Assembly: GCA_005239175.1 (NCBI GenBank)
Contig: ML241294.1
Span: 445,275 to 509,274, forward strand
Length of the DNA: 64,000 nucleotides
Direction: 5' to 3'
Source of the DNA: a halophilic archaeon SHRA6
Lineage (GTDB): Archaea > Halobacteriota > Halobacteria > Halobacteriales > Haloferacaceae
Shown: piece after piece, positions 1 through 64,000 of the stretch
Layout of the letters: each line of letters begins with the position of its first letter
How positions within the stretch are numbered: position 1 is the first letter of the stretch
The notes under the pieces: model-generated
Database searches by the model: none
Told to the model about the DNA's origin: nothing
Seen by the model: only the letters and a program-made list of their open reading frames with translations
Made by a program: the position numbers and the translations under genes

Positions 1-1
1 T

Positions 2-682
2 GATCTCACCCTGGTGTTGCACTTGGGGTCCCAACCCCTGGGGGCGCCGGCCGCCGCCCGCGGCCTGCTCGACTCCACGTACTCCATCGATTCGACTCAT
101 ATCGAAGCGATCCAGCACAACGACGCCGCCTCGTGGAACTACGATCCAACAGCCGAGGAGTACTACTACGGCTTCGGCTGTACACTCGTCTCAACCGGCG
201 CAAAGATTCCGATAGCAGCGGAGTTCACACAAGCTAAACAAGCGGATCAGGAGACGGCGATGCGCGTCACGCGTGACGCGCTCGCCGTCGATACACCGGT
301 CTGGATGCTCGGAGACAGCGCCTACGACATCCTCGACTGGCACGACCACCTGCTGGCCGCAGGGGTCGTGCCAGTCGCCCCGTACAATCCGCGAAACACT
401 GACGACCCGAAAGACATCGAGTACAGAGTCGAAGACCGTATCGAAGAACACAGCGAGGACGTTCAGCTGAAGCAATCTATCTTAGACGAGACGTACAATC
501 ACCGGACAGGAGTCGAACGAACCAACGACGCGGTCAAGGGCTGCGGCCTCGGGCACGTCCGCGCCCGAGGCCGCGTCCACGCACGAACAGAAGTGTTCCT
601 TGCACTGTGTCTCCGTCTCGTCGTTGCAATCACCAACTTCGAGCGGGAAGATGACCCTGGCCGCGAGAAGCTCAAGCTATGA
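2..682 (+). CDS. DDE transposase, 5'-truncated by window edge
   Basis: C-terminal part of an IS4/IS5-superfamily DDE transposase. The reading frame is open to the left window edge, so the N-terminus lies outside; the first in-frame ATG is at 14. Three catalytic acidic positions are recognisable: Asp in SIDSTHIEA, Asp in LGDSAYD, and Glu in the HRTGVERTNDAVKG motif typical of haloarchaeal IS transposases. The gene contains no CGATCG, unlike the native genes nearby. Whether the complete element is active cannot be judged because its left end is missing. The exact IS family is not certain. Confidence 0.8.
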   Translation, partial: DLTLVLHLGSQPLGAPAAARGLLDSTYSIDSTHIEAIQHNDAASWNYDPTAEEYYYGFGCTLVSTGAKIPIAAEFTQAKQADQETAMRVTRDALAVDTPVWMLGDSAYDILDWHDHLLAAGVVPVAPYNPRNTDDPKDIEYRVEDRIEEHSEDVQLKQSILDETYNHRTGVERTNDAVKGCGLGHVRARGRVHARTEVFLALCLRLVVAITNFEREDDPGREKLKL

Positions 683-872
683 GGTGGATTCTATGACAGG
701 CTCTTGTGAAGCAATCCGAACCAAAGGTACCCGATTCAGGTCCACTGTAGTAGCGTTTGCAACTGATTGCACAGATGGCGATATTCAGTTCAAGAGCGTT
801 TGAGTCGACAGTTCCTGATCAGCAGTGGTGGACTGATTACTACCGCTCCTATAGCCGAATGGCTCTCGTCCC
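683..872. other. Non-coding right flank of the IS element
   Basis: No credible gene. The bases just after the transposase stop (about 675-700) loosely resemble the outward end of the inverted repeat found at 26041-26058 and 55146-55163, but the match is gapped and no exact terminal repeat can be defined because the left end of the element is outside the window. Confidence 0.35.
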
Positions 873-1835
873 TCAGGCAGAAACGACCTGCCGTCTGATG
901 ACACGTGCAAGTCGGTGGGCTGGGCGTCCACCCATGGAGACACACAGGTGCGTGACGAATTTTGGCTCAAACGGATAGGAGGCGACTGCCGAGAGAAAAA
1001 ACTGGCGTGCAGCACCGTATTGTCCGGCCTGAAATCCCGTCTGTCCCGCGCGGAAGGCGGCCCAACCGCGCATTTTCCGACGAAATAGCGGGCCGTACTC
1101 GGCTGCGATGGGATCAAACCGCGAGACGAACTGATCGTAGCTCGCTTTGGTTCTGCTGAAGTCGTCGCTCAGTCGGCCGTGAGAGGTAAACTCGTATTCG
1201 ACAAGCGGCTCTGGGATCCGCGCGAACGCTGTTCGTCGCGAGAGCCTGATGTACCACTCCAGATCCGCCCAGCTCGGGAACGTTTCGTCAAACTGGACTT
1301 CCTCGGTGAGATCCGATCGCACCATAATCACAGACATCGTGCCAACGACGTTGCGGCAGAGAAGCGCTTTGGTGATGTCGCCGTGGATTTTTCTAGGGAT
1401 ATGGACCTCGGCGCCGTCGTCGTGGATTCCTCTAATGCCTGTGTAGGCGACGCCGGCTTCGGACTGTTCGAGTGCGGCAACCTGCGTTTCGATTTTTTCG
1501 GGCAGCCACCGATCGTCATCGTCGAGAAACGCAAGATACACACCCGAGGCGGTGTCGATGCCCGTGTTTCGTGCCGCGTTCGCCCCGTTGTTCGTTTCGT
1601 GGCGAACGACGCGGAGATTTACAAGATCATCGAGATCGACATCTGAAAGCGTTTGTTGAGCCGGCTCGTCCGAACAGTCGTCAATGACGATGAGTTCAAG
1701 ATTGTCGTACGTCTGATCGGCGACACTCTTTGCGGCCTTCTTGAGATACGTTGGCCGATTGTGCGTGGTGATGATCGCGCTCACAAGCGGCAGCTCGTCC
1801 CCTGATTTTGCTGTTGTGTTGGTCCCCGCAGTCAT
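873..1835 (-). CDS. Family 2 glycosyltransferase
   Basis: About 320 aa, GT-A fold glycosyltransferase. It starts with the hallmark N-terminal strand VSAIITTHNRPTYL, followed by VIDDCSD and the metal-binding loop AFLDDDDRWLPEKI, which contains the DxD-type motif. It probably transfers a sugar from a nucleotide sugar to a lipid-linked or surface glycan at the cytoplasmic face of the membrane. It is followed on the opposite side by an FG-GAP protein, a flippase and a GT4 enzyme, so a role in a surface glycan or N-glycan pathway is inferred. Donor and acceptor are unknown. Confidence 0.85.
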   Translation of the reverse strand: MTAGTNTTAKSGDELPLVSAIITTHNRPTYLKKAAKSVADQTYDNLELIVIDDCSDEPAQQTLSDVDLDDLVNLRVVRHETNNGANAARNTGIDTASGVYLAFLDDDDRWLPEKIETQVAALEQSEAGVAYTGIRGIHDDGAEVHIPRKIHGDITKALLCRNVVGTMSVIMVRSDLTEEVQFDETFPSWADLEWYIRLSRRTAFARIPEPLVEYEFTSHGRLSDDFSRTKASYDQFVSRFDPIAAEYGPLFRRKMRGWAAFRAGQTGFQAGQYGAARQFFLSAVASYPFEPKFVTHLCVSMGGRPAHRLARVIRRQVVSA

Positions 1836-1848
1836 GCGTTATACTCCA

Positions 1849-3054
1849 TTATTTTTCACCGATCGCCTCCGTTTGGGGAGGGGTATCTTGCTCTACGTAC
1901 CACACATCGACGTGAACGTTTGGTTCGTAAGACTTGCCGAGCACCGCGAGAGTGCCGTTGCCGTCAATGTCAACGATCTTTGCTTCGTGGGTCGGAACCC
2001 CAGATTCGACGACGGTCTCAACGAACTCCCCATCACCTGTGTTTTGAAATACGAGGTGTTTTGCGTCCCCATCGTTCGTGTCGAGCCCCATCTCAGCCAC
2101 ATAGATATCGAGATGGCCGTTTCCGTCAAGATCGGCCAGTTGGAGCGTATGCGGACAGTACAGATCGTCGCGGAGCACGTGTGGCTCCCAGTCTGGGGGA
2201 TCGAACCAGGCGACTCGGCCCATATGATCGCCGAGGAGTGGCGAGTCTCCCTCCGCGAAAACGACCTCCAGTTCGCCGTCGTCATCGAGATCGCCGACTG
2301 CGACTCGCGTCCAGTCCCAGCCGGTTGCGATCGGCTCACAGAGCCATTGATCGCCGGTAGCAGCACCCCCGTCCGCCGTAGGAGCACTAATACCGCCGTG
2401 TGGTTGCTGATAGACGTTTGTTCCGGCAATTAACTCGTTTTGGCCGTCGTCGTCAATGTCGACGATCGATAGCCCCTCAAGCGAGACGTCGCGATCGATC
2501 ACAGTCAAACACTCGTCTGGCCACGGCACGTCGTAGGGGTCCGCTGGAACGTCATAATAAAACAGCACTTCACTCTGCTGGGACGTTCCAACGAGCTCTG
2601 GGTCGCCATCGTTGTCAACATCGCCAAAGGTAAGATCATGATACTTCTCAAAATCGCTCGCGATCACGCGTTCGGTCCACCGTTCCTGCGGGTCCTCGGG
2701 CTGCTCGAACCAGTAGATGTTCTGTCCGCCGATCGCCTCCCCGACGATGAGCCCAAGGCGGTCGTCTCCCGTAACATCCGCCATGGTTCCCCCGAGAATA
2801 TTGAGATCTGACCGCGGGGAAATCACGTGCCGCTCCCATCCGGGGTTCTCGTACCAGAACAGATCCTCCTCAAGTCGTCTGAAGAGTCGTCCTAAGAGCG
2901 GAATGCCGCGTCTGTTGACGATCGGGAGCGTCTCGGAGCCGAACCCGCCCACGATGAGGTCAGGCCGACCGTTTTTTGTTAGGTCAGAGGGCTCACAGAG
3001 GAAGAGTCGCCCACACGGAGGAGAGCCATCGATCAGTTCATGACTGAAGTGCAT
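1849..3054 (-). CDS. FG-GAP/VCBS repeat protein of a glycan cluster
   Basis: 401 aa from the ATG at 3054; a longer frame starts at 3084, but MHFSHELIDG is the more natural start. At least six calcium-loop-like repeats of the D-x-D-x-D/N-G type are visible (DVTGDDRLG, DVDNDGDPE, DIDDDGQNE, DLDDDGELE, DLDGNGHLD, DIDGNGTLA), predicting a beta-propeller of the FG-GAP/integrin-alpha type. There is no convincing signal peptide or Tat motif. It sits 13 bp from the GT2 gene and 110 bp from the flippase gene, all on the same strand. A role in recognising or handling glycan is a guess from context. Confidence 0.75.
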   Translation of the reverse strand: MHFSHELIDGSPPCGRLFLCEPSDLTKNGRPDLIVGGFGSETLPIVNRRGIPLLGRLFRRLEEDLFWYENPGWERHVISPRSDLNILGGTMADVTGDDRLGLIVGEAIGGQNIYWFEQPEDPQERWTERVIASDFEKYHDLTFGDVDNDGDPELVGTSQQSEVLFYYDVPADPYDVPWPDECLTVIDRDVSLEGLSIVDIDDDGQNELIAGTNVYQQPHGGISAPTADGGAATGDQWLCEPIATGWDWTRVAVGDLDDDGELEVVFAEGDSPLLGDHMGRVAWFDPPDWEPHVLRDDLYCPHTLQLADLDGNGHLDIYVAEMGLDTNDGDAKHLVFQNTGDGEFVETVVESGVPTHEAKIVDIDGNGTLAVLGKSYEPNVHVDVWYVEQDTPPQTEAIGEK

Positions 3055-3164
3055 CTTGGGAGGAAAAACGGCGATCCGACACAAAAGTACGGAGTGAATA
3101 ACAGCAGCGACAGGTGGCTTATGCCGATCGATCGGTCACGGTTTCGGATCACCGTATGTGACAT

Positions 3165-4667
3165 TCACCCGCGGATACCGTTTACCACCATCCGGATATT
3201 CCCTTCGATGCCCCAATCAAACTGCCATTCTAAGATGATCGCGGTCAGGACGTAAATGATCGCTCCAGCGGGAACAAGCACAAGAAACTCGACGAGCGGC
3301 GAGAGCTCCACCAAGGTTCGGGCGTACCAGAGGCTTCCAAACATCACGCTCGCGGCGACGAACGGATACGCGTACTCCCGATAGATCTGCATCGAGCGCC
3401 CCTCGACAGTTTTTGCCGCGAGGTAGACGTCGATCGGCAACATCGGGAAGACGTAGACGCCAACGACGACGAGTGCGGTTCCCTCGATACCCCATCGCGC
3501 TGTCGCCGGCCAGATGAGTGCTGCGATACAGAGCACGCGAAACGCACCGAGTTTCGTTACATAATCAGGGCGACCAAGTGCCTTCCAGACCGCCCCGAAG
3601 TTTCGCGTAATCGAGTGCAAAAGCCCATACAGCGCGAGAATTTGCATTGCAGTGATCATCGGCGTCCAGTCGGGGCCAAGCACAGCAGGAACGAAACTGG
3701 GTGCGACGAGCGCGATACCGAACGCCATAGGGAACGTGACAAACGAGGTAAATCGAAGTGTGTCCAACAGCGCGCTTCGAAGCGCATCCATGTCGTCCTG
3801 TAACCGCGAGTAGGCCGGGAAGGTAATCTGTGAAATTATACCGGACACTTCTGAGGAGGGTGTATCGGCGATACGGTACGCATACTGGTAGTATCCCAGG
3901 GCGGTCGCGGTGAGGAACCACCCGACGAACGCGTCGTCACCCTCGCTGTATATGAACGCGACGATCGACGACCCGGTAATCCATTTGCCGTAGTGGATCA
4001 GCTCTTTGGCCTTCTCAAGATCGAACGACGGCCATGGCCGGTACTTGTGCATGACGTACGAGAGGACGAACTTGTTGGCCGAGGTCGCGACAGATGCGAA
4101 CACGAGTGCCCACACAGTTGGCGAGACAAGCGCGTAAGAGACACCGACAATAAACTGGATGAACCCACCGCTGCTTTCGTAGACGAACTGTTTGTGAAAC
4201 TCAAGATCTTTTTTGAAGTAGACGACTGCAGGATTCCGAAACCCGTACAGCAGCGTCGACAGGGCAATGACCTGTATTGGAGCTGTTGCGGTGGGCTCGT
4301 CGAAGAACGAGGCAATATACGGTGCGAGCACGAACAGTACCGTGACGATGAGGATCCCTCGGCCAGCTTCGAGACACCAGGTCGTATCGAGGTAGTCGTC
4401 GACATTTTCAGCCTTCTGCTGGATGAGCGCCGCATTGAGCCCAATTTCGGTGAATCGATTGAGGCCGCTCAGCGTCAACAGCGCAATGCCCATAATACCG
4501 AAATCTTTCGGGTCCAACAACCGAGCGAGGACGATGAGCATCAAAATCTGCATGAGTCGGCTCGACAGCTTGGTCGCCGACACCCAGATGCCGCTTTTGA
4601 CTGTCCGCTGGAGCACCGAGCCGGTTGGGATAATCCCTCGAATCAGCTCGATAAGGCGGTCTTTCAT
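3165..4667 (-). CDS. Wzx-like oligosaccharide flippase
   Basis: 500 aa integral membrane protein of the polysaccharide export (MATE/MOP superfamily) group. The N-terminal amphipathic stretch is followed by about 12-14 hydrophobic segments. The signature region LARLLDPKDFGIMGIALLTL is typical of Wzx/RfbX and TagG-like flippases (teichoic, colanic and O-antigen export). It would move a lipid-linked oligosaccharide across the cytoplasmic membrane. Its neighbours are two glycosyltransferases and an FG-GAP protein, so it probably serves this cluster. The start at 4667 is a good ATG. Confidence 0.85.
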   Translation of the reverse strand: MKDRLIELIRGIIPTGSVLQRTVKSGIWVSATKLSSRLMQILMLIVLARLLDPKDFGIMGIALLTLSGLNRFTEIGLNAALIQQKAENVDDYLDTTWCLEAGRGILIVTVLFVLAPYIASFFDEPTATAPIQVIALSTLLYGFRNPAVVYFKKDLEFHKQFVYESSGGFIQFIVGVSYALVSPTVWALVFASVATSANKFVLSYVMHKYRPWPSFDLEKAKELIHYGKWITGSSIVAFIYSEGDDAFVGWFLTATALGYYQYAYRIADTPSSEVSGIISQITFPAYSRLQDDMDALRSALLDTLRFTSFVTFPMAFGIALVAPSFVPAVLGPDWTPMITAMQILALYGLLHSITRNFGAVWKALGRPDYVTKLGAFRVLCIAALIWPATARWGIEGTALVVVGVYVFPMLPIDVYLAAKTVEGRSMQIYREYAYPFVAASVMFGSLWYARTLVELSPLVEFLVLVPAGAIIYVLTAIILEWQFDWGIEGNIRMVVNGIRG

Positions 4668-4973
4668 CTGTTATCCACCCAAGTGATCGCAGTCCACCAG
4701 CGCAACACTGGCCGGGTCGGGCTGGAGAGCAGCCGGCGGTTGCGCTCAATCCGTACGTTCGACATCACCGGAATGCAGGGATATACAGCACATTGTTATG
4801 CCGCGGGTAACCCATGGGAAGGCAATCAGTTGCCCGTATCGCGATCGCGGCGACGGATGGTTTGTCAGCGCATACTTACCCACCCGTGGGGCGTCGCTGC
4901 GATTGTGACAGCCGATCGCACCCAGCAGCGGAACCGCCGGGGCGGCCCAAAAGAACAGCTTACCGTGCTCGTC
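4668..4973. promoter_or_regulatory. Divergent intergenic region of the glycan cluster
   Basis: 306 bp between the divergent flippase and GT4 genes. The forward frame is open through it only because it extends an unrelated frame; codon content and translation here are not protein-like. It probably holds two divergent promoters. No clean TATA element could be assigned. Confidence 0.4.
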
Positions 4974-6068
4974 ATGTCCGGACACAGCAACGCCGAAAAC
5001 CCATACATGCAGCTGCTCGTCGGGGCGTTTCGGGACCGAGATGTCGATATCCGTACACCAATTAATCCGTTCTTTTTCCCGCTCACGCGAGCAGTGTACG
5101 TGAACCCAGATGCAGACGTACTGCAACTTGACTGGCTCTACGAGTTCTACACGACCTCCGACATTGGGATCGACGTAATCGACGCCGTGATTTCGATTCT
5201 CCGGGCCGCGATGTTCTGTGTGGATCTGTTTCTCGTCTCGCGTTTCGGGCCGGCCGTCGTCAAGCACGTCCACAACAAACACCACCACGAGCAATCGCTC
5301 CCACGTACCGAGCGAATAGTTAACGAATTGACGTTTGCGCTCGCCGATCGGCTCGTCGTCAAGTGCGATCGGGCTGCGGAAGTGCTCGCGACAACGTACG
5401 TGACGTTCAACGCAGACGACGCCGTGGTCGTCTCCGATGGGAGCTTCATTTCGGCATACGAAAACGAGGTTTCTACTGCGGCCGCCCGATCAGAACTTGG
5501 GATCGACGAGGACACCTTCGTGTACCTCTTTTTTGGCCTCATTCGACCGTACAAAGGAGTTACAGATCTCCTTCGTGCTTTTTCGGCCGCCGACCTACCG
5601 AATTCAGAGCTCTGGATTGTTGGTAATCCGACCGAGGATTCGCTTGAACTGGAGCTCCGTCGGCTCACAGACGAGGTCAGCGGCGTCCAAACCGTGTTCG
5701 AGTTCATCCCTGAAGAGCGGATCCAGTACTACATGAACGCGGCCGACGTCCTCGTCTTGCCGTATCGATCCATCCTCAACTCCGGCTCGGCACATCTCGG
5801 GCTCTCGTTTGGACTTCCGATCGTCGCACCGGCCATCGGGTGTCTTCCAGAGACGGTCACCGCTGACGGCGGCACACTCTACGATCCCGACGACCCAGAT
5901 GGGCTCAAAGACGCGCTTGGTGCGGTTCGTGCGGACCCGTCACTGCCGGCAATCGGGCGTTCGAACCTCGAACGGGCCCGCGAGAACACGTGGGATTCAA
6001 CAGCCGATCGGCTCGTGAGCCTCTATTCGTCGGTCTCTTCCACGGGAGACTCAAATCGAGATTCATAA
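4974..6068 (+). CDS. Family 4 glycosyltransferase
   Basis: 364 aa from the ATG at 4974 (MSGHSNAENPYMQLL). The frame is open upstream to 3993, but that part is antisense to the flippase and not protein-like. The GT-B architecture is visible: an N-terminal domain with VKHVHNKHHHEQS, a linker, then a C-terminal nucleotide-sugar domain with YLFFGLIRPYKGVTDLLRAF, a VLPYRSILNSGSAHLGLSFG donor-binding loop and LPIVAPAIGCLPETV. Retaining GT4 enzymes extend lipid-linked or extracellular glycans. It diverges from the flippase operon with which it probably works. Confidence 0.85.
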   Translation: MSGHSNAENPYMQLLVGAFRDRDVDIRTPINPFFFPLTRAVYVNPDADVLQLDWLYEFYTTSDIGIDVIDAVISILRAAMFCVDLFLVSRFGPAVVKHVHNKHHHEQSLPRTERIVNELTFALADRLVVKCDRAAEVLATTYVTFNADDAVVVSDGSFISAYENEVSTAAARSELGIDEDTFVYLFFGLIRPYKGVTDLLRAFSAADLPNSELWIVGNPTEDSLELELRRLTDEVSGVQTVFEFIPEERIQYYMNAADVLVLPYRSILNSGSAHLGLSFGLPIVAPAIGCLPETVTADGGTLYDPDDPDGLKDALGAVRADPSLPAIGRSNLERARENTWDSTADRLVSLYSSVSSTGDSNRDS

Positions 6069-6271
6069 AATACGGTTCGTAAAACACCGTAAATCACCGT
6101 AAATCGCGGCGCTGTTGCTCGGCGCACATCTGTGTCAAGAAGTGGCACGGGTTCACAGTTGGCACATTTGCTGGCACACAAACTGGCGTTGCTCCCCCGA
6201 GCCAGATGCTGATTAGTGCTTGAAGCTTTTAAAATTGCGGAAACATTCAGCGAAACAGAGATAAAATTGCA
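6069..6271. other. Intergenic region with short local repeats
   Basis: 203 bp, no gene. Contains a short tandem duplication (two copies of CACCGTAAAT, about 6088-6108) and several scattered GGCAC words further right. It lies between convergent genes (the GT4 gene ends on the left, the small minus-strand gene ends on the right). Confidence 0.4.
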
Positions 6272-6490
6272 TCACCCCTCGTCGTCCGGTGTGAACGCGT
6301 CGACGCTGGGGAGGTTCGCAACCTCTTCGTTTATTCCCTCCTGTCTGGCGTCGGCCACCGCCGAGTCGAACAGCTCCTGTTCGGGATACTCTCGAACCGT
6401 CAGGACGGTTCCGTCTTCGACGGCGAAAACGACCTCGATCGTTCCGTCCGGATAGCTGTACTGTTCGCCGATCTCCGGATAGTCACTCAT
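6272..6490 (-). CDS. Small conserved haloarchaeal protein (72 aa)
   Basis: 72 aa starting MSDYPEIGEQYSYPDGTIEV. The frame extends upstream, but that portion overlaps the isomerase gene and is not protein-like. The protein is acidic, soluble and predicted to be a small beta-rich fold (alternating hydrophobic residues in VVFAVEDGTVLTVREYP). It lies 4 bp downstream of the sugar isomerase gene on the same strand, suggesting co-transcription. No function is recognised. Confidence 0.7.
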   Translation of the reverse strand: MSDYPEIGEQYSYPDGTIEVVFAVEDGTVLTVREYPEQELFDSAVADARQEGINEEVANLPSVDAFTPDDEG

Positions 6491-6494
6491 CGTC

Positions 6495-7412
6495 TCACCA
6501 CCGCTCGCTGTCCTGTTCGTCGGCTGAAAGTATGTCGATGCCGCGAGCGATCGAGATCTGGGCATCGATCGGATCGTCGTCCTCGAATACGAGCCATGAG
6601 GCGTCGGTCTGTCTCGCTGCTCGGAGGGCTGCCGGGAGATCGACGATCCCATCACCGGGAGCGATCGACTGAAACCCCGGAGGGAATCGACGTGTGAGCT
6701 CGACATCGGCGACGTGGACCGAAAAGAGCCGATCGCCGAGCAGATCAAACACAGCGCCGGGATCGAAGCCAGCAGCAGCGACCCAGCCGATGTCGACCTC
6801 GAAATCGATTTGCTCTGTGGTCGCTGCCAGAAGTGTGCCGAATCCAGTCTTTGTCTCAAGATCGGACTCGTCGATTCCTGCCGCTATCCCAGCTACGTGG
6901 GCGATAGCGTCCCAGCCGTTCATCGGCAATGGAATCCGAGAAACGCTACCGAAGCCAAACTGATCGAGCAAGGGCAGAAACATCCCTCTCGTCGTGTGGA
7001 TCCCGAACTTGATGTCGTTGACTGCGAGACGGTCAGCGACCTCGTTGAGCCGCCTCGCGATCGATTCAGCCCGATCGGTCGTCCGGAAGTAGCCGTTTCC
7101 AACGTGCGGGACGATCACTCGCGGACAGCCCGCAGCAAGACAGCGATCGACGATTGCCTCGGCGTTCGACTCGAGATGGGGGAGATCAACGTGTGCGGCG
7201 ATTGGTTCGACATTGTGTTCGGCCATTGCTGACCGAACCGCGTGCGGATCGGCCCGCAGAAACCGACCGGCGAATTCAACCCCGTCGTATCCCACGTCAG
7301 CGACCTGGTGGATTGTCTCCGGAAGGGAGTCGGGACTGTCACGAAGCGTGTGTAACTGAAGCCCTCGGCCGGGCGTTACTTCCGGATCGGGCGATCGCAG
7401 CGTTGTGTTCAT
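6495..7412 (-). CDS. Sugar phosphate isomerase/epimerase (AP2Ec TIM barrel)
   Basis: 305 aa from MNTTLRSPDPEV; an ATG four codons upstream (7424) is equally possible. A xylose isomerase-like TIM barrel is indicated by GLQLHTLRDSP at the first strand, GYDGVEFAGRF, VEPIAAHVDLPHLE, VIVPHVGNGYF, a metal-ligand Glu/Asp set in the barrel (DFEVDIGWVAAAG) and the late HVADVELTRRFPPG. These enzymes isomerise or epimerise sugars or inositols using a divalent metal. The substrate is unknown. A 72-aa protein follows in the same direction. Confidence 0.85.
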   Translation of the reverse strand: MNTTLRSPDPEVTPGRGLQLHTLRDSPDSLPETIHQVADVGYDGVEFAGRFLRADPHAVRSAMAEHNVEPIAAHVDLPHLESNAEAIVDRCLAAGCPRVIVPHVGNGYFRTTDRAESIARRLNEVADRLAVNDIKFGIHTTRGMFLPLLDQFGFGSVSRIPLPMNGWDAIAHVAGIAAGIDESDLETKTGFGTLLAATTEQIDFEVDIGWVAAAGFDPGAVFDLLGDRLFSVHVADVELTRRFPPGFQSIAPGDGIVDLPAALRAARQTDASWLVFEDDDPIDAQISIARGIDILSADEQDSERW

Positions 7413-7766
7413 CGGCTCAATCAAAAGCGGGCAAAAAGGGTAGTAAATCAGTAGTTAAATTGTAAACAAATTGCTGGGCGTAGCCGCATACGCGAATGTG
7501 GATTGATCCAGATCGACCGCCTGTCAGCCGGCGGTGGGACATCGTTGCCAGACAGCACCTACCTCTACAATAATCGGTGGATAACAAAGCAACCATAGGT
7601 TGTACGTTGATGTACCCGATCGCCCGGGTACAGTGCTCTCCTACCCCCCCTTGACAGCTGCTGTATCGGGCGGCGGGCACCTTTTTAATTGAGAGCGAGA
7701 GACCGGTTGCGTACAGTGAACTTGGGAAAGAGAGCCTGCGGCTTGTCGGTCGATTTGCGGTGAAAA
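7413..7766. other. Intergenic region between isomerase gene and tRNA-Glu
   Basis: About 350 bp with no supported gene; a 133-aa minus-strand frame here overlaps the tRNA and has no family-like features. AT-rich stretches near 7437-7465 may be the promoter of the isomerase operon. Confidence 0.4.
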
Positions 7767-7875
7767 TGCTCGGTCGGGGATTTGAACCCCGGTCATCGGC
7801 TGTCTTCCCGGCTGACACCCGCGTGTCGATCCGGACGAAAGGCCAATATGATTGGCCGGACTACACCAACCGAGC
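7767..7875 (-). tRNA. tRNA-Glu (UUC) with a 34-nt intron
   Basis: Read on the minus strand: the acceptor GCTCGGT pairs with ACCGAGC, followed by discriminator A. The D-arm carries TGTAGTCCGGCC, the anticodon stem TTGGC pairs with GCCGA, the loop gives anticodon TTC, and the T-arm is CGGGG/CCCCG with TTCAAAT. The stem closes only if 34 nt (7802-7835) are removed after position 37, the canonical archaeal intron site. No CCA is encoded. Confidence 0.9.
7802..7835 (-). other. tRNA-Glu intron (bulge-helix-bulge)
   Basis: 34-nt insert after G37. A bulge-helix-bulge can be drawn: CTTTC of the anticodon loop pairs with GGAAG of the intron 3' part (one G-U), and CGG pairs with CCG inside the intron. 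This leaves 3-nt bulges GTC and ACA that hold the two splice sites. It fits cleavage by the archaeal tRNA splicing endonuclease. Confidence 0.75.
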
Positions 7876-8201
7876 GCACTCTACGCTACCTGACCCACTA
7901 ATTTAACACCATCGAATTTACTCAGTCGCTGCGGCTTCGGTCGAATTTCGCCGTGCGATCGATCGACAGACCGGGATGGTACATAGAGGCTATACAGGAC
8001 TCTCGGTTGAGCCACTGTGAGGGAGTATACGGAAGCAGCGCTATGGGAGCAGGAACCGACGGTGAAAGACGAGTGAGGCCGTTTCAGATCCGCCGAAAGA
8101 GCAACAACATTCATACCGAGTCGGATCCGATCCTGTTGTATGGCTCCTCGCGTCAGAGCGCGGACCGATCGTCAACGCAGGACCCAATCGGGTGGTCCAC
8201 G

Positions 8202-9464
8202 ATGAGTGAGGAAGATTGGTTCGAGCAGGCCCTCCGTGAGCTCGAAGGCGAGGAAGACGACACAGCCGTTGCAGCCGAAGCCGACGCAGTTGCGGATGAC
8301 GCAGTGAGCGAGGAGACGGACGATCCGAATAAAGACAGTCTTAACGACAACGAGACGGGCGATCTTGACGAAGACGCGACGGACAATCTTGATGGAGACG
8401 CGACGGACCATCCTAACGATAACGAGACCAATCAAAACAACAGAACACCGCAAGCCGACGCGTCTCATGTGGATGATGCAGGTACAGAATCGATACCCGA
8501 CAGCGCCGATCCGTTCGGGATCTCGCCTGGCTCGAATAGAGCGAAACCCAACCGAGAGCCCACAGTTGAGAGCCAAGGAGACACCGTCACGGGAGCTGAT
8601 ACGAGCGGGGATCCGTTCGGTTCGTCTGCGGTTGACGCTGGCTCGAGCGAAGACGCGGAGTTCGGATTTGCAGATTTTAGCGCCGATCCCGACAGTGTAA
8701 GTGGAAGTGGTGATGAAGACGGGCCGGTTTCTGGCGAAGACGGGTTTGACAACGCGGCGTTTGAATCGTCGATCGATCGGATCGATCTCGGGATCGAGGG
8801 GTTAGATCAGATGATCCTCGGCGGCGTGCCAGACCGGTCGCTCATGGTAGTGGTCGGCAGCGCCGGGACTGGAAAAACAACGTTCGGGCTGCAGTTTCTC
8901 AACCATGGCCTCGAACAGGGCGAACGTGCGGTGTTTATCACCCTCGAACAGAGCAGCGACGCGATTTTTTCGACCGCCGAAGAGATGGGGTGGCCGTTCC
9001 GAGAACACGAGTCGGCGGGGACGCTTGCGGTTGTGTCTCTGGACCCGATCGAAATGGCAAACAGTCTGTCGAGCCTCAGCGGCGATATCTCACGGTTGAT
9101 CGACGATTTTGGTGCCGATCGGCTCGTGTTGGATTCGGTCTCTTTGCTCGAGATGATGTACGACCATCCTGCAAAGCGGCGCAGCGAGGTGTTTGACTTC
9201 ACGCGATCGCTCAAACGAGCGGGCGTGACCACAATGCTCACCTCCGAGGCCAGCGAGGACAACCCCTACGCGTCCAGACATGGTATTGTCGAGTATCTTA
9301 CCGACGCAGTGTTTGTGTTGCAGTACGTTCGCCAGTCGAACCAGGAGACGCGGCTCGCTGTCGAAATCCAAAAGATCCGAAACGCAAACCACTCTCGGGA
9401 GACGAAGCCCTACGAGATCACCGACAGCGGGATCAGCGTCTACCGGCAGGCAAGCATCTTCTGA
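8202..9464 (+). CDS. KaiC/RadA-like RecA-superfamily ATPase with acidic N-domain
   Basis: 420 aa from the ATG at 8202 (MSEEDWFEQALREL); the frame is open upstream, but that part is not protein-like. The first about 190 residues are a low-complexity, strongly acidic linker with Asp/Asn/Glu-rich repeats. A KaiC-type domain follows: GLDQMILGGVPDRSLMVVV, Walker A GSAGTGKTT near residue 220, Walker B-like RLVLDSVSLLEM near 307. Haloarchaea have several such single-domain KaiC-like ATPases, often linked to signal transduction. The partner here is unknown, and there is no KaiB or taxis gene adjacent. Confidence 0.8.
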   Translation: MSEEDWFEQALRELEGEEDDTAVAAEADAVADDAVSEETDDPNKDSLNDNETGDLDEDATDNLDGDATDHPNDNETNQNNRTPQADASHVDDAGTESIPDSADPFGISPGSNRAKPNREPTVESQGDTVTGADTSGDPFGSSAVDAGSSEDAEFGFADFSADPDSVSGSGDEDGPVSGEDGFDNAAFESSIDRIDLGIEGLDQMILGGVPDRSLMVVVGSAGTGKTTFGLQFLNHGLEQGERAVFITLEQSSDAIFSTAEEMGWPFREHESAGTLAVVSLDPIEMANSLSSLSGDISRLIDDFGADRLVLDSVSLLEMMYDHPAKRRSEVFDFTRSLKRAGVTTMLTSEASEDNPYASRHGIVEYLTDAVFVLQYVRQSNQETRLAVEIQKIRNANHSRETKPYEITDSGISVYRQASIF

Positions 9465-9476
9465 CCGCGCGTTCGG

Positions 9477-11300
9477 CTACGTTCGACCGTGCTTTGTGAG
9501 ACACTTCGACAGCCCAGTGAGCTCGACCGGATCGGAGTTATCGGGCGAGTAGACGACCATCTGTCCTTTCTCCATGTACGGCACTTTCTGTTGGAGCATC
9601 GTCGGAATATTCACGCTCTTTATCGCGTCCTCGTCGCCAAGATTCAACACGAGTTTGGTATTGAGCTGTTTGAACACCGGCTCGGCGATATCTTGGGGAT
9701 CCTGCGTAATCAAAAAGAGCCCGAGACGCTCCTTTCGGCCCTGCTTTGCGGCTTCGGTGAACTTCGAGACGACCTTTCGGGCCTGAACAGTGTCGGCGTC
9801 TGCGAGGAAGTTGTGCGCCTCGTCCATGCCGAGAACGACCGGTGTCTCTTTGATCCGATCGCTCGACGGCGAGTTCGAGAGCTTGTCGTCGATGAGATAC
9901 GACGAAACCGCAAGCACGAACAGCTCCTTCGCGCGGGTCGTACTGAGATGGTACGTCGGAATTACAGAGAGCCCGCCGGGCCGGACGAGTTCGCGATCGA
10001 GTTCGGTGATCGGCGTCGCAGACTGATCGAAGATCCCGCCGGGAATCGATCGGACCCGCCGCTTAACCGCGTCGAAGGTGGCCTCGTGGACCCGTCCGGA
10101 CTCGTCGAGTTCCGCTTTGAGCCCCGGGTCGTCGAGGAACGTCAGGAACTGCTGGTAGGTACCGCCATTGCCGTACTCCCGGAAAAAGCGGTTGAGCAGA
10201 TGCAACAGCGCGGGATATTGGTTGTCGTTGAGCCCGCTGCCAGCGACGAGCCACGGTTGATCGTTGACCATCGAAAACGGGATCGTGAACTCCTTTTGGG
10301 CCGCGCCGTGGCCAGCCCCACCGTATGTCACGCCGGCTTCTTTTGGCACGAGTGCGATCGTGTCCGCGTGGCCGCCGTAGGCGACCCCTTCTCGATCGAG
10401 CCGGCGGGCAAACTCAGCGTCCAGTTCAGGGTTGTCGTCGTGCATCTGGGCGTACTCGTCCTGTGGGTCGAACAACACGACCGCCGGCGGGACCGTCCGG
10501 CCGTCGGCCATCGGATACCGACAGTCATCGTCGAGATACTGCCGGAGAACGTTCTTCGAGGCGTGTGTCTTCCCCGAGCCGGTGCCGCCAGCGATGAGTG
10601 TGTGTCTGAACACGAGCGGATCGCCCGAGTCGTAGTCGTTTTTGAGCCGGTAGTCGATCGTCGGCGGCTCTGCGGCGGTCCGGACCTTCTCGCCGCCAAC
10701 AGAGAGGTGGCCGAGGAAGATTCCGTCCTCGGGGATCTTCAAGCCGGTCTTGATCTGTGCGCTGTCGCGGGCCTGCCGAACGATCGCGCCGGGTTTGGGA
10801 ACCCGATCGGTCATCCGGCGTTTGAGTTCGCCGCCGTCGTCGTACAGCACCGCGATCGGCTCCAGTTCGGCCATGAACTTGTAGTCACGCTCTTCGAAGT
10901 CGTCGCGTCGCATGGCGCGGCGGGCGTGGATCTCAGTCGCGTCGTCAGCGTGGTATTCCTGGGCGTATTCCAGCGACGTGATTCGACAAAAGAGTGTCTC
11001 GTTGTCGGGGTACGGGATCAGGAGGTATTTGCCGATCCGGACCGCGTCGCGGTTGCCGACCGTCACGAACGCCCGCAGCGCCGTCTCGTCGCCGTCTTCT
11101 GCGACCCGAAGCCCGTGTGTAACCGACAGTGCGCCGATCCCCGAATCGACGCCGATCGGTTCGGCCTCAAAAGACTCGAAGCGATCGTCTGTCTCAGTAT
11201 TGCCGGCCGCATTACCGGCCGAGTCACCGCCAGCTCCGTCGGCTCTGTCGTCCTCGGATTGATCCGCAGAGCCAAACTCGGTGAAATCCTCAAGCGTCAT
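9477..11300 (-). CDS. herA: HerA DNA helicase/translocase
   Basis: 607 aa HerA/FtsK-superfamily ATPase. An N-terminal HAS-barrel region is followed by Walker A AGGTGSGKTHASKN, Walker B region VVLFDPQDEY, then MDEAHNFLADADTV and an arginine-finger region near the C-terminus (ITQDPQDIAEPVFKQLNTKL). HerA hexamers translocate DNA and, with NurA, Mre11 and Rad50, resect double-strand breaks for homologous recombination in archaea. The nurA gene lies 515 bp upstream on the same strand, separated by one gene of opposite orientation. A 636-aa frame on the other strand is its shadow. Confidence 0.92.
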   Translation of the reverse strand: MTLEDFTEFGSADQSEDDRADGAGGDSAGNAAGNTETDDRFESFEAEPIGVDSGIGALSVTHGLRVAEDGDETALRAFVTVGNRDAVRIGKYLLIPYPDNETLFCRITSLEYAQEYHADDATEIHARRAMRRDDFEERDYKFMAELEPIAVLYDDGGELKRRMTDRVPKPGAIVRQARDSAQIKTGLKIPEDGIFLGHLSVGGEKVRTAAEPPTIDYRLKNDYDSGDPLVFRHTLIAGGTGSGKTHASKNVLRQYLDDDCRYPMADGRTVPPAVVLFDPQDEYAQMHDDNPELDAEFARRLDREGVAYGGHADTIALVPKEAGVTYGGAGHGAAQKEFTIPFSMVNDQPWLVAGSGLNDNQYPALLHLLNRFFREYGNGGTYQQFLTFLDDPGLKAELDESGRVHEATFDAVKRRVRSIPGGIFDQSATPITELDRELVRPGGLSVIPTYHLSTTRAKELFVLAVSSYLIDDKLSNSPSSDRIKETPVVLGMDEAHNFLADADTVQARKVVSKFTEAAKQGRKERLGLFLITQDPQDIAEPVFKQLNTKLVLNLGDEDAIKSVNIPTMLQQKVPYMEKGQMVVYSPDNSDPVELTGLSKCLTKHGRT

Positions 11301-11446
11301 ACGATAGCATCTGTCGGCTCGGGTTTACCAGTTTCCCCAGATCGCAGCCGCTGGAGGCAGCCCCGGACGGTGGTTCCGGCCGATCGGAGACGCACCTGAC
11401 AGTAGGTGACGACAATCAATAACCGCGTCCACGACGTACACGTGGT

Positions 11447-11782
11447 ATGTTGTTAGTCAGCGGAGAGGGTGGGGGTACGAACCTTACCGGGACGATATTC
11501 GAGCGCGGCGAAGAGCCGCCGACGTACAAGGGCGCACCGGACGATGATGCCCCGTACGTGTGGGTCTGTGACTCGTTTTATCAGGTCGAAAGCGGCGGCT
11601 CGCCGATTATCGTCGACGGCGAACAGATTCGTGTCGCGTTCGAATCACCAATGCCGCGGGGGTTTGAGACGAAAGTACAGGCGATCGACGCCGCAAAGGA
11701 CCATATCCGGACACAGTTTGCCCGAATCGGCGTCGATCCTGCCGAGGTAACGTTCGAAGTGCAATCGGCCAGCCCAGCCTGA
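11447..11782 (+). CDS. Conserved haloarchaeal protein (DUF7113-like)
   Basis: 111 aa, starting MLLVSGEGGGTNLTGTIFER. It is a single compact acidic domain with alternating strands (YVWVCDSFYQVESGG, IRVAFESPMPRGFETKVQAI) and a final helix. It resembles the haloarchaeal DUF7113 family as far as memory allows. It is on the plus strand between nurA and herA, and such placement beside the resection genes may be conserved. No catalytic motif is evident. Confidence 0.75.
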   Translation: MLLVSGEGGGTNLTGTIFERGEEPPTYKGAPDDDAPYVWVCDSFYQVESGGSPIIVDGEQIRVAFESPMPRGFETKVQAIDAAKDHIRTQFARIGVDPAEVTFEVQSASPA

Positions 11783-11815
11783 CGAGGGCTGTCGACAGCA
11801 GAAATCCCGACGGTC

Positions 11816-13069
11816 CTACTCGCCGTCTGTCCACCGCCGATCGTTGTAGTTCCCAAGACGCCCACTTTTGAGGACGTCCTCAAACCGGCTACGCAGAGAG
11901 GCCTTCGCGCCGGCACTGATCCGTGCGAGCTCATCGGCCTTTTTGACGGCAATCGGTGGCCCGTCGTTCGCAGCAACTTCCGCAAGCGCCTGGCGTGTGA
12001 TCGCCTCGCGGGTCGCTGCGGACTGCGTGAGCGCGGCGGGCGCTTCGATTTTGTAGAGCAGGTCCGATCGAGGATCGTAGATCACGAAGAACGTGACCGT
12101 GTAGGCGGCCGGGTCGAGTGAGCGCGCACAGCCCAGTGCGTCGCCGTGTTCGGACACCGCCCGATCGGGTCCGCCCCGAGAACACAGCCACGTGGTGAAT
12201 GTGAGTTCGTCGGTCAGTCGATCGTGCGCCGACGCGGGATTCTGTGGCCGCTGTTCGAGGAGCCGAGTGAAAAACGCCGTATCGTTGCCCCACGGGACCT
12301 GTTTGCCTGACCGTGAGAGCCCGCCGACGATCGTTCGGGCGCTTGGATTCTTCACGAAGCCGACGAGCGTTCGGTCGGTTTCGACAAATCGCTCGACGAG
12401 TTCGAGATAGTTTTCGAGGACCTGTTTTGGTTTGGTTTCGCGGGCGATCGCGCCGAGTTCGGCGTCGTGATCCTCCCACGAAAGCAGCTCTTTTGGATAC
12501 AGCGGTCCGTCTAACACGAGCAGCTCCTCGACGCAGTCGGCGTGTTCGAGGGCGTGTTCGCTCTCTGCGAGATACAGAGACAGCGCGTGAACGATCGCCT
12601 CCGCGAAGCGGTCGAGACTCGGCACCCGCCAGACGCGGCGACGGCTGTTGCCCTCGTCGTAGTGGACCCACTCACGATCGTAACTGCCCGTCACGTCGCC
12701 GCTGTGGACGGTCGCAATCACGCTGCGTTTTCGGTGCAGCGACAGGTCAGAGGGGTCAGCGGCCATGGCGGCGTGGGCCACGTCGAGGACGAGCCCGTTT
12801 CGAAACGTCGTGGGGTTGATTGTCCCTGAATCGAGCCCGTGCGTTATCTCGTACGGGCGCTCGGCGAGGGCGATGTCGTCGATCGAGACCCGTCGCAATG
12901 CCTGCGGCTCAAGGGGCTCGATGACTCGCGTCCCACTGACGACGAGGGGGTCGAGCCACTCAGACCACGCCGTAAGCGCGAGATCGTCCTGATCAGTGTC
13001 GTCTGTCTCCTCGGCGATCTCACCCGCCAGCCGGGCGATCGTGTCGACGTGGATCGGATCGAGCGTCAC
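11816..13069 (-). CDS. nurA: NurA 5'-3' nuclease
   Basis: 417 aa if started at the GTG at 13069, giving the family-like N-terminus TLDPIHVDTIARLAGEI. An ATG at 13111 (14 residues longer) is the alternative, but it would leave only 40 bp to the divergent HAD gene. NurA is the nuclease partner of HerA in end resection. Conserved acidic positions are visible in the central domain (EITHGLDSGTIN with the first catalytic Asp; LLVLDGPLYP with a second), and the C-terminal helix region IKADELARI-like segment is present. HerA is encoded downstream on the same strand. Confidence 0.88.
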   Translation of the reverse strand: MTLDPIHVDTIARLAGEIAEETDDTDQDDLALTAWSEWLDPLVVSGTRVIEPLEPQALRRVSIDDIALAERPYEITHGLDSGTINPTTFRNGLVLDVAHAAMAADPSDLSLHRKRSVIATVHSGDVTGSYDREWVHYDEGNSRRRVWRVPSLDRFAEAIVHALSLYLAESEHALEHADCVEELLVLDGPLYPKELLSWEDHDAELGAIARETKPKQVLENYLELVERFVETDRTLVGFVKNPSARTIVGGLSRSGKQVPWGNDTAFFTRLLEQRPQNPASAHDRLTDELTFTTWLCSRGGPDRAVSEHGDALGCARSLDPAAYTVTFFVIYDPRSDLLYKIEAPAALTQSAATREAITRQALAEVAANDGPPIAVKKADELARISAGAKASLRSRFEDVLKSGRLGNYNDRRWTDGE

Positions 13070-13151
13070 AGCCGATCTACCGTCCTGGATCGACAAAAAC
13101 GGGGCGGTCATGCCGGCACGCTGAAAGCCTTCGAGTACATATGGATCCTCA

Positions 13152-13817
13152 ATGGCTATACGAGGGGTCGCATTCGACCTCGACGAAACGCTCGCGGTCC
13201 CCAGCCGCGATCGAACGACACTCCTGGGGGAAGCAGTGGCACTGGCGGGGGGGCCACCAATCACGCGTGAAGAGTATCTCGACGCTCACCGGGAGAATCT
13301 CACACAGCAGACCAGAGAGCCGATCTTCGCAGATCTTCTCGCGCGGTACGAAGAATCACAGGCCGACGCAAAGTCGCTCGCTGACGCATACCGGCAGGTT
13401 GTGACCAAATCGCTGTCCCCTGTCGGTGGGTCCGCAGCCCTTATTGAAGAGCTCAAAACCAACTACCGCGTCGGGTTGTTGACGAACGGACCGATCGACG
13501 CACAACGAGCGAAACTCGAGCACCTCGGGTGGACAGAGCTGTTTCACGCTGCGCTCGTCACCGGAGAGTTGCCGGCTGGAAAGCCCGACTCGGCCGCGTT
13601 CGAGGCGCTTTTGTCGGCACTCGGAACGAACGCAAACGAGACGGTATACGTCGGTGACACCCCGCTTGACGACATCAAGGGGGCGACCGAGGCAGGATTG
13701 TTTGCCGTGCAGGTGCGCTTCGAAGACGGGCCGGATCGAGATCCGCGGGCGGACGCGTACATCGATCGCGATCGGCTCGCGTTAGAGCTTCCTGCGCTGT
13801 TAGCGTCGATCGACTAA
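13152..13817 (+). CDS. HAD-superfamily hydrolase
   Basis: 221 aa. Motif I is VAFDLDETLAV (nucleophile Asp9 and acid/base Asp11), motif II VGLLTNGP, motif III Lys in AGKPDSAAFE, motif IV YVGDTPLDDIKGA. A helical cap domain lies between motifs I and II. Probably a small-molecule phosphatase; the substrate is not predictable. Its 3' end overlaps the convergent gene on the other strand by 18 bp. Confidence 0.88.
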   Translation: MAIRGVAFDLDETLAVPSRDRTTLLGEAVALAGGPPITREEYLDAHRENLTQQTREPIFADLLARYEESQADAKSLADAYRQVVTKSLSPVGGSAALIEELKTNYRVGLLTNGPIDAQRAKLEHLGWTELFHAALVTGELPAGKPDSAAFEALLSALGTNANETVYVGDTPLDDIKGATEAGLFAVQVRFEDGPDRDPRADAYIDRDRLALELPALLASID

Positions 13818-14195
13818 CCCGACAACCGTCTCGAACGTCGGAAGGATCCACTTTACCTGTGCGCCATCTTCGACAAATACGAGCGTTCGCGGCGGCCGAA
13901 CTGCCTTGGGACGGACGCGGAGACCAGCCGAATCGGCCGCCTGTGCCGCATCGTCGACCGCAACGAGGAACTCAACTCGCACGCGATCGGGCTGGACAAA
14001 CACTTCGGCGATCGTCGTTTGTGTGTTTTCTGAGTTGTGAACAACGCGGTACGCGAGCGCGCCGTCTGGCGTCGGTTCGACATCCGGGTCGGCATCAGTC
14101 ACAGAGAGCTGAGCAAGGTCGTCGCGATCGCCGGTGAGCTCTGAGGCGAGAAGCTGTGCGATTCGTGTCCCGTCATCGAGTCGATCATGTATCAT
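13800..14195 (-). CDS. Conserved haloarchaeal hypothetical (131 aa)
   Basis: 131 aa from the ATG at 14195 (MIHDRLDDGTRIAQLL). Acidic, with a strand-rich middle (YRVVHNSENTQTTIAEVFVQPDRVRVEF) and a C-terminus ending VKWILPTFETVVGLVDRR. Similar to an uncharacterised haloarchaeal DUF; function not recognised. It lies 7 bp downstream of the DUF2240 gene on the same strand, so they are probably one transcript. Confidence 0.7.
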   Translation of the reverse strand: MIHDRLDDGTRIAQLLASELTGDRDDLAQLSVTDADPDVEPTPDGALAYRVVHNSENTQTTIAEVFVQPDRVRVEFLVAVDDAAQAADSAGLRVRPKAVRPPRTLVFVEDGAQVKWILPTFETVVGLVDRR

Positions 14196-14202
14196 TGGGT
14201 GA

Positions 14203-14655
14203 TCACGCTTGTTCCAGTTCGGCAGCGACCGTCTCTGCGACCGCATCAACATCAATACCCCGTTCGCGAGCGACGAGTACGGCGGCGGTTTCGATCGTCA
14301 CGCCCAGCGTTTTTTGTCGTTTGTTCGCTGCAGCGACCGCCTCCTGTTTGTCCATCCCCGCAGAAACGAGCCGGTTGAGCGCCTGCTCAAATGTCGACTG
14401 CTCGCGGAGGATCGATTCGTCAGGCGCAAAATCGTCGGGGACGTGGGTGTCATCGGGGTCGAACGTCGGCCGAAACTCCCCACCCTCGATCTCTTCAAGT
14501 AGCCCGCGCGCGAGCGCGATGTCGACGAGTCGCTTGGCCTGATCGGGCGAGAACCAGTCACGATCGAGCGATAGCGCGACAACGATCTGGCCCTCCCCGA
14601 GCGTCCGCGTTCCTTTCTGTCGAAACGGCACAGCGACGGCGACCTCGAGGCTCAT
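14203..14655 (-). CDS. DUF2240 family protein
   Basis: 150 aa, starting MSLEVAVAVPFRQKGTRTLG. It matches the archaeal DUF2240 pattern: an N-terminal winged-helix-like segment (LSLDRDWFSPDQAKRLVDIALARGLL), a middle acidic segment with FAPDESIL, and a helical C-terminus. Biochemical function is unknown; it is broadly conserved in euryarchaea. It precedes the 131-aa protein by 7 bp. Confidence 0.8.
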   Translation of the reverse strand: MSLEVAVAVPFRQKGTRTLGEGQIVVALSLDRDWFSPDQAKRLVDIALARGLLEEIEGGEFRPTFDPDDTHVPDDFAPDESILREQSTFEQALNRLVSAGMDKQEAVAAANKRQKTLGVTIETAAVLVARERGIDVDAVAETVAAELEQA

Positions 14656-14790
14656 GCGTTCTACAGGGGTCGACCGACACCTAACCGTTGTGGCTCCAAC
14701 CGACCGGCATCAAGACGTGCTGATCGGCCGCATGCGAGCACACCGGTGCGTTTCGAGCGATTCAAGTAGCTCCTGGCTGTTTTACCCGGT

Positions 14791-15162
14791 ATGAAAGATC
14801 AAGGACGCTCTACCCGGAAGCGGACTGGTGGCCGACTCAAGCCGTTCGCGAAAAAGAAACGCTCCCAACTCGGCCGCGAACCCTCTGAAACGACTGTCGG
14901 TGAACCCCGCATGCAGGTGATCGACTCCCGCGGCACCGAACCGAAGTTCCGCGCGCTCTCGACAAACGTCGCAAACGTCTCCGACGGTGACAGCACTGTC
15001 GAGGCCGAGATCGACGGCGTCGAAGAGAACCCCTCGAACGTCAACTACGCCCGCCGAAACATCATCACGAAGGGCGCAATCATCGAAACCTCCGAAGGCC
15101 TCGCCCGCGTCACCTCCCGACCCGGCCAGACCGGCCAGGTCAACGCGGTCAAACTCGAATAG
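14791..15162 (+). CDS. rps8e: 30S ribosomal protein S8e
   Basis: 123 aa, the usual archaeal length. Recognised by the N-terminus KDQGRSTRKRTGGRLKP, the basic segment FAKKKRSQLGREPSETTVGE, and the C-terminal NYARRNIITKGAIIETSEGLARVTSRPGQ. It is a structural component of the small ribosomal subunit. It is monocistronic by position: the upstream gene is divergent, and the downstream Nif3-like gene follows after 69 bp. Confidence 0.95.
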   Translation: MKDQGRSTRKRTGGRLKPFAKKKRSQLGREPSETTVGEPRMQVIDSRGTEPKFRALSTNVANVSDGDSTVEAEIDGVEENPSNVNYARRNIITKGAIIETSEGLARVTSRPGQTGQVNAVKLE

Positions 15163-15231
15163 CGAATTCAGTACCTCGTTTTCTCACGCTGAGAAGCAAC
15201 CTACATACCGCTTGCGGCGCTCAACCCACTC

Positions 15232-15993
15232 ATGGATCTACGTGAGTTCGTCGATCGACTCGACGAGGAGCTCAGAACCGACGCGTACGCCGAGATCGAC
15301 GCCAGCGCGAATGGCCTCCAGGTCGGCCCCGAACACGCGACGATCGATCGCGTTGCAGTGGCTGTCGACGCCGCCGAGGCGACGATCGACGAAGCGATCG
15401 ACCGCGACGCGGACGTGCTCGTCGTCCACCACGGTCTCTCGTGGGGCGGATTCGATCGCGTTACCGGCCGCGAGTACCGCCTCATTGAGCGACTTATCCG
15501 CAACGACGTGGCGCTGTACGTGTCACACCTACCGCTTGACGGACACCAAACACTCGGGAACGCAGCAGGGATCGCTGACGCGCTTGCGCTGACCGATCGC
15601 GAGCCGTTCGGCAAACTCGACAGCGAATATATCGGCCAACGCGGCCGCGTATCGACTCCAACCGGACTCGCTGAGATCGTCGATACACTCTCCGGATTCG
15701 AACGCGAACAGGCAGTTCAGGCGCTCGATTTCGGCCCTGAGACCGTCTCGGATGTCGCAATCGTCACCGGCAGCGGCACCGACTGGCTGGGTGAAGCGAT
15801 CGCCTGTGGGGTCGACGTGCTCATCACCGGCGAGGGAAAACAGCAGGTGTATCACCCCGCGCGGGAGGCAGGCATCTCTGTGGTGCTCGCAGGGCATTAC
15901 GCCACCGAAACGTTCGGCGTTCGATCGATTGGTGACCAGACGGCTGACTGGGGGCTCGACGTTACGTACATCAGCCACCCCACGGGAATCTAA
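15232..15993 (+). CDS. Nif3-like dinuclear metal center protein
   Basis: 253 aa. The metal-binding motifs of the Nif3/YbgI (GTP cyclohydrolase I type 2-like) family are visible: LVVHHGLSWGG near the N-terminal third, LYVSHLPLDGHQTLGN, and the C-terminal VLITGEGKQQVYHPAREAG with VLAGHYATETFGV. Members form toroidal hexamers with a dinuclear site; the physiological reaction is unresolved. The gene is 69 bp downstream of rps8e on the same strand. Confidence 0.9.
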   Translation: MDLREFVDRLDEELRTDAYAEIDASANGLQVGPEHATIDRVAVAVDAAEATIDEAIDRDADVLVVHHGLSWGGFDRVTGREYRLIERLIRNDVALYVSHLPLDGHQTLGNAAGIADALALTDREPFGKLDSEYIGQRGRVSTPTGLAEIVDTLSGFEREQAVQALDFGPETVSDVAIVTGSGTDWLGEAIACGVDVLITGEGKQQVYHPAREAGISVVLAGHYATETFGVRSIGDQTADWGLDVTYISHPTGI

Positions 15994-16037
15994 CCGCCCA
16001 AGTTCTAAATATCGAATTTGATATATTGGATCTGGGG

Positions 16038-16045
16038 TTTATTAT
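16038..16045 (+). promoter_or_regulatory. TATA element for htrII-sopII
   Basis: TTTATTAT centred about 27 bp before the htrII ATG at 16069. This spacing places the transcript start at or within a few bases of the start codon, as in leaderless haloarchaeal mRNAs. Confidence 0.5.
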
Positions 16046-16068
16046 CGATCTCCCCATACTAAACGTGG

Positions 16069-17757
16069 ATGACAACAGAGGTAGGTGTTATAGGGCGAAT
16101 TCAGGAGAGTTATGCGGCAAAACTCTCACTTTCGCTGCTTGGAATTATTGCGCTCATTGTGGGCTCAGGTGCAGTGGTGTATGCGCAGGTTCTTGCGGAG
16201 TTGGGCGAAACCAACACGGGAATCGCCTCGAGTATCTTGGGGTTGATCCTCGTTTCGATTATCAGTCTGTCGCTACTAGGGGTGACAGTTGGGAGTAACA
16301 CGATCGTCTCCTTGCGGCAGCTAGCTACCAAAGCCGATCGAATGGCTGCCGGCGACCTCGATGTCGAACTGGAGACCGATCGACGTGACGAGATCGGCGA
16401 ACTCGTCCGGTCGTTCGACGAGATGCGATCGTCGCTGGCCGAAAAGATCGAGGCAGCCGAACGATCGGAGGCCGACGCCGAAGCCGCCCGCGACGAGATG
16501 CAGTCTCGGGCCACACAGCTCGAAGCGACCGCCGAGTCCTACGAGGCGGTGATGCAGGCAGTTGCGGACGGCGATCTCACCCGGCGCGTCGATGTGGACA
16601 CCCACACCGAGGCAATGGCGAACGTTGGCCGCTCGTTCAACGAGATGCTCGATCAAATTGAGGGAACTGTCGGTGACGTCAAACAGTTCGCCGATCACGT
16701 GGGTGAGGCCTCCGACGGGGTCGACGATCGAGCCGAAGAGCTTCAAGACGCCGGCTCCGCAGTCGCCGAATCGGTTTCTGAGATCTCCGACGGCGCGTTC
16801 AAACAGACCGAAAACCTCCGTGGGGTCTCAAACGAGATGAGTACCCTCTCCGCAAGTGCCGAAGAGGTCGCCGCGACTGTGGAAACCGTTGCTGGGACGA
16901 CCCAACGCGCTAATGAGGCCGGAACCGAAGGACAAGAAGCTGCCGAGGAAGCCGTCAAACAGATGGACGCTGTCGAGACACAGACCGCCGAGACGATGGA
17001 TGATATCCAGTCACTCGACGAGGAGGTGGCTGAGATCGGCGAAATTGTCGACGTGATCACAGATATCGCCGAACAGACAAACCTGCTCGCGCTCAACGCC
17101 TCGATCGAGGCCGCCCGCGCCGGCGCAGAAGGCTCGGGCTTTGCGGTCGTCGCCGAGGAGGTCAAATCGCTCGCCGAAGAGACGAAAGACGCTGCCGGCG
17201 AGATTGAGGGTCGGATTACCGAAATTCAAACCAAGACCGAGCAGGCGGTCGACGGGATGGAGGACACCTCCGAGCGGATCTCCACGGGGGTCGAGACGGT
17301 GGAGGGCGCGATCGACGAACTGAACGACGTGATCGACTACGTTGACGAGATCGACGGCAGCATTCAAGAGATCAATCAGACCACAGAAGACCAGGCTCAG
17401 TCAGCGACGACGGTGGTCCAGATGGTCGAAGAGGTCGCATCAATCTCCGAGCAGACCTCTGAGGCGGCCGACGGCGTCACCGAAACCACACAGGCGCAGT
17501 TGGAAACACTCGAGAACGTCGAAGCGGCCGCGACACAGCTGTCAACACAGGCCGACAAACTCCAGGACGCGCTCGATCGGTTCGAGACCAATCGGACTGA
17601 TGTCGGCGTCGGTGAGGTTGAAACAGCTGTCGAGGCGGTGACAACCGAGTCTATGGCCGCAACTGACGGCGGGGACGACGAACAGGTAGATGCCGCAGGG
17701 GTGACCGATCCAGCGGCGACTCCGAGTGGCTTCGAGTTCGGAGGTGACAAGCGATGA
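16069..17757 (+). CDS. htrII: Sensory rhodopsin II transducer (HtrII)
   Basis: 562 aa. Two membrane helices (about 18-40 and 53-74) are joined by a very short outer loop, as in the Natronomonas transducer rather than the Halobacterium one with a large outer domain. A HAMP domain (about 75-125, with [18 protein letters not shown]), a second HAMP-like unit (about 157-205) and a methyl-accepting signalling hairpin with tip [20 protein letters not shown] near 333-352 follow. It relays light signals from the rhodopsin to CheA. The stop overlaps the sopII start (ATGA). By alignment, Ser66 replaces the Asn74 that contacts the receptor in the Natronomonas protein. Confidence 0.93.
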
Positions 17758-18482
17758 CGCTCGCAGTAGAAACCTGGACCACGCTCGGTGCGATCGGGCT
17801 CGCACTTGGGACCGTGCCGCCTGTGTGGTACGCGATCCGCGACACAGACAATCGGCTTTACTACGCGATTTTGGCAGCCATCACGGGTATTGCGGCGATC
17901 GCGTACGGCGTCATGTCGCTTGGCATTGGTGTGATCGACGCACCCGGAGAGACGACCTTCTACATCGCGCGATACGTCGACTGGCTGTTGACAACGCCGC
18001 TTTTGTTGTGGTATCTCGCAATGTTGTGTAAGGCTGGCACCCGGACCTACGCGGTGCTCATCGGGCTGGACGTGCTTGTCATCGCTGCAGGTGCAGGCGC
18101 GATCTTCACGACTGGTCTACTCTCGTGGGGGCTGTTCGCCCTCGGCGGCGTCGCGTTCGTGGCGATCGCGTACCTACTCGTCTATCGGCTCCCGCGGCAG
18201 TCGTCGTTCGCGTCCGATCGCGTCTACGCGCAGTTTTTCAAGCTGCGAAATATCACCGTCGTGCTGTGGGCGCTGTACCCGGTGGTGTGGGTGTTCTCAC
18301 CGGCTGGACTCGGCTGGTTGACGCTCAACACCGAGATGATGACGATCGTCTATCTGGATTTCATCACCAAAGCCGCGTTCGTCGTCATCGCGGTCAACGG
18401 CCGCGCGGCACTCGACGATCTCGCATCGGTTGAGCTCACAGCAGGGACGGACGGGGTTGAGTCGGCGATCGGCGCGGACTAG
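17754..18482 (+). CDS. sopII: Sensory rhodopsin II (phoborhodopsin)
   Basis: 242 aa seven-helix retinal protein. Schiff-base Lys206 lies in [11 protein letters not shown]; the counterion pair is Arg73 and Asp76 in [15 protein letters not shown]. The SRII-type signalling residues are kept: Thr205 before the lysine, Tyr175 in helix F (ALYPVVW) and Tyr200 facing the transducer. The cytoplasmic proton-donor position is Tyr87, so it should not pump efficiently. It is translationally coupled to htrII by a 4-bp overlap. Function: photophobic response to blue-green light. Retinal could derive from the carotenoid pathway, whose genes lie at 59086-63756. Confidence 0.93.
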
Positions 18483-18506
18483 CGGGACTGCTGTCGAGAG
18501 AATCGG

Positions 18507-18893
18507 TTATTCGTCTGGCATCGTGTACGCGCCAAAATCCTCGACAGTCCCCACGGGTGGCGCTCCGAACAGGAGCCACGTTTGTGATATGTCCGTACGC
18601 TCGTTGCGAACGCTCCGGATCCGATCAGGACCGATGCGAACGAGCCCACCTGGGTCGACCTCGTGGATTGAATCTCCGATCTGTACGTGGCCGCCATCGA
18701 GGGCGACATAGACCTCTTCTTGTCGTTCATGTGAATGCGGGGCTGTCGCTTCGCCAGGCGCGAGCGTTATCGCGTTTATCCGGTGTTCAGTACAGCCCAG
18801 CCGTTGGGTGAGTTTTCGATGAAACAGTCCAGATTCCGGGAACGGTTCCTGATCGACGTCCGCAAGATCGACGATCGCAAAGTCCTCAGTCAT
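18507..18893 (-). CDS. Cupin-domain protein
   Basis: 128 aa from the ATG at 18893. Cupin motif 1 is APHSHERQEEVYVALDGG (metal ligands His, His, Glu), and motif 2 is the region around GGLVRIGPDRIRSVRN, which lacks the usual second His. Single-domain small cupins bind metals or small ligands; the specific role is unknown. It converges with sopII (24 bp between stops), so no operon link to phototaxis is implied. Confidence 0.8.
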   Translation of the reverse strand: MTEDFAIVDLADVDQEPFPESGLFHRKLTQRLGCTEHRINAITLAPGEATAPHSHERQEEVYVALDGGHVQIGDSIHEVDPGGLVRIGPDRIRSVRNERTDISQTWLLFGAPPVGTVEDFGAYTMPDE

Positions 18894-18945
18894 CGCTCCT
18901 GATTCGATGAGCACAGAGAATAAAGATGGCTCCTCAGCGTCCAGC

Positions 18946-18997
18946 TAGTGATGGACGTCCTGCGTCTCACATAGTGATGTGCGTCCTGCGTCTCACA
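18946..18997. repeat. Two tandem 26-bp units
   Basis: Units 18946-18971 and 18972-18997 differ at two positions near their centre (GGACG versus GTGCG context). The second copy contains the stop codon of the HAD gene (18993-18995). Confidence 0.85.
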
Positions 18998-19637
18998 GCG
19001 AGAGTTCATCAAACGATTCGAGCCGATAATCACCGAGGACACATCGCCCTCGCCTCTGGGGACCATGGCGCTCGACGTGGATGCCATCGAGGCCAGCGTT
19101 CCACGCCGCACCGACATCGCTTTCAGCATCACCCGCGAGCACGCCCGAATCGGCGGCTGACACACCCAGTTCGTCCATCGCAGCGCGGACGGGGGTCGGA
19201 TCGGGCTTCCAGCCGAGTTCCTCGGTACAACAGACGATCGTATCGACGCGCTCGCGAAGGCCGAGCGTGTCAACAACCGGCGCTGCGAGGAACTCTTGAC
19301 AGTGGGTGACGATCCCAATCGGGGTGTCGATCAATGACAGTAACGCGTCCGCGTCGTCGTGCAGAAACGTCGCGTCCGCCCGCGCCTGTGGATCCTCGAT
19401 CGCGTGGAACGCGGGCCAGAAGGCCGCCGGATCAATTCCCCACGATCGAAGCACCGCATTTCGAGGGCCACCGAGGCCGTGCCACAGCACCTCAGCTTCC
19501 CGGTCGCTGAAAGGGCGATCGAGGCGCTCGCCGACGCGATCGAATACCTCGCGAGTGTAGGCAGGGTCGACGTCGACGAGCGTCCCGTCGAGGTCGAACA
19601 GCCAAAAGTCGTACCCGGTCACCGTTCGTCGTTGCAC
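18993..19637 (-). CDS. HAD hydrolase, phosphoglycolate phosphatase-like
   Basis: 214 aa. Motif I is FWLFDLDGTLVD, motif II IGIVTHCQE, motif III Lys in GWKPDPTPV, motif IV LAGDAESDVGAAWNAG. The long helical cap contains VLWHGLGGPRNAVL. Substrate unknown; phosphoglycolate or sugar phosphates are typical of this subgroup. Its start overlaps the end of the pterin dehydratase gene by 19 bp on the same strand, so the two are probably translated from one mRNA. The stop codon lies within a 26-bp tandem duplication. Confidence 0.87.
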   Translation of the reverse strand: MQRRTVTGYDFWLFDLDGTLVDVDPAYTREVFDRVGERLDRPFSDREAEVLWHGLGGPRNAVLRSWGIDPAAFWPAFHAIEDPQARADATFLHDDADALLSLIDTPIGIVTHCQEFLAAPVVDTLGLRERVDTIVCCTEELGWKPDPTPVRAAMDELGVSAADSGVLAGDAESDVGAAWNAGLDGIHVERHGPQRRGRCVLGDYRLESFDELSL

Positions 19638-19891
19638 AGCTCCGCGAGTTTGATGTCGTCGTCGGTGATGCCGCCCGCTTCGTGGCTGGTAAAGCGAACC
19701 TCGACAGTCTTGTACCCGATGATGATCTCGGGGTGGTGGAACTCCTCTTCGGCGAGCTCGCCGACCGTCCCCGCAAAGCTCACACCGTCGAGATAGTCGT
19801 CGAACTCGTACGTCCGGACAATCTCGTCACCGTCGCGGTCCCAGCCGTGCGGTAGCGCCGCGTCGATCTCCTCATCAGATAGCAGTGACAT
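19619..19891 (-). CDS. 4a-hydroxytetrahydrobiopterin dehydratase (PCD/DCoH)
   Basis: 90 aa. The family signature EEEFHHPEIIIGYKTVEVRFTS contains the active-site His pair, and the C-terminal GGITDDDIKLAELCN is typical. The reaction is dehydration of 4a-hydroxy-tetrahydropterins. Haloarchaea often keep this gene without an obvious aromatic hydroxylase, and some PCD-like proteins act in molybdopterin metabolism, so the physiological substrate is uncertain. It overlaps the downstream HAD gene. Confidence 0.9.
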   Translation of the reverse strand: MSLLSDEEIDAALPHGWDRDGDEIVRTYEFDDYLDGVSFAGTVGELAEEEFHHPEIIIGYKTVEVRFTSHEAGGITDDDIKLAELCNDER

Positions 19892-19942
19892 ACACCCACC
19901 TACGCGGGCGAGAAAAATAAGTGTGCGTCATGGAAGTGTCGG

Positions 19943-21283
19943 TTAATCGTCTGAGATTCGTTCGAGAACGTGCTGGGGGATCTGACCTGACCCGACTGGA
20001 CCCTCCGAATCGCTCGCATTCGGCGGCGACATCGGGGGATCGTCGAATCCGGGATCGAATAGCTTCATTGCGGTCTGGATCGTCGTCCAGTCGTCTTCAC
20101 CAGCAGCTTCGCGGAGGCTCTTTGTCGGTGCGGCGAGCAGCTGTCCGACCAGCGCATCGGCGAGGGATTCGACAATCTCTCGCTGTTCGTCGGTGAGATC
20201 GCCGTTTGCCTCGAGTTTCGTGAGCGCCGTTGTCACCTCGCGCGTCTTGACTCGCTCGGCGCCTTCGTACATCGCGCGGATTGCCTCATCGGCCTGTTTG
20301 CGTTTGAAGCTCGCAAGCAGTCGATCGAACTCCTCGTCGATGATCGCCTCGACCGCCTCGGCGGCTGCTTCGCGATCGGATCGCGTTTCCTCGGTCACCG
20401 CTTCCAGTGAGTCGATGTCGTACAGCGACACGCCATCAATGGCGTCAGCTGCCGGTTCGATGTCGTGTGGTTGGGCGATATCGATGCAGACAATCTGGTC
20501 TGTCTCTTTGAGGTCTGCAGTCGAAATCAGGTGCTCGGAGCTATTGGTCGCTGAAATCAACACATCCACCTCTGCGGCTGCCGCCGGAATTGCGTCGAGA
20601 TGGACCGCGCTTGCGTCGACGTCGAGTTCAGCCGCGATGTGCTCGGCGTGTGGAACGGTCCGGTTGGCGATCGTGAGTTGATCGACGCCCGCCGCAGAGA
20701 GCGCCCTTGCGGAGAGCATTCCCATCTCGCCAGCGCCGACAATGAGCGCAGACGACCCGTCGAGATTGATCTCTCGTTGGGCCAACTCCACAGCGGCGCT
20801 CCCGAGTGAAAGCACTCCTTGATTGATCTCTGTTTTCGTCCGTGCGGTTTCGCCGACGTGGATTGCCTTCGTGAGCGTTTCGTCGAGCACGGTGGCAATC
20901 CCACCGGCCGCACGGGACTCTTCGATCGCGGTTTTGAACTGGCCGATGATCTGGTCCTCGCCGAGCACGAGCGACTCCAACCCGGCGGCGACACGCATCA
21001 GATGCCGGATGCTCTCCTCGTGAGACAGCCAGGTTACCGCGCCCGAGCGAACGTGGCTGACGCGATCGGAGAGGACCGATCGGCCATCCGCCGCGCTGTC
21101 GGCGACGACGTACGCTTCCGCGCGGTTACACGTCTGGATCGCAAACGCCTCGCTGACGCGGCGATCGGCGAGTAGCTCGGAGACGACCGCACGAACACTG
21201 TCACCACTGGCGGCGTCGATCTCCTCGACGCGCGCGTTCACGTGTGAAACGCTTACCCCGGTGATGATGCCTGTCTGGAACAT
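19943..21283 (-). CDS. hemA: Glutamyl-tRNA reductase
   Basis: 446 aa. Catalytic Cys52 is in IQTCNRAEAYV; GEDQIIGQFKTAIEESRAAG and the NADPH-binding ALIVGAGEMG are clear, followed by the C-terminal dimerisation helices. It reduces Glu-tRNA(Glu) to glutamate-1-semialdehyde, the first committed step of tetrapyrrole synthesis. The start codon overlaps the stop of the precorrin-2 dehydrogenase gene (TAATG). Third gene of a three-gene heme operon. Confidence 0.95.
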   Translation of the reverse strand: MFQTGIITGVSVSHVNARVEEIDAASGDSVRAVVSELLADRRVSEAFAIQTCNRAEAYVVADSAADGRSVLSDRVSHVRSGAVTWLSHEESIRHLMRVAAGLESLVLGEDQIIGQFKTAIEESRAAGGIATVLDETLTKAIHVGETARTKTEINQGVLSLGSAAVELAQREINLDGSSALIVGAGEMGMLSARALSAAGVDQLTIANRTVPHAEHIAAELDVDASAVHLDAIPAAAAEVDVLISATNSSEHLISTADLKETDQIVCIDIAQPHDIEPAADAIDGVSLYDIDSLEAVTEETRSDREAAAEAVEAIIDEEFDRLLASFKRKQADEAIRAMYEGAERVKTREVTTALTKLEANGDLTDEQREIVESLADALVGQLLAAPTKSLREAAGEDDWTTIQTAMKLFDPGFDDPPMSPPNASDSEGPVGSGQIPQHVLERISDD

Positions 21284-21969
21284 TATGTGTCACCCACAAC
21301 CTCGTCAATGACGCGTTCGGCTTCTTGTTCGCCCTTCGAATCACCCGTATGTAAAGCCTTCCAAACCGCGTCGGATCGGACGACCGCCCTGATCGCCGCC
21401 CGGCGATCCGACGGCGAGAGCCCCCGATCACGCAGCGAATGCCTGAGTTCGCCGGAGAGTTCGGCCATCGCACCCGCGCCGTCGATCTCGGCGTCGATCC
21501 GCTCGCGAAGGTGTTTCGCTAGCGCCGGACTCTGCGCCCCAGTGGAGATCGCAACCGAGACCGGACCGTCGGTGACGGTTGCTGGAACGGTGACGCTTCC
21601 CGGGTCGCGGCCCCCCGATCGGACTGCGTTGTTTCTGAGCACGCCCCTGTCGCGGGCTGCGTCAACCGCGGCCGCGTTCACCGCGTCGTTATCGGTCGCA
21701 ATCACGACGAGCGCAGGCTCGAGGCGATCGAGCCACGCTTCGATATCTGCGGGAGACGGCGCAGCGCGGACTAGCTCGATCGAGCCGCGGTCGTTGCCGT
21801 CGTCCACAACGCGATCGTCGTCGACACTGTCGAAGCGATCGTCGAATTGAGGACTGACAACGACGACTTCGGCTTCAGCGGCAAAGCGACGGGCTTTCCG
21901 ATAGCCGACGCTCCCGCCGCCGAATACAAGCACCGTTTCGTCTTCGAAGTCGTGATAGAGCGGTATCAT
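21283..21969 (-). CDS. Precorrin-2 dehydrogenase/sirohydrochlorin ferrochelatase
   Basis: 228 aa from MIPLYHDFEDETVLVFGGGSVG. An N-terminal Rossmann NAD-binding domain (VFGGGSVGYRKARRF) is followed by ALVVIATDNDAVNAAA and VPATVTDGPVSVAISTGAQSPALAKHLRERI, the CysG/Met8p-type pattern. It oxidises precorrin-2 to sirohydrochlorin and possibly inserts iron to form siroheme. In archaea siroheme feeds the alternative heme pathway, whose decarboxylase is the gene 17 bp upstream. Overlaps hemA by 1 bp. Confidence 0.92.
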   Translation of the reverse strand: MIPLYHDFEDETVLVFGGGSVGYRKARRFAAEAEVVVVSPQFDDRFDSVDDDRVVDDGNDRGSIELVRAAPSPADIEAWLDRLEPALVVIATDNDAVNAAAVDAARDRGVLRNNAVRSGGRDPGSVTVPATVTDGPVSVAISTGAQSPALAKHLRERIDAEIDGAGAMAELSGELRHSLRDRGLSPSDRRAAIRAVVRSDAVWKALHTGDSKGEQEAERVIDEVVGDT

Positions 21970-21986
21970 TTCACCCGTTGGATCGG

Positions 21987-23048
21987 TTACTCCGTGTTCG
22001 CCTCGGCCCGTTCGGCGAGCCTGATTCCGGTCTTTTTCAAGATCCGGGTCGAGAACAGTGTGTCCCATGACTTGGGTGTTACGTCCCAATTCTCGTCCAT
22101 GATATCACGAACGTGTTCGATTCGGCGCTGACTCTCGGCCTCGCTTCGGCCGTGTGTCATTGCAAAGAAGTTGTACGGCCACACGCCCTCGTGGCGTGGC
22201 CGTTGATAACAGTGGGTCACGAAGTCCAACGAGGCGACTGCAGGACCAACTTCGTCGATCTGGTCGTCAGGAACATTCCAGACGGTCATTCCGTTTTCGG
22301 TATAGCCGAGCGCGTAGTGGTTTGGCACCACACCGACGCGTCTGATCTTCCCCTCGGCATTGAATCGCGCAATCGTCTCACGGACCCACGCCGGATCGGC
22401 GTCGATCGCCGCCGCAACGTCCGCGTAAGGCGTCTCTGTCAACGGGAGGCCGCCCTGAATCTCGAGGACGAGGTCGCGTTCTGCCGGCGTGAGCGTCGTC
22501 CGGTCTGACGGCGTCACGGAGGGACCAAGATCGGTTAAATCGAAGTCCCCGTCAGGAATTGGGCCATCTAAGAGAAACTTGGCCTCAACGCGAAACTCCT
22601 GTTGTTTCGGGAGGTTGTAGGTTGCTTGACCGGTTTCGGCCTCGATTTCTTCGAGGACAGTTTCGATACGATCCTCGTCGGCGACCGAGATGACGAACCA
22701 CATGTTGAGATGTGGATGTTCTCGCTCGTAGTTGTGGGCGACCTCGCGGAAGCTGTTAACGGCTTCGGCTACCTCGTCGAAGCGCTCTGGCGGGGCGTGC
22801 ATCGCAACGAGTGAGGCGTTCCCGCCGATCTCCTGGGCGTTGACGAGCGCGCCAAATCGCGAGAGCACCCCTTCCTCGTCGAGGTGACGGATCCGATCGA
22901 GGAGCGTGGGGCCGTCAAGAGCAAGCCCGCGTTCGGAAAGCGCCGACGCGGTCGCGTCGAACGGTCGCTCGACGACCGGAAACCCGCCCTGTAGGGCGTT
23001 TATGATACCCTTATCTGTCGCCGAGAGATCCGCGTCGATTCGCTGCAT
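21987..23048 (-). CDS. ahbAB: Siroheme decarboxylase, fused AhbA-AhbB
   Basis: 353 aa from MQRIDADLSATDKGII. Two Lrp/AsnC-like halves are fused: residues about 1-170 (winged helix, then HNYEREHPHLNMWFVISV) and about 190-350 (second winged helix, then THCYQRPRHEGVWPYNFFAM with the conserved His/Tyr/Arg signature). AhbA and AhbB convert siroheme to didecarboxysiroheme on the siroheme-dependent heme route. Operon context with precorrin-2 dehydrogenase and HemA supports this strongly over a transcription regulator. A 60-residue upstream extension of the frame is not protein-like. Confidence 0.9.
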   Translation of the reverse strand: MQRIDADLSATDKGIINALQGGFPVVERPFDATASALSERGLALDGPTLLDRIRHLDEEGVLSRFGALVNAQEIGGNASLVAMHAPPERFDEVAEAVNSFREVAHNYEREHPHLNMWFVISVADEDRIETVLEEIEAETGQATYNLPKQQEFRVEAKFLLDGPIPDGDFDLTDLGPSVTPSDRTTLTPAERDLVLEIQGGLPLTETPYADVAAAIDADPAWVRETIARFNAEGKIRRVGVVPNHYALGYTENGMTVWNVPDDQIDEVGPAVASLDFVTHCYQRPRHEGVWPYNFFAMTHGRSEAESQRRIEHVRDIMDENWDVTPKSWDTLFSTRILKKTGIRLAERAEANTE

Positions 23049-23176
23049 ACTGGTGTTCAGGGCTACGGAGGAATAAGGCTCTCGGAGCGACAAAATCGAC
23101 CGCATGCGACGTGGTATGGCGGCCAGCGATCGCCACGACGCAAGACTCTTGATCCCGCTCGCGGAGGTACACGTGT

Positions 23177-23854
23177 ATGGTCTCGATCGCACGCCGGCAA
23201 CTCCTGTCGGTGCTCGCTGGTTCATCACTCGCTGCGATCGGCGGGTGCACCAACCCTCAAAGCGACGACACGCCAGATACCGAGCCTACAACCGACCCAG
23301 ACGGCTGTGACTCGCCGTCGATCATCACAGAAGGAATCGATCCAGACGAAGGCTTTCCGTTCGCACGAGTGGTGAGCGATCCCGTCGAGACTGACACGTT
23401 TGCGATCGACGCGGAAGTGACGCGGGCGTTCAGAGAAGATCGGCCCGCGCTGGTGGTCGTCCAGTACCGAAACAAGCGGCCAGAGACGTACACCTTCGAG
23501 GGCGGACTGACACCACCATACAGTGTCTACAAAGGTCGTCACGAGGCAATCGATGACACGGGACTCGTCGCCATCCCGGAGGTCGATCGCGATCTCGAGG
23601 CCGCACTCCCCAATGACCCGGATGAGGGCTGCTGGCAGCTGCGAGAGCCGATCGAGATCGAACCTGTCGAAACGGTCACGAAGCTCGACGAATGTGATAC
23701 GATTACACGGACCTATCGGCTCTACGCCGACGCCAGCACAGACACCGAAACCGAACAGTGTCTGGTACCGGGACGGTATGTCTTCGAAGAGCGTGTGTAC
23801 AGTGAGGATCAGCAATGGGCGCTCGAAATTGAGCTCACTGCCGAAAGCGAATAG
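23177..23854 (+). CDS. Predicted Tat lipoprotein
   Basis: 225 aa. The N-terminus has a twin-arginine (ARRQLLSVLAGSS) and a lipobox-like LAAIGGCTN, so it is probably exported by Tat and lipid-anchored at Cys24, the usual haloarchaeal route. The mature part starts with an Asp/Thr/Pro-rich linker, then a beta-rich domain that begins near TFAIDAEVTRAFREDRPALVVVQYRN. It is followed with no gap (TAG then ATG) by crcB. Function unknown. Confidence 0.75.
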   Translation: MVSIARRQLLSVLAGSSLAAIGGCTNPQSDDTPDTEPTTDPDGCDSPSIITEGIDPDEGFPFARVVSDPVETDTFAIDAEVTRAFREDRPALVVVQYRNKRPETYTFEGGLTPPYSVYKGRHEAIDDTGLVAIPEVDRDLEAALPNDPDEGCWQLREPIEIEPVETVTKLDECDTITRTYRLYADASTDTETEQCLVPGRYVFEERVYSEDQQWALEIELTAESE

Positions 23855-24262
23855 ATGGTCGAGAGTCACCCCCTCGAGCGGGTTGAACCGGTCCTGTTGA
23901 TCGCGATCGGCGGCTTTGCCGGCGCGAACGCGCGGTTTGGGATCGACACGATCATCGCAGGCGATCTGCTTGCGACGTTTCTCGCAAATGTGCTCGGGAG
24001 CTTCGCTCTCGGAGTACTGGTGTACGACTCGCTCTCGCGGGGCGTGGTTGGATCGAACGCACGATTGGTGTTCGGGACAGGCTTTCTGTCGTCGTTCACC
24101 ACCTACAGCACCTTCGTTCTCGGAACGGTAACCCATCCAGAGATGGCTCTCGTCTACGTTGTCGGGAGCTACGGCTGTGGATTCGGCGCCGTCTTCGTGG
24201 CGCGAGAAACCGTTAGTTGGATAGATCAACGTGCGTCCAAAGGGCACATCGGAGGGAACTGA
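23855..24262 (+). CDS. crcB1: Fluoride exporter CrcB/Fluc subunit 1
   Basis: 135 aa with four membrane helices. Fluc motifs GGFAGANARFG, ANVLGSFALG (pore Asn) and TGFLSSFTTYSTF (the Phe/Thr-Tyr-Ser line of the fluoride path) are all present. Fluc channels are dual-topology dimers that let fluoride leave the cytoplasm. It overlaps the next crcB by 1 bp (TGATG), so the two subunits probably form a heterodimer. No fluoride riboswitch structure was recognised upstream. Confidence 0.92.
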   Translation: MVESHPLERVEPVLLIAIGGFAGANARFGIDTIIAGDLLATFLANVLGSFALGVLVYDSLSRGVVGSNARLVFGTGFLSSFTTYSTFVLGTVTHPEMALVYVVGSYGCGFGAVFVARETVSWIDQRASKGHIGGN

Positions 24263-24606
24263 TGGAGCCAGCGTTTCTCGTCGGTACCGGCGGGGCGATT
24301 GGGGCGGTCGCTCGCTACGCTGTCGGCCAACGCATTGGGACCGCGGAGTTTCCGCTGGCAACGCTCGTCGTAAACGTCCTCGGGAGTTTCGTGCTCGGAG
24401 CGATCACCGCGGCGGGAGCCGGAAGCGACGTGGTCCTGTTTGTCGGCACCGGCGCGTGCGGCTCGTTCACCACGTATTCGTCGTTCAGCGTCCAGACGGT
24501 GCTCCTGTTCGAAGAGGGCAACCGCGGCGCAGCTATCGCAAACGCGATCGGCAATCTCACGCTCAGCGCAGGGGCGATCGGAGTGGCGTGGCTGCTCGTT
24601 GGCTGA
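24262..24606 (+). CDS. crcB2: Fluoride exporter CrcB/Fluc subunit 2
   Basis: 114 aa from the ATG at 24262; shorter and lacking the N-terminal extension of its partner. Motifs GGAIGAVARYAVG, VNVLGSFVLGA and TGACGSFTTYSSF match Fluc. Adjacent paired paralogs of unequal length are the usual heterodimeric arrangement with opposite membrane orientation. The stop is 20 bp from the left end of the inverted-repeat cassette A. Confidence 0.92.
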   Translation: MEPAFLVGTGGAIGAVARYAVGQRIGTAEFPLATLVVNVLGSFVLGAITAAGAGSDVVLFVGTGACGSFTTYSSFSVQTVLLFEEGNRGAAIANAIGNLTLSAGAIGVAWLLVG

Positions 24607-24666
24607 GTAGTGTGTACGGTGTGTAGGCTCTGTTGAAATCCTCAATCAGTGATATGTTTTAACGGT

Positions 24667-24697
24667 CGTGCTGAATATAGAGGTTAGATTCAGCACG
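24667..24697. repeat. Subterminal hairpin of cassette A
   Basis: CGTGCTGAAT and ATTCAGCACG form a perfect 10-bp stem with an 11-nt loop, about 41 bp inside the left terminal repeat. A related stem occurs in the right arm of cassette B at 55095-55120. Confidence 0.8.
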
Positions 24698-24831
24698 ATC
24701 GCAGTGTTCGTTTCACGTTGAAAAAGTTGGACACACGCTCACTACGCCTGCGAATTTTTGCAGAATTAAATTACGCTGGCCGAGTTGTATAACCCCCCGT
24801 TGTTACAATGCTCGCATACGATTTGTGAACC

Positions 24832-25878
24832 ATGGATATCCAGTTTGCTGTCTCACGAGCAAAACCCGCTATTCGCATCTTTAGTGAAAAGAACGTAACA
24901 TTTCTCGCCGGCAGTATTGCATACAGCGCGTTCATCTCACTTGTTCCACTAGTCATGTTCTTCCTCCTTGGGGTCTCTGTGTTCGGTGCGCCCGAACTAC
25001 AGCAGCAGATAATCGAGGTGGCGACCGACAGCGTCTCTCCATCGGTCGGCGGCGTTATGGAGGTGATGATCGAAGAGCAACGTGACGCCGGCCCAAGCTC
25101 GACGATCAGTGCCACTCTCATCGGGGTTTTCACTCTTGTCTGGGGGGCGATTAAGGTATTCCGTGGGCTCGATACAGCCTTCTCTGAGATCTATGAGACA
25201 ACCGATCAGGGGTCGTTCCTCGGGCAGATCAAAAAGAGCCTTGTAGTACTTTTCACCCTCACGCTGGGCGTCATCGCGATGGTCGGCACGACTATCTTCG
25301 TCGCATTCTTCTCGTCAGTCCCCTTCATTGGGCTCTTGGCCTCTCTGCTACTGATCGTCGGTCTCTGTGGTGTGTTTTTCCCAATGTACTACCTGTTTCC
25401 AAACATCGACGTGTCGCCACGGGAAGTGCTTTCAGGGACGATCGTCGGGGCCGTCGGTTGGGCGATCCTACAAGTGCTTTTTCAGGTGTACGTCTCTCTG
25501 AGCGGCAGCGGGGGCGGGAGTCTCATCGCAAGTATCCTCCTGTTGGTCACCTGGCTGTACTTCAGCGCTGTCGTATTGTTGCTCGGGGCTGCGGTCAACG
25601 CTGTTGGCCATGCCGACGCAACCGCCGACGAGCGGGAGGAGTCTTCCGTATTGGATACTGAGATGACCCGCGGCGAGGCAGCGACGTATCTCCGGCGGCT
25701 TCGTGAGGACCTCACCGGCCGATTCGAAGGAATGCGGCCAACAAGTAAGGGAACCGTCGTCGAACGCAACCCTCCGAGAGGCGCCATCTCCATCACAGAA
25801 TGGGCCCGAGAAACCGAGGACGGAAAAACTCACGAGGTCCAGTTGGAGTGGGACGCAGACAGCAACAGCGAGGACTGA
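24832..25878 (+). CDS. YihY/BrkB-family membrane protein
   Basis: 348 aa. Residues about 1-270 contain six hydrophobic segments with the YihY signature FLAGSIAYSAFISLVPLVMF near the N-terminus and LLVTWLYFSAVVLLLGAAVN near the last helix. The C-terminal about 80 residues are hydrophilic. Family function is unsettled; it was once called ribonuclease BN in error, and some members are putative permeases. It is the sole gene between the inverted repeats of cassette A, and its reading frame is intact. Confidence 0.85.
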   Translation: MDIQFAVSRAKPAIRIFSEKNVTFLAGSIAYSAFISLVPLVMFFLLGVSVFGAPELQQQIIEVATDSVSPSVGGVMEVMIEEQRDAGPSSTISATLIGVFTLVWGAIKVFRGLDTAFSEIYETTDQGSFLGQIKKSLVVLFTLTLGVIAMVGTTIFVAFFSSVPFIGLLASLLLIVGLCGVFFPMYYLFPNIDVSPREVLSGTIVGAVGWAILQVLFQVYVSLSGSGGGSLIASILLLVTWLYFSAVVLLLGAAVNAVGHADATADEREESSVLDTEMTRGEAATYLRRLREDLTGRFEGMRPTSKGTVVERNPPRGAISITEWARETEDGKTHEVQLEWDADSNSED

Positions 25879-26122
25879 GCCACAGCGGAGGGTCACCCTA
25901 TTGAGGCAAGGAATTGGTGGAAGTACATGCTTGCTTGCATGTTCAATTCCGGGCGCAATTATTCATTTATCTCGTTAGATATCAACTCCCCAACGACCGA
26001 TTCGCGCCCTATATTTAGCACGCCATTCGTATCAACTGCTGAGGATTTCAACAGAGCCGGCGTGTACGGGAGCGCAGCTGCCGCAACAGCCCACGAGACG
26101 GCTGGGGAACGCCCAGTCGTGG
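25879..26122. other. Right arm of cassette A and flank
   Basis: No gene. Holds the right subterminal word (ATATTTAGCACG near 26011) and the terminal repeat ending at 26058, then 64 bp of host sequence before the convergent DUF5778 gene. Confidence 0.6.
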
Positions 26123-26515
26123 CTACGGAACGGGCGTCACGTCGTAGCCCATGTCTTCGATGTCCGCAACGATCGCGTCCTGGTCGGCGCTGGCCTCGTA
26201 GTAGAACACGAGTTTGAATACACCGTCACGGATCAGCTGTTGGCACTCCCAGACAAACTCCTCGTCCTCCAGCGTGCGGCCGTGGAACTGGTTAGAGGCG
26301 AAATCAGGGTCATCATTGCCGGCGTAGATGTACGTCTCGCCCTTTCCGGCGTGTTCGGCGATCACGTCGTTCAAATCGACGGTGAGTTCGTGCATTTCGA
26401 GATCCTCTTGACTCGTGAGTTCGGTGTGGACAATCACGCCAAGGAGATCAATCTCGCCAGGTTCGAGAAGCGCCTTGGTCCGGTTGTACAGGTCTTCGTC
26501 GAGAACGTTGGTCAT
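26123..26515 (-). CDS. DUF5778 family protein
   Basis: 130 aa, starting MTNVLDEDLYNRTKALLEPG. A soluble acidic domain with LLGVIVHTELTSQEDLEMHELTV-type strand order and VFKLVFYYEASADQDAI near the C-terminus, matching the haloarchaeal DUF5778 family. No catalytic residues are obvious. It is monocistronic, lying just outside cassette A and upstream of a 29-bp repeat array. Confidence 0.78.
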   Translation of the reverse strand: MTNVLDEDLYNRTKALLEPGEIDLLGVIVHTELTSQEDLEMHELTVDLNDVIAEHAGKGETYIYAGNDDPDFASNQFHGRTLEDEEFVWECQQLIRDGVFKLVFYYEASADQDAIVADIEDMGYDVTPVP

Positions 26516-26556
26516 TGACCGAAAATTCGACTGGGAGGACTAAACGCCTGATGATT

Positions 26557-26701
26557 TGATCGCGTCAGCAGAGACGATTATGAGTTGATCGCGCCAACAG
26601 AAACGATCGAGAATTAATCGCGCCAACAGAAACGATCGAGAATTAATCGTGTCAGCAGAAGCTATCGAGAATTAATCGTACCAACAGAGACACTCACAGG
26701 G
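26557..26701. repeat. Five tandem 29-bp units
   Basis: Units start at 26557, 26586, 26615, 26644 and 26673. Units 2 and 3 are nearly identical (core ATCGCGCCAACAGAAACGAT); units 1, 4 and 5 are diverged. There are no spacers, so this is not a CRISPR. The array lies in the divergent region between the DUF5778 gene and the membrane protein gene at 26803. Confidence 0.9.
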
Positions 26702-26773
26702 CGATCGCGTCGGTCGCGTCGATCGCGCCGATCACCTTCGTAAAATATCAATCGTGCTAATTGGGGACGTAGG

Positions 26774-26780
26774 TTTATAT
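26774..26780 (+). promoter_or_regulatory. TATA element
   Basis: TTTATAT centred 26 bp before the ATG at 26803, fitting a leaderless transcript of the membrane protein gene. Confidence 0.55.
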
Positions 26781-26802
26781 TTTCAGTCGAATACGTAGGT
26801 GT

Positions 26803-27444
26803 ATGTTCGGCCCGCTGCGTCGGTTTCTGATCGGCCGCGACACCCACGTTGCAGCCCAGATTATGGCGATGACGCTGCTTTTGACGCTCACAGCGTTTGG
26901 AACACTCGCGTTGCCGACGTTCTGGGAGCGGCTCGGAGATCCGATGGGATCGGCGACGATGCAGTACACCGCCGCAGCTGCATTCATTGTGACAGTACTC
27001 GCGTCGATATACATCCTCTCGGAGGCAGGCGGAATCGATCCGTGGCTGCCGACCGGAGCCGTGCTGGTCGTACTCACCGGTTACGGGATTACCGGAATTG
27101 TCGATGGCCCAGAACTGGTGTTTTTGATCGGTCCCTCCCTGCTGTTGGGCGTCCTGGCGGCGCTTGCGGGGTACGCAAACGACGGCGCACTCGTCGCGTT
27201 CTCGCTCGTGTTATTTCCGGTGTTCGGCTACATGGTCAACGCGCCGTACGGCCCGATCGCTGAGGGCGATCTCCTCGTACGGATCCGACTGACGCTGCTT
27301 TTTGCGTTGCTGTTTACGTTCGCGATCGGAACAGCCGGCTTCCTTGTTGGGGTCGCACTCCATCGAGCGGGCACCTACAGTGCCGCTGGACTGGCCGATG
27401 ACCTCACGCACCCCGACGAAATCGCAACTGACTCTCGGGAGTGA
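26803..27444 (+). CDS. Haloarchaeal multi-pass membrane protein
   Basis: 213 aa with about six hydrophobic segments (for example IMAMTLLLTLTAFGTLAL, AAAFIVTVLASIYILSEAGG, LTLLFALLFTFAIGTAGFLV) and a hydrophilic C-terminal tail. It resembles uncharacterised haloarchaeal membrane proteins; no transporter signature is evident. It precedes uppS by 82 bp on the same strand and may share its transcript. Confidence 0.7.
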   Translation: MFGPLRRFLIGRDTHVAAQIMAMTLLLTLTAFGTLALPTFWERLGDPMGSATMQYTAAAAFIVTVLASIYILSEAGGIDPWLPTGAVLVVLTGYGITGIVDGPELVFLIGPSLLLGVLAALAGYANDGALVAFSLVLFPVFGYMVNAPYGPIAEGDLLVRIRLTLLFALLFTFAIGTAGFLVGVALHRAGTYSAAGLADDLTHPDEIATDSRE

Positions 27445-27526
27445 ATGGCGTGTCGGTTCAAGCGGGGAGCATGAAAACGGTCAGAAGCGGAAAACTCTCA
27501 TATGAGTATCAAGTATGTAGTGACAG

Positions 27527-28465
27527 ATGCTGGGATCGCTTCGCCGCGCATTCGTCGACGGGTACGAGCGCTTGCTCCGCCGAGAGATCGGCCAGACGCC
27601 GACCCATGTGGCAATTATCCAAGACGGCAATCGTCGCTACGCCCGATCGAACGGCGAGGATGCGCCGAAAGGACACGAGGCTGGAGCAGACACAACCGAG
27701 CAAGTCCTCGACTGGTGTGCAGAGCTTGAAATAAAGGAGCTGACCCTGTACGCGTTCTCGACAGAAAATTTCGATCGGCCAGATGAAGAACTCGAACCCT
27801 TGTTCGACCTGATCGAGGACAAGCTCTACGAGTTCGCAGATTCCGATCGCGTCCACGACGAGCGCGTCCAGATCCGGGCAATCGGTGAGATCAGCCGGCT
27901 ACCAGCGCGAATCCAAGACGCGGTCGCGTACGCCGAAGCACAGACAACAGGGTACGACGAGTTCCAGTTGAACATCGCACTCGCATACGGCGGACGTAAC
28001 GAGCTTCGACGGGCCGCTCGGGAGGTCGCTATGGAGGTCGATCGCGGCACGCTCTCGAGTGAGGCGATCGACGTCAGTGAGATCGAGTCACGGCTGTACC
28101 GAAACAGTGTCAGAGACGTCGATCTCATTATCCGAACCGGCGGCGACGAGCGCACGTCGAACTTTCTGCCGTGGCACGCAAACGGCAACGAGGCCGCAGT
28201 GTACTTTTGTGCGCCGTACTGGCCGGAGTTTTCGAAACTCGACTTCCTGCGTGGCCTTCGGACATATCAATCCCGCGAAGAATCCTGGCAGAACACACAA
28301 ACTCGACGGGCGATCGCGCTCGTCAGAGCAGTCGCCGCCGTCGAACTCGAGGAGGCACGATCGGTCGCCGCACGACTCCGCGAGACGCTCCCCGCCGGGA
28401 ACGGCGCCACACTCACCGAAGAAATCGACGAGATCGACGTCCCGAGCGACGAGACGACAAGCTGA
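27527..28465 (+). CDS. uppS: Cis-prenyltransferase (UPP synthase family)
   Basis: 312 aa. The catalytic motif is IIQDGNRRYAR (Asp/Arg, residues 30-40), followed by LTLYAFSTENFDRP, VDLIIRTGGDERTSNFLPW and the C-terminal EAAVYFCAPYWPEFSKLDFL. It makes long-chain cis-polyprenyl diphosphate, the precursor of the dolichol-type carrier used for archaeal N-glycosylation. The glycosyltransferases and flippase elsewhere in the window would need such a carrier. A degenerate paralog is convergent immediately downstream. Confidence 0.93.
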   Translation: MLGSLRRAFVDGYERLLRREIGQTPTHVAIIQDGNRRYARSNGEDAPKGHEAGADTTEQVLDWCAELEIKELTLYAFSTENFDRPDEELEPLFDLIEDKLYEFADSDRVHDERVQIRAIGEISRLPARIQDAVAYAEAQTTGYDEFQLNIALAYGGRNELRRAAREVAMEVDRGTLSSEAIDVSEIESRLYRNSVRDVDLIIRTGGDERTSNFLPWHANGNEAAVYFCAPYWPEFSKLDFLRGLRTYQSREESWQNTQTRRAIALVRAVAAVELEEARSVAARLRETLPAGNGATLTEEIDEIDVPSDETTS

Positions 28466-28509
28466 GGCCAAAAGACGACAATGGATTCAGCCTCCAACGA
28501 GCATCTCCG

Positions 28510-29118
28510 CTACCGGCCGAACCGCCGCTGTCGATTCTTGTAATCGAGGATCGCCCGCAAGTAGTCTCGCTTGCGAAAATCCCGCCAGTTGACGTCAGTG
28601 AAGTACAGCTCTGAGTAGACCGACTGCCAGATCATAAAGTCCGAAAGCCGCTCGGCTCCGGTTTTGATGAGCAGATCAGGATCGTCTGGAAAGACCAGCC
28701 GATCGGCGATCGTCTCATCATCGATCTCGGTGGGCGTGAGTTCGCCGGCTTCGACGTCGGCTGCAAGCCGAGAAACCGCGGCGGCGAACTCGTGTTTTCC
28801 GCCGAGGCCGATGTTTACCCGAACGGGTGCGTCAGCCGGATCGGTGTCTCCCGGACCGCGGATCGCGATCGGTTCCGGGGCCTCAATTGCGGCGAGTTGG
28901 CGGCGAAGCGTCGGAATTACAGCCTCATCAAGCACACTCACCGAGATCGTAACACGCGAGGAGCCGTACTCAAACACCCACTCGAGCAGCGATTCGAGCG
29001 TCTCATAGGCGTCTTTTTCGAGCAAGTCGCGTTCGGTGAGGACCACTGCCACGTGTGTTGGTGGTGGGGCGTCGTGGCGAGTGACCCGGATCCCGAGATA
29101 CGTATCGTACAGCCGCAC
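28510..29118 (-). CDS. Degenerate cis-prenyltransferase paralog
   Basis: 202 aa, about 100 residues shorter than the canonical enzyme beside it. The second half keeps the family layout (VNIGLGGKHEFAAAVSRLA, DPDLLIKTGAERLSDFMIWQSVYSELYF, NWRDFRKRDYLRAIL). The N-terminal catalytic DGNRR is replaced by TERDLLEK, and the RTGGE motif is KTGAE. It is therefore probably not a conventional synthase; it could be a regulatory or non-catalytic subunit like eukaryotic NgBR. It converges with uppS (44 bp between stops) and diverges from the DUF92 gene. Confidence 0.82.
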   Translation of the reverse strand: MRLYDTYLGIRVTRHDAPPPTHVAVVLTERDLLEKDAYETLESLLEWVFEYGSSRVTISVSVLDEAVIPTLRRQLAAIEAPEPIAIRGPGDTDPADAPVRVNIGLGGKHEFAAAVSRLAADVEAGELTPTEIDDETIADRLVFPDDPDLLIKTGAERLSDFMIWQSVYSELYFTDVNWRDFRKRDYLRAILDYKNRQRRFGR

Positions 29119-29199
29119 TGGCGGATCAACGCGGTGGACCCGAATAACAGCTTCGACGATGTCGGGAGCGTTAAGTACGCGTCGGCGATATCCGATGGT

Positions 29200-30519
29200 G
29201 TGACTGGACGGCTCCGACGAGCAGCGGCGTTTGCAGCGGTAGGCTTGCTGACAATAGCCGCGCCGTCGCTCGGACTTGCGAGTGCAGTTCCATTCGCTGC
29301 GATCGCGCTGGCGGCTGCATTCGTCGTCTCCGATGGGCCGATTTTTGAACTGTTCGCCCGGCCAACCGATCGCGAGGCCGGACAGCTGTACGGGCTTGCC
29401 GGCTTTGCCTTCGCGGCTGCGGCACTCACGATTCTCGCAACGGCCCCTCGATCGTCGATGCCGGAGGCCGTCCTCGTGACGACCGTCGTCGCGATCAGTG
29501 CTGGCCAGGTCGGCGGGGAGCTCTGTCGACTGCGGTCAGAAACCGAGTTGGTTCGCGTCGGCGGATTCGTCGCTGTCGGAGCCGCCGCTGCAATGCTCGC
29601 ACAAGGGCTCGTCGCGCTCCAACTCGGAACACCGATTGATCTTGCACGCTTCGGCTTCCTGGGCGTCACCGCCTCGCTTGTCGCCGCGATCATCAGACAG
29701 CTGTTGTACGAACGCGACGATCCGGTTGTTGTGATCACGACAGGGCTGCTGCTCTGGGGGGCGGCAACGCTCGTCTCATCGCTCGATCCGGTGTACCTTC
29801 TCAGCGCGCTTGTCCTGACCGGCGCACTGGGGTACGTCTCGTACGCACTCGGGACAGCCTCGATCGCTGGCGCGCTAACAGGAGTTCTGCTCGGCCTCGT
29901 GACGATCGTCTATGGGGGGTTCGGCTGGTTCGCCGTGCTCATCACGTTTTATGGAACGGGCGCACTCGCTTCGAAGTTCCGCTACGAGGAGAAGTACGAA
30001 CGCGGCGTCGCAGAAGACAACGACGGCGCGCGCGGCACCGGAAACGTGTTGGGGAACTCGACGATCGCGCTCGTGGCAGTACTCGGATTTGCGGCCGCCG
30101 AAGGAATGACGATTGCTTCGGTTGTGTTCGTGGTCGCATTCTCGGGATCACTCGCGACCGCACTCGGCGACACCCTATCGAGCGAGATCGGGGGCCTCTT
30201 CGACACACCGCGGCTCATCACGACCCTCGAACGGGTCGAACCGGGGACCGATGGCGCGATCACGTGGCAGGGTGAAGCCGCCGGGGTGACCGGCTGTGTG
30301 GCGATCGGTCTGGTTTCGGCGGTCGCGCTGCCCGTCACAAACGGACCGCTGACCGCGGCGGCGATCGCGATCGGTGGGGTGGCTGGAATCACAGTTGACA
30401 GTATTTTGGGGGCAACCGTCGAGGGTGATCGACTCGGCAATCAGGGTGTGAACTTTCTCGCCACTGTGGGTGGCGCCGCTGGGGCGATTACAGCAGCGAT
30501 CGTGCTCGGACTCGCGTAA
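29200..30519 (+). CDS. DUF92 membrane protein, putative prenyl-phosphate kinase-like
   Basis: 439 aa from a GTG at 29200; no suitable in-frame ATG lies near, and the open frame upstream is antisense to the prenyltransferase paralog. About 11-12 membrane helices. The C-terminal half has the DUF92 pattern: YGGFGWFAVLITFYGTGALASKFR, ARGTGNVLGNSTIA, VAFSGSLATALGDTLSSEIG. Plant homolog VTE6 phosphorylates phytyl phosphate, so a role in prenyl-phosphate metabolism fits its position beside two cis-prenyltransferase genes; this is inference. Confidence 0.82.
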   Translation: MTGRLRRAAAFAAVGLLTIAAPSLGLASAVPFAAIALAAAFVVSDGPIFELFARPTDREAGQLYGLAGFAFAAAALTILATAPRSSMPEAVLVTTVVAISAGQVGGELCRLRSETELVRVGGFVAVGAAAAMLAQGLVALQLGTPIDLARFGFLGVTASLVAAIIRQLLYERDDPVVVITTGLLLWGAATLVSSLDPVYLLSALVLTGALGYVSYALGTASIAGALTGVLLGLVTIVYGGFGWFAVLITFYGTGALASKFRYEEKYERGVAEDNDGARGTGNVLGNSTIALVAVLGFAAAEGMTIASVVFVVAFSGSLATALGDTLSSEIGGLFDTPRLITTLERVEPGTDGAITWQGEAAGVTGCVAIGLVSAVALPVTNGPLTAAAIAIGGVAGITVDSILGATVEGDRLGNQGVNFLATVGGAAGAITAAIVLGLA

Positions 30520-30531
30520 AAAACACAGGTT

Positions 30532-30603
30532 CAGGTGAGCAAACCACGTGGCAACCCGGCCGCCACGCAGGTGAGCAGACCACGTGGCATCCCGGCCGCC
30601 ATA
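30532..30603. repeat. Two tandem 36-bp units
   Basis: Units 30532-30567 and 30568-30603 share GTGAGCA(A/G)ACCACGTGGCA and the following GGCCGCCA, and differ at a few positions. They lie in the short convergent gap between the DUF92 gene and dnaG. Confidence 0.88.
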
Positions 30604-30610
30604 CAGGCAT

Positions 30611-32257
30611 TCAGAGGGCCTGCATGAGCTGATCGGCAGTCAACACTCGGGTCGCGATCGGCTTTTTGACGAACGCCTCTCGGTCTGTTCCGATCAGTGT
30701 CTCGACTCCGCGTTGGGCTGCGAGATCCAAGAGTCGCTGGCTCACTGTACCGTCGAGGACGATTGTCTCTGGGACGACGTCTGTGGCTTCGAGCGCAGCA
30801 AAACAGTCGTCCTCAGTGATGGTCTCGATCGGCTCGCCGTCGGCACCCAAAAATCGGGCGGTCTCAGACCCCGAATCAACAACCTCGCTGACGTGTTCTC
30901 TGAGTGTCATCGGCTGGACCGACTCGTCGGCTGGATCGTCGGCTGGATCGTCGGCTGGATCGTCGGCTGAATCGTCCAAGTCCTCACTGGCGTCTGGTGA
31001 AGATCCCGCGTCGTCTGTGGTGGGAGTAGATCCCGCGTCATCAGTAGTGGACACTTGCGTGACCGCAGCTGCGTCTGCAGAATCTCCCTGCGGCGCTTCG
31101 ACGCCCGTAGCCTCCGAGCGGATCGCAGCGTCTCCTGATGGGTTCGGCTCAACAGTCGTGTCACCGGCCGATTGCCGGTTCGCAGACGAAGGTGGTGCGG
31201 TGTCTGTAGAAACAGCCGTCTCAACACTGTCAGTATTGGTCTCTTCGGTGTTGTCGGTGTCCTCGATCCCGGCGGCGTCGATGGTGAGATCTTCGGATAG
31301 CTCGTTCGGAACGACGTCTACGGCAACCGAAATATCCTCGTCGGCCGCAGTGACGTCTGTGTGGGCCGCAGTCGAATTACTCTTCGAGTGCGACCCGTTT
31401 CGAGGGCCCGAATCACCCTCGTGTCTCGACATAGCCGCTCTAACGTCTGACTCGTCAGCGAGCAGATCGAACGGGACCTTCTCGCGGAGTGCGGCCAACA
31501 CCGCAGCCCGGTCGAGATCCTCGACGGAGCTCCCCGGCGGAGCAAAGGCGACGTAGTCAACCGAGCCAACTTGCGCGAGCTCTTTGAGGATGAGTTCGCC
31601 GCCGCGATCGCCGTCAAGGAACGCAGTGACCGTGCGCTCTTCGGTGAGGTCGGCGACGGACTCCGGGACGTTCGTCCCTTCGACGCCGATCGCATTCTTG
31701 ATCCCGTATTTCAACAGCTGTAACACGTCTGCGCGGCCTTCGACGATGACGATCGCATCGGAGTCGACGACCCGCGGCCCCGCGGGGAGTCCCTCGTACT
31801 CGGTGATGTCTTCGACGCGTGCGGATCGACGAACCTCCGCAAGTAACTCCTCGGAGGACATGATACTCTCGTCGAATCCCTCCGCGAGCAGTTCCTTTGC
31901 GCGATCGACGACGTCACGACGCTTTGCAGCCCGTACGTCTTCGATCTCTGATACTTCTAGCTGTGCTCGGCACGGGCCGACCCGGGTGATCGTTTCGAGG
32001 GCTGCCCCGAGGATCGCGGTTTCGGCTTTGTCGAGGCTCGTCGCAATCGTGAGCTCGCCGAAGGACTGGCCGTTTTCGGAGTCGATCGAAACGTCGATCC
32101 GACCGACCTTCGAGGATTGTTGGAGATCCCGTAGGTCGAGCTCGTCGCCGAGCAGCCCCTCTGTCTGCCCGAAAACCGCGCCGACGACGTCGCTCCGTTC
32201 GACGACGCCCTCGGCGGCAATTCGGGCGTGAATGAGATATTTGGTTGTGTCGTCCAT
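30611..32257 (-). CDS. dnaG: Archaeal DnaG (Toprim primase-like)
   Basis: 548 aa. The N-terminal archaeal DnaG region (TTKYLIHARIAAEGVVER, VFGQTEGLLGDELDLRDLQ) is followed by the Toprim domain with DAIVIVEGRADVLQLLKYG (Glu) and TAFLDGDRGGE (DxD). Archaeal DnaG has limited primase activity and associates with the exosome. Residues about 270-440 form an unusually long acidic Ser/Thr/Asp-rich insert, including four tandem DDPA units from a 12-bp DNA repeat. A conserved C-terminal domain ends VLTADQLMQAL. Confidence 0.93.
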   Translation of the reverse strand: MDDTTKYLIHARIAAEGVVERSDVVGAVFGQTEGLLGDELDLRDLQQSSKVGRIDVSIDSENGQSFGELTIATSLDKAETAILGAALETITRVGPCRAQLEVSEIEDVRAAKRRDVVDRAKELLAEGFDESIMSSEELLAEVRRSARVEDITEYEGLPAGPRVVDSDAIVIVEGRADVLQLLKYGIKNAIGVEGTNVPESVADLTEERTVTAFLDGDRGGELILKELAQVGSVDYVAFAPPGSSVEDLDRAAVLAALREKVPFDLLADESDVRAAMSRHEGDSGPRNGSHSKSNSTAAHTDVTAADEDISVAVDVVPNELSEDLTIDAAGIEDTDNTEETNTDSVETAVSTDTAPPSSANRQSAGDTTVEPNPSGDAAIRSEATGVEAPQGDSADAAAVTQVSTTDDAGSTPTTDDAGSSPDASEDLDDSADDPADDPADDPADESVQPMTLREHVSEVVDSGSETARFLGADGEPIETITEDDCFAALEATDVVPETIVLDGTVSQRLLDLAAQRGVETLIGTDREAFVKKPIATRVLTADQLMQAL

Positions 32258-32555
32258 GTGTTATGAAACCTCGTGATGATGATGGTGAGATGCTGTCCAC
32301 GTGATGCGATCGACAGCGTCGATCGCCCGGACGTTTTATATACTGGGCCAGTCGGCAAATAGCTGTCGCAGTGGCGAACCGCCCCCGACGGATAGCCTGT
32401 CAATCGCGTACTAATTCAGCGGGGTTTGACGCTGCGATCGCGTTGTCAACAGCGTGGTTGTCTACCTAACTCTTTGAAGAAAAATATTCATCGATATATT
32501 GTATCGGTGGCCGATAACAATCTTTACGTACAACCGTCTATTATTTGCTGGTGAT
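32258..32555. other. Divergent intergenic region
   Basis: 298 bp between dnaG and the DUF3311 gene. AT-rich toward the right (about 32475-32545). It probably carries both promoters, but no single TATA could be assigned. No gene seen. Confidence 0.5.
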
Positions 32556-32771
32556 ATGGGTTATCGAATGCTCGATATACTGTGGATCGCCGTCTTCGCG
32601 ATCCTCGTTGCGTTCGCAGTTCCGTGGTTCCTCTGGGGTGATTCGACAGTGGTCGCGGGGCTGCCGGTCTGGCTGTGGTGGCACATCGGCTGGATGGTGC
32701 TCGCAAGCATCGTCTTTTGGGTATTCACAAACCGTGCGTGGGATCGCGGCATGGGGGTGACAAATGGCTGA
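32556..32771 (+). CDS. DUF3311 small membrane subunit
   Basis: 71 aa with two hydrophobic helices (LDILWIAVFAILVAFAVPWF and LWWHIGWMVLASIVFWVFTN). An ATG at 32568 (MLDILW) is an alternative start. DUF3311 proteins are typically encoded just before a sodium:solute symporter, as YhdT is with PanF. Here the end overlaps the symporter start by 8 bp, so the two are translationally coupled and probably form one transport unit. Confidence 0.85.
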   Translation: MGYRMLDILWIAVFAILVAFAVPWFLWGDSTVVAGLPVWLWWHIGWMVLASIVFWVFTNRAWDRGMGVTNG

Positions 32772-34266
32772 ACTGGCTATCCAGGCCGGCGTTGTCCTGG
32801 GATATCTGCTTGTTGCCTTGATTGTCGGCGTCGTTGCCTATCGCGTCACGACGAACGCCGCAGAGGACTACTACCTTGCCGGCCGATCGATCGGGACCGT
32901 CGTACTGCTGTTTACGACGTTCGCGACACTGCTGTCGGCATTTACCTTCTTCGGCGGTCCCAACGTCGCCTACGCGGCGGGCCCCGAGTGGATCCTCGTC
33001 ATGGGCGTCATGGACGGCGTGCTCTTTGCCATCCTGTGGTACGTTCTCGGGTACAAACAGTGGCTCGTCGGCCGTAAGCACGGCTACGTGACGCTTGGGG
33101 AGATGTTGGGCGATCGATTCGGCTCAACGCGGCTTCGCGGCACCGTCGCCGCGATCAGCCTCCTGTGGCTGTTCCCCTACGTCATGCTCCAGCAGATGGG
33201 GGCAGGCGAAGCACTGGTCGGGCTGACGAACGGCGCAATTCCCTACTGGGCGGGTGCAGCGCTTATCACCCTGTTCATGATCCTCTACGTTACGGTTGCA
33301 GGGATGCGCGGAGTTGCCTGGACGGACACGATTCAGGGGCTGTTCATGCTGTCTGTCATCTGGATCGCCGTCGTCTGGGTGCTCTCGTCAGTTGGGGGGC
33401 TCAGTGGCGCGACAAGTGCGGTTGCAGCCTCGAACCCCGAGTTCCTCTCTCTCGGTGGCGGGCTCTACACGCCGGCATACATCATCTCCACGGCGGTCGT
33501 AATCGCCTTCGGCGTGACGATGTTCCCGCAGATCAACCAGCGCTTTTTCGTTGCCAAATCCGATCGCGTGTTGAAGCGATCGTTCGCGCTGTGGCCTGTG
33601 CTCGTGATACTACTGTTCGTGCCGGCGTTCCTGCTCGGAACGTGGGCTGCGGGGCTCGGAATATCCGTGCCAGAGGGGGCGAACGTCCTTCCGGTGCTGT
33701 TGAACGAGTATACCCCGGCGTGGTTCGCTGCACTCGTGATCGCCGGTGCGATCGCCGCAATGATGTCCTCGTCAGATTCGATGCTGTTGTCGGGGTCGTC
33801 GTATTTCACCCGCGATCTGTACCGGCCGTTCATTGAGCCGGCTGTGTCGGAGAGCCGCGAGGCGACAATCGCCCGCGTCGGCGTCGCCGTCTTTGCGATC
33901 GGAGCGTTCTTCGCGAGTCTCACCCGGCCGGGGACGCTCATCGAGATCGGCAACACTGCCTTCGGCGGCTACGCCCAACTCGCGCTGCCGGTCATGCTTG
34001 CACTGTACTGGGACGGCGTGACCAAGTCCGGAATGTTCGCGGGGATCCTCGGGAGCCAAGGGCTGTACCTCACGCACGTGTTCGTTCCCTCGGTGCCGAT
34101 TGAGGTCGCAGGGACAACGGTCTCGCTGTTTGCGCGGACCTACGTTGGCTGGGATGTCGCGCTGGCGGGGATGGCTCTAGGGCTGTTGCTCACTGTCGCG
34201 GTTTCGACCGCGACGACGGCAACCGCGGCCGAGCGCCCAGATCGGTTCGCAACTGGTGCAGACTGA
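32764..34266 (+). CDS. Sodium:solute symporter (SSS family)
   Basis: 500 aa with about 13 membrane helices. Family features include DYYLAGRSIGTVVLLFTTFATLLSAFTF near residues 40-65 (sodium-site helix 1) and the central GAIAAMMSSSDSMLLSGSSY motif (sodium-site helix 8) near residue 335. It imports a solute with sodium; the PanF-like pairing with DUF3311 suggests pantothenate or another organic acid, but the substrate cannot be read from sequence. Confidence 0.88.
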   Translation: MAELAIQAGVVLGYLLVALIVGVVAYRVTTNAAEDYYLAGRSIGTVVLLFTTFATLLSAFTFFGGPNVAYAAGPEWILVMGVMDGVLFAILWYVLGYKQWLVGRKHGYVTLGEMLGDRFGSTRLRGTVAAISLLWLFPYVMLQQMGAGEALVGLTNGAIPYWAGAALITLFMILYVTVAGMRGVAWTDTIQGLFMLSVIWIAVVWVLSSVGGLSGATSAVAASNPEFLSLGGGLYTPAYIISTAVVIAFGVTMFPQINQRFFVAKSDRVLKRSFALWPVLVILLFVPAFLLGTWAAGLGISVPEGANVLPVLLNEYTPAWFAALVIAGAIAAMMSSSDSMLLSGSSYFTRDLYRPFIEPAVSESREATIARVGVAVFAIGAFFASLTRPGTLIEIGNTAFGGYAQLALPVMLALYWDGVTKSGMFAGILGSQGLYLTHVFVPSVPIEVAGTTVSLFARTYVGWDVALAGMALGLLLTVAVSTATTATAAERPDRFATGAD

Positions 34267-34320
34267 GCCGCGTTCGGTGCCGTCCGAAGGATACAATTGC
34301 GCACCTCCCGTACCGATCAC

Positions 34321-35151
34321 ATGAACGAACCCGGCGTACAGGTGCTCCTCGATCAGGAGACGATCGAGTCCCGGGTCGAGGACGGATCGGTCCCCGACTG
34401 GGTCGACACCCACTTTCGGACGTTCAAACGATCGATGCTTGGCGAGCGCAACGACGCGCCGTTTCCGTGTTATTTCGGCATCGAGGTGATGAAACAGGGA
34501 GAGCTGTTATACACCGCCGTTGGCTCGCCGACCGACAAGAACGACCTGCTTCGATTTCGAGACACACTACTGGAGTATCTCGACACGTATCCGACCCACG
34601 CCGATCGGGCCCCGCTCGTCGCGTTCTTTCGGCCACCGGAGAAGGATCTCTCGGAGGCGGCGTATCACGAGCGGCTGTGGAACGTCCTCCAGTTTTTGCA
34701 CGTCCACGATCCAGAACCATGGCCCGAGGATATCCCGACCAATCCCGACACGCCGCGATGGGAGTTCTGCTTTGGCGGCGAAGCGATGTTTCCGACCTCC
34801 CGGGCGCCGTTTTACGACGATCGGATGAGCCGGTACTGCCCGATCGGCCTCGAAATCACCTTCCAGCCGCGGGCGGTCTTCGAGGGGATCACTGCCGAGA
34901 CTGCGGCCGGACAGCGCGCCCGCGAAGTGATTCAGGATCGACTCGAGGACTACGACGGCGTCTGTCCGCACGCGAACATCGGCGACTGGGGCGTAGAAGG
35001 CGATCGCGAGTGGCACCAGTATCTCCTCCCATCAGACGACGACCAAGCACCGGAAACGTGCCCGATGGAGCCGACCCGTGAACACCCGAAGGTACCAGAG
35101 ACGCTGCTCACGCCAGCGCAGCGGCGATCGTCACCGATGGAGGCCGAGTAG
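34321..35151 (+). CDS. YqcI/YcgG family protein
   Basis: 276 aa from the ATG at 34321. Recognised by [15 protein letters not shown] near the N-terminus, [34 protein letters not shown], and [15 protein letters not shown]. The family is found in bacteria and haloarchaea with no established reaction. The cysteine hydrolase gene starts 2 bp after its stop, so the pair is co-transcribed. Confidence 0.85.
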
Positions 35152-35152
35152 C

Positions 35153-35788
35153 GTGCGCGATCGTACAGCCGCGGCCGATGGCGGCGAAGACGCCGATTTG
35201 TCGCTCCCTGAAGACGCCGCGTTGACACTCCCTGAAGACGCCGTCTTGCTGTTGATCGACATGCAGCGGGGATTCGACGAGCCAGGATGGGGCACGCGGA
35301 ACAATCCGGCGGCCGAATCTGTCGCGGCGACGCTGTTGGATGCGTGGCGCAGAGCCGATCGACCCCGTGCACACGTCAGACACAGTTCCACAGAGCCGGA
35401 CTCACCACTCCGTGCGGACACCGCGGGGTTCGAGTTCAAGTCCGAAACTGAACCCGTCGACGGCGAGCCCGTCTTCGAAAAGCGCGTCAACAGTGCCTTC
35501 ATCGGAACGGATCTGCCGGCGTGGCTCGACGAGCACGGCTACGAAACCCTCATCATCGCGGGACTGACCACCGACCACTGCGTCTCAACGACGACACGGA
35601 TGGCCGAGAACCTCGGGTACGCGCCCGTCGTGGTCTCAGATGCGACCGCAACGTTCGATCGCGAGGGCCCCGATGGCGAGCACTTCGACGCAGAGACGAT
35701 CCACCGAACCGCCCTTGCGCAGCTCGACGGGGAGTTCGCGACAATCGTCGATTCGGCGTCGGTGCGTGCAGCGATCGAAGCGCACTGA
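35153..35788 (+). CDS. Isochorismatase-like cysteine hydrolase
   Basis: 211 aa from a GTG at 35153, 2 bp after the YqcI/YcgG stop. The catalytic triad is visible: Asp36 in [10 protein letters not shown], Lys110 in [10 protein letters not shown] and Cys143 in [11 protein letters not shown]. The family includes nicotinamidases and N-carbamoyl hydrolases; the substrate is unknown. The N-terminus has a tandem repeat (LSLPEDAA / LTLPEDAV) from a 27-bp DNA duplication, so the true start could lie downstream of it only if a non-ATG codon is used. Confidence 0.87.
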
Positions 35789-35876
35789 TCGACACGCACC
35801 GATCGACCCGTTTGAGACGGTCGACGCAATCGCCGACGAACCAGAGCTTTGACCCCGTGGCGAGAATAGCTACCTG

Positions 35877-36884
35877 ATGGCCGTAATAGCAGGTCCTGTC
35901 GCGCTCGTGGTCGTGGCAGTTCTCGTTATCTGGAAGGGCAGTGAGTACTTCCAGCGCGCCGCCGAGCGTATCAGTAAGTACTACGGACTGCCGGTCGCCG
36001 TCCACGGTGCGATCGTCGTCGCCGTTGGATCGAGTTTTCCAGAGATTAGTTCGGTCGTCATCAGTACCGTGGTTCACGGTGAGTTCTCCCTCGGGGTCGG
36101 CGCCATTGTGGGGAGTGCCATCTTCAACCTGCTCGTCATTCCTGCGCTCTCTGCGCTTTTCAGCGAGGAACTGAACGCGACACGGAGCCTCGTCCACAAG
36201 GACGCACAGTTCTACGTAATCAGCGTCCTGGTCCTGTTTATCATGTTTGCGCTTGGGGCGACGTACGTTCCGGGCGGGACGAACACCGCCGCAGTCTTAA
36301 CGCCGGCGCTGACCATCTTTCCGCTGGCCACCTACGGGATCTACCTTTTTCTCCACCAGCAGGATGCTAGCGACCAGCCCGTCGAGCGAGCGCTCAACGT
36401 CAAGCCGGTCCGAGAGTGGGGGATCCTTATCGTGGCGCTTTTAGTGATCGCCGTCGGCGTCGAGGGACTCGTCCGTGCGGTCCTCTCGCTCGGAGAGACC
36501 TTCGGAACGCCAAGTTTCCTGTGGGGGCTGACAGTCATTGCCGCCGGGACCAGTCTCCCCGATGCTTTCGTCAGCATTCGTGCGGCCCAAAACGACGATA
36601 GCGTCACAAGCTTGACGAACGTTCTCGGGAGCAACACGTTCAATCTCCTCGTTGCCATCCCACTCGGCGTGCTCTTGGGTGGATCGGTAACGATCAACTT
36701 TCTTGCCGCAATTCCGACGATGGGCTTTCTCGCCTTTGCGACGCTCGTGTTCATTGTGTTTACCCGCACCGATCTGGAACTGACCAACTACGAGGCGTTT
36801 GGATTTCTCGGGCTGTACGTGGTATTTCTCGTGTGGATGACACTCGAATCCATTGGCCTCATCGACACCGTCCAGGGGATCTGA
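35877..36884 (+). CDS. Sodium/calcium antiporter (CaCA family)
   Basis: 335 aa with about 10-11 membrane helices arranged as an inverted repeat. The two alpha-repeat motifs are AVGSSFPEISSVVIS with GAIVGSAIFNLLV (about 49-85) and AAGTSLPDAFVSI with TNVLGSNTFNLLVAIP (about 222-260), containing the cation-binding Glu and Asp. It exchanges Na+ for Ca2+ across the membrane. The downstream TnpB element begins about 25 bp after its stop. Confidence 0.9.
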   Translation: MAVIAGPVALVVVAVLVIWKGSEYFQRAAERISKYYGLPVAVHGAIVVAVGSSFPEISSVVISTVVHGEFSLGVGAIVGSAIFNLLVIPALSALFSEELNATRSLVHKDAQFYVISVLVLFIMFALGATYVPGGTNTAAVLTPALTIFPLATYGIYLFLHQQDASDQPVERALNVKPVREWGILIVALLVIAVGVEGLVRAVLSLGETFGTPSFLWGLTVIAAGTSLPDAFVSIRAAQNDDSVTSLTNVLGSNTFNLLVAIPLGVLLGGSVTINFLAAIPTMGFLAFATLVFIVFTRTDLELTNYEAFGFLGLYVVFLVWMTLESIGLIDTVQGI

Positions 36885-36910
36885 AAGCGGCGGCAAAGCC
36901 GGGTGAATCA

Positions 36911-36931
36911 CCTCGGGGTCAAGCCCCGAGG
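36911..36931. repeat. Right-end palindrome of TnpB element
   Basis: CCTCGGGG and CCCCGAGG separated by a short loop, 8 bp beyond the tnpB stop. On the minus strand it follows the gene 3' end, where the scaffold of the guide (omega/re-) RNA of TnpB elements is encoded. Confidence 0.8.
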
Positions 36932-38160
36932 CTTCCCGTTTCTACGACGTGACTTGCAGACACTCGCTGAAAACCAGCGGTGTCCGTAGCGGTCACAGTC
37001 TCCACAGGCGTCTCTTCGGGCCATCCCAGCCCTAGTTTAGAAAAGCCGCGTTGAAGCACGTTCATCGCCGCGTTCGCATCCCTGTCCGTCTCGAATCCGC
37101 ACGACGGACAGGAGTGTTCCCTGACCCAGATAGGCTTCGCCGTCTCCACACCACACCGAGCGCACTCCTTCGTCGTCCCTCGTGCTTCGACCTGTTTGAC
37201 ATGACAGCCGTGTAGGTCCGCCTTGTACTCAAGCAGGGTAATGAATTGTCGCCACGCCGCATCTTGTTTGTTCCGAGCGTTGTGGGACTGTTCCAACATC
37301 CCCTTCACGTTCAAGTCCTCGACGAACACGGCATCGTACTCGCGGACGAGCCACGTCGTAATCTTATGCTGATAGTCCAGCACCTTCCGCCGAATGTGCC
37401 GCTTGAGCTTAGCAACTTTGACGCGTCGTTTCTCATAGTTGTTCGATCCCTTCTCTTTCCGTGAGAGTTTGCGTTGCTCGCGGCGCAATCGCTCGTATTC
37501 GTCTTTGAGATCGAGCCAGTCCACGGTCTTGCCGTCGCTCGTGTGGATGTAGTTCAGAATTCCGAGGTCAATCCCCACACTGTTGCTCGCATCAAGCGAG
37601 TTCACGTCGGACTTCTCGGGGAGGTTGGCGTCGTCGGTTTCCAGACCGAAGGAGACGAACCACTCGCCAGTCGTCTCTTTTTTGAACGTGACTTCTTTAA
37701 TTGTGGCGGGGTCGGGAATCGAGCGGTGGTATCGGATTTTCACCCAGCCGATTTTACTGAAACGCACGTAGGCGTACTTGTCGTGGCCCCTCTTTTCATC
37801 AAGGTCGAAACCAGACTGGTTGTACGTCACGCTTCGATACTCAGTCGGCGTTTTTCGTTTGAGACGACCAACGTTGTAGCCCTTCTCTTTTTTCTTGCGA
37901 AGGTTCGAGAGGTTGCGGTGGAAGCGAGCGACGGTGGCTTGCGCAGCTTTCGAGTGCAGTTCACCGAATACCGGCCATTTTCGTTTCCACTCTGGGAGTT
38001 TGTTGTTCTGGTCGTACTCGCTCGGCTTGTCGTCTTCAGGATTATTCTCGTAGTCCCAGCGGACGTGGTTGTAGAGTTGGCGATGAACGTCGAGATGGTA
38101 TTCCAGTTCAGCCGCTACCTCTTGTGTTGGGTACGCGTGGTAGCGGTGACTGTATTCCAT
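36919..38160 (-). CDS. tnpB: TnpB RNA-guided endonuclease (IS200/IS605-type, no TnpA)
   Basis: 413 aa. The RuvC residues are complete: Asp198 (VGIDLGI), Glu281 (VFVEDLN), Asp361 (DRDANAAMN). The zinc ribbon is Cys333, Cys336, Cys351, Cys354. It should cut DNA next to a transposon-associated motif, guided by RNA made from the element's 3' end. No TnpA transposase is nearby, as in IS1341-type solitary elements. The gene has no CGATCG, consistent with horizontal origin. Palindromes at 36911-36931 and 38225-38241 bracket it. Confidence 0.93.
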   Translation of the reverse strand: MEYSHRYHAYPTQEVAAELEYHLDVHRQLYNHVRWDYENNPEDDKPSEYDQNNKLPEWKRKWPVFGELHSKAAQATVARFHRNLSNLRKKKEKGYNVGRLKRKTPTEYRSVTYNQSGFDLDEKRGHDKYAYVRFSKIGWVKIRYHRSIPDPATIKEVTFKKETTGEWFVSFGLETDDANLPEKSDVNSLDASNSVGIDLGILNYIHTSDGKTVDWLDLKDEYERLRREQRKLSRKEKGSNNYEKRRVKVAKLKRHIRRKVLDYQHKITTWLVREYDAVFVEDLNVKGMLEQSHNARNKQDAAWRQFITLLEYKADLHGCHVKQVEARGTTKECARCGVETAKPIWVREHSCPSCGFETDRDANAAMNVLQRGFSKLGLGWPEETPVETVTATDTAGFQRVSASHVVETGSLGA

Positions 38161-38224
38161 CGCTGTCTGCTGATTAGCAATATGTCTATTTAATGGTTTG
38201 TATCGGAGAGTGGCGGCTTCATCT

Positions 38225-38241
38225 CCGAGGTCAAGCCTCGG
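38225..38241. repeat. Left-end palindrome of TnpB element
   Basis: CCGAGG and CCTCGG with loop TCAAG, the same core as the right-end palindrome. It is 65 bp upstream of the tnpB start codon and probably marks the element's left end. Confidence 0.7.
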
Positions 38242-38383
38242 GGTATTCGCCTTGGCCGCTGATAAACCAGGTTGACGTGCTGATCATCGTATATATTTGC
38301 CAACGATACCGCCAGAGAACTGATAGGTTGGTCACGACTGGCAAGCGCGGTGATTTTTACGCTCTGATCGTACACGTACACGC

Positions 38384-39295
38384 ATGCAAACCCACATCGT
38401 CCCGGTCGGCTTCGACTACGATCGACTCATCGCACCGCTAATTCGCGACCAGTTCGATGTGGACCTCGTCATCCTCCTCGAGGGAGCAGTCGGCAGCGAA
38501 GCCAACGTGGAGTACTCTCGAAACATCGCCGGGAAGCTCGAACAGGACTTTCAGAACCTGCTTGGGGCGTCGACCGAGCGCCTCCGGATCGAAGACGTCT
38601 ACGACTACGACGCCGCCTTCGAGCAGGCGTTCGACCTCATCAACGACCAACTCGACGAGGGCTCAGAGGTGTGGGTCAACGTCTGTTCGATGCCCCGACC
38701 AGTCTCCTTTGCGTTCGCCACCGCCGCACACTCGGTGATGGTCGAGCGGCAGGCCGATCGCGATCGTATCCACACCTACTACACCGCCCCAGAGAAGTAT
38801 CTCGAAACCGAGATGGCAGAAGAATTGCGGGCGTGTCGAGATCTCCTTCGGACGATCGAAGCGGGCAACGAGGCAGGCGAAGATGTTTCTACCGAGTCGA
38901 TCACCACACATCTTGACAGCGCAACCGAGCTCCTCGCAGAGTTCGACGAACGGGGGACGACGATCGGCGCAAAACGGATCGGCGACGGCCACATCGTTGA
39001 GTTGCCGGTCGCATCCTTCTCGAACGTCAAACCGTTCGAGGAGCTCATCCTCTTTACGCTCGGCGAGCACGGCGAGTTCGAATCGGTCAGCGAACTCGCC
39101 TCGACGCTTGCGCGCGAACTCAACGAGGAGTACACCGACAGCTTCCGATCGAAGGTGATCTACAACGTCGATCGACTTGGCCCCGGCGGCAAAGGATACA
39201 TCGAACAGGAAGATCACGGCAAGTCCTACCGGACCCGGCTCTCGCGGATCGGCGAGCTGTGGGTTCGTGCCCACGCCGACGAGGAATCGACGTAG
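38384..39295 (+). CDS. CARF-like haloarchaeal transcription regulator (HFX_2341 type, DUF6293)
   Basis: 303 aa. The N-terminal half has a Rossmann-like sensor fold similar to CARF domains (MQTHIVPVGFDYDRLIAPL with the first strand; EVWVNVCSMPRPVSFAFATAAH with the conserved loop after strand 4). The C-terminal half is a winged helix (SVSELASTLARELNEEYTDSFRSKVIYNVDRL). It probably binds a small nucleotide and DNA. No CRISPR or cas genes are nearby. The stop is inside a tandem repeat. Family assignment is from memory. Confidence 0.78.
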   Translation: MQTHIVPVGFDYDRLIAPLIRDQFDVDLVILLEGAVGSEANVEYSRNIAGKLEQDFQNLLGASTERLRIEDVYDYDAAFEQAFDLINDQLDEGSEVWVNVCSMPRPVSFAFATAAHSVMVERQADRDRIHTYYTAPEKYLETEMAEELRACRDLLRTIEAGNEAGEDVSTESITTHLDSATELLAEFDERGTTIGAKRIGDGHIVELPVASFSNVKPFEELILFTLGEHGEFESVSELASTLARELNEEYTDSFRSKVIYNVDRLGPGGKGYIEQEDHGKSYRTRLSRIGELWVRAHADEEST

Positions 39296-39399
39296 TCAGT
39301 CGTCCACACGCCGACGAGGAATCGACGTAATCAGGCGTGCACATGTCGACAAAGGGAGACAGCCGTGCACACGCCATCAAAGAGTGACATAGCCGTGCA
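39272..39399. repeat. Four degenerate 28-35 bp tandem units
   Basis: Units at 39272-39306 and 39307-39341 are near-identical (35 bp); 39342-39369 and 39370-39399 are shorter and diverged. A further partial unit runs to about 39430. The first unit includes the stop of the regulator gene, and the last partial unit includes the stop of the convergent GTPase gene. Confidence 0.85.
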
Positions 39400-39419
39400 C
39401 ATGACGGCGAAGAGTCGGC

Positions 39420-41033
39420 TTAGTCGTCCGCTTGTCCGACGGACGTGATCGTCCCCACGCCTTTGCTCGAGCCCTCCCGGAAAACAAAGCGCTGGCCCTC
39501 TTCGACGAGGTAGGGCCGGAACTTGAATCGCACCGTCGTCTCGCCGGTATCGCCGGGCAGAAGCTTGCCACCAGCCGGCTCGAACACCGCCGCCTCGCTG
39601 ACGGTTTCGAGGTGGACGACCGGCTCGTAGCCCGATCGGATTCGCGTGGGGTGATTCAACACCATCACTTCGGCTTCGAACTCCCGAACCGGCTCGGGGT
39701 CGGCCTCCTGCGGGAGCAGGACCATCCCGCGTTCGACATCGGGCTCTTTGACGCCTTTGAGCGCGATACCGACAATGCGGCCCGCGGTGGCGCTGTCGAC
39801 GCGGTGGTAGTGCATCTCGATCGATCGGGCTTCGACCTCGCGGAAGCTCCCGTCTGCCATCGGCCCAAGCAGTAGCTCGTCGCCAGCTTCGACGGTACCG
39901 GAGTTGATCGTCCCCGAGGCAACCGCACCAACCCCGGTGACGCTATAGCTGCGATCAATGTACATCCGAAAGGTGTCTCGCGACTCGGTCGATCGCTTCG
40001 GGAGCCGCTCGAAGAAGCGATCGAGCGCAGCCAGCCCCTCGCCCTCGACTGCACTCGTTTGGACGATTGGAACGACGGTGTCAGAAAGCTCTGCGGTCGC
40101 CTGTTCCACGCCGTAGCGCTCGACGCGAAGTGGGGTCTTGCCGACGTCTCGGAGCAGCCGCTCGACCTCGCGTTCCACCGCGGTGAGACGCTCCTCGTCG
40201 ACAAGGTCGCTTTTGGTGATCGCGACGATCGTCGGCAGCTCTGTCGCCAACAGGATGCCGAGGTGCTCGCGGGTCGTCTTCGTCGGCCCATCATCGGCCG
40301 AAACGACGAGCAAGCCGTAATCGAGCTTCTGGCCGACGAGCCCGCGAATCGTCGTCCGGAGCCACGGCTCGTGGCCGACAGTGTCGACGAACGAGACGAG
40401 CCGATCGGCCGACTGAACAACCGCCGCGCGATCTGCCTTTCGATCGGGATTTTCGGTCCGGATCGGTGTCCCGTCGTTTTTGAAGCCGTAGACTGCGTAG
40501 GAGAGATCCGCAGAGAGCCCGCGTTCGACCTCGTGGGGTTGGACGTCAAGGAAGCTCCGGGTGAAGCCGTTGCCGTCGTCGGCCTGGCCCGTAACGAGCG
40601 AGCCGACGAGCGTGCTCTTGCCGTGGTCGACGTGGCCGGCGGTTCCGACCACGATGTGACCATCGTCGGATTCGATCATCGATCCCTCGGTGATCGTCGC
40701 TACTCCCACAATGCCGTCATCGCCGGCGCTCCAGGTTTCGACATCGGCGATGTGTGCACCGGCTTCCTCGGCTAACAGTGAGAGCACGTCCATCGTCTCC
40801 GAGAACGAGTCCGGATCGATCCCGGCGATGCTGCCAGCGTCTGTGACGCCGACGACGTACGTCGCGGTTCCATCGCCCGATAGCACCCGGTGTCTGAGTT
40901 GTGCGGCGAGGCTTTCCATGCGACCGTCCGCGAGGTGAACGTCCCGCGTGAGCCGTTCTTTGAACTCGATGTGGCCGCCTTCCTCCTCGCCCCGTTCGAG
41001 AGCGGCCTCAAGGACCGCCCGATCGGCGCTCAT
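39420..41033 (-). CDS. GTPBP1-family translational GTPase
   Basis: 537 aa. The G-domain has G1 GTAGHVDHGKST near residue 130, G3 FVDTVGHEPW and G4 ITKSDLVD; two beta-barrel domains follow (VTGVGAVASGTINSGTVEAGDELLLGP and the C-terminal RFKFRPYLVEEGQRFVFREG). It resembles EF-Tu/SelB-like GTPBP1/2 proteins. The N-terminal about 115 residues are an extra domain (IEFKERLTRDVHLADGRMESLAAQLRHR). The archaeal role is not established; ribosome or mRNA quality control is likely. Confidence 0.88.
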   Translation of the reverse strand: MSADRAVLEAALERGEEEGGHIEFKERLTRDVHLADGRMESLAAQLRHRVLSGDGTATYVVGVTDAGSIAGIDPDSFSETMDVLSLLAEEAGAHIADVETWSAGDDGIVGVATITEGSMIESDDGHIVVGTAGHVDHGKSTLVGSLVTGQADDGNGFTRSFLDVQPHEVERGLSADLSYAVYGFKNDGTPIRTENPDRKADRAAVVQSADRLVSFVDTVGHEPWLRTTIRGLVGQKLDYGLLVVSADDGPTKTTREHLGILLATELPTIVAITKSDLVDEERLTAVEREVERLLRDVGKTPLRVERYGVEQATAELSDTVVPIVQTSAVEGEGLAALDRFFERLPKRSTESRDTFRMYIDRSYSVTGVGAVASGTINSGTVEAGDELLLGPMADGSFREVEARSIEMHYHRVDSATAGRIVGIALKGVKEPDVERGMVLLPQEADPEPVREFEAEVMVLNHPTRIRSGYEPVVHLETVSEAAVFEPAGGKLLPGDTGETTVRFKFRPYLVEEGQRFVFREGSSKGVGTITSVGQADD

Positions 41034-41104
41034 GGAGCCTCGTTAGCGATCGGCCGCTAAAACGCTTTTCGTGTTGTGAGTTATCATGACATACTGATCG
41101 ATCC

Positions 41105-42451
41105 CTACTCACTGGATTCGTTCTCGGCGTTGTCTTCCCGCGTCAACACGACGGTCGTGACACGCATCCCGTCGATCGCAGTGACTTCGAACTGGTAGCC
41201 GTCGATCGCGAGGGTGTCGCCGACAGACGGCGGACGGCCGAGTTCGCCGAGAACCAACCCACCAACGGTTCTAACGGCGTCGTGGGCGAACTCAGTCGCC
41301 AGCTCACTGTTAAGTGACGCGAGCGAGACGCCGCCGTTCACAACGACACTCCCGTCATCTCGGCGGACGATCGACGGTTCGGACTCGGGCACATCAAAGG
41401 CATCCTGGAGATTGCCAACCAGTTCCTCGACGATATCCTCGATTGTGACGATCCCCGCAAATCCGCCCCACTCGTCGATGACGACGGCCATCTGCGCGCG
41501 GCGATCTTGCAGCGCCGACAGGAGGTCGCTCACCGCGGTCGTCTCCGGGAACGCTGGGATATCGCGAGCCAGGTCGGCCGCGGTCATCGCCTCGATCGTT
41601 TCGGCCTCCCCGACGGTTTCCGCCCGAAGGACGTCCTTGGTATCGACGAGTCCAATGATGCGGTCTGGATCATCCGCGTCGGCGACCGGATACCGGGTGT
41701 GACCGGCTTCGACGATTGCCCGGCGGAGCGGCGAGAGCCTGAGGTCTGATTGGACCGTTGCGACGTCCGGCCGCGGGACCATCACATCGCCGGCGGTGAC
41801 ATCGTCGAGTTCGAAAACCCCCTCGATCATCTCGACCTCGTCGGTCGCAATGTGGCCTTCTTCACCCGATTGGGCCAGCACCCGACGGATCTCTGCTTCG
41901 GTCAGCGTCTCGTCTGTTTCCGAGGCGGGAGGAACTCCAATCGCCCGCGTGAAGGCATTTGCCGTCCCGTTGAACACCACGATGCCAGGCACGAAGAGGT
42001 AGTAAAACAGCCGCATCGGCGGGGCGACGAGCAGGGAAATCCGTTCGGCCTGTGCGATCGCGATCGTCTTTGGGGCCAACTCGCCGAAGACCACGTGCAG
42101 GAACGTGATCGTCCCGAAGCCGATCGCGAACGCGACAAGGTGGACGAGGTTCTGCGGCAACAGCCCGCCGAGCACCGGTTCGATGAGCGCCGCGACAGCC
42201 GGTTCGCCGATCCACCCGAGTCCCAGCGAGGCGAGTGTTATTCCCAGTTGGGTCACCGCGAGGTAGTCGTCGAGGTTATCCATCGCCGCATCGAGCGTCT
42301 CTGCGCCGGGTTTGCCGGCATCGACCAACGAGTCGACGGTCGTCGATCGAATCCGAACGTACGCGAATTCAGCCGCAACGAAAAATCCGTTCAAGACGAC
42401 GAGAAACAATGCAGCGACGACCCGACCCGCCGAGAGGAGGGGCTCAGTCAT
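41105..42451 (-). CDS. CNNM/CorC (HlyC) family membrane protein with CBS pair
   Basis: 448 aa. An N-terminal CNNM transmembrane domain (VVLNGFFVAAEFAYVRIRSTTV, LGLGWIGEPAVAAL, VFGELAPKTIAIAQAERI), then two CBS domains (DVMVPRPDVATVQSD and VIDEWGGFAGIVTIEDIVEELVG) and a C-terminal CorC domain. Members are Mg2+/Na+ exchangers or Mg2+ efflux proteins. The start diverges from the GNAT gene across a tandem-repeat region. Confidence 0.9.
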   Translation of the reverse strand: MTEPLLSAGRVVAALFLVVLNGFFVAAEFAYVRIRSTTVDSLVDAGKPGAETLDAAMDNLDDYLAVTQLGITLASLGLGWIGEPAVAALIEPVLGGLLPQNLVHLVAFAIGFGTITFLHVVFGELAPKTIAIAQAERISLLVAPPMRLFYYLFVPGIVVFNGTANAFTRAIGVPPASETDETLTEAEIRRVLAQSGEEGHIATDEVEMIEGVFELDDVTAGDVMVPRPDVATVQSDLRLSPLRRAIVEAGHTRYPVADADDPDRIIGLVDTKDVLRAETVGEAETIEAMTAADLARDIPAFPETTAVSDLLSALQDRRAQMAVVIDEWGGFAGIVTIEDIVEELVGNLQDAFDVPESEPSIVRRDDGSVVVNGGVSLASLNSELATEFAHDAVRTVGGLVLGELGRPPSVGDTLAIDGYQFEVTAIDGMRVTTVVLTREDNAENESSE

Positions 42452-42540
42452 CGAATCGCCTCCGCCGAACCCGTGATCGATCGAACATACTCCAATTGAT
42501 CACCCGCAGGCTACTAAAACCGTCCGCCGACAGCAGGAGA

Positions 42541-42620
42541 GTGAGACGCATCAGCCGGCGGCATGCGGGTGAGACGCATAGCCGACGGATACGGGTGAGA
42601 CGATCGATCTGTCCGCTGGG
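42541..42620. repeat. Degenerate tandem units of about 26-28 bp
   Basis: Units 42541-42568 and 42569-42594 each start GTGAGACGCAT and include a GCCG(A/G)CGG core; a third partial copy starts at 42595. They lie in the divergent region between the CorC-type gene and the GNAT gene. Confidence 0.75.
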
Positions 42621-42689
42621 AATCGAAGCGGGTCAAACGAGACAAGCCGACGGACAGCATATTTGACCGCAGAGACAGTAGCCGGTGGT

Positions 42690-43211
42690 ATGGAAGTTCG
42701 ACGATTCGAACAGAAATCGGATGCTGCCGGGATCATCCGGGTACAATCGCTTGCGTGGCGGGAGGCGTACGCCGACATCCTCCCGGCGGACCTCATCGAA
42801 CAGCAGCCGGTTGATCCCGCCGATGCGGAGGTACAACGGTGGTACGAGGGCCTATCGGAGAATTCTGACGGTGTCTTTGTCGCCGTCGAGAGCGATGAGA
42901 CCGTCTGCGGCTTTGCTGACTTCCGCTGGGGAGCCGTGGAGACGAAGGAGTTTGTCGGCGAGGACGAGGCCGGGCTGAAAGCGATCTATGTCCATCCCGA
43001 TCGCTGGGGCGAGGGAATCGGGACAGCACTCTTAGAGCACGGAATACAGAATCTTCCCGCAGATGTGGAGGCGATACGGCTCGAAATGCTCTCGGGCAAC
43101 GAGATCGGACACGAGTTCTACATGGCACGGGGATTCAAACGAACCGGCACAGCGACACACGAACTCGGTGGGACCGAGTACCCGACCGACATCTACACGC
43201 TGCGGTTGTAG
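42690..43211 (+). CDS. GNAT N-acetyltransferase
   Basis: 173 aa from the ATG at 42690. The acetyl-CoA-binding motif A is visible as LKAIYVHPDRWGEGIGTALLEHGI, followed by LEMLSGNEIGHEFYMARGFKRTG. The N-terminus (SLAWREAYADILPADLI) resembles RimI-like stand-alone GNATs. Substrate unknown. The gene converges with the J-domain protein gene. Confidence 0.88.
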   Translation: MEVRRFEQKSDAAGIIRVQSLAWREAYADILPADLIEQQPVDPADAEVQRWYEGLSENSDGVFVAVESDETVCGFADFRWGAVETKEFVGEDEAGLKAIYVHPDRWGEGIGTALLEHGIQNLPADVEAIRLEMLSGNEIGHEFYMARGFKRTGTATHELGGTEYPTDIYTLRL

Positions 43212-43266
43212 CGTCGACAGTGTTGAGACTGCCGTGTGCCTCGCTCGATCGCTTGAATCAAAATTC

Positions 43267-43791
43267 CTACCGCTCTCGAAGCGTGTCGTACGCGCGATTC
43301 ACCCGCTTGAACGCTTCCTCGTTCCCGCCGTCAGTGTCGGGATGTGCCTTTTTTACTTTCTGCCGATAGGCGGTTTTGATCTCGGCGTCGGTCGCCTCAA
43401 CGGAGACGTCGAGAACACGGGAGGCTTTCTCTGGGCTCATTGTAACCGTGGTCCGGGGAGCGCCGGTTCGGGCGTCTCGGCGGTTCGATCGCACGCGCTC
43501 GCGAGCGGTCGCCTCGCTGAACGGCCCGCCAGCGCTGCCGAATCCGCCGCGACCGTCTGCAGCAGGCCCGGCCGCCCCGCCAACCCGGTACGTTCGCGCG
43601 TTCTCGCGGGCGTCAGCCATGAGGCGGCCGCTGGCGTGATACCAAAAGAGGTACGCGGCGCCGCCAAACGGGATCGCAAGCGGGAGTAAAAAGAGACTCA
43701 CAGCGAACCCGAGCGCGATGACTGTCACGGTCAGCCCAGCCAACACCGCGGCGAGTCCCATCAAGAGCCTGTTTTCGTCCACACACCCCAT
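43267..43791 (-). CDS. Membrane-anchored J-domain protein
   Basis: 174 aa from the ATG at 43791. The N-terminus has two hydrophobic helices (LLMGLAAVLAGLTVTVIALG, FLLPLAIPFGGAAYLFWY), the middle is a Gly/Arg-rich linker, and the C-terminal about 60 residues form a J domain with the HPD triad in KKAHPDTDGGNEEAFKRVN. It would recruit and stimulate DnaK at the membrane. The upstream frame extension overlaps pyrF and is not used. Confidence 0.87.
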   Translation of the reverse strand: MGCVDENRLLMGLAAVLAGLTVTVIALGFAVSLFLLPLAIPFGGAAYLFWYHASGRLMADARENARTYRVGGAAGPAADGRGGFGSAGGPFSEATARERVRSNRRDARTGAPRTTVTMSPEKASRVLDVSVEATDAEIKTAYRQKVKKAHPDTDGGNEEAFKRVNRAYDTLRER

Positions 43792-43858
43792 ACGAGAGCG
43801 ATCGTTGTAAGCGTCTCGGAGCGCCTCACCGAGAACCGCCCGACTGTCAGCGTCAGCC

Positions 43859-44659
43859 TTAGCGGTAGTGGTTGAGCCGATCGCGAAGCGACTTCGCCGC
43901 CGCCCCGGCGGCCTTCTCGAAGCGCTCGCCCTCACCGGCAAAGATGATCCCGCGCGAGGAGTTCACGAGTCCGACGCCGTCTGCGCGCAGGCCGTGTTCG
44001 ATGGCTGCCTCCGCGTCGCCGCCCTGTGCGCCGATTCCGGGGACAAGGAACGGTAGATCCGGGACGCTCTCGCGGATATCAGCCAGTTCCTCGGGTGCGG
44101 TTGCGCCGACAACAAGACCGACATTTCCGTGTGTATTCCACAGGTCCGCAAGCGCCGCAACGCGCTCGTAGAGCGGCTCACCCGAATCGAGCTGGAGGTT
44201 CTGTAGATCCGCGCCGCCGGGGTTCGAGGTCCGACAGAGGATAAAGATCCCTTTGTCGTCGCGATCGAGAAACGGCTGCAGCGAGTCCCGCCCCATGTAG
44301 GGGTTGACGGTGATCGCATCGACCTCGTCAAGCAGTTTCGCGTACTGTCTGGTTGTGTTCCCGATATCTGCGCGTTTCGCGTCCAAGAGCACGGGCACGT
44401 CCTTGCCATGGGCGTACGCGATCGTCTCCCGGAGGGATCGCCAGCCATCTGCGGACTCGTAAAACGCCGCGTTCGGCTTGTAGCAGGCGGCGTACTCGCA
44501 GGTCTCGTCGATGATCCGGCGGTTGAACGCCCACTGTGGGAGATCTTTGTCCTGAAGATGCTCGGGAATCCGTCGCGGATCGGTGTCGAGGCCGACCGAA
44601 ACAACGCTGTTGGTCGTTGCGATGCGATCGGCCAGCCGGTCGAAAAATGCGATAGCCAT
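43859..44659 (-). CDS. pyrF: Orotidine-5'-phosphate decarboxylase
   Basis: 266 aa, the longer group 2-like form. Key motifs are VSVGLDTDPRRIPEH at the first strand, PVLLDAKRADIGNT (catalytic Lys and Asp set), ITVNPYMGRDSLQPFL, and the phosphate loop LVPGIGAQGGD. It decarboxylates OMP to UMP, the last step of pyrimidine synthesis. The adjacent genes belong to other pathways. It runs in the same direction as the J-domain gene, 67 bp upstream of it. Confidence 0.93.
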   Translation of the reverse strand: MAIAFFDRLADRIATTNSVVSVGLDTDPRRIPEHLQDKDLPQWAFNRRIIDETCEYAACYKPNAAFYESADGWRSLRETIAYAHGKDVPVLLDAKRADIGNTTRQYAKLLDEVDAITVNPYMGRDSLQPFLDRDDKGIFILCRTSNPGGADLQNLQLDSGEPLYERVAALADLWNTHGNVGLVVGATAPEELADIRESVPDLPFLVPGIGAQGGDAEAAIEHGLRADGVGLVNSSRGIIFAGEGERFEKAAGAAAKSLRDRLNHYR

Positions 44660-44734
44660 TACCTATCCGATCGGGCAACACCAGTAAGTGCGTTGCCTTC
44701 CGCGACGGAACAACCGTGGTGGTCACTCACACAC

Positions 44735-46300
44735 CTACAGATCCTCGTAGACGACCTCTCCGCCCACGATCGTCGCCGCCACATTGATATCGGCGATCGC
44801 CTCGAGAGTCTCCCACGGCGAGTCGTCCAATACCGTCAGATCCGCCAGCTTGCCGGGTTCGATCGTCCCGAGACGATACTCGTCGAACCCCGCGTACGCG
44901 GCTCCAGAAGTGTACGCACGCAGCGCCTCGGTGACGCTGATCGACTCCAGCCCCTCAGGCGCGTTGACCGCGTGGTGGACGCCAAACAGCGGATCGAGCG
45001 GCATGCAGTCCGAGCCGAACGCGACGTGCGCACCGGCGTCGAGGAGCGATCGGAGCCGGTTCGTCTCGGTTCGTCGGTCGCCGAGCCGATCGGCGTACAG
45101 GCCGCCCTCGGCGGCCCACTTGTGGAAGTTCGGCTGCATCGAGGCAACAATTCCACTCGTTGCAAACCGTTCGATCGCCTCGTCGGTCGCCAACTCTAGG
45201 TGTTCGATCCGGTGTCTCGACGCTGCAGGGTCCGCACACTCCTCGAAGACATCGAGGACAGTGTCGATCGCCACATCGCCGATCGCGTGGGTCGTAAACT
45301 GCAGTCCGGCCTCGTCGGCGCGTTCGACGAGCGATCGGAGCTCCTCGGGATCGACGACCCACTGCCCAGTGTCCTCACCGTCGGTGAACGGTTCGGAGAG
45401 CTTCGCCGTCTGGCCGCCGATACTGCCGTCTGAGAAGGATTTGATCGCGCCCGTCTGAACCATCTCACTGCCCGCATTGGTTCGAAGGCCGGCGTCGAGC
45501 ACCGACTCGAGGTGGTCAGTCCAGTAGTTCATCCGGACGCGAATCGACAGCTCACCGGCGAGATCGAGATCCCGGTAGACCCGCGGCGCGTGGGAGTTTC
45601 TGACCATGTCGTGGATCATCGTCACGCCTCGCTCATTGGCTGCTGCCTGTGCCGCCCGGACGAGCCTCTCGGTGCCCTCGGGATCGGGTTCGACCGCCTC
45701 GTAGATCGGGTCGATCGCGGTCTCGACAAGCACGCCCGTGGGCCGGCCGTTCTCGGTTTTGACGTCTTTGGCTGGCAAGCGATCGCCGAAGCGATCCAGC
45801 GCGGCGGAGTTGACAGACGCGACGTGCATGTCTTCGCGGAACGCGACGATCGGGCGGGTCTCGCTGACCGAATCAAGGTCCTCGCGGGTCGGGTAGCGGC
45901 GATCGGGCCAGCCGCTCTCGTCGTAGCCAAATCCGAGAATCAACTCGTCGGTGGCTTCGGAGCTAGCAGCGGCGGTATCGCCGTCTGTGAGTTCGTCGGC
46001 CCGATCGGCCAGCCGCGATAGCGCCTCCTCGAGTGACGCCGCACCCGAGAGGTCGGCGTGGACGAGCGCGCGTCCGGTCATCAACAGATGGGTGTGCGCG
46101 TCGATGAATCCGGGCAGCACCGTCCGTCCGTCGAGGTCGATCGTCGTGGTTTCGGTTCCGGCGAGGAACTCGATGTCGTAGGTACTTCCGAGTCGGACGA
46201 TCCGCCCGTCGCGGATCGCGATCGCCTCGGCGATCTCGTCGGGGTCGGTCAGCGTGTGAACCTCCGCGTTCGTTACGAGGAGATCGGCGGCTGCAGTCAT
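44735..46300 (-). CDS. Amidohydrolase, YtcJ-like
   Basis: 521 aa from MTAAADLLVTNAEVHTL at 46300; a start nine codons upstream is possible. Amidohydrolase features: N-terminal composite domain, LPGFIDAHTHLLMTG (first metal His pair), a central barrel with FTTHAIGDVAIDTVLDVFE and IEHLELATDEAIERF, and the final GSDCMPLDPLFGVHHAVN with the metal Asp. The C-terminal LGTIEPGKLADLTVLDDSP closes the domain. Substrate unknown; YtcJ-type enzymes are broad metal-dependent hydrolases. Divergent from the downstream cyclodeaminase-like gene. Confidence 0.88.
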   Translation of the reverse strand: MTAAADLLVTNAEVHTLTDPDEIAEAIAIRDGRIVRLGSTYDIEFLAGTETTTIDLDGRTVLPGFIDAHTHLLMTGRALVHADLSGAASLEEALSRLADRADELTDGDTAAASSEATDELILGFGYDESGWPDRRYPTREDLDSVSETRPIVAFREDMHVASVNSAALDRFGDRLPAKDVKTENGRPTGVLVETAIDPIYEAVEPDPEGTERLVRAAQAAANERGVTMIHDMVRNSHAPRVYRDLDLAGELSIRVRMNYWTDHLESVLDAGLRTNAGSEMVQTGAIKSFSDGSIGGQTAKLSEPFTDGEDTGQWVVDPEELRSLVERADEAGLQFTTHAIGDVAIDTVLDVFEECADPAASRHRIEHLELATDEAIERFATSGIVASMQPNFHKWAAEGGLYADRLGDRRTETNRLRSLLDAGAHVAFGSDCMPLDPLFGVHHAVNAPEGLESISVTEALRAYTSGAAYAGFDEYRLGTIEPGKLADLTVLDDSPWETLEAIADINVAATIVGGEVVYEDL

Positions 46301-46425
46301 AGCTATCGAACCGATCGCCGGCCGCATAACCGTTCGGGAAACGGCGGATTGTCGCTTTGAGGACGAGAGAAGCGCACCTCAGCGGAGGGACAACGACAAA
46401 ACCCCCTGGCTGCGTCTGCGCGGAC

Positions 46426-47658
46426 ATGCAGGAACGCACCGTCGAGTTGCAGGGCCACATCATCGACTCGGGGACGATGCAGCGCGCGTTCGGGATCGTC
46501 ATGGATCTCGGGGGCGACTTCGAAGTCGAACGCTTTGACGTCGGCAAACACAAAGACTCTGAGAGCTACTGCCGCCTGCGGGTACGTGCGTCCGAGGCGG
46601 CGACGCTGCAATCGATCCTCCACGAACTACACCAGATCGGCGCAACGCTTGCGGATCCGGCCGATGTCACGCTCGAAGCCGCGCCAGCAGACAAGGTCGT
46701 CCCGTCAGGATTTTATTCGACAACGAACCACCCGACGCAGATCCGCTACGATGGCGAGTGGATCGACGTCGAACACATCGAGATGGACTGTGCGATCGTC
46801 GTCGAACCCAACGGCCCGGACGGCAGCCCCCGTGCGTCCACGAAGGTGCTCAACGCGATCGAGGCCGGCGATCTCGTCGCCACAGACGAAAGCGGAATCA
46901 AGGTTCACCCGCCTGAGCGCCCTCGCGAGGCGGAGGGCCCGTTCGGCTTCATGCAGGGAGGGATCTCCTCGGAGCGCCCCTCTGAATCGCTGATCAGAGA
47001 GATCGCGAATGCGATCGAGGAAACCCACGACCGCGGCGGCACTGTCCTCGCCGTTCCCGGCCCCGCGGTGATTCACTCGGGGGCAGGCGACGCGCTCGCG
47101 TCGCTCGTTCGTGCGGGATACGTCGACGCGATCTCGGCGGGCAACGGCTTTGCGACCCACGACATCGAGCGAAACCGCTACGGCACCTCGCTGGGCATGG
47201 ATATCGAGACGATGGATCATCCCCGGAAGGGACACAAACACCATATCTACGCGATTAGCGAGATCATTCGTGCCGGCGGGATCGAACCCGCGGTCGAGTC
47301 GGGTGTGCTCACTGGCGGCGTGATGTACGAGTGTGTGGAAAACGATCGCGACTACGTCATCGCGGGGTCGATCCGCGACGATGGCCCGCTGCCGGATACG
47401 ATCACCGACGCTGTCGCGGCTCAAAACGCGATCCGCGAACAGGCCCGCGACGCGGACCTCGTGCTCATGCTCGCGACCTTGCTGCACTCAGTCGCGGTTG
47501 GTAACTGCCTGCCGTCGACGACAAAAGTCGTCTGTGTCGATATCAATCCCGCGACGGTGACACAACTGATCGATCGCGGCTCCGCACAGGCGATCGGGAT
47601 GGTCACCGATGTCGGGACGTTCGTGCCGACACTTGCGGAGTTTGTGCTCGAATCTTAG
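46426..47658 (+). CDS. TIGR00300/LOR-SDH family protein, archaeal ornithine cyclodeaminase-type
   Basis: 410 aa from MQERTVELQGHIIDSG. The N-terminal LOR/SDH domain (DSGTMQRAFGIVMDLGGDF) is followed by a large domain with VLAVPGPAVIHSGAGDALASLV, ISAGNGFATHDIERNRYGTS and a C-terminal Rossmann-like KVVCVDINPATVTQLIDRGSAQAIGM. Methanogen homologs are reported to convert ornithine to proline with bound NAD. The same activity here is inferred from family membership. It overlaps the convergent usp gene by 4 bp. Confidence 0.85.
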   Translation: MQERTVELQGHIIDSGTMQRAFGIVMDLGGDFEVERFDVGKHKDSESYCRLRVRASEAATLQSILHELHQIGATLADPADVTLEAAPADKVVPSGFYSTTNHPTQIRYDGEWIDVEHIEMDCAIVVEPNGPDGSPRASTKVLNAIEAGDLVATDESGIKVHPPERPREAEGPFGFMQGGISSERPSESLIREIANAIEETHDRGGTVLAVPGPAVIHSGAGDALASLVRAGYVDAISAGNGFATHDIERNRYGTSLGMDIETMDHPRKGHKHHIYAISEIIRAGGIEPAVESGVLTGGVMYECVENDRDYVIAGSIRDDGPLPDTITDAVAAQNAIREQARDADLVLMLATLLHSVAVGNCLPSTTKVVCVDINPATVTQLIDRGSAQAIGMVTDVGTFVPTLAEFVLES

Positions 47659-48056
47659 TACTCCGCTCGCGGGATGACCGCCATCGGCCGATCGGCGTTC
47701 AGCAGGATTCGCTGGGCGACACTGCCGAACAGCAGCTTGCCGGTCGGGTTTCGCTTTCTGAGCCCGATGACGATTTCGTCGGCATCGATCTCCTCGGCGT
47801 ACGAGAGAACATCCGTGGCCGGATCGTTGCCACGGATGAACTGGTGTGTTTCGACGGTCGTTTTCGCTCCCAGCCGCGATTGGACGGCGTTGAGCGCATC
47901 CTCGCCGTCGCGGACGTCATCAGCCGTCGTGTCGTCGCCACCGACCTGCGAGTTGATCGCGTGGACGGTGTCGTCGCTGCCTACGCGGTCGATCAGGTAG
48001 TCACACAGCGTTGCGCTGACGTGGACGGAGTTCGTCGGAACAAGAAACGTGCTCAT
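47655..48056 (-). CDS. Universal stress protein (UspA family)
   Basis: 133 aa. The alpha/beta UspA fold is recognised from TFLVPTNSVHVSATLCDYL, then YAEEIDADEIVIGLRKRNPTGKLLFGSVAQRILLNADRPMAVIP with the G-x2-G-x9-G(S/T)-type ATP loop (here partly altered). Usp proteins bind ATP or other ligands in stress. Its stop overlaps the preceding convergent gene by 4 bp. Confidence 0.88.
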   Translation of the reverse strand: MSTFLVPTNSVHVSATLCDYLIDRVGSDDTVHAINSQVGGDDTTADDVRDGEDALNAVQSRLGAKTTVETHQFIRGNDPATDVLSYAEEIDADEIVIGLRKRNPTGKLLFGSVAQRILLNADRPMAVIPRAEY

Positions 48057-48224
48057 ACGTCAGCGATTGATCGGCTGCGGAATAAGCGTATCCCGCGGTC
48101 TCGGGCAGCGAGAATTCCGACGGCAGGTTTGCAGCCGACAAACTGGGGTTCGGGGGCTGATCACAGCAGCAGGCAGGGCTGCGATCGTCGCCACGTTTTA
48201 GCGCTTTGGGCGAGCCAGGTCTGC

Positions 48225-49541
48225 ATGGATCTCAAGCGGTTTTTGTTTTGTTCGCTGGACTCGGCGCTGATCACTGATCTTGCGTGGCAAATACACCGCG
48301 AAGGCCACGACGTCAAGTACTACATCGAAGCCCCAAGCGACCACGAGATCGGCGACGGGTTTGTCCAGAAGACCGACGATTGGCGCGCGGAAGTCGAGTG
48401 GGCAGATGTCATTGTCTTCGATGACATCTGGGTCGGCGCAGATGTCGGGACCGGTGCGATTGCACAGCAACTCCGCGAGGAAGGCCACGCGGTGGTCGGC
48501 GGCACCCCAGAGACCGATCGATTGGAAGACGATCGCGGCTACGCCATGGAAATCCTCGAAGAACACGGCGTGGACACGATCGAACACCACGTCTTTACCG
48601 ACTTCGATGAGGCGATCCAGTACGTCGAATCGAATCCGGCCCCGTACGTCATCAAACCGCTCGGGGAAGTCCAGAACGTCAAGCGGCTCCTCTACGTCGG
48701 CAACGAAGACGATGGCAGCGACGTCGTAGACGTCCTGCGTGCCTACAAGCAAGCATGGGGCCACCGGATGAAGGGATTTCAGCTGCAGCGGAAAGTCGAC
48801 GGCGTCGAAGTCGCCATCTGTGGGTTCTTCAACGGTACTGAGTTCATTGACCGAGTGAATTTTAACTTTGAGCATAAGAAATTGTTCCCCGGAAATATCG
48901 GCCCCTCTACGGGCGAGATGGGAACGTCGATGTTCTGGGCGGGACGGAACCAACTGTTCGAAGCGACACTCGGCAAGCTTGAGGCGTGGCTCGCAGCCGA
49001 AGGTTACGTTGGGAGTATCGACCTGAACTGCATTGTCAACGAACAGGGAATCTATCCACTGGAGTTCACTCCGCGCTTCGGGTACCCGACGATCGCACTG
49101 CAAGAAGAGTCGATCGAGTCCTCAACGGCCGAGTTTTTCGCCGATCTCGCTCGCGGGAACGACCCGGAGGTAGTGGTTCATCGAGGCTATCAGGTCGGCG
49201 TTCGGATCGTGCTGCCGCCATTCCCGTTCGACGACGAGAAAACCTACGACGAGAACTCACGGAACGCAGCCGTGGTGTTTGAGACCGAAAGCCGCGAGGG
49301 GATTCACCTGGAGGACACAAAGAAGGTCGACGGCCAGTGGCGCGTCGCCGGCGAAAGCGGCATGCCCCTCGTCGTGACTGGGAAAGGCGACACGATGCAG
49401 GCTGCTCGCAAGCAGGCGTACGATCGGATCGACACCATCGTGATACCGAATATGTACTATCGGGACGATATCGGTGAACGCTGGATCAACGGCGACGGCG
49501 ATCGTCTACAGGCGTGGGGCTATCTCGGGCCACAAACGTGA
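48225..49541 (+). CDS. ATP-grasp protein, PurD-like
   Basis: 438 aa from the ATG at 48225; the upstream open frame is antisense to usp. The protein shows a pre-ATP-grasp Rossmann segment (RFLFCSLDSALITDLAWQI) and a grasp core with PYVIKPLGEVQNVKRLLYVG, GFQLQRKVDGVEVAICGFFNG and PLEFTPRFGYPTIALQEES. It resembles phosphoribosylamine-glycine ligase, but the N-terminus lacks the usual GGREH loop, so it may be a PurD-like ligase with another substrate. Confidence 0.8.
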   Translation: MDLKRFLFCSLDSALITDLAWQIHREGHDVKYYIEAPSDHEIGDGFVQKTDDWRAEVEWADVIVFDDIWVGADVGTGAIAQQLREEGHAVVGGTPETDRLEDDRGYAMEILEEHGVDTIEHHVFTDFDEAIQYVESNPAPYVIKPLGEVQNVKRLLYVGNEDDGSDVVDVLRAYKQAWGHRMKGFQLQRKVDGVEVAICGFFNGTEFIDRVNFNFEHKKLFPGNIGPSTGEMGTSMFWAGRNQLFEATLGKLEAWLAAEGYVGSIDLNCIVNEQGIYPLEFTPRFGYPTIALQEESIESSTAEFFADLARGNDPEVVVHRGYQVGVRIVLPPFPFDDEKTYDENSRNAAVVFETESREGIHLEDTKKVDGQWRVAGESGMPLVVTGKGDTMQAARKQAYDRIDTIVIPNMYYRDDIGERWINGDGDRLQAWGYLGPQT

Positions 49542-49546
49542 TCGCG

Positions 49547-49838
49547 TCACGATTGTGTGTGGTTGTGTGCATCGTCGATCGCGGACACGGCGATCAACAG
49601 CCGATTCTCGTCCAGCGCAGTGACCATTTTTGACTCGCGGAACGTCGTCTCGTCCGATCGCAGCCCCTCGCTTTGGCCGGTCCACTCGCCGCCGTTTCGA
49701 ACAACGGGCAACACGTGCGTCCGAATGTGTTCGACCTCCGCATCTGGGTGGAGATCGCTCCAGTGTTTCCCCGCAAGTTCGTCCGCAGCGTAGCCGTACA
49801 GCGAGGCAGGTAAGCCAACGAACGGCCGACAACCTACC
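49547..49838 (-). pseudogene. PAS-domain remnant
   Basis: Reading the minus strand from about 49838 to the TGA at 49547-49549 gives about 96 codons of a good PAS domain C-terminal half: SLYGYAADELAGKHWSDLHP, then VVRNGGEWTGQSEGLRSDE, and a final MVTALDENRLLIAVSAIDD. There is no start codon or N-terminal PAS part upstream, so it is the 3' end of a lost sensor gene. It sits at the edge of the accessory region. Confidence 0.7.
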
Positions 49839-49898
49839 GAAATTGTAAAAATAGATGCATTGTACGCACGGCCGTTCCAAAGTTGCCATAGCGAGTAT

Positions 49899-49921
49899 AA
49901 AACGGTCTCAAAGACCGTTTA
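49899..49921. repeat. Perfect hairpin
   Basis: AAACGGTCT and AGACCGTTT with loop CAA (an outer T-A pair extends it to 10 bp). It lies between the PAS remnant and the GT2 gene. It could be a terminator-like or operator structure; no T-tract follows. Confidence 0.7.
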
Positions 49922-50032
49922 TCGCCCCCATATCAGTATTCTCAGTCAGAAAACATACTTGATAAAATGAGTGTATTTAATACCAGACAATACCTATGTA
50001 TCTTAGTTCTGTAACGAACAGCGAGAAACCTA

Positions 50033-51463
50033 ATGACACACATGTATCGGGATGTAACACGAACCAGCGAGATCTTCGATTCTCTATTACTCATCGATAA
50101 TACAGGCTTACAGACCGGAGTTGATAGCTGGGGTCGGGTGATAGAAGGCGCGATCGAGTTCACGATGTCGAACCCTGAGGTATTCATCGCGTTCGTGCTG
50201 TGGCAGTTGGCGCTGTTGTACACGGTCCCGGTGATTTTCTGGGATTTCGAGATCGGTATCTACTGGCTCCGGAACTGGCAGAATCGACGCGATCGGGACA
50301 TGGATGTCGAGTGGGGACCCGACGCCATACAGGTCCGGATCGTGACGATCGACAACGCCGAGGTCGTCCAACAGACCGTGGACGCGCTTCCCGATACAAT
50401 AACAGACGTCGTCGTGATTGCCGAGCGGCCGATCACCGTCGAGGGAGCGACCGTCCTGGCGGTGCCACCGGAATTTGAGTGTGCGGCCACACACAAGGGC
50501 CGAGCCGTCGAGTGGGCACGCCGGTACCATCCAACAGACCGAGAGTACGTCCTCTACATGGACGAAGACACCGACGCGTCGGGCCTTTCGGGTATCCCCT
50601 CGAACGCAGATATTGTTCAGTTCCGGGAAAAACCGTCGCGCAGCGGCGGGCTCATCCCGTATCTTGCGGAGATCCACCGGATTGGATTCAATATCGAACA
50701 GCGAGCGTTCCCGTTCTTCCGACTCCCATTTTACGCGTGGGGCGGTGGAATCGCCATCCGTAGCAGCCTCGAAGAGCAGGTGACCTGGGACACCGCCACC
50801 ATCGTGGAAGACTCAGTCTTCGCATGGCGTGCGGTGCTCGAATGGGACGCAACTGTGGATGTCGTTGACGTGTACCTGAGCAATCAGGCCCCGCCGTCTG
50901 TGTGGGCGATGGTCAAACAGCGCCGCCGCTGGCTGACCGGGACGAGACAGCAACGAGCACTGCTTCCGACACAGTACCAGCTCATGTATCAGGTCCGAGA
51001 TCTCGGGTGGGCGCTTTCGACGTTCGGCCCGATCCTGTGGCTCCTCTCTGGGCTCAGCTACTTCGGCTACATAAATGTACAACTGCTGCCGATCTTCTTC
51101 CCAGAGGCGTACGCTGTGCTCACGATCGCGCTGCTCGCTCACGTCTACGGCTGGTCGATCGTCGGACTGATAACCTACCGACCGCCGATTGTGGTGACGG
51201 TGTTGCTCGTCCTGTTCACCCCGATCATTGTCACGGTCCATTCGATCGGCGCACTGTACGGCCTGATCCGGCCGGCAAAAGGGTTCGTCGTGACCAGAAA
51301 GGTCGTTTACGGACAGACCGAACGGAACGAACTGGATTCGCCGAGCGAGACGTTCAACGGACACGAATCCAGCCATGAGAAGCCGATCGACATAGACGAA
51401 CCGACTCCTATGTCTGATCTACCGTTGGAACCAACCGTTGAGATAGATCGGACGGAGGACTGA
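50033..51463 (+). CDS. Processive family 2 glycosyltransferase (membrane)
   Basis: 476 aa. One or two N-terminal membrane helices (about 45-75), then a GT2 domain with the DxD-type YMDEDTDASGL (about 175), the ED motif TIVEDSVFAWR (about 258) and QRRRWLTG (about 296), the signature of polysaccharide synthases. Several C-terminal helices follow (VLTIALLAHVYGWSIVGLIT, VVTVLLVLFTPIIVTVHSIG). It probably polymerises and extrudes a polysaccharide. The GH26-like gene starts 4 bp after its stop. Confidence 0.87.
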   Translation: MTHMYRDVTRTSEIFDSLLLIDNTGLQTGVDSWGRVIEGAIEFTMSNPEVFIAFVLWQLALLYTVPVIFWDFEIGIYWLRNWQNRRDRDMDVEWGPDAIQVRIVTIDNAEVVQQTVDALPDTITDVVVIAERPITVEGATVLAVPPEFECAATHKGRAVEWARRYHPTDREYVLYMDEDTDASGLSGIPSNADIVQFREKPSRSGGLIPYLAEIHRIGFNIEQRAFPFFRLPFYAWGGGIAIRSSLEEQVTWDTATIVEDSVFAWRAVLEWDATVDVVDVYLSNQAPPSVWAMVKQRRRWLTGTRQQRALLPTQYQLMYQVRDLGWALSTFGPILWLLSGLSYFGYINVQLLPIFFPEAYAVLTIALLAHVYGWSIVGLITYRPPIVVTVLLVLFTPIIVTVHSIGALYGLIRPAKGFVVTRKVVYGQTERNELDSPSETFNGHESSHEKPIDIDEPTPMSDLPLEPTVEIDRTED

Positions 51464-51467
51464 GACA

Positions 51468-52502
51468 ATGGCGAGACTATTCATTCGACCACGAGAGGCG
51501 CGTCAACGCTCACGAAAGGCGGCTGGAGTGCGTGTTGCCGGCGCGTTCACCGGCCCCGTGCCAGCGGCTCTCGATCGAACAGCGGCGATGGAGCGCTGGC
51601 TCGACATGCCGCTCGACATCCAGACGGTGTTCGAACCGTGGGCAGTCGCTCCCGACGCGATTGCGGACCTCTTCGAGCGACTGACGAGCATCTGGGAGGC
51701 TGGGCGCACACCCCTGCTAACCTGGGAGCCGTTCACGCCAACGCCGGCAGCGACGCCAGCGGATATCCTCGAGCAAATTGCAGCCGGCGAGTACGACGCG
51801 TACCTCTCGCAGTGGGCCGACGCACTTGCCGCGTGGCGAGCCGGCCCCGACGGGACAGTTGGCACGGCCGACGATCGACGGCTGTACCTCAGACCGATGC
51901 ACGAGCCCAACGGTGACTGGTATCCATGGGCTCCCGAAGGCGGAGCGTGTACACCGGAGACGTACGTCGAAGCGTGGCGACGACTGCACCGTCTGGTTAC
52001 GGATGCCGGTATCACGAACGACCACGTGTTGTGGATCTGGGCAGTCAACCACGCAGACGTCGGCGACGTGCCTGCGGAGGATCTGTTCCCAGGCGCAGAC
52101 GTGGTTGATCTCGTCGGCGTTGACGGCTTCAACTGGGGCGCGAGCCAGCCGTGGAGTGAGTGGCGATCGCCGTCAGCAGTGTTTGCCGACATGATCGATC
52201 GAATGCGTGAACACACGTCCCTCCCTGTGTGTATCCCAGAGTTCGGGTGCAGCAGTGTCACCGTCGACGGGCCCGATCCAGTCCAGAAGAATCGGTGGCT
52301 TCGCGATGCGTTCGCGTACTTCCGCGAGGCAGACGTCTCGCTGGTCGGGTATTTCGATATCGAGAAAGAAACTGACTGGCAGGTGTTTGGCGGCACCGCC
52401 GGCGAGAATACGGTCCGAATCAACGGAACGCGGTATCAGACGTATCCAGGCTATCGAGCCGGCTTCCGATCGTTCGCTACGGTGTCAGCGACCTACGACT
52501 GA
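51468..52502 (+). CDS. Glycoside hydrolase, GH26-like
   Basis: 344 aa (beta/alpha)8-barrel. The acid/base Glu146 is in RPMHEPNGDWYPW, the nucleophile Glu258 in VCIPEFG, and the substrate-site VVDLVGVDGFNWG is typical of GH26 (beta-mannanase and related). There is no signal peptide, so it may act at the cytoplasmic face or be exported with the synthase. It is 4 bp downstream of a processive GT2 gene, suggesting it edits or trims the polymer made there. Confidence 0.82.
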   Translation: MARLFIRPREARQRSRKAAGVRVAGAFTGPVPAALDRTAAMERWLDMPLDIQTVFEPWAVAPDAIADLFERLTSIWEAGRTPLLTWEPFTPTPAATPADILEQIAAGEYDAYLSQWADALAAWRAGPDGTVGTADDRRLYLRPMHEPNGDWYPWAPEGGACTPETYVEAWRRLHRLVTDAGITNDHVLWIWAVNHADVGDVPAEDLFPGADVVDLVGVDGFNWGASQPWSEWRSPSAVFADMIDRMREHTSLPVCIPEFGCSSVTVDGPDPVQKNRWLRDAFAYFREADVSLVGYFDIEKETDWQVFGGTAGENTVRINGTRYQTYPGYRAGFRSFATVSATYD

Positions 52503-52947
52503 CGTCGACGATTTGTGATCGGGGGTTGGTCTAGCCTGTTGCTCTCATCTGTTTGTCGATCAGTTTGAGGAGGGAGTGGCCCGTTCGATCGTCATAGTCT
52601 CTCGCGCGCGGAAAAATCTTCAAAAATTTGTGAGCCGGGTTACGCTGTTCCGCGACCCGCGATCGAGATTGGTGTCAAAACCGATCCTGTTACGAAGTAT
52701 TGGTAACTGGATTCTCTCTACGCGTACCTTCTCGCTATGTACGGACTCCTTTTTCGAAATCGCATGACTGCCCCCACATCGCTCACCTATTCAAGTGTAT
52801 CCGGCAAGGTGGAGTGGTCAAACATGTAGCTGACGAATTAGTAAACCTCTCAACGGGTGATTTAATTTGACACCATTATGTTTCATACTACTGAATCTCA
52901 TAATGTGTGATAAAAATAATTATTTTGTTATAATCTAATTTGTAGAG
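52503..52947. other. AT-rich intergenic region
   Basis: 445 bp without a supported gene. It becomes markedly AT-rich from about 52860, just before the HalOD1 gene; TTATAATCT near 52928 is a possible TATA element for that gene. It contains one stretch rich in CGATCG (52560-52690), so part is native. Confidence 0.45.
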
Positions 52948-53217
52948 GTGGGAGACACACAAGAATTTTATTACGAACCAGAAGAAGGAGAGCAGCTAAG
53001 TTCGGCTGTCGTTACAGCGGTCGCAAAGGCCCATGACGAGAACGCGATTGAGCAAGAGTGGGTTATCAGCAACGACATAAATACGGACGCTCTCGACGGG
53101 TTGTTCAAAGAACGAAAACTCAACATGACGCTCCAGTTCGAAGCAGATACTACAACAGCTACGATCATGGCCGATAGGGATGGGTCTCCAATCATCAAAA
53201 TTGAATCACACCGCTAA
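52948..53217 (+). CDS. HalOD1 output-domain protein
   Basis: 89 aa from a GTG at 52948. Matches the halobacterial output domain 1: FYYEPEEGEQLSSAVVTAVAKA at the N-terminus, then ALDGLFKERKLNMTLQFEADT and a final strand. Stand-alone HalOD1 proteins are abundant in haloarchaea, often in accessory regions; they are thought to be signalling modules with unknown partners. Composition is less GC-rich than neighbours. Confidence 0.82.
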   Translation: MGDTQEFYYEPEEGEQLSSAVVTAVAKAHDENAIEQEWVISNDINTDALDGLFKERKLNMTLQFEADTTTATIMADRDGSPIIKIESHR

Positions 53218-53484
53218 AATCTGGCAAAATTTAACGAGCCGACTGGTTCAGCTGAGGATATATTTATACTATAGGATTTCAAGGCTCTGCTGAATACCGC
53301 ACGTGAATGTGATCCGAACCGAGGCTGATCTACGGGAGAGGGTGATCGGTCAGTACAATGGCTTTAATAAACATGATAGTCTATGATATACATGGCGTGC
53401 TCCAAAAGAGGTTGGGGCCTTGGGAGCGTCTGAGGCCATCGCTCCTATGATAGTAATCGATGAGTATCCAGTCTTCGCGGGCAC
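53218..53484. other. Degraded mobile-element ends
   Basis: Low-GC region without a gene. At 53273-53300 it has AGGATTTCAAGGCTCTG followed by CTGAATACCGCAC, which looks like a deleted head-to-tail junction of the inverted-repeat ends seen in cassettes A and B. Confidence 0.4.
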
Positions 53485-53877
53485 GGGTCCAAACTATAAT
53501 TTTTGAACGGGGGGACACTCTCCAGCGAGTCACCGAATCCGCTCATGTCAAAACCCGCCCCTCAATCAGGGAAATCACGACATACAAACTTCCCCCGCCT
53601 TCCCGCTGCTCCCGTTCTCTACGAAGGGCCGGCTGAATCGGTAGGGGGGAAGAGCAATTAGAAGTCCCGCAGTCGAGTACGGCGATGATGTTTTTGAAGG
53701 ACTCGCAATCAAGAATTTCGAAACCAGCCAGAAGGCGAAATATCGATCGTCCGAATTTAAAAAGCGAACGGGAATCAGAACCAGGACTCCGATGACGCCG
53801 TCGGATTCGAAGAAGATGCAAGCGTAGTTCTGGCACAGCAGTTCACTACAGAAACCCGAATCAAGAAAGAGATAGAC
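53485..53877 (+). pseudogene. Decayed gene, 5' part, interrupted by cassette B
   Basis: Three successive frames give protein-like stretches that together read as one gene: TIIFERGDTLQRVTESAHVK, then AVEYGDDVFEGLAIKNFETS and AKYRSSEFKKRTGIR, then DDAVGFEEDASVVLAQQFTT with a final IKKEID at the edge of cassette B. At least two frameshifts are needed. The family is not recognised. The 3' part may continue at 55164. Confidence 0.45.
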
Positions 53878-54040
53878 GGCTCTGTTGAAATCCTCTGAGA
53901 CTGACAGGTACCGATTGCTGAATACAGAGGTTCTATGCAGCACGGGTTTCTCTCTGGCGGGGTGGTGGCGAGGATGATCTGAACGGTAGTGGAGGATGCG
54001 TCCAAATCCTCGTAAAACCGTATCAACGGCCCACGAGACG

Positions 54041-54046
54041 TATATA
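54041..54046 (+). promoter_or_regulatory. TATA element inside cassette B
   Basis: TATATA centred about 25 bp before the ATG at 54069; the cassette therefore seems to carry its own promoter for the cargo gene. Confidence 0.55.
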
Positions 54047-54068
54047 CTCACAAAGAGTAGCTCGTAGT

Positions 54069-54893
54069 ATGCAAAACGGTGTCTGGATAACGGCAAGTGA
54101 CGAGATAGACACGGCGCGGATGGTCGAACTCGGAGTTCTCGCCGAGGGGTCGGGCTGGGACGGGGTGTTCGTCAGCGACTCGCTTCCTTTTACGGAGCAC
54201 CCTGACCCGTGGGTTGTACTGGCGGGCATTGCCGCACAGACTGAAACGATCCGCTTGGGCACGTGGGTCGTTCCGTTGCCCAGGCGTCAACCCTGGCAGG
54301 TCGCACAGGAGGTTGCAACCCTCGACCGGCTCTCGGGAGGCCGCGTCATTCTCGGCGCCGGAATCGGGAACAGCGACGATTACGACGACTACGGAATGCC
54401 CTACGAGCCCCGCGAACGCGGCGAGCGACTCGACGAGACGCTCGACATCGTTATCGGCCTATGGGCCGGAGAACCGTTCAGCTACGATGGGAAGCACTTC
54501 CAACTTGACGATGCGGTGGTTCAGCCAACTCCTGTCCAAGAACCACACGTGCCCATCTTGTTGGGGTGCTGGTGGCCGAACAAGAAACCCATCCACCGCG
54601 GAGCCCGCTGGGACGGCATCATGCCGTTCTTCCCATCGCTCATCAATGCCGAAGCGGGACCCCATGGCGAGGAGGAGACGGGGTCCCCCGAGGAGGAGGT
54701 GCGGGACGCCTTGGCGTTCTACCGCGATGTCGCCGACGAGCCGGGTGATGTCGTGTTGCCGACAATCCCCAGCGAGGACCCCACGGCCTTCGCCGAGACC
54801 GCAGCGGAATTGGGGGTGACCTGGCAGCTGGCGACCGATCTCGGGGGGGACCTAAACGCCGTTACAGAGCGCATCCGCGAGGGACCGCCGTAA
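54069..54893 (+). CDS. LLM-class flavin/F420-dependent oxidoreductase
   Basis: 274 aa luciferase-like TIM barrel. Typical segments are AEGSGWDGVFVSDSLPF, GIAAQTETIRLGTWVVPLP, VATLDRLSGGRVILGAGIGN, and PYEPRERGERLDETLDIV; the late part (VPILLGCWWPNKKPIHRGARW) is also family-like. It would reduce or oxidise a substrate with F420 or FMN; the specific reaction is unknown. It has no CGATCG and lies alone between the inverted repeats of cassette B, so it was probably acquired with them. Confidence 0.87.
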   Translation: MQNGVWITASDEIDTARMVELGVLAEGSGWDGVFVSDSLPFTEHPDPWVVLAGIAAQTETIRLGTWVVPLPRRQPWQVAQEVATLDRLSGGRVILGAGIGNSDDYDDYGMPYEPRERGERLDETLDIVIGLWAGEPFSYDGKHFQLDDAVVQPTPVQEPHVPILLGCWWPNKKPIHRGARWDGIMPFFPSLINAEAGPHGEEETGSPEEEVRDALAFYRDVADEPGDVVLPTIPSEDPTAFAETAAELGVTWQLATDLGGDLNAVTERIREGPP

Positions 54894-55094
54894 GGACTGA
54901 GGTTCCCTGAGGTTCGCCTTCGATACAGCGGCTGTGAAAGCTACATCGAGGTCATTCGAGACTACTGTCCGGGTTCCGTACTTTCTGACTTACTACCTCA
55001 TTAGCCTCTGTAAAACGCTCCTAGAGCCGATCATTGAGAATCGTGTCTGTCTATATCTACCAGTTCAGTTTGTCTCCGTCAGACGGAGCCTCCG

Positions 55095-55120
55095 TGCTGA
55101 ATACGCATCTATATTCAGCA
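55095..55120. repeat. Subterminal hairpin of cassette B
   Basis: TGCTGAATA and TATTCAGCA form a perfect 9-bp stem, about 43 bp inside the right terminal repeat, mirroring the hairpin of the left arm of cassette A. Confidence 0.8.
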
Positions 55121-55163
55121 TAGCCTCCCTAAACTATCAGTCACTGAGGATTTCAACAGAGCC

Positions 55164-55367
55164 CGATAGACAGAATGAGAGACGATCGGGATGGAGATGA
55201 TGGAGGCCCTGTGGTCGCGGGTCTTTGACGACATTATCTCCGAAGAGTTTGAGACGATCTTTCTCGGGAACCACGTTCTGAACACCAAGTGGTTCCGATC
55301 GGAGGTTGCCGGGATTATAGCGAAGACCCTACAGCGGATTCTCTCTCGACCAATGGATCGGTACTAA
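55164..55367 (+). pseudogene. Decayed gene, 3' part, beyond cassette B
   Basis: An intact frame from the ATG at 55191 to the TAA at 55365-55367 encodes 58 aa (MEMMEALWSRVFDDIISEEF; ending ILSRPMDRY). It may be the 3' end of the gene at 53485-53877, which breaks off at the other side of the cassette; joining needs one more frameshift. The family is not recognised, and it may instead be a small independent protein. Confidence 0.4.
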
Positions 55368-55560
55368 ACGACGGGGTGATAGCACGAGTAATAATTGACG
55401 ATAGACGTACACGTCGAGACTACTTCATTGAAAACGCTATACGACGCCGACCCGGACCGGTAAAGCCGGTCAATTAAAATCTGGATTTTCGATCAGGGAT
55501 ATATAAGACCGCTACGCTGTGTGGCGGTTTTGTCTACTTCAAAATGTTCGGGTCGCCGAA
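55368..55560. other. Intergenic region before tRNA-Val
   Basis: About 190 bp, no supported gene. Confidence 0.4.
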
Positions 55561-55635
55561 TGGGTTGGGGCAGATTCGAACTGCCGACCTGCTCCGTGTG
55601 AAGGAGCCGTCATAACCTGGCTAGACCACCAACCC
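55561..55635 (-). tRNA. tRNA-Val (CAC)
   Basis: Minus-strand cloverleaf: acceptor GGGTTGG with CCAACCC and discriminator A; anticodon stem GCTCC/GGAGC with loop TTCACAC giving anticodon CAC; T-arm with GTTCGAAT. 75 nt, no intron, no encoded CCA. It marks the right edge of the accessory region, but no att-like repeat of its 3' end was found. Confidence 0.93.
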
Positions 55636-55728
55636 GATCGCATTCGATCGTTTCCCGACGATCGACTTAACAGTTACCTTGTCGGGTGAAACGAGCCAAA
55701 AATGGGTCGATCGTCGCTTACAACGCAG

Positions 55729-56010
55729 TTACGCCGTCGGCGGCTGTTCGACGTCCTCGGATTGCTCGCCGCGAACCCGGTGGCGGGCCTCAGCAGTAAC
55801 CTCTCGGGCTTCCCCCCCAACGCGAGACGACAACTCACGGAGTTCAACTTTGACCGTCTCCACACGGGAGACCTGTGGCTGCTCAACCTCCCGGCCCAGC
55901 GCCTTTCGCACGCGCGTTTCGATCGGTGAGAGCTGCTCTGAGAGCCCCGCTCGCACGTGGAACACTGTTCGACCGAGGTAGTACCATGCGTCTTTGAAGT
56001 GTCGGTTCAT
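55729..56010 (-). CDS. Conserved haloarchaeal protein (DUF7553-like)
   Basis: 93 aa, mostly helical, starting MNRHFKDAWYYLGRTVFHV. The N-terminal half has amphipathic helices (AGLSEQLSPIETRVRKALG), and the rest is a charged tail. It resembles a haloarchaeal DUF as far as memory allows. No function is recognised. It is monocistronic between tRNA-Val and cobalamin adenosyltransferase. Confidence 0.68.
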   Translation of the reverse strand: MNRHFKDAWYYLGRTVFHVRAGLSEQLSPIETRVRKALGREVEQPQVSRVETVKVELRELSSRVGGEAREVTAEARHRVRGEQSEDVEQPPTA

Positions 56011-56114
56011 ATTCGTCCTTACGCAGCCGACAGATATATTCTTTGTGTTGGAACACAGAACACGAAATTCTTCGCTGGTCGATCGTCAAGCCGGAGTCAA
56101 AGTGAGCGATCGGG

Positions 56115-56648
56115 TCAGTACGACGGCGACTCTTCGGGGACGCCGTCGCGTTTGTTGACCAATCGGGCGAGGGTGAAAAGCGCGTCAGAGAGCCGGTTGA
56201 GGTAGACGATCGCCTCCTCGTTGACCGGATCGGTCCCCGCCAGCGAGACCGATCGGCGTTCGGCCCGCCGGACGACCGCCCGAGCGTGGTGCAAGCGCGC
56301 GCCGGCCTCGCTCCCGCCGGGAAGAATAAACGACTGCAGCGGGTCGAGTGCCTCGTCGGCGGTGTCGATCATCGTTTCGAGCGCGTCGATGTGGGCTTCT
56401 TTGATCTGGGGATCGTCAGGATCCGGATCGGGATTCGCGAAATCGGCCTGGATGATGTGGAGGTGGTTCTGGATCGTCTCCAGCCACTCGTCGACATCGT
56501 CATAGCCGCTCGGCCTGATCGACCCGATCAGGGCATTGGCTTCGTCGACAGTACCGTAGGCTTCGATCCGTGGGCTCGTCTTCGAGACTCGCGACATGTC
56601 CCGCAGATCTGTCAGTCCCTCGTCGCCGCGGCCGGTGTATATTTTCAT
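56115..56648 (-). CDS. Cob(I)alamin adenosyltransferase, PduO type
   Basis: 177 aa. The N-terminal MKIYTGRGDEGLTDL is the PduO ATP-binding motif; VEAYGTVDEANALIGSI-type helix and the C-terminal RAVVRRAERRSVSLA and YLNRLSDALFTLARLVN (substrate-binding Arg/Asp set) are clear. It adenosylates cobalamin, giving the cofactor of the B12-dependent ribonucleotide reductase whose gene end is at the right edge. The glutaredoxin gene is 9 bp upstream. Confidence 0.93.
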   Translation of the reverse strand: MKIYTGRGDEGLTDLRDMSRVSKTSPRIEAYGTVDEANALIGSIRPSGYDDVDEWLETIQNHLHIIQADFANPDPDPDDPQIKEAHIDALETMIDTADEALDPLQSFILPGGSEAGARLHHARAVVRRAERRSVSLAGTDPVNEEAIVYLNRLSDALFTLARLVNKRDGVPEESPSY

Positions 56649-56657
56649 GGTTTGTCT

Positions 56658-56897
56658 CTATGCGAGCGTCTGCTCGATGTATTCGAGGATGTTGTCGCTT
56701 TCACACATCGTCACGCCGCGATCGTCGTCGACGAGAACGGGCACGCCGCGCTGGCCGCTGACCCGTTTGACCTCGTTTCGGTCCGAGTGCATCGCGTCTG
56801 TCCAGACGGTTTCGTACTCGATTCCGTGCTCCGAGAGGGCGTCGTGTACCTTCACACAGAATGGGCAGCCATCGAGCGCGTACAGCGTTAGCGACAT
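56658..56897 (-). CDS. Glutaredoxin-like protein
   Basis: 79 aa from MSLTLYALDGCPFC. The redox motif is Cys-Pro-Phe-Cys (11-14), and the second helix end has the cis-Pro QRGVPVLVDDD and the terminal CESDNILEYIEQ, as in small glutaredoxins. It would reduce disulfides, perhaps with gamma-glutamylcysteine in haloarchaea. It lies 9 bp upstream of the cobalamin adenosyltransferase gene on the same strand. Confidence 0.88.
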   Translation of the reverse strand: MSLTLYALDGCPFCVKVHDALSEHGIEYETVWTDAMHSDRNEVKRVSGQRGVPVLVDDDRGVTMCESDNILEYIEQTLA

Positions 56898-56970
56898 ACA
56901 CCGCGGTTGGTGCTTCGAGGGCAAGTACCTTCGGCTCGCGAGTAGAATCACACGCAACGCCGGCCGCGAT

Positions 56971-57384
56971 TCACTCCTCGATCGCGTCGGAGACACTGTA
57001 CTCTGCGATCGCCTCGCGCCACGGCTCTGGGATCCGACGGGACGAGCCGGTCTCCGTGTCGATCAACACCAACACGGTCTCCGCAGTTGCCGCACGGTCA
57101 CCGTTCGATCGAATCTCGTACGTCATCGGGATGCTCGATCGGCCGATGTCGCCGACGCCGATGCCGATCGACACCTCGTCGCCGAGTTCGATCGGCCGCT
57201 CGTAGTCGATCGACAGCGAGGCGATCACCGATCCAGCATCGCGAACGCTGAGGCCCAGCGCTTCCTCGAAAAACACTACTCGCGCCTGTTCGAGGTACGT
57301 GACGTACACCGCGTTGTTGACGTGGCCCATCGCATCGATATCACGAAACCGAACCGGCATGGTCGTCGTGAACGGCAAGTCCAT
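56971..57384 (-). CDS. Acyl-CoA thioesterase (hotdog fold)
   Basis: 137 aa from MDLPFTTTMPVRFRDIDAMG. The 4HBT family signature VRFRDIDAMGHVNNAVYVTYLEQAR (catalytic Asp and the HVNN turn) and IDYERPIELGDEVSI are present. It hydrolyses acyl-CoA thioesters; chain specificity is unknown. It lies 73 bp upstream of the glutaredoxin gene on the same strand and may be co-transcribed with it. Confidence 0.88.
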   Translation of the reverse strand: MDLPFTTTMPVRFRDIDAMGHVNNAVYVTYLEQARVVFFEEALGLSVRDAGSVIASLSIDYERPIELGDEVSIGIGVGDIGRSSIPMTYEIRSNGDRAATAETVLVLIDTETGSSRRIPEPWREAIAEYSVSDAIEE

Positions 57385-57473
57385 GGGGGTGATTTTTCGA
57401 GCGGACAAATGTAGCCACCGATACCGGCGGCCTCGGCTGGCACCTCGTCGGTTCGGCGACCGCGGTCAGGCGC

Positions 57474-57539
57474 CGATCGCGTGTTGAACCCGCTCGATCA
57501 CTGAGACGATCACGTGTTGAACCCGCTCAGTCACTAAGC
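57474..57539. repeat. Two tandem 33-bp units
   Basis: Units 57474-57506 and 57507-57539, sharing GTGTTGAACCCGCTC and flanking CGATC. The second unit contains the stop codon of the dacZ gene (57534-57536). Confidence 0.88.
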
Positions 57540-58085
57540 CGATCGCCAGCGCTCGGCGATTTGATCACGCGTTGCCGTGTGCATCGTCCCGTCCTCGAAG
57601 GTCGACACCCGCCCCGTCTCCTCGCTGAGTGTCACCGTCGCGACGACCGCCGGCCGCAGCGAGGTTTCGATCGCGCTCATGTGTCTAGCACCCATCCACG
57701 GCTCATAGCTGATCTCGTCTGGATCGACATCTTTGTCAGAATAATTCCGAAACCGAACCATCGACGACTCAATCTGGCCGTCAACGGCGATGATCGCAGC
57801 CCCGTCACATTCGCGAGCGACCTGTCCGCCGGTGTCAACGAACGCATCCTCGGTATAGGCGGACGCACACTGCTTGACAGGCCAGCGGGTATCGCCCATG
57901 GAGTCGGCGTACATGCCGTACTCCCGATCGGCGACGATCCCTACGTAGAGGCCTGGGCCGGCGAGCGCCGGTTCGTCCCAGCCGTCGAATCCGAGGCTCA
58001 CGCACTCGGCAGCGAAGCGAACCCGGGCAATCAACTCACGGACTGGCGGGTGCGATCGATAGTCGATCGAACGTCGAGTCATCAC
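57534..58085 (-). CDS. dacZ: Diadenylate cyclase DacZ
   Basis: 183 aa (or 182 from the second Met). The DisA_N signature is complete: DGA at 94-96 (DGAAIIAVDG) and Arg-His at 134-135 in GARHMSAIE; DEPALAGPGLYVGIVADREY lies upstream. It condenses two ATP to c-di-AMP, an essential second messenger in Haloferax that affects osmotic responses. The stop lies within a 33-bp tandem duplication. Confidence 0.9.
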   Translation of the reverse strand: MMTRRSIDYRSHPPVRELIARVRFAAECVSLGFDGWDEPALAGPGLYVGIVADREYGMYADSMGDTRWPVKQCASAYTEDAFVDTGGQVARECDGAAIIAVDGQIESSMVRFRNYSDKDVDPDEISYEPWMGARHMSAIETSLRPAVVATVTLSEETGRVSTFEDGTMHTATRDQIAERWRSA

Positions 58086-58266
58086 AGATCACCGCGAATG
58101 GACGGACAAATTGAGACACCAGCGTGGACCATGCGCGATACACGATCGGCTGTGTAAAGAATCGCCCGATCAATGCAGTGAAGACGGCCGGGAAACGCAC
58201 GCTTGCGGCCCGTCCACCGGCCGGCAACAGCACGCTAGCGGCTCGTTCACCTGACCAACGATGGCG

Positions 58267-58953
58267 TCACCGGGTGGCTTTCTTCCACGTTCTGAGGTCG
58301 ACAACCTCGCCGTCGATCGTCGCCGGATCGGCGTCCGTCGCCGCCCACAGGAACATTGGCGCGACATCCTCGGGCGATCGGGCCGAATCGACGCCGGTGA
58401 GATCGGTCGCAACGAGTCCCGGATCGACAATCGCAACCGGCTGGTCGATGTCGGTCGAAAATGCCCGTGCGACCGCCTCCGCGCCGGCTTTCGAGATCGC
58501 GTATGTACCCATATTCGGCTTCGGCTCGCGGGCGATCTTTCCAGAGGGAACGAGCACCCGCCCCTCGTCGCTCAGGTGTGGAATCGCCTCGGAGATCGTC
58601 GCAAAGACGCCGCGGACGTTCGTCCGCATCGTGTCGTCAAAGCGGGCGTACGGCTCCTCGGGTAGCGGCATCTCCCCGGGTGTCCCGTGGTTGACCCCAG
58701 CGTTCGCAATCACGACATCGATCGTCCCGCCGCCGGCTTTCGCCGCGGTTTCCATCAGCCGCTCGGCATCGAACTCGTCGCGAACGTCGGCGCGAACGCC
58801 GGTGAGCTGTTCGTCGTCGCCGGCGATCGCCGCAACCGCCTCGGCGTCGCGGCCACAAAAGACCACCTGTGCGCCGTCGTCGACAAAAGCTGTAACGATC
58901 GCCCGTCCAATGCCGCGCGTTCCGCCAGTGACAACAACCGTCCGATCGCTCAT
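58267..58953 (-). CDS. Short-chain dehydrogenase/reductase
   Basis: 228 aa classical SDR. The cofactor loop is VVVTGGTRGIGRAIV, the NNAG-like motif is VIANAGVNHGTPGE, and the catalytic Tyr-x3-Lys is MGTYAISKAGAEAVARAF with Ser in LVPSGKIA. It oxidises or reduces an alcohol/ketone with NAD(P); substrate unknown. It diverges from crtI, about 130 bp away, and could act on carotenoid-related or other substrates, but there is no direct evidence. Confidence 0.9.
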   Translation of the reverse strand: MSDRTVVVTGGTRGIGRAIVTAFVDDGAQVVFCGRDAEAVAAIAGDDEQLTGVRADVRDEFDAERLMETAAKAGGGTIDVVIANAGVNHGTPGEMPLPEEPYARFDDTMRTNVRGVFATISEAIPHLSDEGRVLVPSGKIAREPKPNMGTYAISKAGAEAVARAFSTDIDQPVAIVDPGLVATDLTGVDSARSPEDVAPMFLWAATDADPATIDGEVVDLRTWKKATR

Positions 58954-59053
58954 GAGTGGGCTACGGGCTCCGGCGTCCTAAATGTGCGCTCGAACCGCGG
59001 CATGTCCACCCCTGCAGCCGAATTGTCGGCCCAAACCGATACCCAAAGTCCGG

Positions 59054-59062
59054 TATTTTATA
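59054..59062 (+). promoter_or_regulatory. TATA element for the carotenoid cluster
   Basis: TATTTTATA centred 28 bp before the crtI ATG at 59086, the expected distance for a leaderless haloarchaeal transcript. It probably drives crtI-lbtA-cruF. Confidence 0.6.
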
Positions 59063-59085
59063 CCCACACACAACGTACCGTCTGT

Positions 59086-60609
59086 ATGGATTTTGCCGCC
59101 GAACGGAGCCAGATCGACGTCGATCACAAATCCCTCTCGTCGGTCGCCGGCCAGGACGTTGTCGTCATTGGCGGCGGCTTCGGCGGGCTCTCGACTGCCT
59201 GCTACCTTGCCGACGCCGACGCGAACGTGACGCTCATCGAGAAGAACGAACAGCTCGGTGGACGTGCGAGCCGTCTTGAAACGGACGGATTTCGCTTCGA
59301 CATGGGTCCCTCCTGGTACCTGATGCCCGACGTCTTCGAGCGATTTTTCGCACACTTCGATCGCGACGTTGAGGACTACTACACCCTCTCGCGGCTCGAC
59401 CCGCACTACCGGATCTTCTTCAAAGACGGCGATCAGGTCGATCTCGTGCCGGACGTCGAACAGAACAAAGAGCTGTTCGAGTCGTACGAGCCGGGCGCCG
59501 GCGAGGCGCTCGAGGCGTACCTCGAGGAATCGAAGCAAAACTACGAGATCGGAATGGAACACTTCGTCTACACCGATCGGCCGCGCTTGCGCGACTACAT
59601 GGACCTCGACGTGCTTCGGTACTCGTGGGGACTGTCGCTCATCGGTTCAATGCAAGGCCACGTCGAGGACTACTTCGATCACCCGAAGCTCCAGCAGATC
59701 ATGCAGTACACGCTCGTCTTCCTCGGGGGCTCTCCGCACAACACGCCGGCGCTGTACAACCTGATGAGCCACGTCGATTTCAACATGGGCGTGTACTACC
59801 CCGACGGAGGAATTGGCGCGGTTGTCGACGGGATCGTCGATTTGGGGGCAGAACTCGGCGTCGAATACGTGACCGAGCAGCCGGTGACAGAGATCGCCGG
59901 GCGACGCGGCGGCTTTGCAGTCCGGACGGCGACCGGCGATGAGTACCTCGCTGATCTCGTCGTTTCGGATGCTGACTACGCCCACACAGAACAGGAGTTA
60001 CTTCCGCCGGAGAAACGCCAGTACGACGCGGACTACTGGGAATCTCGGACGTACGCTCCCTCGGCATTCCTGTTGTACCTCGGCGTCGAAGGCGATGTCG
60101 AGCCGCTCGCACACCACACGCTCGTGTTGCCGACAGAGTGGGACGGACACTTCGAACAGATTTTCGATCGTCCGGCGTGGCCCGACGACCCTGCCTACTA
60201 CCTCTGTGTCCCCTCGAAGACCGACGACACCGTCGCTCCGGAGGGACACAGCAACCTCTTTGCGCTCGTTCCGATCGCCCCCGGACTCGACGACACCGAG
60301 TCGATTCGGGCGGAATATCGCGATCAGGTCCTCGAAGATATTGCGGCGAACACCGGCGTCGACCTCCGCGATCGGATCGTCTTCGAGCGGATGTTTTCGG
60401 TCAACGATTTCGCCGATCGCTACAACAGCATGAAGGGAACGGCACTCGGGATGGCCCACACACTCAGACAGACGGCGCTGTTCCGCCCGCCGCACCACTC
60501 GAAGGCCGTTGACGGGCTCTACTTTACGGGATCGTACACGACCCCTGGGATCGGCGTGCCGATGTGTCTGATTAGCGGCCAGCTTACCGCCGAACAGATG
60601 GCCGATTGA
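59086..60609 (+). CDS. crtI: Phytoene desaturase
   Basis: 507 aa from the ATG at 59086; the frame is open upstream but antisense to the SDR gene. The FAD-binding motif VVVIGGGFGGLSTACYLA (about 25-42), GGRASRLETDGFRFDMGPSWY, and the C-terminal FTGSYTTPGIGVPMCLISGQL are characteristic of CrtI. It dehydrogenates phytoene to lycopene, the precursor of C50 bacterioruberin. Next in line are lbtA (6 bp) and cruF, with crtB downstream. Confidence 0.94.
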   Translation: MDFAAERSQIDVDHKSLSSVAGQDVVVIGGGFGGLSTACYLADADANVTLIEKNEQLGGRASRLETDGFRFDMGPSWYLMPDVFERFFAHFDRDVEDYYTLSRLDPHYRIFFKDGDQVDLVPDVEQNKELFESYEPGAGEALEAYLEESKQNYEIGMEHFVYTDRPRLRDYMDLDVLRYSWGLSLIGSMQGHVEDYFDHPKLQQIMQYTLVFLGGSPHNTPALYNLMSHVDFNMGVYYPDGGIGAVVDGIVDLGAELGVEYVTEQPVTEIAGRRGGFAVRTATGDEYLADLVVSDADYAHTEQELLPPEKRQYDADYWESRTYAPSAFLLYLGVEGDVEPLAHHTLVLPTEWDGHFEQIFDRPAWPDDPAYYLCVPSKTDDTVAPEGHSNLFALVPIAPGLDDTESIRAEYRDQVLEDIAANTGVDLRDRIVFERMFSVNDFADRYNSMKGTALGMAHTLRQTALFRPPHHSKAVDGLYFTGSYTTPGIGVPMCLISGQLTAEQMAD

Positions 60610-60615
60610 GCAGCC

Positions 60616-61506
60616 ATGGAAAACGTTGAAACGAGCGCCGGACGGACTGACAGATCGATGCGTGATCGGCTCTGGTATCTCTTGACACTCTCACGGCCGC
60701 GCTTTTGGCTCTACCTCGCCGGCCCGATCGTCGTCGCGGTTGCCGCAGCCGCGAGCACCCCCGAAGAGCTGTTTTTGCCCGACGCAGTCTTGCTCTTTGG
60801 GTACTTTCTGTTTCCGGCGAACGTGCTGTTGTACGGCGTCAACGACCTGTACGATCGCGAAATTGACGAAGAGAACCCGAAAAAAGACGACAAAGAGGCG
60901 CGATGGCAAGGCGACCGGCTCGTCCTCGTGACCGTGATCGCAAGCGGACTTGCGGGGGTTTTGTTGTTCGCCGTCATTCCCCCACTTGCGTGGCCGTGGC
61001 TTGTGGGCTTCTTTTTGCTTGCAATCGGCTACAGCGCACCGCCACGGTTCAAGACGATCCCGATCGCCGACTCGGTCTCCAACGGGCTGTACATTTTGCC
61101 CGGCGCTGCCGCCTACGCGATCGTGGCCGGGACACAGCCGCCCGTGCTTGCGGTCGCGGGTGCGTGGCTGTGGACAATGGGAATGCACACGTTTTCGGCA
61201 ATTCCAGATATCGAACCCGATCGGCGTGCAGGGATCCAGACGACAGCCACGTGGCTTGGCGAACGCCGGACGTACGCCTACGTCGCCGCCTGCTGGATCA
61301 CAGCGGCGATCGCCTTCTTTGTCGTCGATCCACGCCTTGGCGCCCTCATGGCGGTGTATCCGGTGTTCGTCGCCGGCGTTGTCAAAAGCAACATCTCGGT
61401 CAGCCGAGCGTACTGGTGGTTCCCAGCGTTGAACACCGTCGTCGGAACGCTCATAACGCTGGGTGCACTGTGGCAGATCGTGCCGATCTGGGTGGTGCTG
61501 CCGTGA
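60616..61506 (+). CDS. lbtA: Lycopene elongase/hydratase (UbiA family)
   Basis: 296 aa with about eight membrane helices. The first Asp-rich motif is NDLYDREID (Asn76, Asp77, Asp80, Asp84), and the second is SAIPDIEPDRRAG. It adds C5 isoprene units to both ends of lycopene with hydration, giving the C50 skeleton of bacterioruberin. It is 6 bp after crtI and followed by the cruF gene, as in other haloarchaea. Confidence 0.92.
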   Translation: MENVETSAGRTDRSMRDRLWYLLTLSRPRFWLYLAGPIVVAVAAAASTPEELFLPDAVLLFGYFLFPANVLLYGVNDLYDREIDEENPKKDDKEARWQGDRLVLVTVIASGLAGVLLFAVIPPLAWPWLVGFFLLAIGYSAPPRFKTIPIADSVSNGLYILPGAAAYAIVAGTQPPVLAVAGAWLWTMGMHTFSAIPDIEPDRRAGIQTTATWLGERRTYAYVAACWITAAIAFFVVDPRLGALMAVYPVFVAGVVKSNISVSRAYWWFPALNTVVGTLITLGALWQIVPIWVVLP

Positions 61507-61543
61507 TCGCCGATCGACCAGCGAGCACCCCGGAGGTGCTGGT

Positions 61544-62458
61544 GTGAGCGCTGAGACCCGTGAGGGCGCAATCGCGTGGCTGCCCCGGAGCCGATCGGAG
61601 GCCGAACCCTGGCTAGACGCGTTTGTCAACGGCAACCGGTTCACCATCTCGGTGTTCTTTCCGTTCATCGGCGCGGTCATGCTTCTCGGCTCCGCGGAGG
61701 GGTGGGTGCCCGGTCCACTTCGGTTCAACGCCCCGCTTATCCTCTTTGGAACCGCCGTCATGGCAGCCCCACTCATTGTCGGTGTGCTCCCGACGATCGA
61801 TCGACGGGCGGCCGGAGGAATCGCTGCGCTGTTGGCATACACCTACGGGATCGAGTATCTCGGCGTCGAGACGGGATGGCCCTACGGCGAGTTCAGCTAC
61901 GGCGTGACGCTTGGCCCGATGCTCGACGGCATTCCGGCAGCGCTGCCGCTTTTTTTCCTCCCGATCGTCATGAACGCCTACCTGTTGTGTCTGTTGTTGC
62001 TGGGCGATCGCGCGCAGTCGTGGCTCGTCCGGCTGGCAGTTGTGATTCCGGCCGTCGTCACGATGGACGTCGTACTCGATCCCGCGGCGGTGTCGCTTGG
62101 ATTCTGGGCCTACGAGGGTGGTGGCCTCTTCTACAATGTTCCGCTGTCGAACTACGCCGGCTGGATGCTGAGTGCGGCTGTCGCCGTCGGGGTGATGGAC
62201 TATGCGTTCGAACAGCGCGCGCTCCGCGATCGTCTCGATCGGTGTGATTTCATGCTCGACGACATGGTCAGCTTCGTCATCTTGTGGGGGGCGATCAACG
62301 CGTGGTTCGGCAACGCCGCGCCCGTTGTCGTCGCAGGAATCTTCGCCGCGGGGTTGATCCGGGCCGATCGGTTCGATGCCGGCCTGTTGCGCCCGAACAC
62401 CGGCATCTATCTGCCCAACGCCGCCGAGTTTCGAGAGCGACCGGCCGCGAGAGAGTAG
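61544..62458 (+). CDS. cruF: Bisanhydrobacterioruberin hydratase
   Basis: 304 aa from a GTG at 61544, chosen because a strong Shine-Dalgarno GGAGGT (61532-61537) lies 6 nt before it; the frame is open further upstream. About seven to eight membrane helices with YGIEYLGVETGWPYGEFSYG and the histidine-poor DVVLDPAAVSLGFWAYEGGG motif of the CruF family. It hydrates the C50 ends, the last step to bacterioruberin. The gene follows lbtA closely. Confidence 0.92.
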   Translation: MSAETREGAIAWLPRSRSEAEPWLDAFVNGNRFTISVFFPFIGAVMLLGSAEGWVPGPLRFNAPLILFGTAVMAAPLIVGVLPTIDRRAAGGIAALLAYTYGIEYLGVETGWPYGEFSYGVTLGPMLDGIPAALPLFFLPIVMNAYLLCLLLLGDRAQSWLVRLAVVIPAVVTMDVVLDPAAVSLGFWAYEGGGLFYNVPLSNYAGWMLSAAVAVGVMDYAFEQRALRDRLDRCDFMLDDMVSFVILWGAINAWFGNAAPVVVAGIFAAGLIRADRFDAGLLRPNTGIYLPNAAEFRERPAARE

Positions 62459-62508
62459 TCTTCCGGCCGCGGTAGACCTATACGGACTGACGACTGAGTA
62501 TCGATCGA

Positions 62509-62661
62509 ATGAGCGAGGACGGGCACGCGAACGACACTGAGACAGTCGATCGATCCGGGCGGCCCTGTCCGCTGTGTGGATCAGCAATGACACACCGACA
62601 CTGCAAGTATGTTTGTCCACAACACGGCGTCGTGTACGACTGTTCAGATACATTCTACTAG
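62509..62661 (+). CDS. Mini zinc-finger protein (HVO_2523-like)
   Basis: 50 aa. The zinc motif is Cys20-Pro-Leu-Cys23-Gly with Cys36 and His39 (VCPQHG); Cys32 is a possible alternative ligand. The first half is acidic. Similar small proteins sit next to crtB in other haloarchaea (Haloferax HVO_2523), so it may regulate or assist the pathway. It starts 50 bp after cruF. It is too short for usual gene callers. Confidence 0.8.
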   Translation: MSEDGHANDTETVDRSGRPCPLCGSAMTHRHCKYVCPQHGVVYDCSDTFY

Positions 62662-62802
62662 CATTCTCGACCGGAATTTCAGCACCGCTGATATCGCCAG
62701 CGGAAGAACTGTTATGACGCTGGCGAACGTACAAACAGGTACGTATGTGTTGCCGCCTGAAACGCGAGAGGCGACTGACGAGGGACCCCCACACCTCCAT
62801 CC

Positions 62803-63756
62803 ATGGTTGACGACGACGACATCGCCCGAAGCAAAGCGATACAGCAACGAACCGGTAAGACGTTCCACGTAGCGACGCGGCTCCTCCCCGAGCGCGTCAG
62901 GGAACCGACGTACGTTATGTACGCCTTTTTCCGCGTCGCCGACGAGGTCGTCGATGATCCCGGTGATCGAACGCCCGAAGAACAGCGAGCCGAACTCATC
63001 AAGCTCAAACGGGCCGCGCTCGGTGAGATCGAAGCCGAGGATCCAGTCATCGCCGCCTTTGCCGAAATGCGAGAGCGACACGGGATCGCCGACGGCGACG
63101 TCGAAGTCTTCATCGACGCAATGTTGGCTGACATCGAGACATCCCGGTATGAAACCTACGACGAGCTCGAGGCATACATGGACGGCTCTGCGTCGGCAGT
63201 CGGGCGGATGATGACCGCAGTGATGGAGCCCGAACAGCCCGAAACTGCACTCCCACACGCAACTGCGCTGGGAGAAGCCTTCCAGATGACGAACTTTCTG
63301 CGAGATGTCCGCGAAGATATCGTCGAACGCGATCGGATCTACCTGCCACAGGCGACGCTTGAGAAACACGACGTCTCCGAAGAAGAGCTGTTCAACTTCG
63401 AGATGAGCCCGCAATTTGCGGCAGTCATGAAAGACGAACTTCGCCGGACCGAGCGGCTCTACGAGGAGGGTGTTGCAGGGATCAAATACCTTCCAAAAGA
63501 CTGCCAGCTGGCAGTGTTGCTCGCAGCCGTGCTGTACGCCGATCACCACCGCGCGATCAGAACGCTCGATTACGACGTGCTGTCGACGACACCGCAGCTG
63601 AGCACCGCGCGGAAGCTCTACTTGGCGGCGAAAACGCGCTGGCGATGGGCCTGGAACAAAGACCCCGAAGCCGTCTTCAGTGAGGTCAGCTCGATCGGCC
63701 AATCCGGCGGTCGCCACCACGGCGCAGAGCCGGTCGAACGACTCCCGACGCGCTGA
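62803..63756 (+). CDS. crtB: Phytoene synthase
   Basis: 317 aa. The first Asp-rich motif is FRVADEVVDDPGD (Asp47, Glu48, Asp51, Asp52), the second is NFLRDVREDIVERDRIYLP, and the flanking YVMYAFFR and ALGEAFQMT are typical of squalene/phytoene synthases. It condenses two geranylgeranyl diphosphates to phytoene, the first committed step of carotenoid synthesis. It forms a cluster with crtI, lbtA and cruF upstream but probably has its own promoter in the 141-bp gap. Confidence 0.95.
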   Translation: MVDDDDIARSKAIQQRTGKTFHVATRLLPERVREPTYVMYAFFRVADEVVDDPGDRTPEEQRAELIKLKRAALGEIEAEDPVIAAFAEMRERHGIADGDVEVFIDAMLADIETSRYETYDELEAYMDGSASAVGRMMTAVMEPEQPETALPHATALGEAFQMTNFLRDVREDIVERDRIYLPQATLEKHDVSEEELFNFEMSPQFAAVMKDELRRTERLYEEGVAGIKYLPKDCQLAVLLAAVLYADHHRAIRTLDYDVLSTTPQLSTARKLYLAAKTRWRWAWNKDPEAVFSEVSSIGQSGGRHHGAEPVERLPTR

Positions 63757-63818
63757 CTAACGGACGACGATTCAGCGCAGGGAAATCGAACCGCAAAAGA
63801 TCGATCGTTACTGCCCGA
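63757..63818. other. Convergent gap crtB/nrdJ
   Basis: 62 bp, nothing recognised. Confidence 0.4.
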
Positions 63819-64000
63819 TTAACACTCAGACCAGCCGCAGGACTCACACGTCTTACAGCCTTCTGAGAAGTACAGCGTCATATTGCCGCACTCTGGACAC
63901 TCGGGGCTTTCGCCTGCAGCGAGCAGGTCCTCGGTTGCGTCGGCCGATGGTTCAGCTGTGCCGGACGCGTCAGTTGTGGTCGACTCTGACACCGACGCAC
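63819..64000 (-). CDS. nrdJ: B12-dependent ribonucleotide reductase, 3' end (partial)
   Basis: The minus strand reads through the right edge and stops at 63819-63821. The last residues form a Zn-ribbon: [17 protein letters not shown], then [12 protein letters not shown], which is the C-terminus of the class II (adenosylcobalamin) ribonucleotide reductase. The enzyme reduces ribonucleotides for DNA synthesis. It needs adenosylcobalamin, made by the transferase at 56115-56648. A Ser/Thr/Asp-rich linker precedes the ribbon. Confidence 0.88.

Follow-up and report, generated by a model that had tools for sequence, protein, structure and literature searches.

A yihY cassette between crcB and a DUF5778 gene

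The window analysed here is a stretch of 64,000 nucleotides from the halophilic archaeon SHRA6 (contig ML241294.1, positions 445,275 to 509,274), whose genome assembly spans 3.36 Mb in five contigs and is 99.26% complete. Within the window, the second of two crcB genes (24217-24606, forward strand; PF02537) and a DUF5778 gene (26123-26515, reverse strand) are separated by a 1433-bp element, which we call cassette A. As the initial annotation had described it, the element (24626-26058) carries an exact 19-bp inverted repeat at its two ends, with copies at 24626-24644 on the forward and 26040-26058 on the reverse strand, and is flanked by two 8-mers that differ at a single base: GGTGTGTA at 24618-24625, one copy of a putative target duplication, and GGCGTGTA at 26059-26066 (7/8 identical). 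The sole evident gene inside, and the only open reading frame with a family match, encodes a 348-aa membrane protein of the YihY/BrkB family (24832-25878, forward strand; PF03631, E 2e-38; above the cut-off of NCBIfam yihY_not_rbn). Adjoining the DUF5778 gene is a run of tandem copies of a 29-bp unit of the GATCGCGCCAACAGAAACGATCGA type (26553-26726).

Two half-sites, parts of a junction site characterised below, were assigned to cassette A. The end-side (R) half-site (25995-26043, forward strand) corresponds to positions 1-47 of our 87-position site model R1 (17.9 bits, E 0.0007). The start-side half-site (24635-24695, forward strand), in which GGTTAGATTCAGCA comes after a variant core GTGCTGAATATAGAG (24668-24682), was delimited by eye and from an alignment of cassette A with its counterpart in a genome of the same genus, G298; model R1 reported no match for it. 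The same repeat ends recur, again as annotated, in cassette B (53878-55163, forward strand), which carries a gene for a luciferase-like oxidoreductase (54069-54893) between flanks AGATAGAC and CGATAGAC (7/8 match), and whose start-side (L) half-site (53886-53936, forward strand) aligns with R1 positions 36-86 (14.2 bits, E 0.01). Both of these matches to R1, at the right end of A and the left end of B, are weak.

Allowing up to three mismatches, the 18-mer end occurs four times in the window, all in cassettes A and B, against 0.06 occurrences expected from shuffled sequence, and 51 times in the genome as a whole, where a reversed-pattern control yielded none. We listed 19 inverted pairs in this genome: six have exact 8-bp flank copies, three match at 7/8 positions (A, B and a cassette with a GNAT gene) and ten do neither, two of these ten being parts of one composite with an exact flank copy. 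That 5.4-kb composite (G000:C2:110664-116073, or L041:2165-7574) has two ends, exact 8-bp flanks GGAATTGA and several open reading frames, including a Usp gene. An inspection of what other inverted pairs enclose had been proposed as a check on cassette A, and the genes turn out to be unrelated: GNAT; Usp; DUF7387 with HicA; the luciferase-like oxidoreductase; HNH with a metallophosphatase; an aldo-keto reductase with a methyltransferase; an alpha/beta hydrolase; and a MarR-like gene with a PemK/MazF-like toxin. Among the elements of this genome with at most one flank mismatch, none matched a transposase.

The genome holds two further features of this kind. A second end subtype, with CTGAAACAGCCGG inside, is present at G000:C1:707684, C2:187323 and C3:9971 and resembles the ends of the T1 insertion sequences described below rather than junction half-sites. 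A separate region (L046, G000:C2:721000-737000) contains three integrase-like open reading frames of 371-436 aa, identified by eye, amid cassette ends and IS6-type copies.

Empty sites in relatives and IS5-family elements with the same ends

Relatives of SHRA6 provide the empty site that the initial annotation had suggested looking for. In G298, crcB and the DUF5778 gene are direct neighbours with no cassette between them, while yihY (98% identical) is carried on a different contig, enclosed by ends of its own and flanked by CTGATAAT and CTCATAAT. Across 30 DUF5778 loci, crcB was found beside the gene in three, G298 and two more relatives, at distances of 60, 6 and 35 bp; in the other 27 it falls outside the examined stretch. 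Our own genome is among these 27 because cassette A separates the two genes. For cassette B, just parts of the right flank are present in G298.

Viewed from the gene rather than from the site, yihY is detected at E<=1e-60 in 31 of 170 genomes of the family, and crcB or DUF5778 lies near it in our own locus only, among 30 yihY loci. Whole or half junction sites stand beside yihY in four loci (L122, L123, L124 and L130). For L123, DNA identity to copies without repeats runs from about 65 bp upstream of the yihY start to about 26 bp past its stop, and to judge from these alignments the gene therefore seems to move together with the region upstream of it. Between cassette A and its G298 counterpart, identity breaks outside the site cores and not at the centre of the site.

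The ends themselves are widespread: at most one mismatch from the 18-mer, they occur in 205 of 293 genomes of the order (control 0). Over 209 inverted pairs the number of flank mismatches is bimodal, with 0 in 68 pairs, 1 in 20, 2 in 13, 3 in 3 and 4-8 in 105, a tally in which overlapping stretches are counted twice. Sixty-nine distinct elements have at most one flank mismatch, 41 of them without a transposase; in 26 a transposase aligns over its full length, and in two a 31-aa fragment does.

The transposases in question are proteins of 273-285 aa, carried by elements of other haloarchaea with the same end, and belong to the IS5 family: two representatives, T1 and T2, score 214.9 and 216.7 bits against the IS5 model NCBIfam NF033579 (cut-off 140). 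With T1 as query, matches at E<=1e-60 came from 63 of 146 genomes, more distant groups included. Full insertion sequences with the same ends, the search for which had been named as a check, do exist: 17 of the best 30 T1 loci have both ends with flank copies at no more than two mismatches, most of them exact. T2 is 66-68% identical to T1; the duplications beside its elements (L194-L196) are 8 bp long and exact, and at the far end these elements carry the R-type end of cassettes A and B. This IS5 group may well already be named in ISfinder. A close partner transposase was not found in SHRA6, where the best match reaches 42% identity over 226 aa and none passes E<=1e-60.

Several other candidates were set aside. 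IS6 was rejected as partner, the IS6-type copies at C2:732-735 kb not being bounded by the cassette end, as was IS1595 (0 PF12762 matches in this genome). A group of transposases 41-46% identical (L181-L188), present in many identical copies, has different ends, of the GGCTGTGTTGAATCGC type.

Two side observations concern the wider distribution and make-up of these elements. In many T1-type elements (L091-L120) the transposase, whose start is some 50 bp from one end, is accompanied by extra open reading frames. In two Methanoregula contigs (L253, L257) the same 18-mer forms short inverted pairs, 258 and 352 bp long, with 8-bp flank copies; one flank is poly-A, and the pairs suggest related MITEs in methanogens.

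Junction sites, cassette arrays and a tyrosine recombinase

A 15-mer from inside one end type forms one-strand clusters in other genomes, mostly without the outer repeat. The members of these clusters are sites about 70 nt long with two cores in inverted orientation at their ends. Among 74 regular-expression hits, nearly all have 70 nt between outer core edges and lack the outer repeat. Whole sites that link cassettes measure about 70-90 bp. Aligning 65 sites reveals a conserved block of about 93 bp, beyond which information is near zero. The search pattern fixed only the cores; the loop, left free, is also conserved. Model R1, built on sequence only from 59 sites, matches at E<=1e-5 in at least 159 of 293 genomes and at least 59 of 87 genera, with no more than 15 candidates scored in each genome. 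Cassette ends match half of it: positions 36-86 at start-side ends, positions 1-44 at end-side ends. We found no conserved fold for the site (RNAalifold, 0 consensus pairs over 59 sites), and folds of single sequences were not counted as evidence. The core motif of integron attC sites, GTTRRRY, was not seen by eye at conserved positions of the site consensus.

Searching with nhmmer recovered 173 whole sites in 49 loci. In 40 of these loci, chosen by score whatever the strand, adjacent sites less than 4 kb apart have the same orientation in 67 cases and opposite orientations in four (binomial P 4e-16), all four in L414, where both strands score for sites; in the nine loci picked from same-strand clusters the counts are 48 and 0. 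One array, in G149, is a 22.6-kb block of about 20 sites between two repeat ends.

Of 115 cassettes, 108 have an open reading frame of at least 60 aa, and the median interior is 742 bp. The longest frame follows the orientation of the sites in 52 cassettes and opposes it in 56. Cassette genes span regulators, methyltransferases, transporters, stress proteins and toxin-antitoxin genes; the most frequent Pfam families in a set of 98 cassette proteins are DUF7344 (5), HTH_10 (5) and methyltransferases (4), and PADLOC matched six families, with mad2 in four proteins and subtilase in two.

The same cassette can be found in different arrays, and also both in an array and alone. Copies in G149 and G092 are 94% identical over the whole interior, and copies of a cassette common to G149 and G084 are 95% identical; an array cassette of G126 has its counterpart in Haloferax sp. 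Q22 as a standalone element between repeats, with an exact duplication and 85% identity over the whole interior. In alignments of such common cassettes, identity falls off at the site boundaries. Thirty-eight cassettes have another copy, several of these being the same place counted twice.

Five array loci contain a gene for a 234-aa tyrosine recombinase (PF00589, E 6e-15) on the site strand, although the site strand is ambiguous in L414. Residues R65, K124, R184, W207 and Y216, which we take to be catalytic, are invariant in nine homologues. Homologues of at least 66% identity occur in 24 of 293 genomes, and sites in 22 of these 24 compared with 137 of the other 269 (Fisher P 5e-5); seven of the ten genomes with 15 or more sites have the recombinase (P 1e-6). 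Shared ancestry of the genomes inflates both associations. At the level of loci, a site lies within 1.5 kb of the recombinase gene in 9 of 24 cases, compared with 0 of 30 DUF5778 loci, 0 of 6 loci of a distant recombinase and 2 of 30 T1 loci. In several loci the gene sits between an upstream end-side half-site and a start-side half-site just past its stop codon; under a strict pattern for the core, the core lies 30-35 bp past the stop in 7 of 18 scored loci compared with 2.4% of random windows. The recombinase gene also heads an array on replicons that we identify, from matching lengths and coordinates, as plasmids of Haloprofundus halobius (NZ_CP083667.1) and Haloarcula marina (NZ_CP100405.1). 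It was found neither in the SHRA6 genome nor in the array-rich G149, and an AlphaFold model of the protein was discarded (pLDDT 46.5).

How the cassettes might arise and what they resemble

That cassette A is a passenger cassette moved in trans, as originally proposed, is well supported by the ends it shares with insertion sequences, the empty site, the displaced yihY and the unrelated genes in other pairs; the transposition event itself is inferred. We consider it probable that A, beyond this, belongs with its single gene to a haloarchaeal cassette system that has outer IS5-type repeats, inner half-sites and, as the likeliest shuffling agent, a site-specific recombinase. The outer repeats of 18-19 bp are the ends of an IS5-family transposon group, and a transposase supplied in trans would have inserted A between crcB and the DUF5778 gene, creating the 8-bp duplication. 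Just inside the repeats lie the two halves of the conserved junction site. Where two cassettes adjoin, a whole site is made up of the end-side half of the first and the start-side half of the second. The resulting layout, [repeat-half]-cassette-site-cassette-...-[half-repeat], is the structure seen in arrays. That array structure is well supported, and by virtue of it whole cassettes also seem to be exchanged as units from array to array; the mechanism is inferred. The linked 234-aa tyrosine recombinase is our candidate agent, on grounds of linkage and with no recombination shown. Having found neither a close transposase nor the core recombinase in this genome, we have nothing to show that cassette A can move now. 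Further points that weigh against this reading are the flanks of A and B, identical at just 7/8 positions, the lack of the recombinase in G149, the missing conserved fold of the site, and the break in identity between A and its G298 counterpart outside the site cores.

The arrays could instead stem from transposition and homologous recombination. Imagine that the IS5-type transposase were the sole mover: A would be a plain mobile insertion cassette, arrays and sites would be by-products of adjacent insertion and of later homologous recombination between ends, and the tyrosine recombinase would be one more passenger. We regard this as a minority possibility that nonetheless has to be taken seriously, given that elements with both repeats and exact duplications exist, that L368 shows one end inserted 27 bp inside another, and that the recombinase is missing from G149. 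Nor does half-site ownership discriminate, the figures being near equal: R-part 0.70 versus L-part 0.72 in 16 pairs with a common downstream cassette, and 0.81 versus 0.79 in four with a common upstream cassette, many pairs being doubtful. However, nearly all of the 74 sites keep 70 nt between outer core edges without an outer repeat, their conservation stops abruptly at the edges and extends to the loop, which the search did not constrain, 67 of 71 neighbouring sites share an orientation, and in several loci half-sites stand at a fixed spacing on both sides of the recombinase.

It is also conceivable, though we think it improbable, that A is not a purpose-built cassette but a decayed, passenger-bearing insertion sequence that has lost its own transposase. 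Several transposase-bearing elements do have extra open reading frames, and L194-L196 combine the T2 transposase with the same R-type end. Against this, there is no transposase match inside A, and sites or half-sites bound yihY cassettes in other species. The weaker alternative raised at the outset, two unrelated solo ends flanking a resident gene by chance, can point to flanks that match at 7/8 rather than 8/8 positions and to little else; it is refuted by the relatives, three of which have crcB and DUF5778 only 6-60 bp apart and one of which, the same-genus G298, has yihY elsewhere inside its own ends, while crcB or DUF5778 accompanies yihY in one of 30 yihY loci, our own. We give it virtually no credence.

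Seen merely as a passenger cassette that is mobilised in trans, A is a fresh case of an already known idea. From the portion of the source available to us (PMC2266710), MIC231 of Bacillus cereus, related to IS231 of the IS4 family, has a passenger gene between IS ends and no transposase, as the haloarchaeal cassettes do, and full insertion sequences related to mobile insertion cassettes can carry extra genes. Unlike MIC231, the insertion sequence here is archaeal and of the IS5 family, and the cassettes have inner half-sites and tandem arrays. Cassette A shares its ends with autonomous elements (IS5-family, 18-bp ends, 8-bp duplications), and it contains a passenger, yihY, without a transposase. 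For a target duplication of the partner's length the evidence is mixed: the flank copies are of 8 bp but match at 7/8 positions in A and B, and are exact in six of the 19 pairs of this genome and in one composite. For a partner transposase in the same genome, which a mobile insertion cassette would also be expected to have, no close candidate was found (best match 42% over 226 aa).

MITEs are short and non-coding, and at 1433 bp with a 348-aa gene cassette A is neither. The accessible part of PMC3119063 describes HqIRS elements of Haloquadratum walsbyi and ISH2 MITEs as free of transposase and moved in trans, some of them appearing to be mobile even where the genome has no functional transposase; those MITEs measure about 520 bp or less and only one has a likely protein-coding open reading frame, whereas the elements described here span 0.3-5 kb and carry diverse genes. 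The array recombinase, for its part, is a small tyrosine recombinase like Int1 of the haloviruses phiCh1 and phiH1, the phiCh1 protein being about 44% identical to it. As far as the available text of PMC6210493 goes, phiH1 int1 (675 bp) inverts a tail-fibre segment that lies between inverted repeats; the array recombinase, unlike an Int1 acting on one invertible segment, sits between cassette half-sites.

In the open-access literature we found neither the exact end sequence in print nor a printed description of the array system or of a common haloarchaeal cassette-shuffling platform, and as far as searched the array system behind cassette A is undescribed. Haloarchaea exchange genes extensively. 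If our reading is correct, they have a cassette-shuffling platform at the level of the order Halobacteriales, with junction sites in at least 159 of the 293 sampled genomes.

The closest parallel is with integrons and CALINs, including the integrons of archaea (PMC9668308, seen in part, where the text at hand contains no word beginning Halobacter, haloarchae or Euryarchaeota). Both have tandem cassettes with a repeated site in one orientation (here 67 of the 71 neighbouring pairs, from 40 loci), a tyrosine recombinase beside half-sites and many arrays without a recombinase nearby. Unlike in integrons, no attC consensus was apparent by eye and the haloarchaeal site shows no conserved fold; the array recombinase falls far below the integron integrase model integrase_gron (20.1 bits, cut-off 265), and genes point both ways (52 and 56). 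The array system resembles an integron, yet its site and recombinase fail integron membership. Whether it is the haloarchaeal counterpart of the integron we consider evenly balanced: such a counterpart would combine one-gene cassettes with their own promoters, a non-attC site, an Int1-related recombinase and export through IS5 ends, singly or as arrays, the yihY cassette being the one-cassette export form. If true, this would be a second integron-like system, of independent evolutionary origin.

Follow-up and report, generated by a model that had tools for sequence, protein, structure and literature searches.

The window, a 64,000-nucleotide stretch of contig ML241294.1 (positions 445,275 to 509,274) from the haloarchaeon SHRA6, contains at positions 53878-55163 a 1,286-bp element, here termed cassette B, in which exact 18-bp inverted repeats enclose one gene and no transposase. 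The terminal repeat (GGCTCTGTTGAAATCCTC) lies at 53878-53895 on the forward strand and at 55146-55163 on the reverse strand and, as the original prediction had it, is identical to the repeats of a second element, cassette A (24626-24643 and 26041-26058). In total, the window holds four matches to this repeat, forming the two inverted pairs of cassettes A and B, where shuffled sequences lead one to expect 0.06. Cassette B is flanked by an 8-bp target duplication with one mismatch (7/8), AGATAGAC on the left (53870-53877, forward strand) and CGATAGAC on the right (55164-55171, forward strand); the GATAGAC initially noticed outside both ends corresponds to the seven matching bases of this duplication. 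The hexamer CGATCG is indeed absent from cassette B, against 6.4 occurrences expected from its density in the window (Poisson P = 0.0017); however, the native density is one per approximately 200 bp, not one per 250 bp as first stated.

The cargo of cassette B is an intact gene (54069-54893, forward strand) encoding a 274-amino-acid oxidoreductase of the LLM class (PF00296, E = 6.4e-42). It is the only real open reading frame of the cassette: the list of open reading frames and a profile search revealed neither a transposase nor a remnant of one. A TATA element, TATATA, was recognized from sequence at 54041-54046 on the forward strand, approximately 25 nt upstream of the start codon, in agreement with the expectation of one intact oxidoreductase gene with its own TATA element. 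A TATA element approximately 25 nt before the ATG is the pattern of leaderless haloarchaeal genes, and its position here would fit a leaderless transcript of the LLM gene. The protein is nearest to F420-dependent subfamilies, yet it scores under every subfamily cut-off shown (e.g., 150.6 bits against TIGR03619, whose cut-off is 166.9); the solved structures nearest to it are F420-dependent enzymes, and the cargo is probably an F420-dependent oxidoreductase. This gene was not found in the congener, and of 393 other genomes sampled from the order only 3, all of them incomplete, have relatives, with identity of no more than 53%. A scan of one genome per species across 85,000 species returned only metagenome-assembled genomes (MAGs) from soda-lake sediment and a weak planctomycete match, and no relative above 53% identity was found in any genome searched. 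Thus, an unbroken region that carries the LLM gene without repeats in many relatives, named at the outset as the observation that would speak against a mobile element, was not encountered: the congener lacks the gene, as do the other sampled genomes except those three.

The flanks of cassette B are private to the host genome, with no match among 171 genomes of the family. When the right flank, the left flank, and the joined flanks were searched in 40, 24, and 171 genomes, respectively, only the side of the tRNA-Val gene was matched; because the flanks are private, no empty site is demonstrable for cassette B. The neighborhood has features of its own. A segment with a HalOD1-domain gene (52683-53545, gene at 52948-53217) has a 10-bp direct repeat (TGTCAAAACC) on either side (52673-52682 and 53546-53555), and since the sequences outside it are contiguous elsewhere in the same genome (C3:27688-27803), it has the appearance of another insertion, unrelated to cassette B and 0.3 kb to the left of it. 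At 53283-53357, a cassette end that has degenerated (4 mismatches) precedes 72 bp with 79% identity to sequence close to an element end in the congener (G001 C58); this is likely a relic of an older cassette. On the other side lies the tRNA-Val gene (55561-55635). In the congener (G001, L195, C62), approximately 9.3 kb of inserted DNA separates tRNA-Val from the downstream gene, and a 23-bp copy of one tRNA-Val end is located approximately 100 bp off, which makes an integrative element at this tRNA gene probable.

The conserved ends of the cassettes extend over approximately 65-73 bp and follow a common layout: the 18-bp repeat, a TGAYAG motif, and then a core (GCTGAATACAGAG) at a distance of approximately 43 (S type) or approximately 48-50 (L type). 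Most cassettes have these two non-equivalent types. When 52 elements, some from draft genomes, were typed by simple rules, both ends could be assigned to S or L in 24, of which 21 have one end of each type (p = 2.8e-4). Cassette B has an S end on the left (53878-53942, forward strand; repeat, TGACAG motif, short spacer, core GCTGAATACAGAG...CAGCA) and an L end on the right (55091-55163, reverse strand; repeat, TGATAG motif, longer spacer, core GCTGAATATAGA). Over 68 bp, its S end shares 92.6% identity with the S (right) end of a cassette with a GNAT acetyltransferase gene in the same genome (C1:80094-80896), and over 54 bp its L end shares 85% identity with the L end of that cassette; the L end of cassette B also shares 89% identity, over 56 bp, with the right end of another cassette (C2:917737-919774). 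Judged by these ends, cassette B and the GNAT cassette are the same container with different cargo. In haloarchaeal plasmids, S ends occur in 48 and L ends in 65. Homologs of the LLM gene were not found within intact cassettes; in a contig of one of the soda-lake sediment MAGs (Natronomonas, L190), a homolog is followed after approximately 1 kb by a genuine S-type end where the contig stops; the other end is missing, and the case is suggestive only.

A genome-wide search for the end sequence had been proposed as a check on the original prediction. Across the host genome (3.36 Mb in five contigs), the end pattern matched 51 sites with up to three mismatches, and the reversed pattern, used as a control, matched none. 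These sites form at least 15 end-paired elements, 0.34-2.6 kb long, whose cargo is unrelated, and no transposase was found inside the 15 host pairs. In addition to the LLM gene of cassette B and the YihY gene of cassette A, the host cargo comprises a GNAT acetyltransferase, a universal stress protein (Usp), an alpha/beta hydrolase, HicA with a DUF7387 partner, an aldo-keto reductase (AKR) with a methyltransferase, a metallophosphoesterase beside an HNH-domain protein, and unknowns. CGATCG occurs at 0.77 per kb in the cassettes, versus 2.3 per kb in their own flanks and 4.95 per kb in the window. More than 30 further end-paired elements were found in relatives. Many sister elements have perfect (8/8) target duplications, and among pairs chosen by their ends alone, duplications matching at 7 or more of 8 positions were seen for 9 of 15 host pairs and 17 of 25 pairs from relatives, compared with 0.17% of mismatched flank pairs. 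We used these counts and set aside that of 28 of 49 elements with 8/8 duplications, which is biased because the duplication helped to select the pairs.

The HicA cassette occupies the same site in both congeners, with 97.8% identity, so some cassettes are kept by descent. Cassettes without a transposase also reside on named plasmids: one of 2,444 bp with the perfect duplication TCTTAGGC in Halobaculum limi (plasmid NZ_CP120469, L235:1284-3727) and one of 2,704 bp with the perfect duplication GAGTCGTT in Halobaculum litoreum, both with S/L ends. On one side of the H. limi cassette, 87 bp separate two S-like ends, an arrangement suggesting that the cassette grew by recruiting a neighboring end. 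Miniature elements (MITEs) of 124-125 bp with the same ends, most of them with perfect 8-bp duplications, were seen on a plasmid of Halobacterium sp. DL1 (L228:51-175) and in two other genomes (L148:1889-2013 and L157:2912-3035). In IMG/VR, one contig has an unpaired cassette end, and the open-access literature searched gave no match to the end sequence.

Cassette A (24626-26058, forward strand) has its L end on the left and its S end on the right, encloses a YihY/BrkB gene (24832-25878), and is flanked by the duplication GGTGTGTA/GGCGTGTA (7/8). In the congener, the two flanks adjoin without the cassette (G001 C16:4875-6147). Thus, the empty target proposed as a further check was found for this sister cassette, not for cassette B. 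A relocated copy of the core of cassette A, 95% identical, is present elsewhere in the congener (G001 C19), inside an 1,830-bp element (L123:2933-4762). Compared with this copy, the cargo of cassette A is inverted relative to the end types, and the outer and inner parts of its ends disagree in type at both ends (log-odds +12.9 and -16.8), whereas they agree in the congener. The same double mismatch was seen in the AKR cassette of the host (C3:496). In cassette A, the inner end halves are exchanged relative to the outer ones, which indicates that the cargo was inverted at the core GCTGAATAYAG. Inside the congener's YihY element there is a degenerate junction of an L and an S end, which gives the impression of two fused cassettes. 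Directly to the right of cassette A (26553-26726), a 29-bp unit (GATTTGATCGCGTCAGCAGAGACGATTAT...) is repeated in tandem, with five copies. The YihY cargo class recurs in another genus: on a plasmid of Halobacterium salinarum KBTZ03 (L226:572-3552), a phosphate transporter gene and a YihY gene lie between two perfect ends, with flanks that do not match.

A transposase is found between the same inverted repeats outside the host. In related haloarchaea and on named plasmids, these repeats, identical to the cassette repeat or differing from it by 1-2 mismatches, enclose a 273-amino-acid transposase of the IS5 family (NF033579, 219.7 bits, cut-off 140). Perfect 8-bp duplications flank such elements at L129 (ACATGAGA), L133 (AAACCGTC), L134 (GAGGATGT), L137 (TATGGGTC), L152 (TTTGCTTT), and L154 (AAAAATCT), and the element at L227 likewise has cassette termini and an 8-bp duplication. 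They usually carry at least one passenger gene; for example, the 1,969-bp element of Halomontanus rarus (NZ_CP135524) has the IS5 transposase, a TauE/SafE gene, and AATCATTC on either side. The claim of a mobile cargo-carrying family, with the same ends and different cargo, is therefore borne out by the elements in host and relatives, by their duplications, and by this autonomous IS5 partner in relatives and plasmids. Autonomous copies mostly pair a T end (GAGTTACAG, approximately 52 bp before the transposase start) with a D end (TTCTTCAGACA) on the far side, and mixed elements, with T and L ends (L142) or D and L-like ends (L041 and L144), link the cassettes to the transposase-bearing set. 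An S end was not seen on any transposase-bearing element, so the case for its recognition is based on the TGAYAG motif and the first 18 bp that the ends have in common. No match to the transposase was found in phages. An IS5 element of the host at C1:485133-486058, with the perfect duplication TAAGATTG, has a different inverted repeat (GGCTCTGTAGTTTC), and its transposase, the nearest in the host, is only 44% identical; it is therefore not the obvious partner, and the host cassettes are orphans at present.

We consider it very probable that positions 53878-55163 are a non-autonomous element of the mobile insertion cassette (MIC) kind, mobilized in trans by an IS5 transposase. In the best reading of the sequences, the cassettes would belong to an unusually large archaeal family with asymmetric ends. 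The S and L ends, each with the 18-bp terminal repeat and the TGAYAG motif, would be the recognition ends of the 273-amino-acid transposase, and a foreign gene with its own promoter would occupy the place of the transposase between them. The transposase would act in trans, now or earlier, from a plasmid resident in the same cell or from an element entering it, and would excise or copy the segment and place it in a new 8-bp target. It is the ends rather than the cargo that would define the family, the same ends having collected many unrelated accessory genes in the host. The cassettes were apparently moved by a transposase that the host no longer encodes. We infer transposition, mobilization in trans, the source of the transposase, and the mode of cargo capture from comparison of sequences.

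An unlikely alternative is that cassette B arose by deletion from one autonomous, passenger-bearing IS5 transposon, which lost its transposase in place and kept a passenger. Autonomous IS5 elements with the same inverted repeat do carry passengers (L152, L142, and that of H. rarus), so that loss of the transposase would yield a cassette, and in Haloarcula sp. JP-L23 a transposase relative (68% identity) is located directly beside a YihY gene, the cargo type of cassette A; the right end of that locus was looked for and not found. However, no remnant of a transposase is present in cassette B, and this reading is already weakened by the difference between the S/L ends of the cassettes and the T/D ends of the autonomous elements. 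In addition, near-identical S and L ends are common to unrelated cargo, which indicates that the ends are older than their pairing with any cargo. It is more doubtful that the ends are recombination sites, integron-like or used in homologous exchange, with cargo swapped between resident end pairs rather than transposed as a unit. The exchanged inner end halves of cassette A and the same pattern at C3:496 speak for such exchange, whereas element-specific target duplications and the empty site of cassette A argue for insertion of whole units, and S ends fold no better than shuffled sequences (z -0.6 and -1.4). Exchange at the ends can, however, act in addition to transposition.

Two further explanations are very improbable. 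That a native gene came by chance to lie between two independently inserted MITE-like repeats might be entertained because 125-bp MITEs with cassette ends exist (L148 and L157), but the flanks of cassette B match at 7 of 8 positions, it has one S and one L end, and no close relative has the LLM gene, whose composition is unlike that of the host. An IS6/IS26-type (replicative, pseudo-compound) or IS1595-type element as the maker of the ends is the least probable explanation of all. IS6/IS26 was considered because the cassette repeat (GGCTCTGTTGAAA) resembles the IS26 terminus, and IS1595/ISH4 because of the 8-bp duplication, which both families also produce. Yet the readable haloarchaeal ends associated with PF13610 (DDE_Tnp_IS240) are GGCACTGTCTAG, GTGTTCAGATAAG, or TCGTGTTTAG, PF12762 (DDE_Tnp_IS1595) is absent from the host and the resolved ends in relatives differ, and among elements with readable ends no transposase of either family was found with the termini of cassette B. 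Of the IS5-family features, cassette B has the termini and the 8-bp duplication and lacks an IS5 transposase of its own.

Trans-mobilization of cassettes by an IS5 transposase would have consequences beyond this locus. One transposon end type packages single genes (for oxidoreductases, stress proteins, transporters, and toxin-antitoxin pairs) across many genera and plasmids, and the hosts may be without a transposase. Haloarchaea exchange genes readily, and the cassettes would offer a concrete and testable way by which single accessory genes could spread horizontally in archaea. With the S and L end sequences as a search key, cassette cargo can be sought in any haloarchaeal genome, and the ends are a possible gene-delivery tool. 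It is conceivable, although on balance we doubt it, that haloarchaea share a general cassette-exchange system in which asymmetric S/L ends are reusable containers for single accessory genes, spread by plasmids, with the IS5 transposase possibly in another replicon or cell and with the end cores as crossover points for inversion of cargo and its swapping between containers; it would be an archaeal counterpart of the integron cassette pool. To our knowledge, no integron-like cassette system is generally recognized in haloarchaea. Like cassette B, integron gene cassettes are exchangeable units with single accessory genes, often toxin-antitoxin systems or enzymes. Unlike them, the cassettes described here are two-ended units with dispersed sites, 8-bp duplications, and their own promoters, and their S ends lack attC-like folding.

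Among transposon derivatives, haloarchaeal MITEs resemble the cassettes in that they have no transposase and transposon-related ends and are assumed to be mobilized in trans; that they move in a genome lacking a functional partner transposase has also been noted (PMC3119063). However, the MITEs of Haloquadratum walsbyi do not exceed approximately 500 bp, and a likely protein-coding open reading frame is present in a single family (PMC3119063), whereas the cassettes carry whole genes of known families and cassette B, at 1,286 bp, is neither short nor non-coding. Insertion sequences with passenger genes form a class termed tIS, described in a review of the IS6 family (PMC7986276). The autonomous IS5 partners with passengers are of this kind; cassette B and at least 14 sisters have no transposase.

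The closest resemblance is to MICs, whose features recur in cassette B: inverted repeats of an insertion sequence, absence of a transposase, an intact gene with a predicted promoter of its own, and a target duplication. IS231 belongs to the IS4 family. MIC231 of Bacillus cereus is mobilized in trans by the transposase of IS231A, and mic-qnrD is another such cassette; as in cassette B, IS-type inverted repeats surround a non-transposase gene with its own expression signals, no transposase is present, and the target is duplicated (PMC3913671). On the other hand, the MICs described in the open-access literature searched are bacterial, and MIC231 goes with IS231, whereas the cassettes reported here are archaeal, of the IS5 family, and have asymmetric S/L ends, and their host has at least 15 of them with unrelated cargo and without the partner transposase. 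Thus, what sets cassette B apart from described MICs is the IS family and the domain of life, together with the asymmetry of the ends, the number of elements in the genome, and the absence of the partner.
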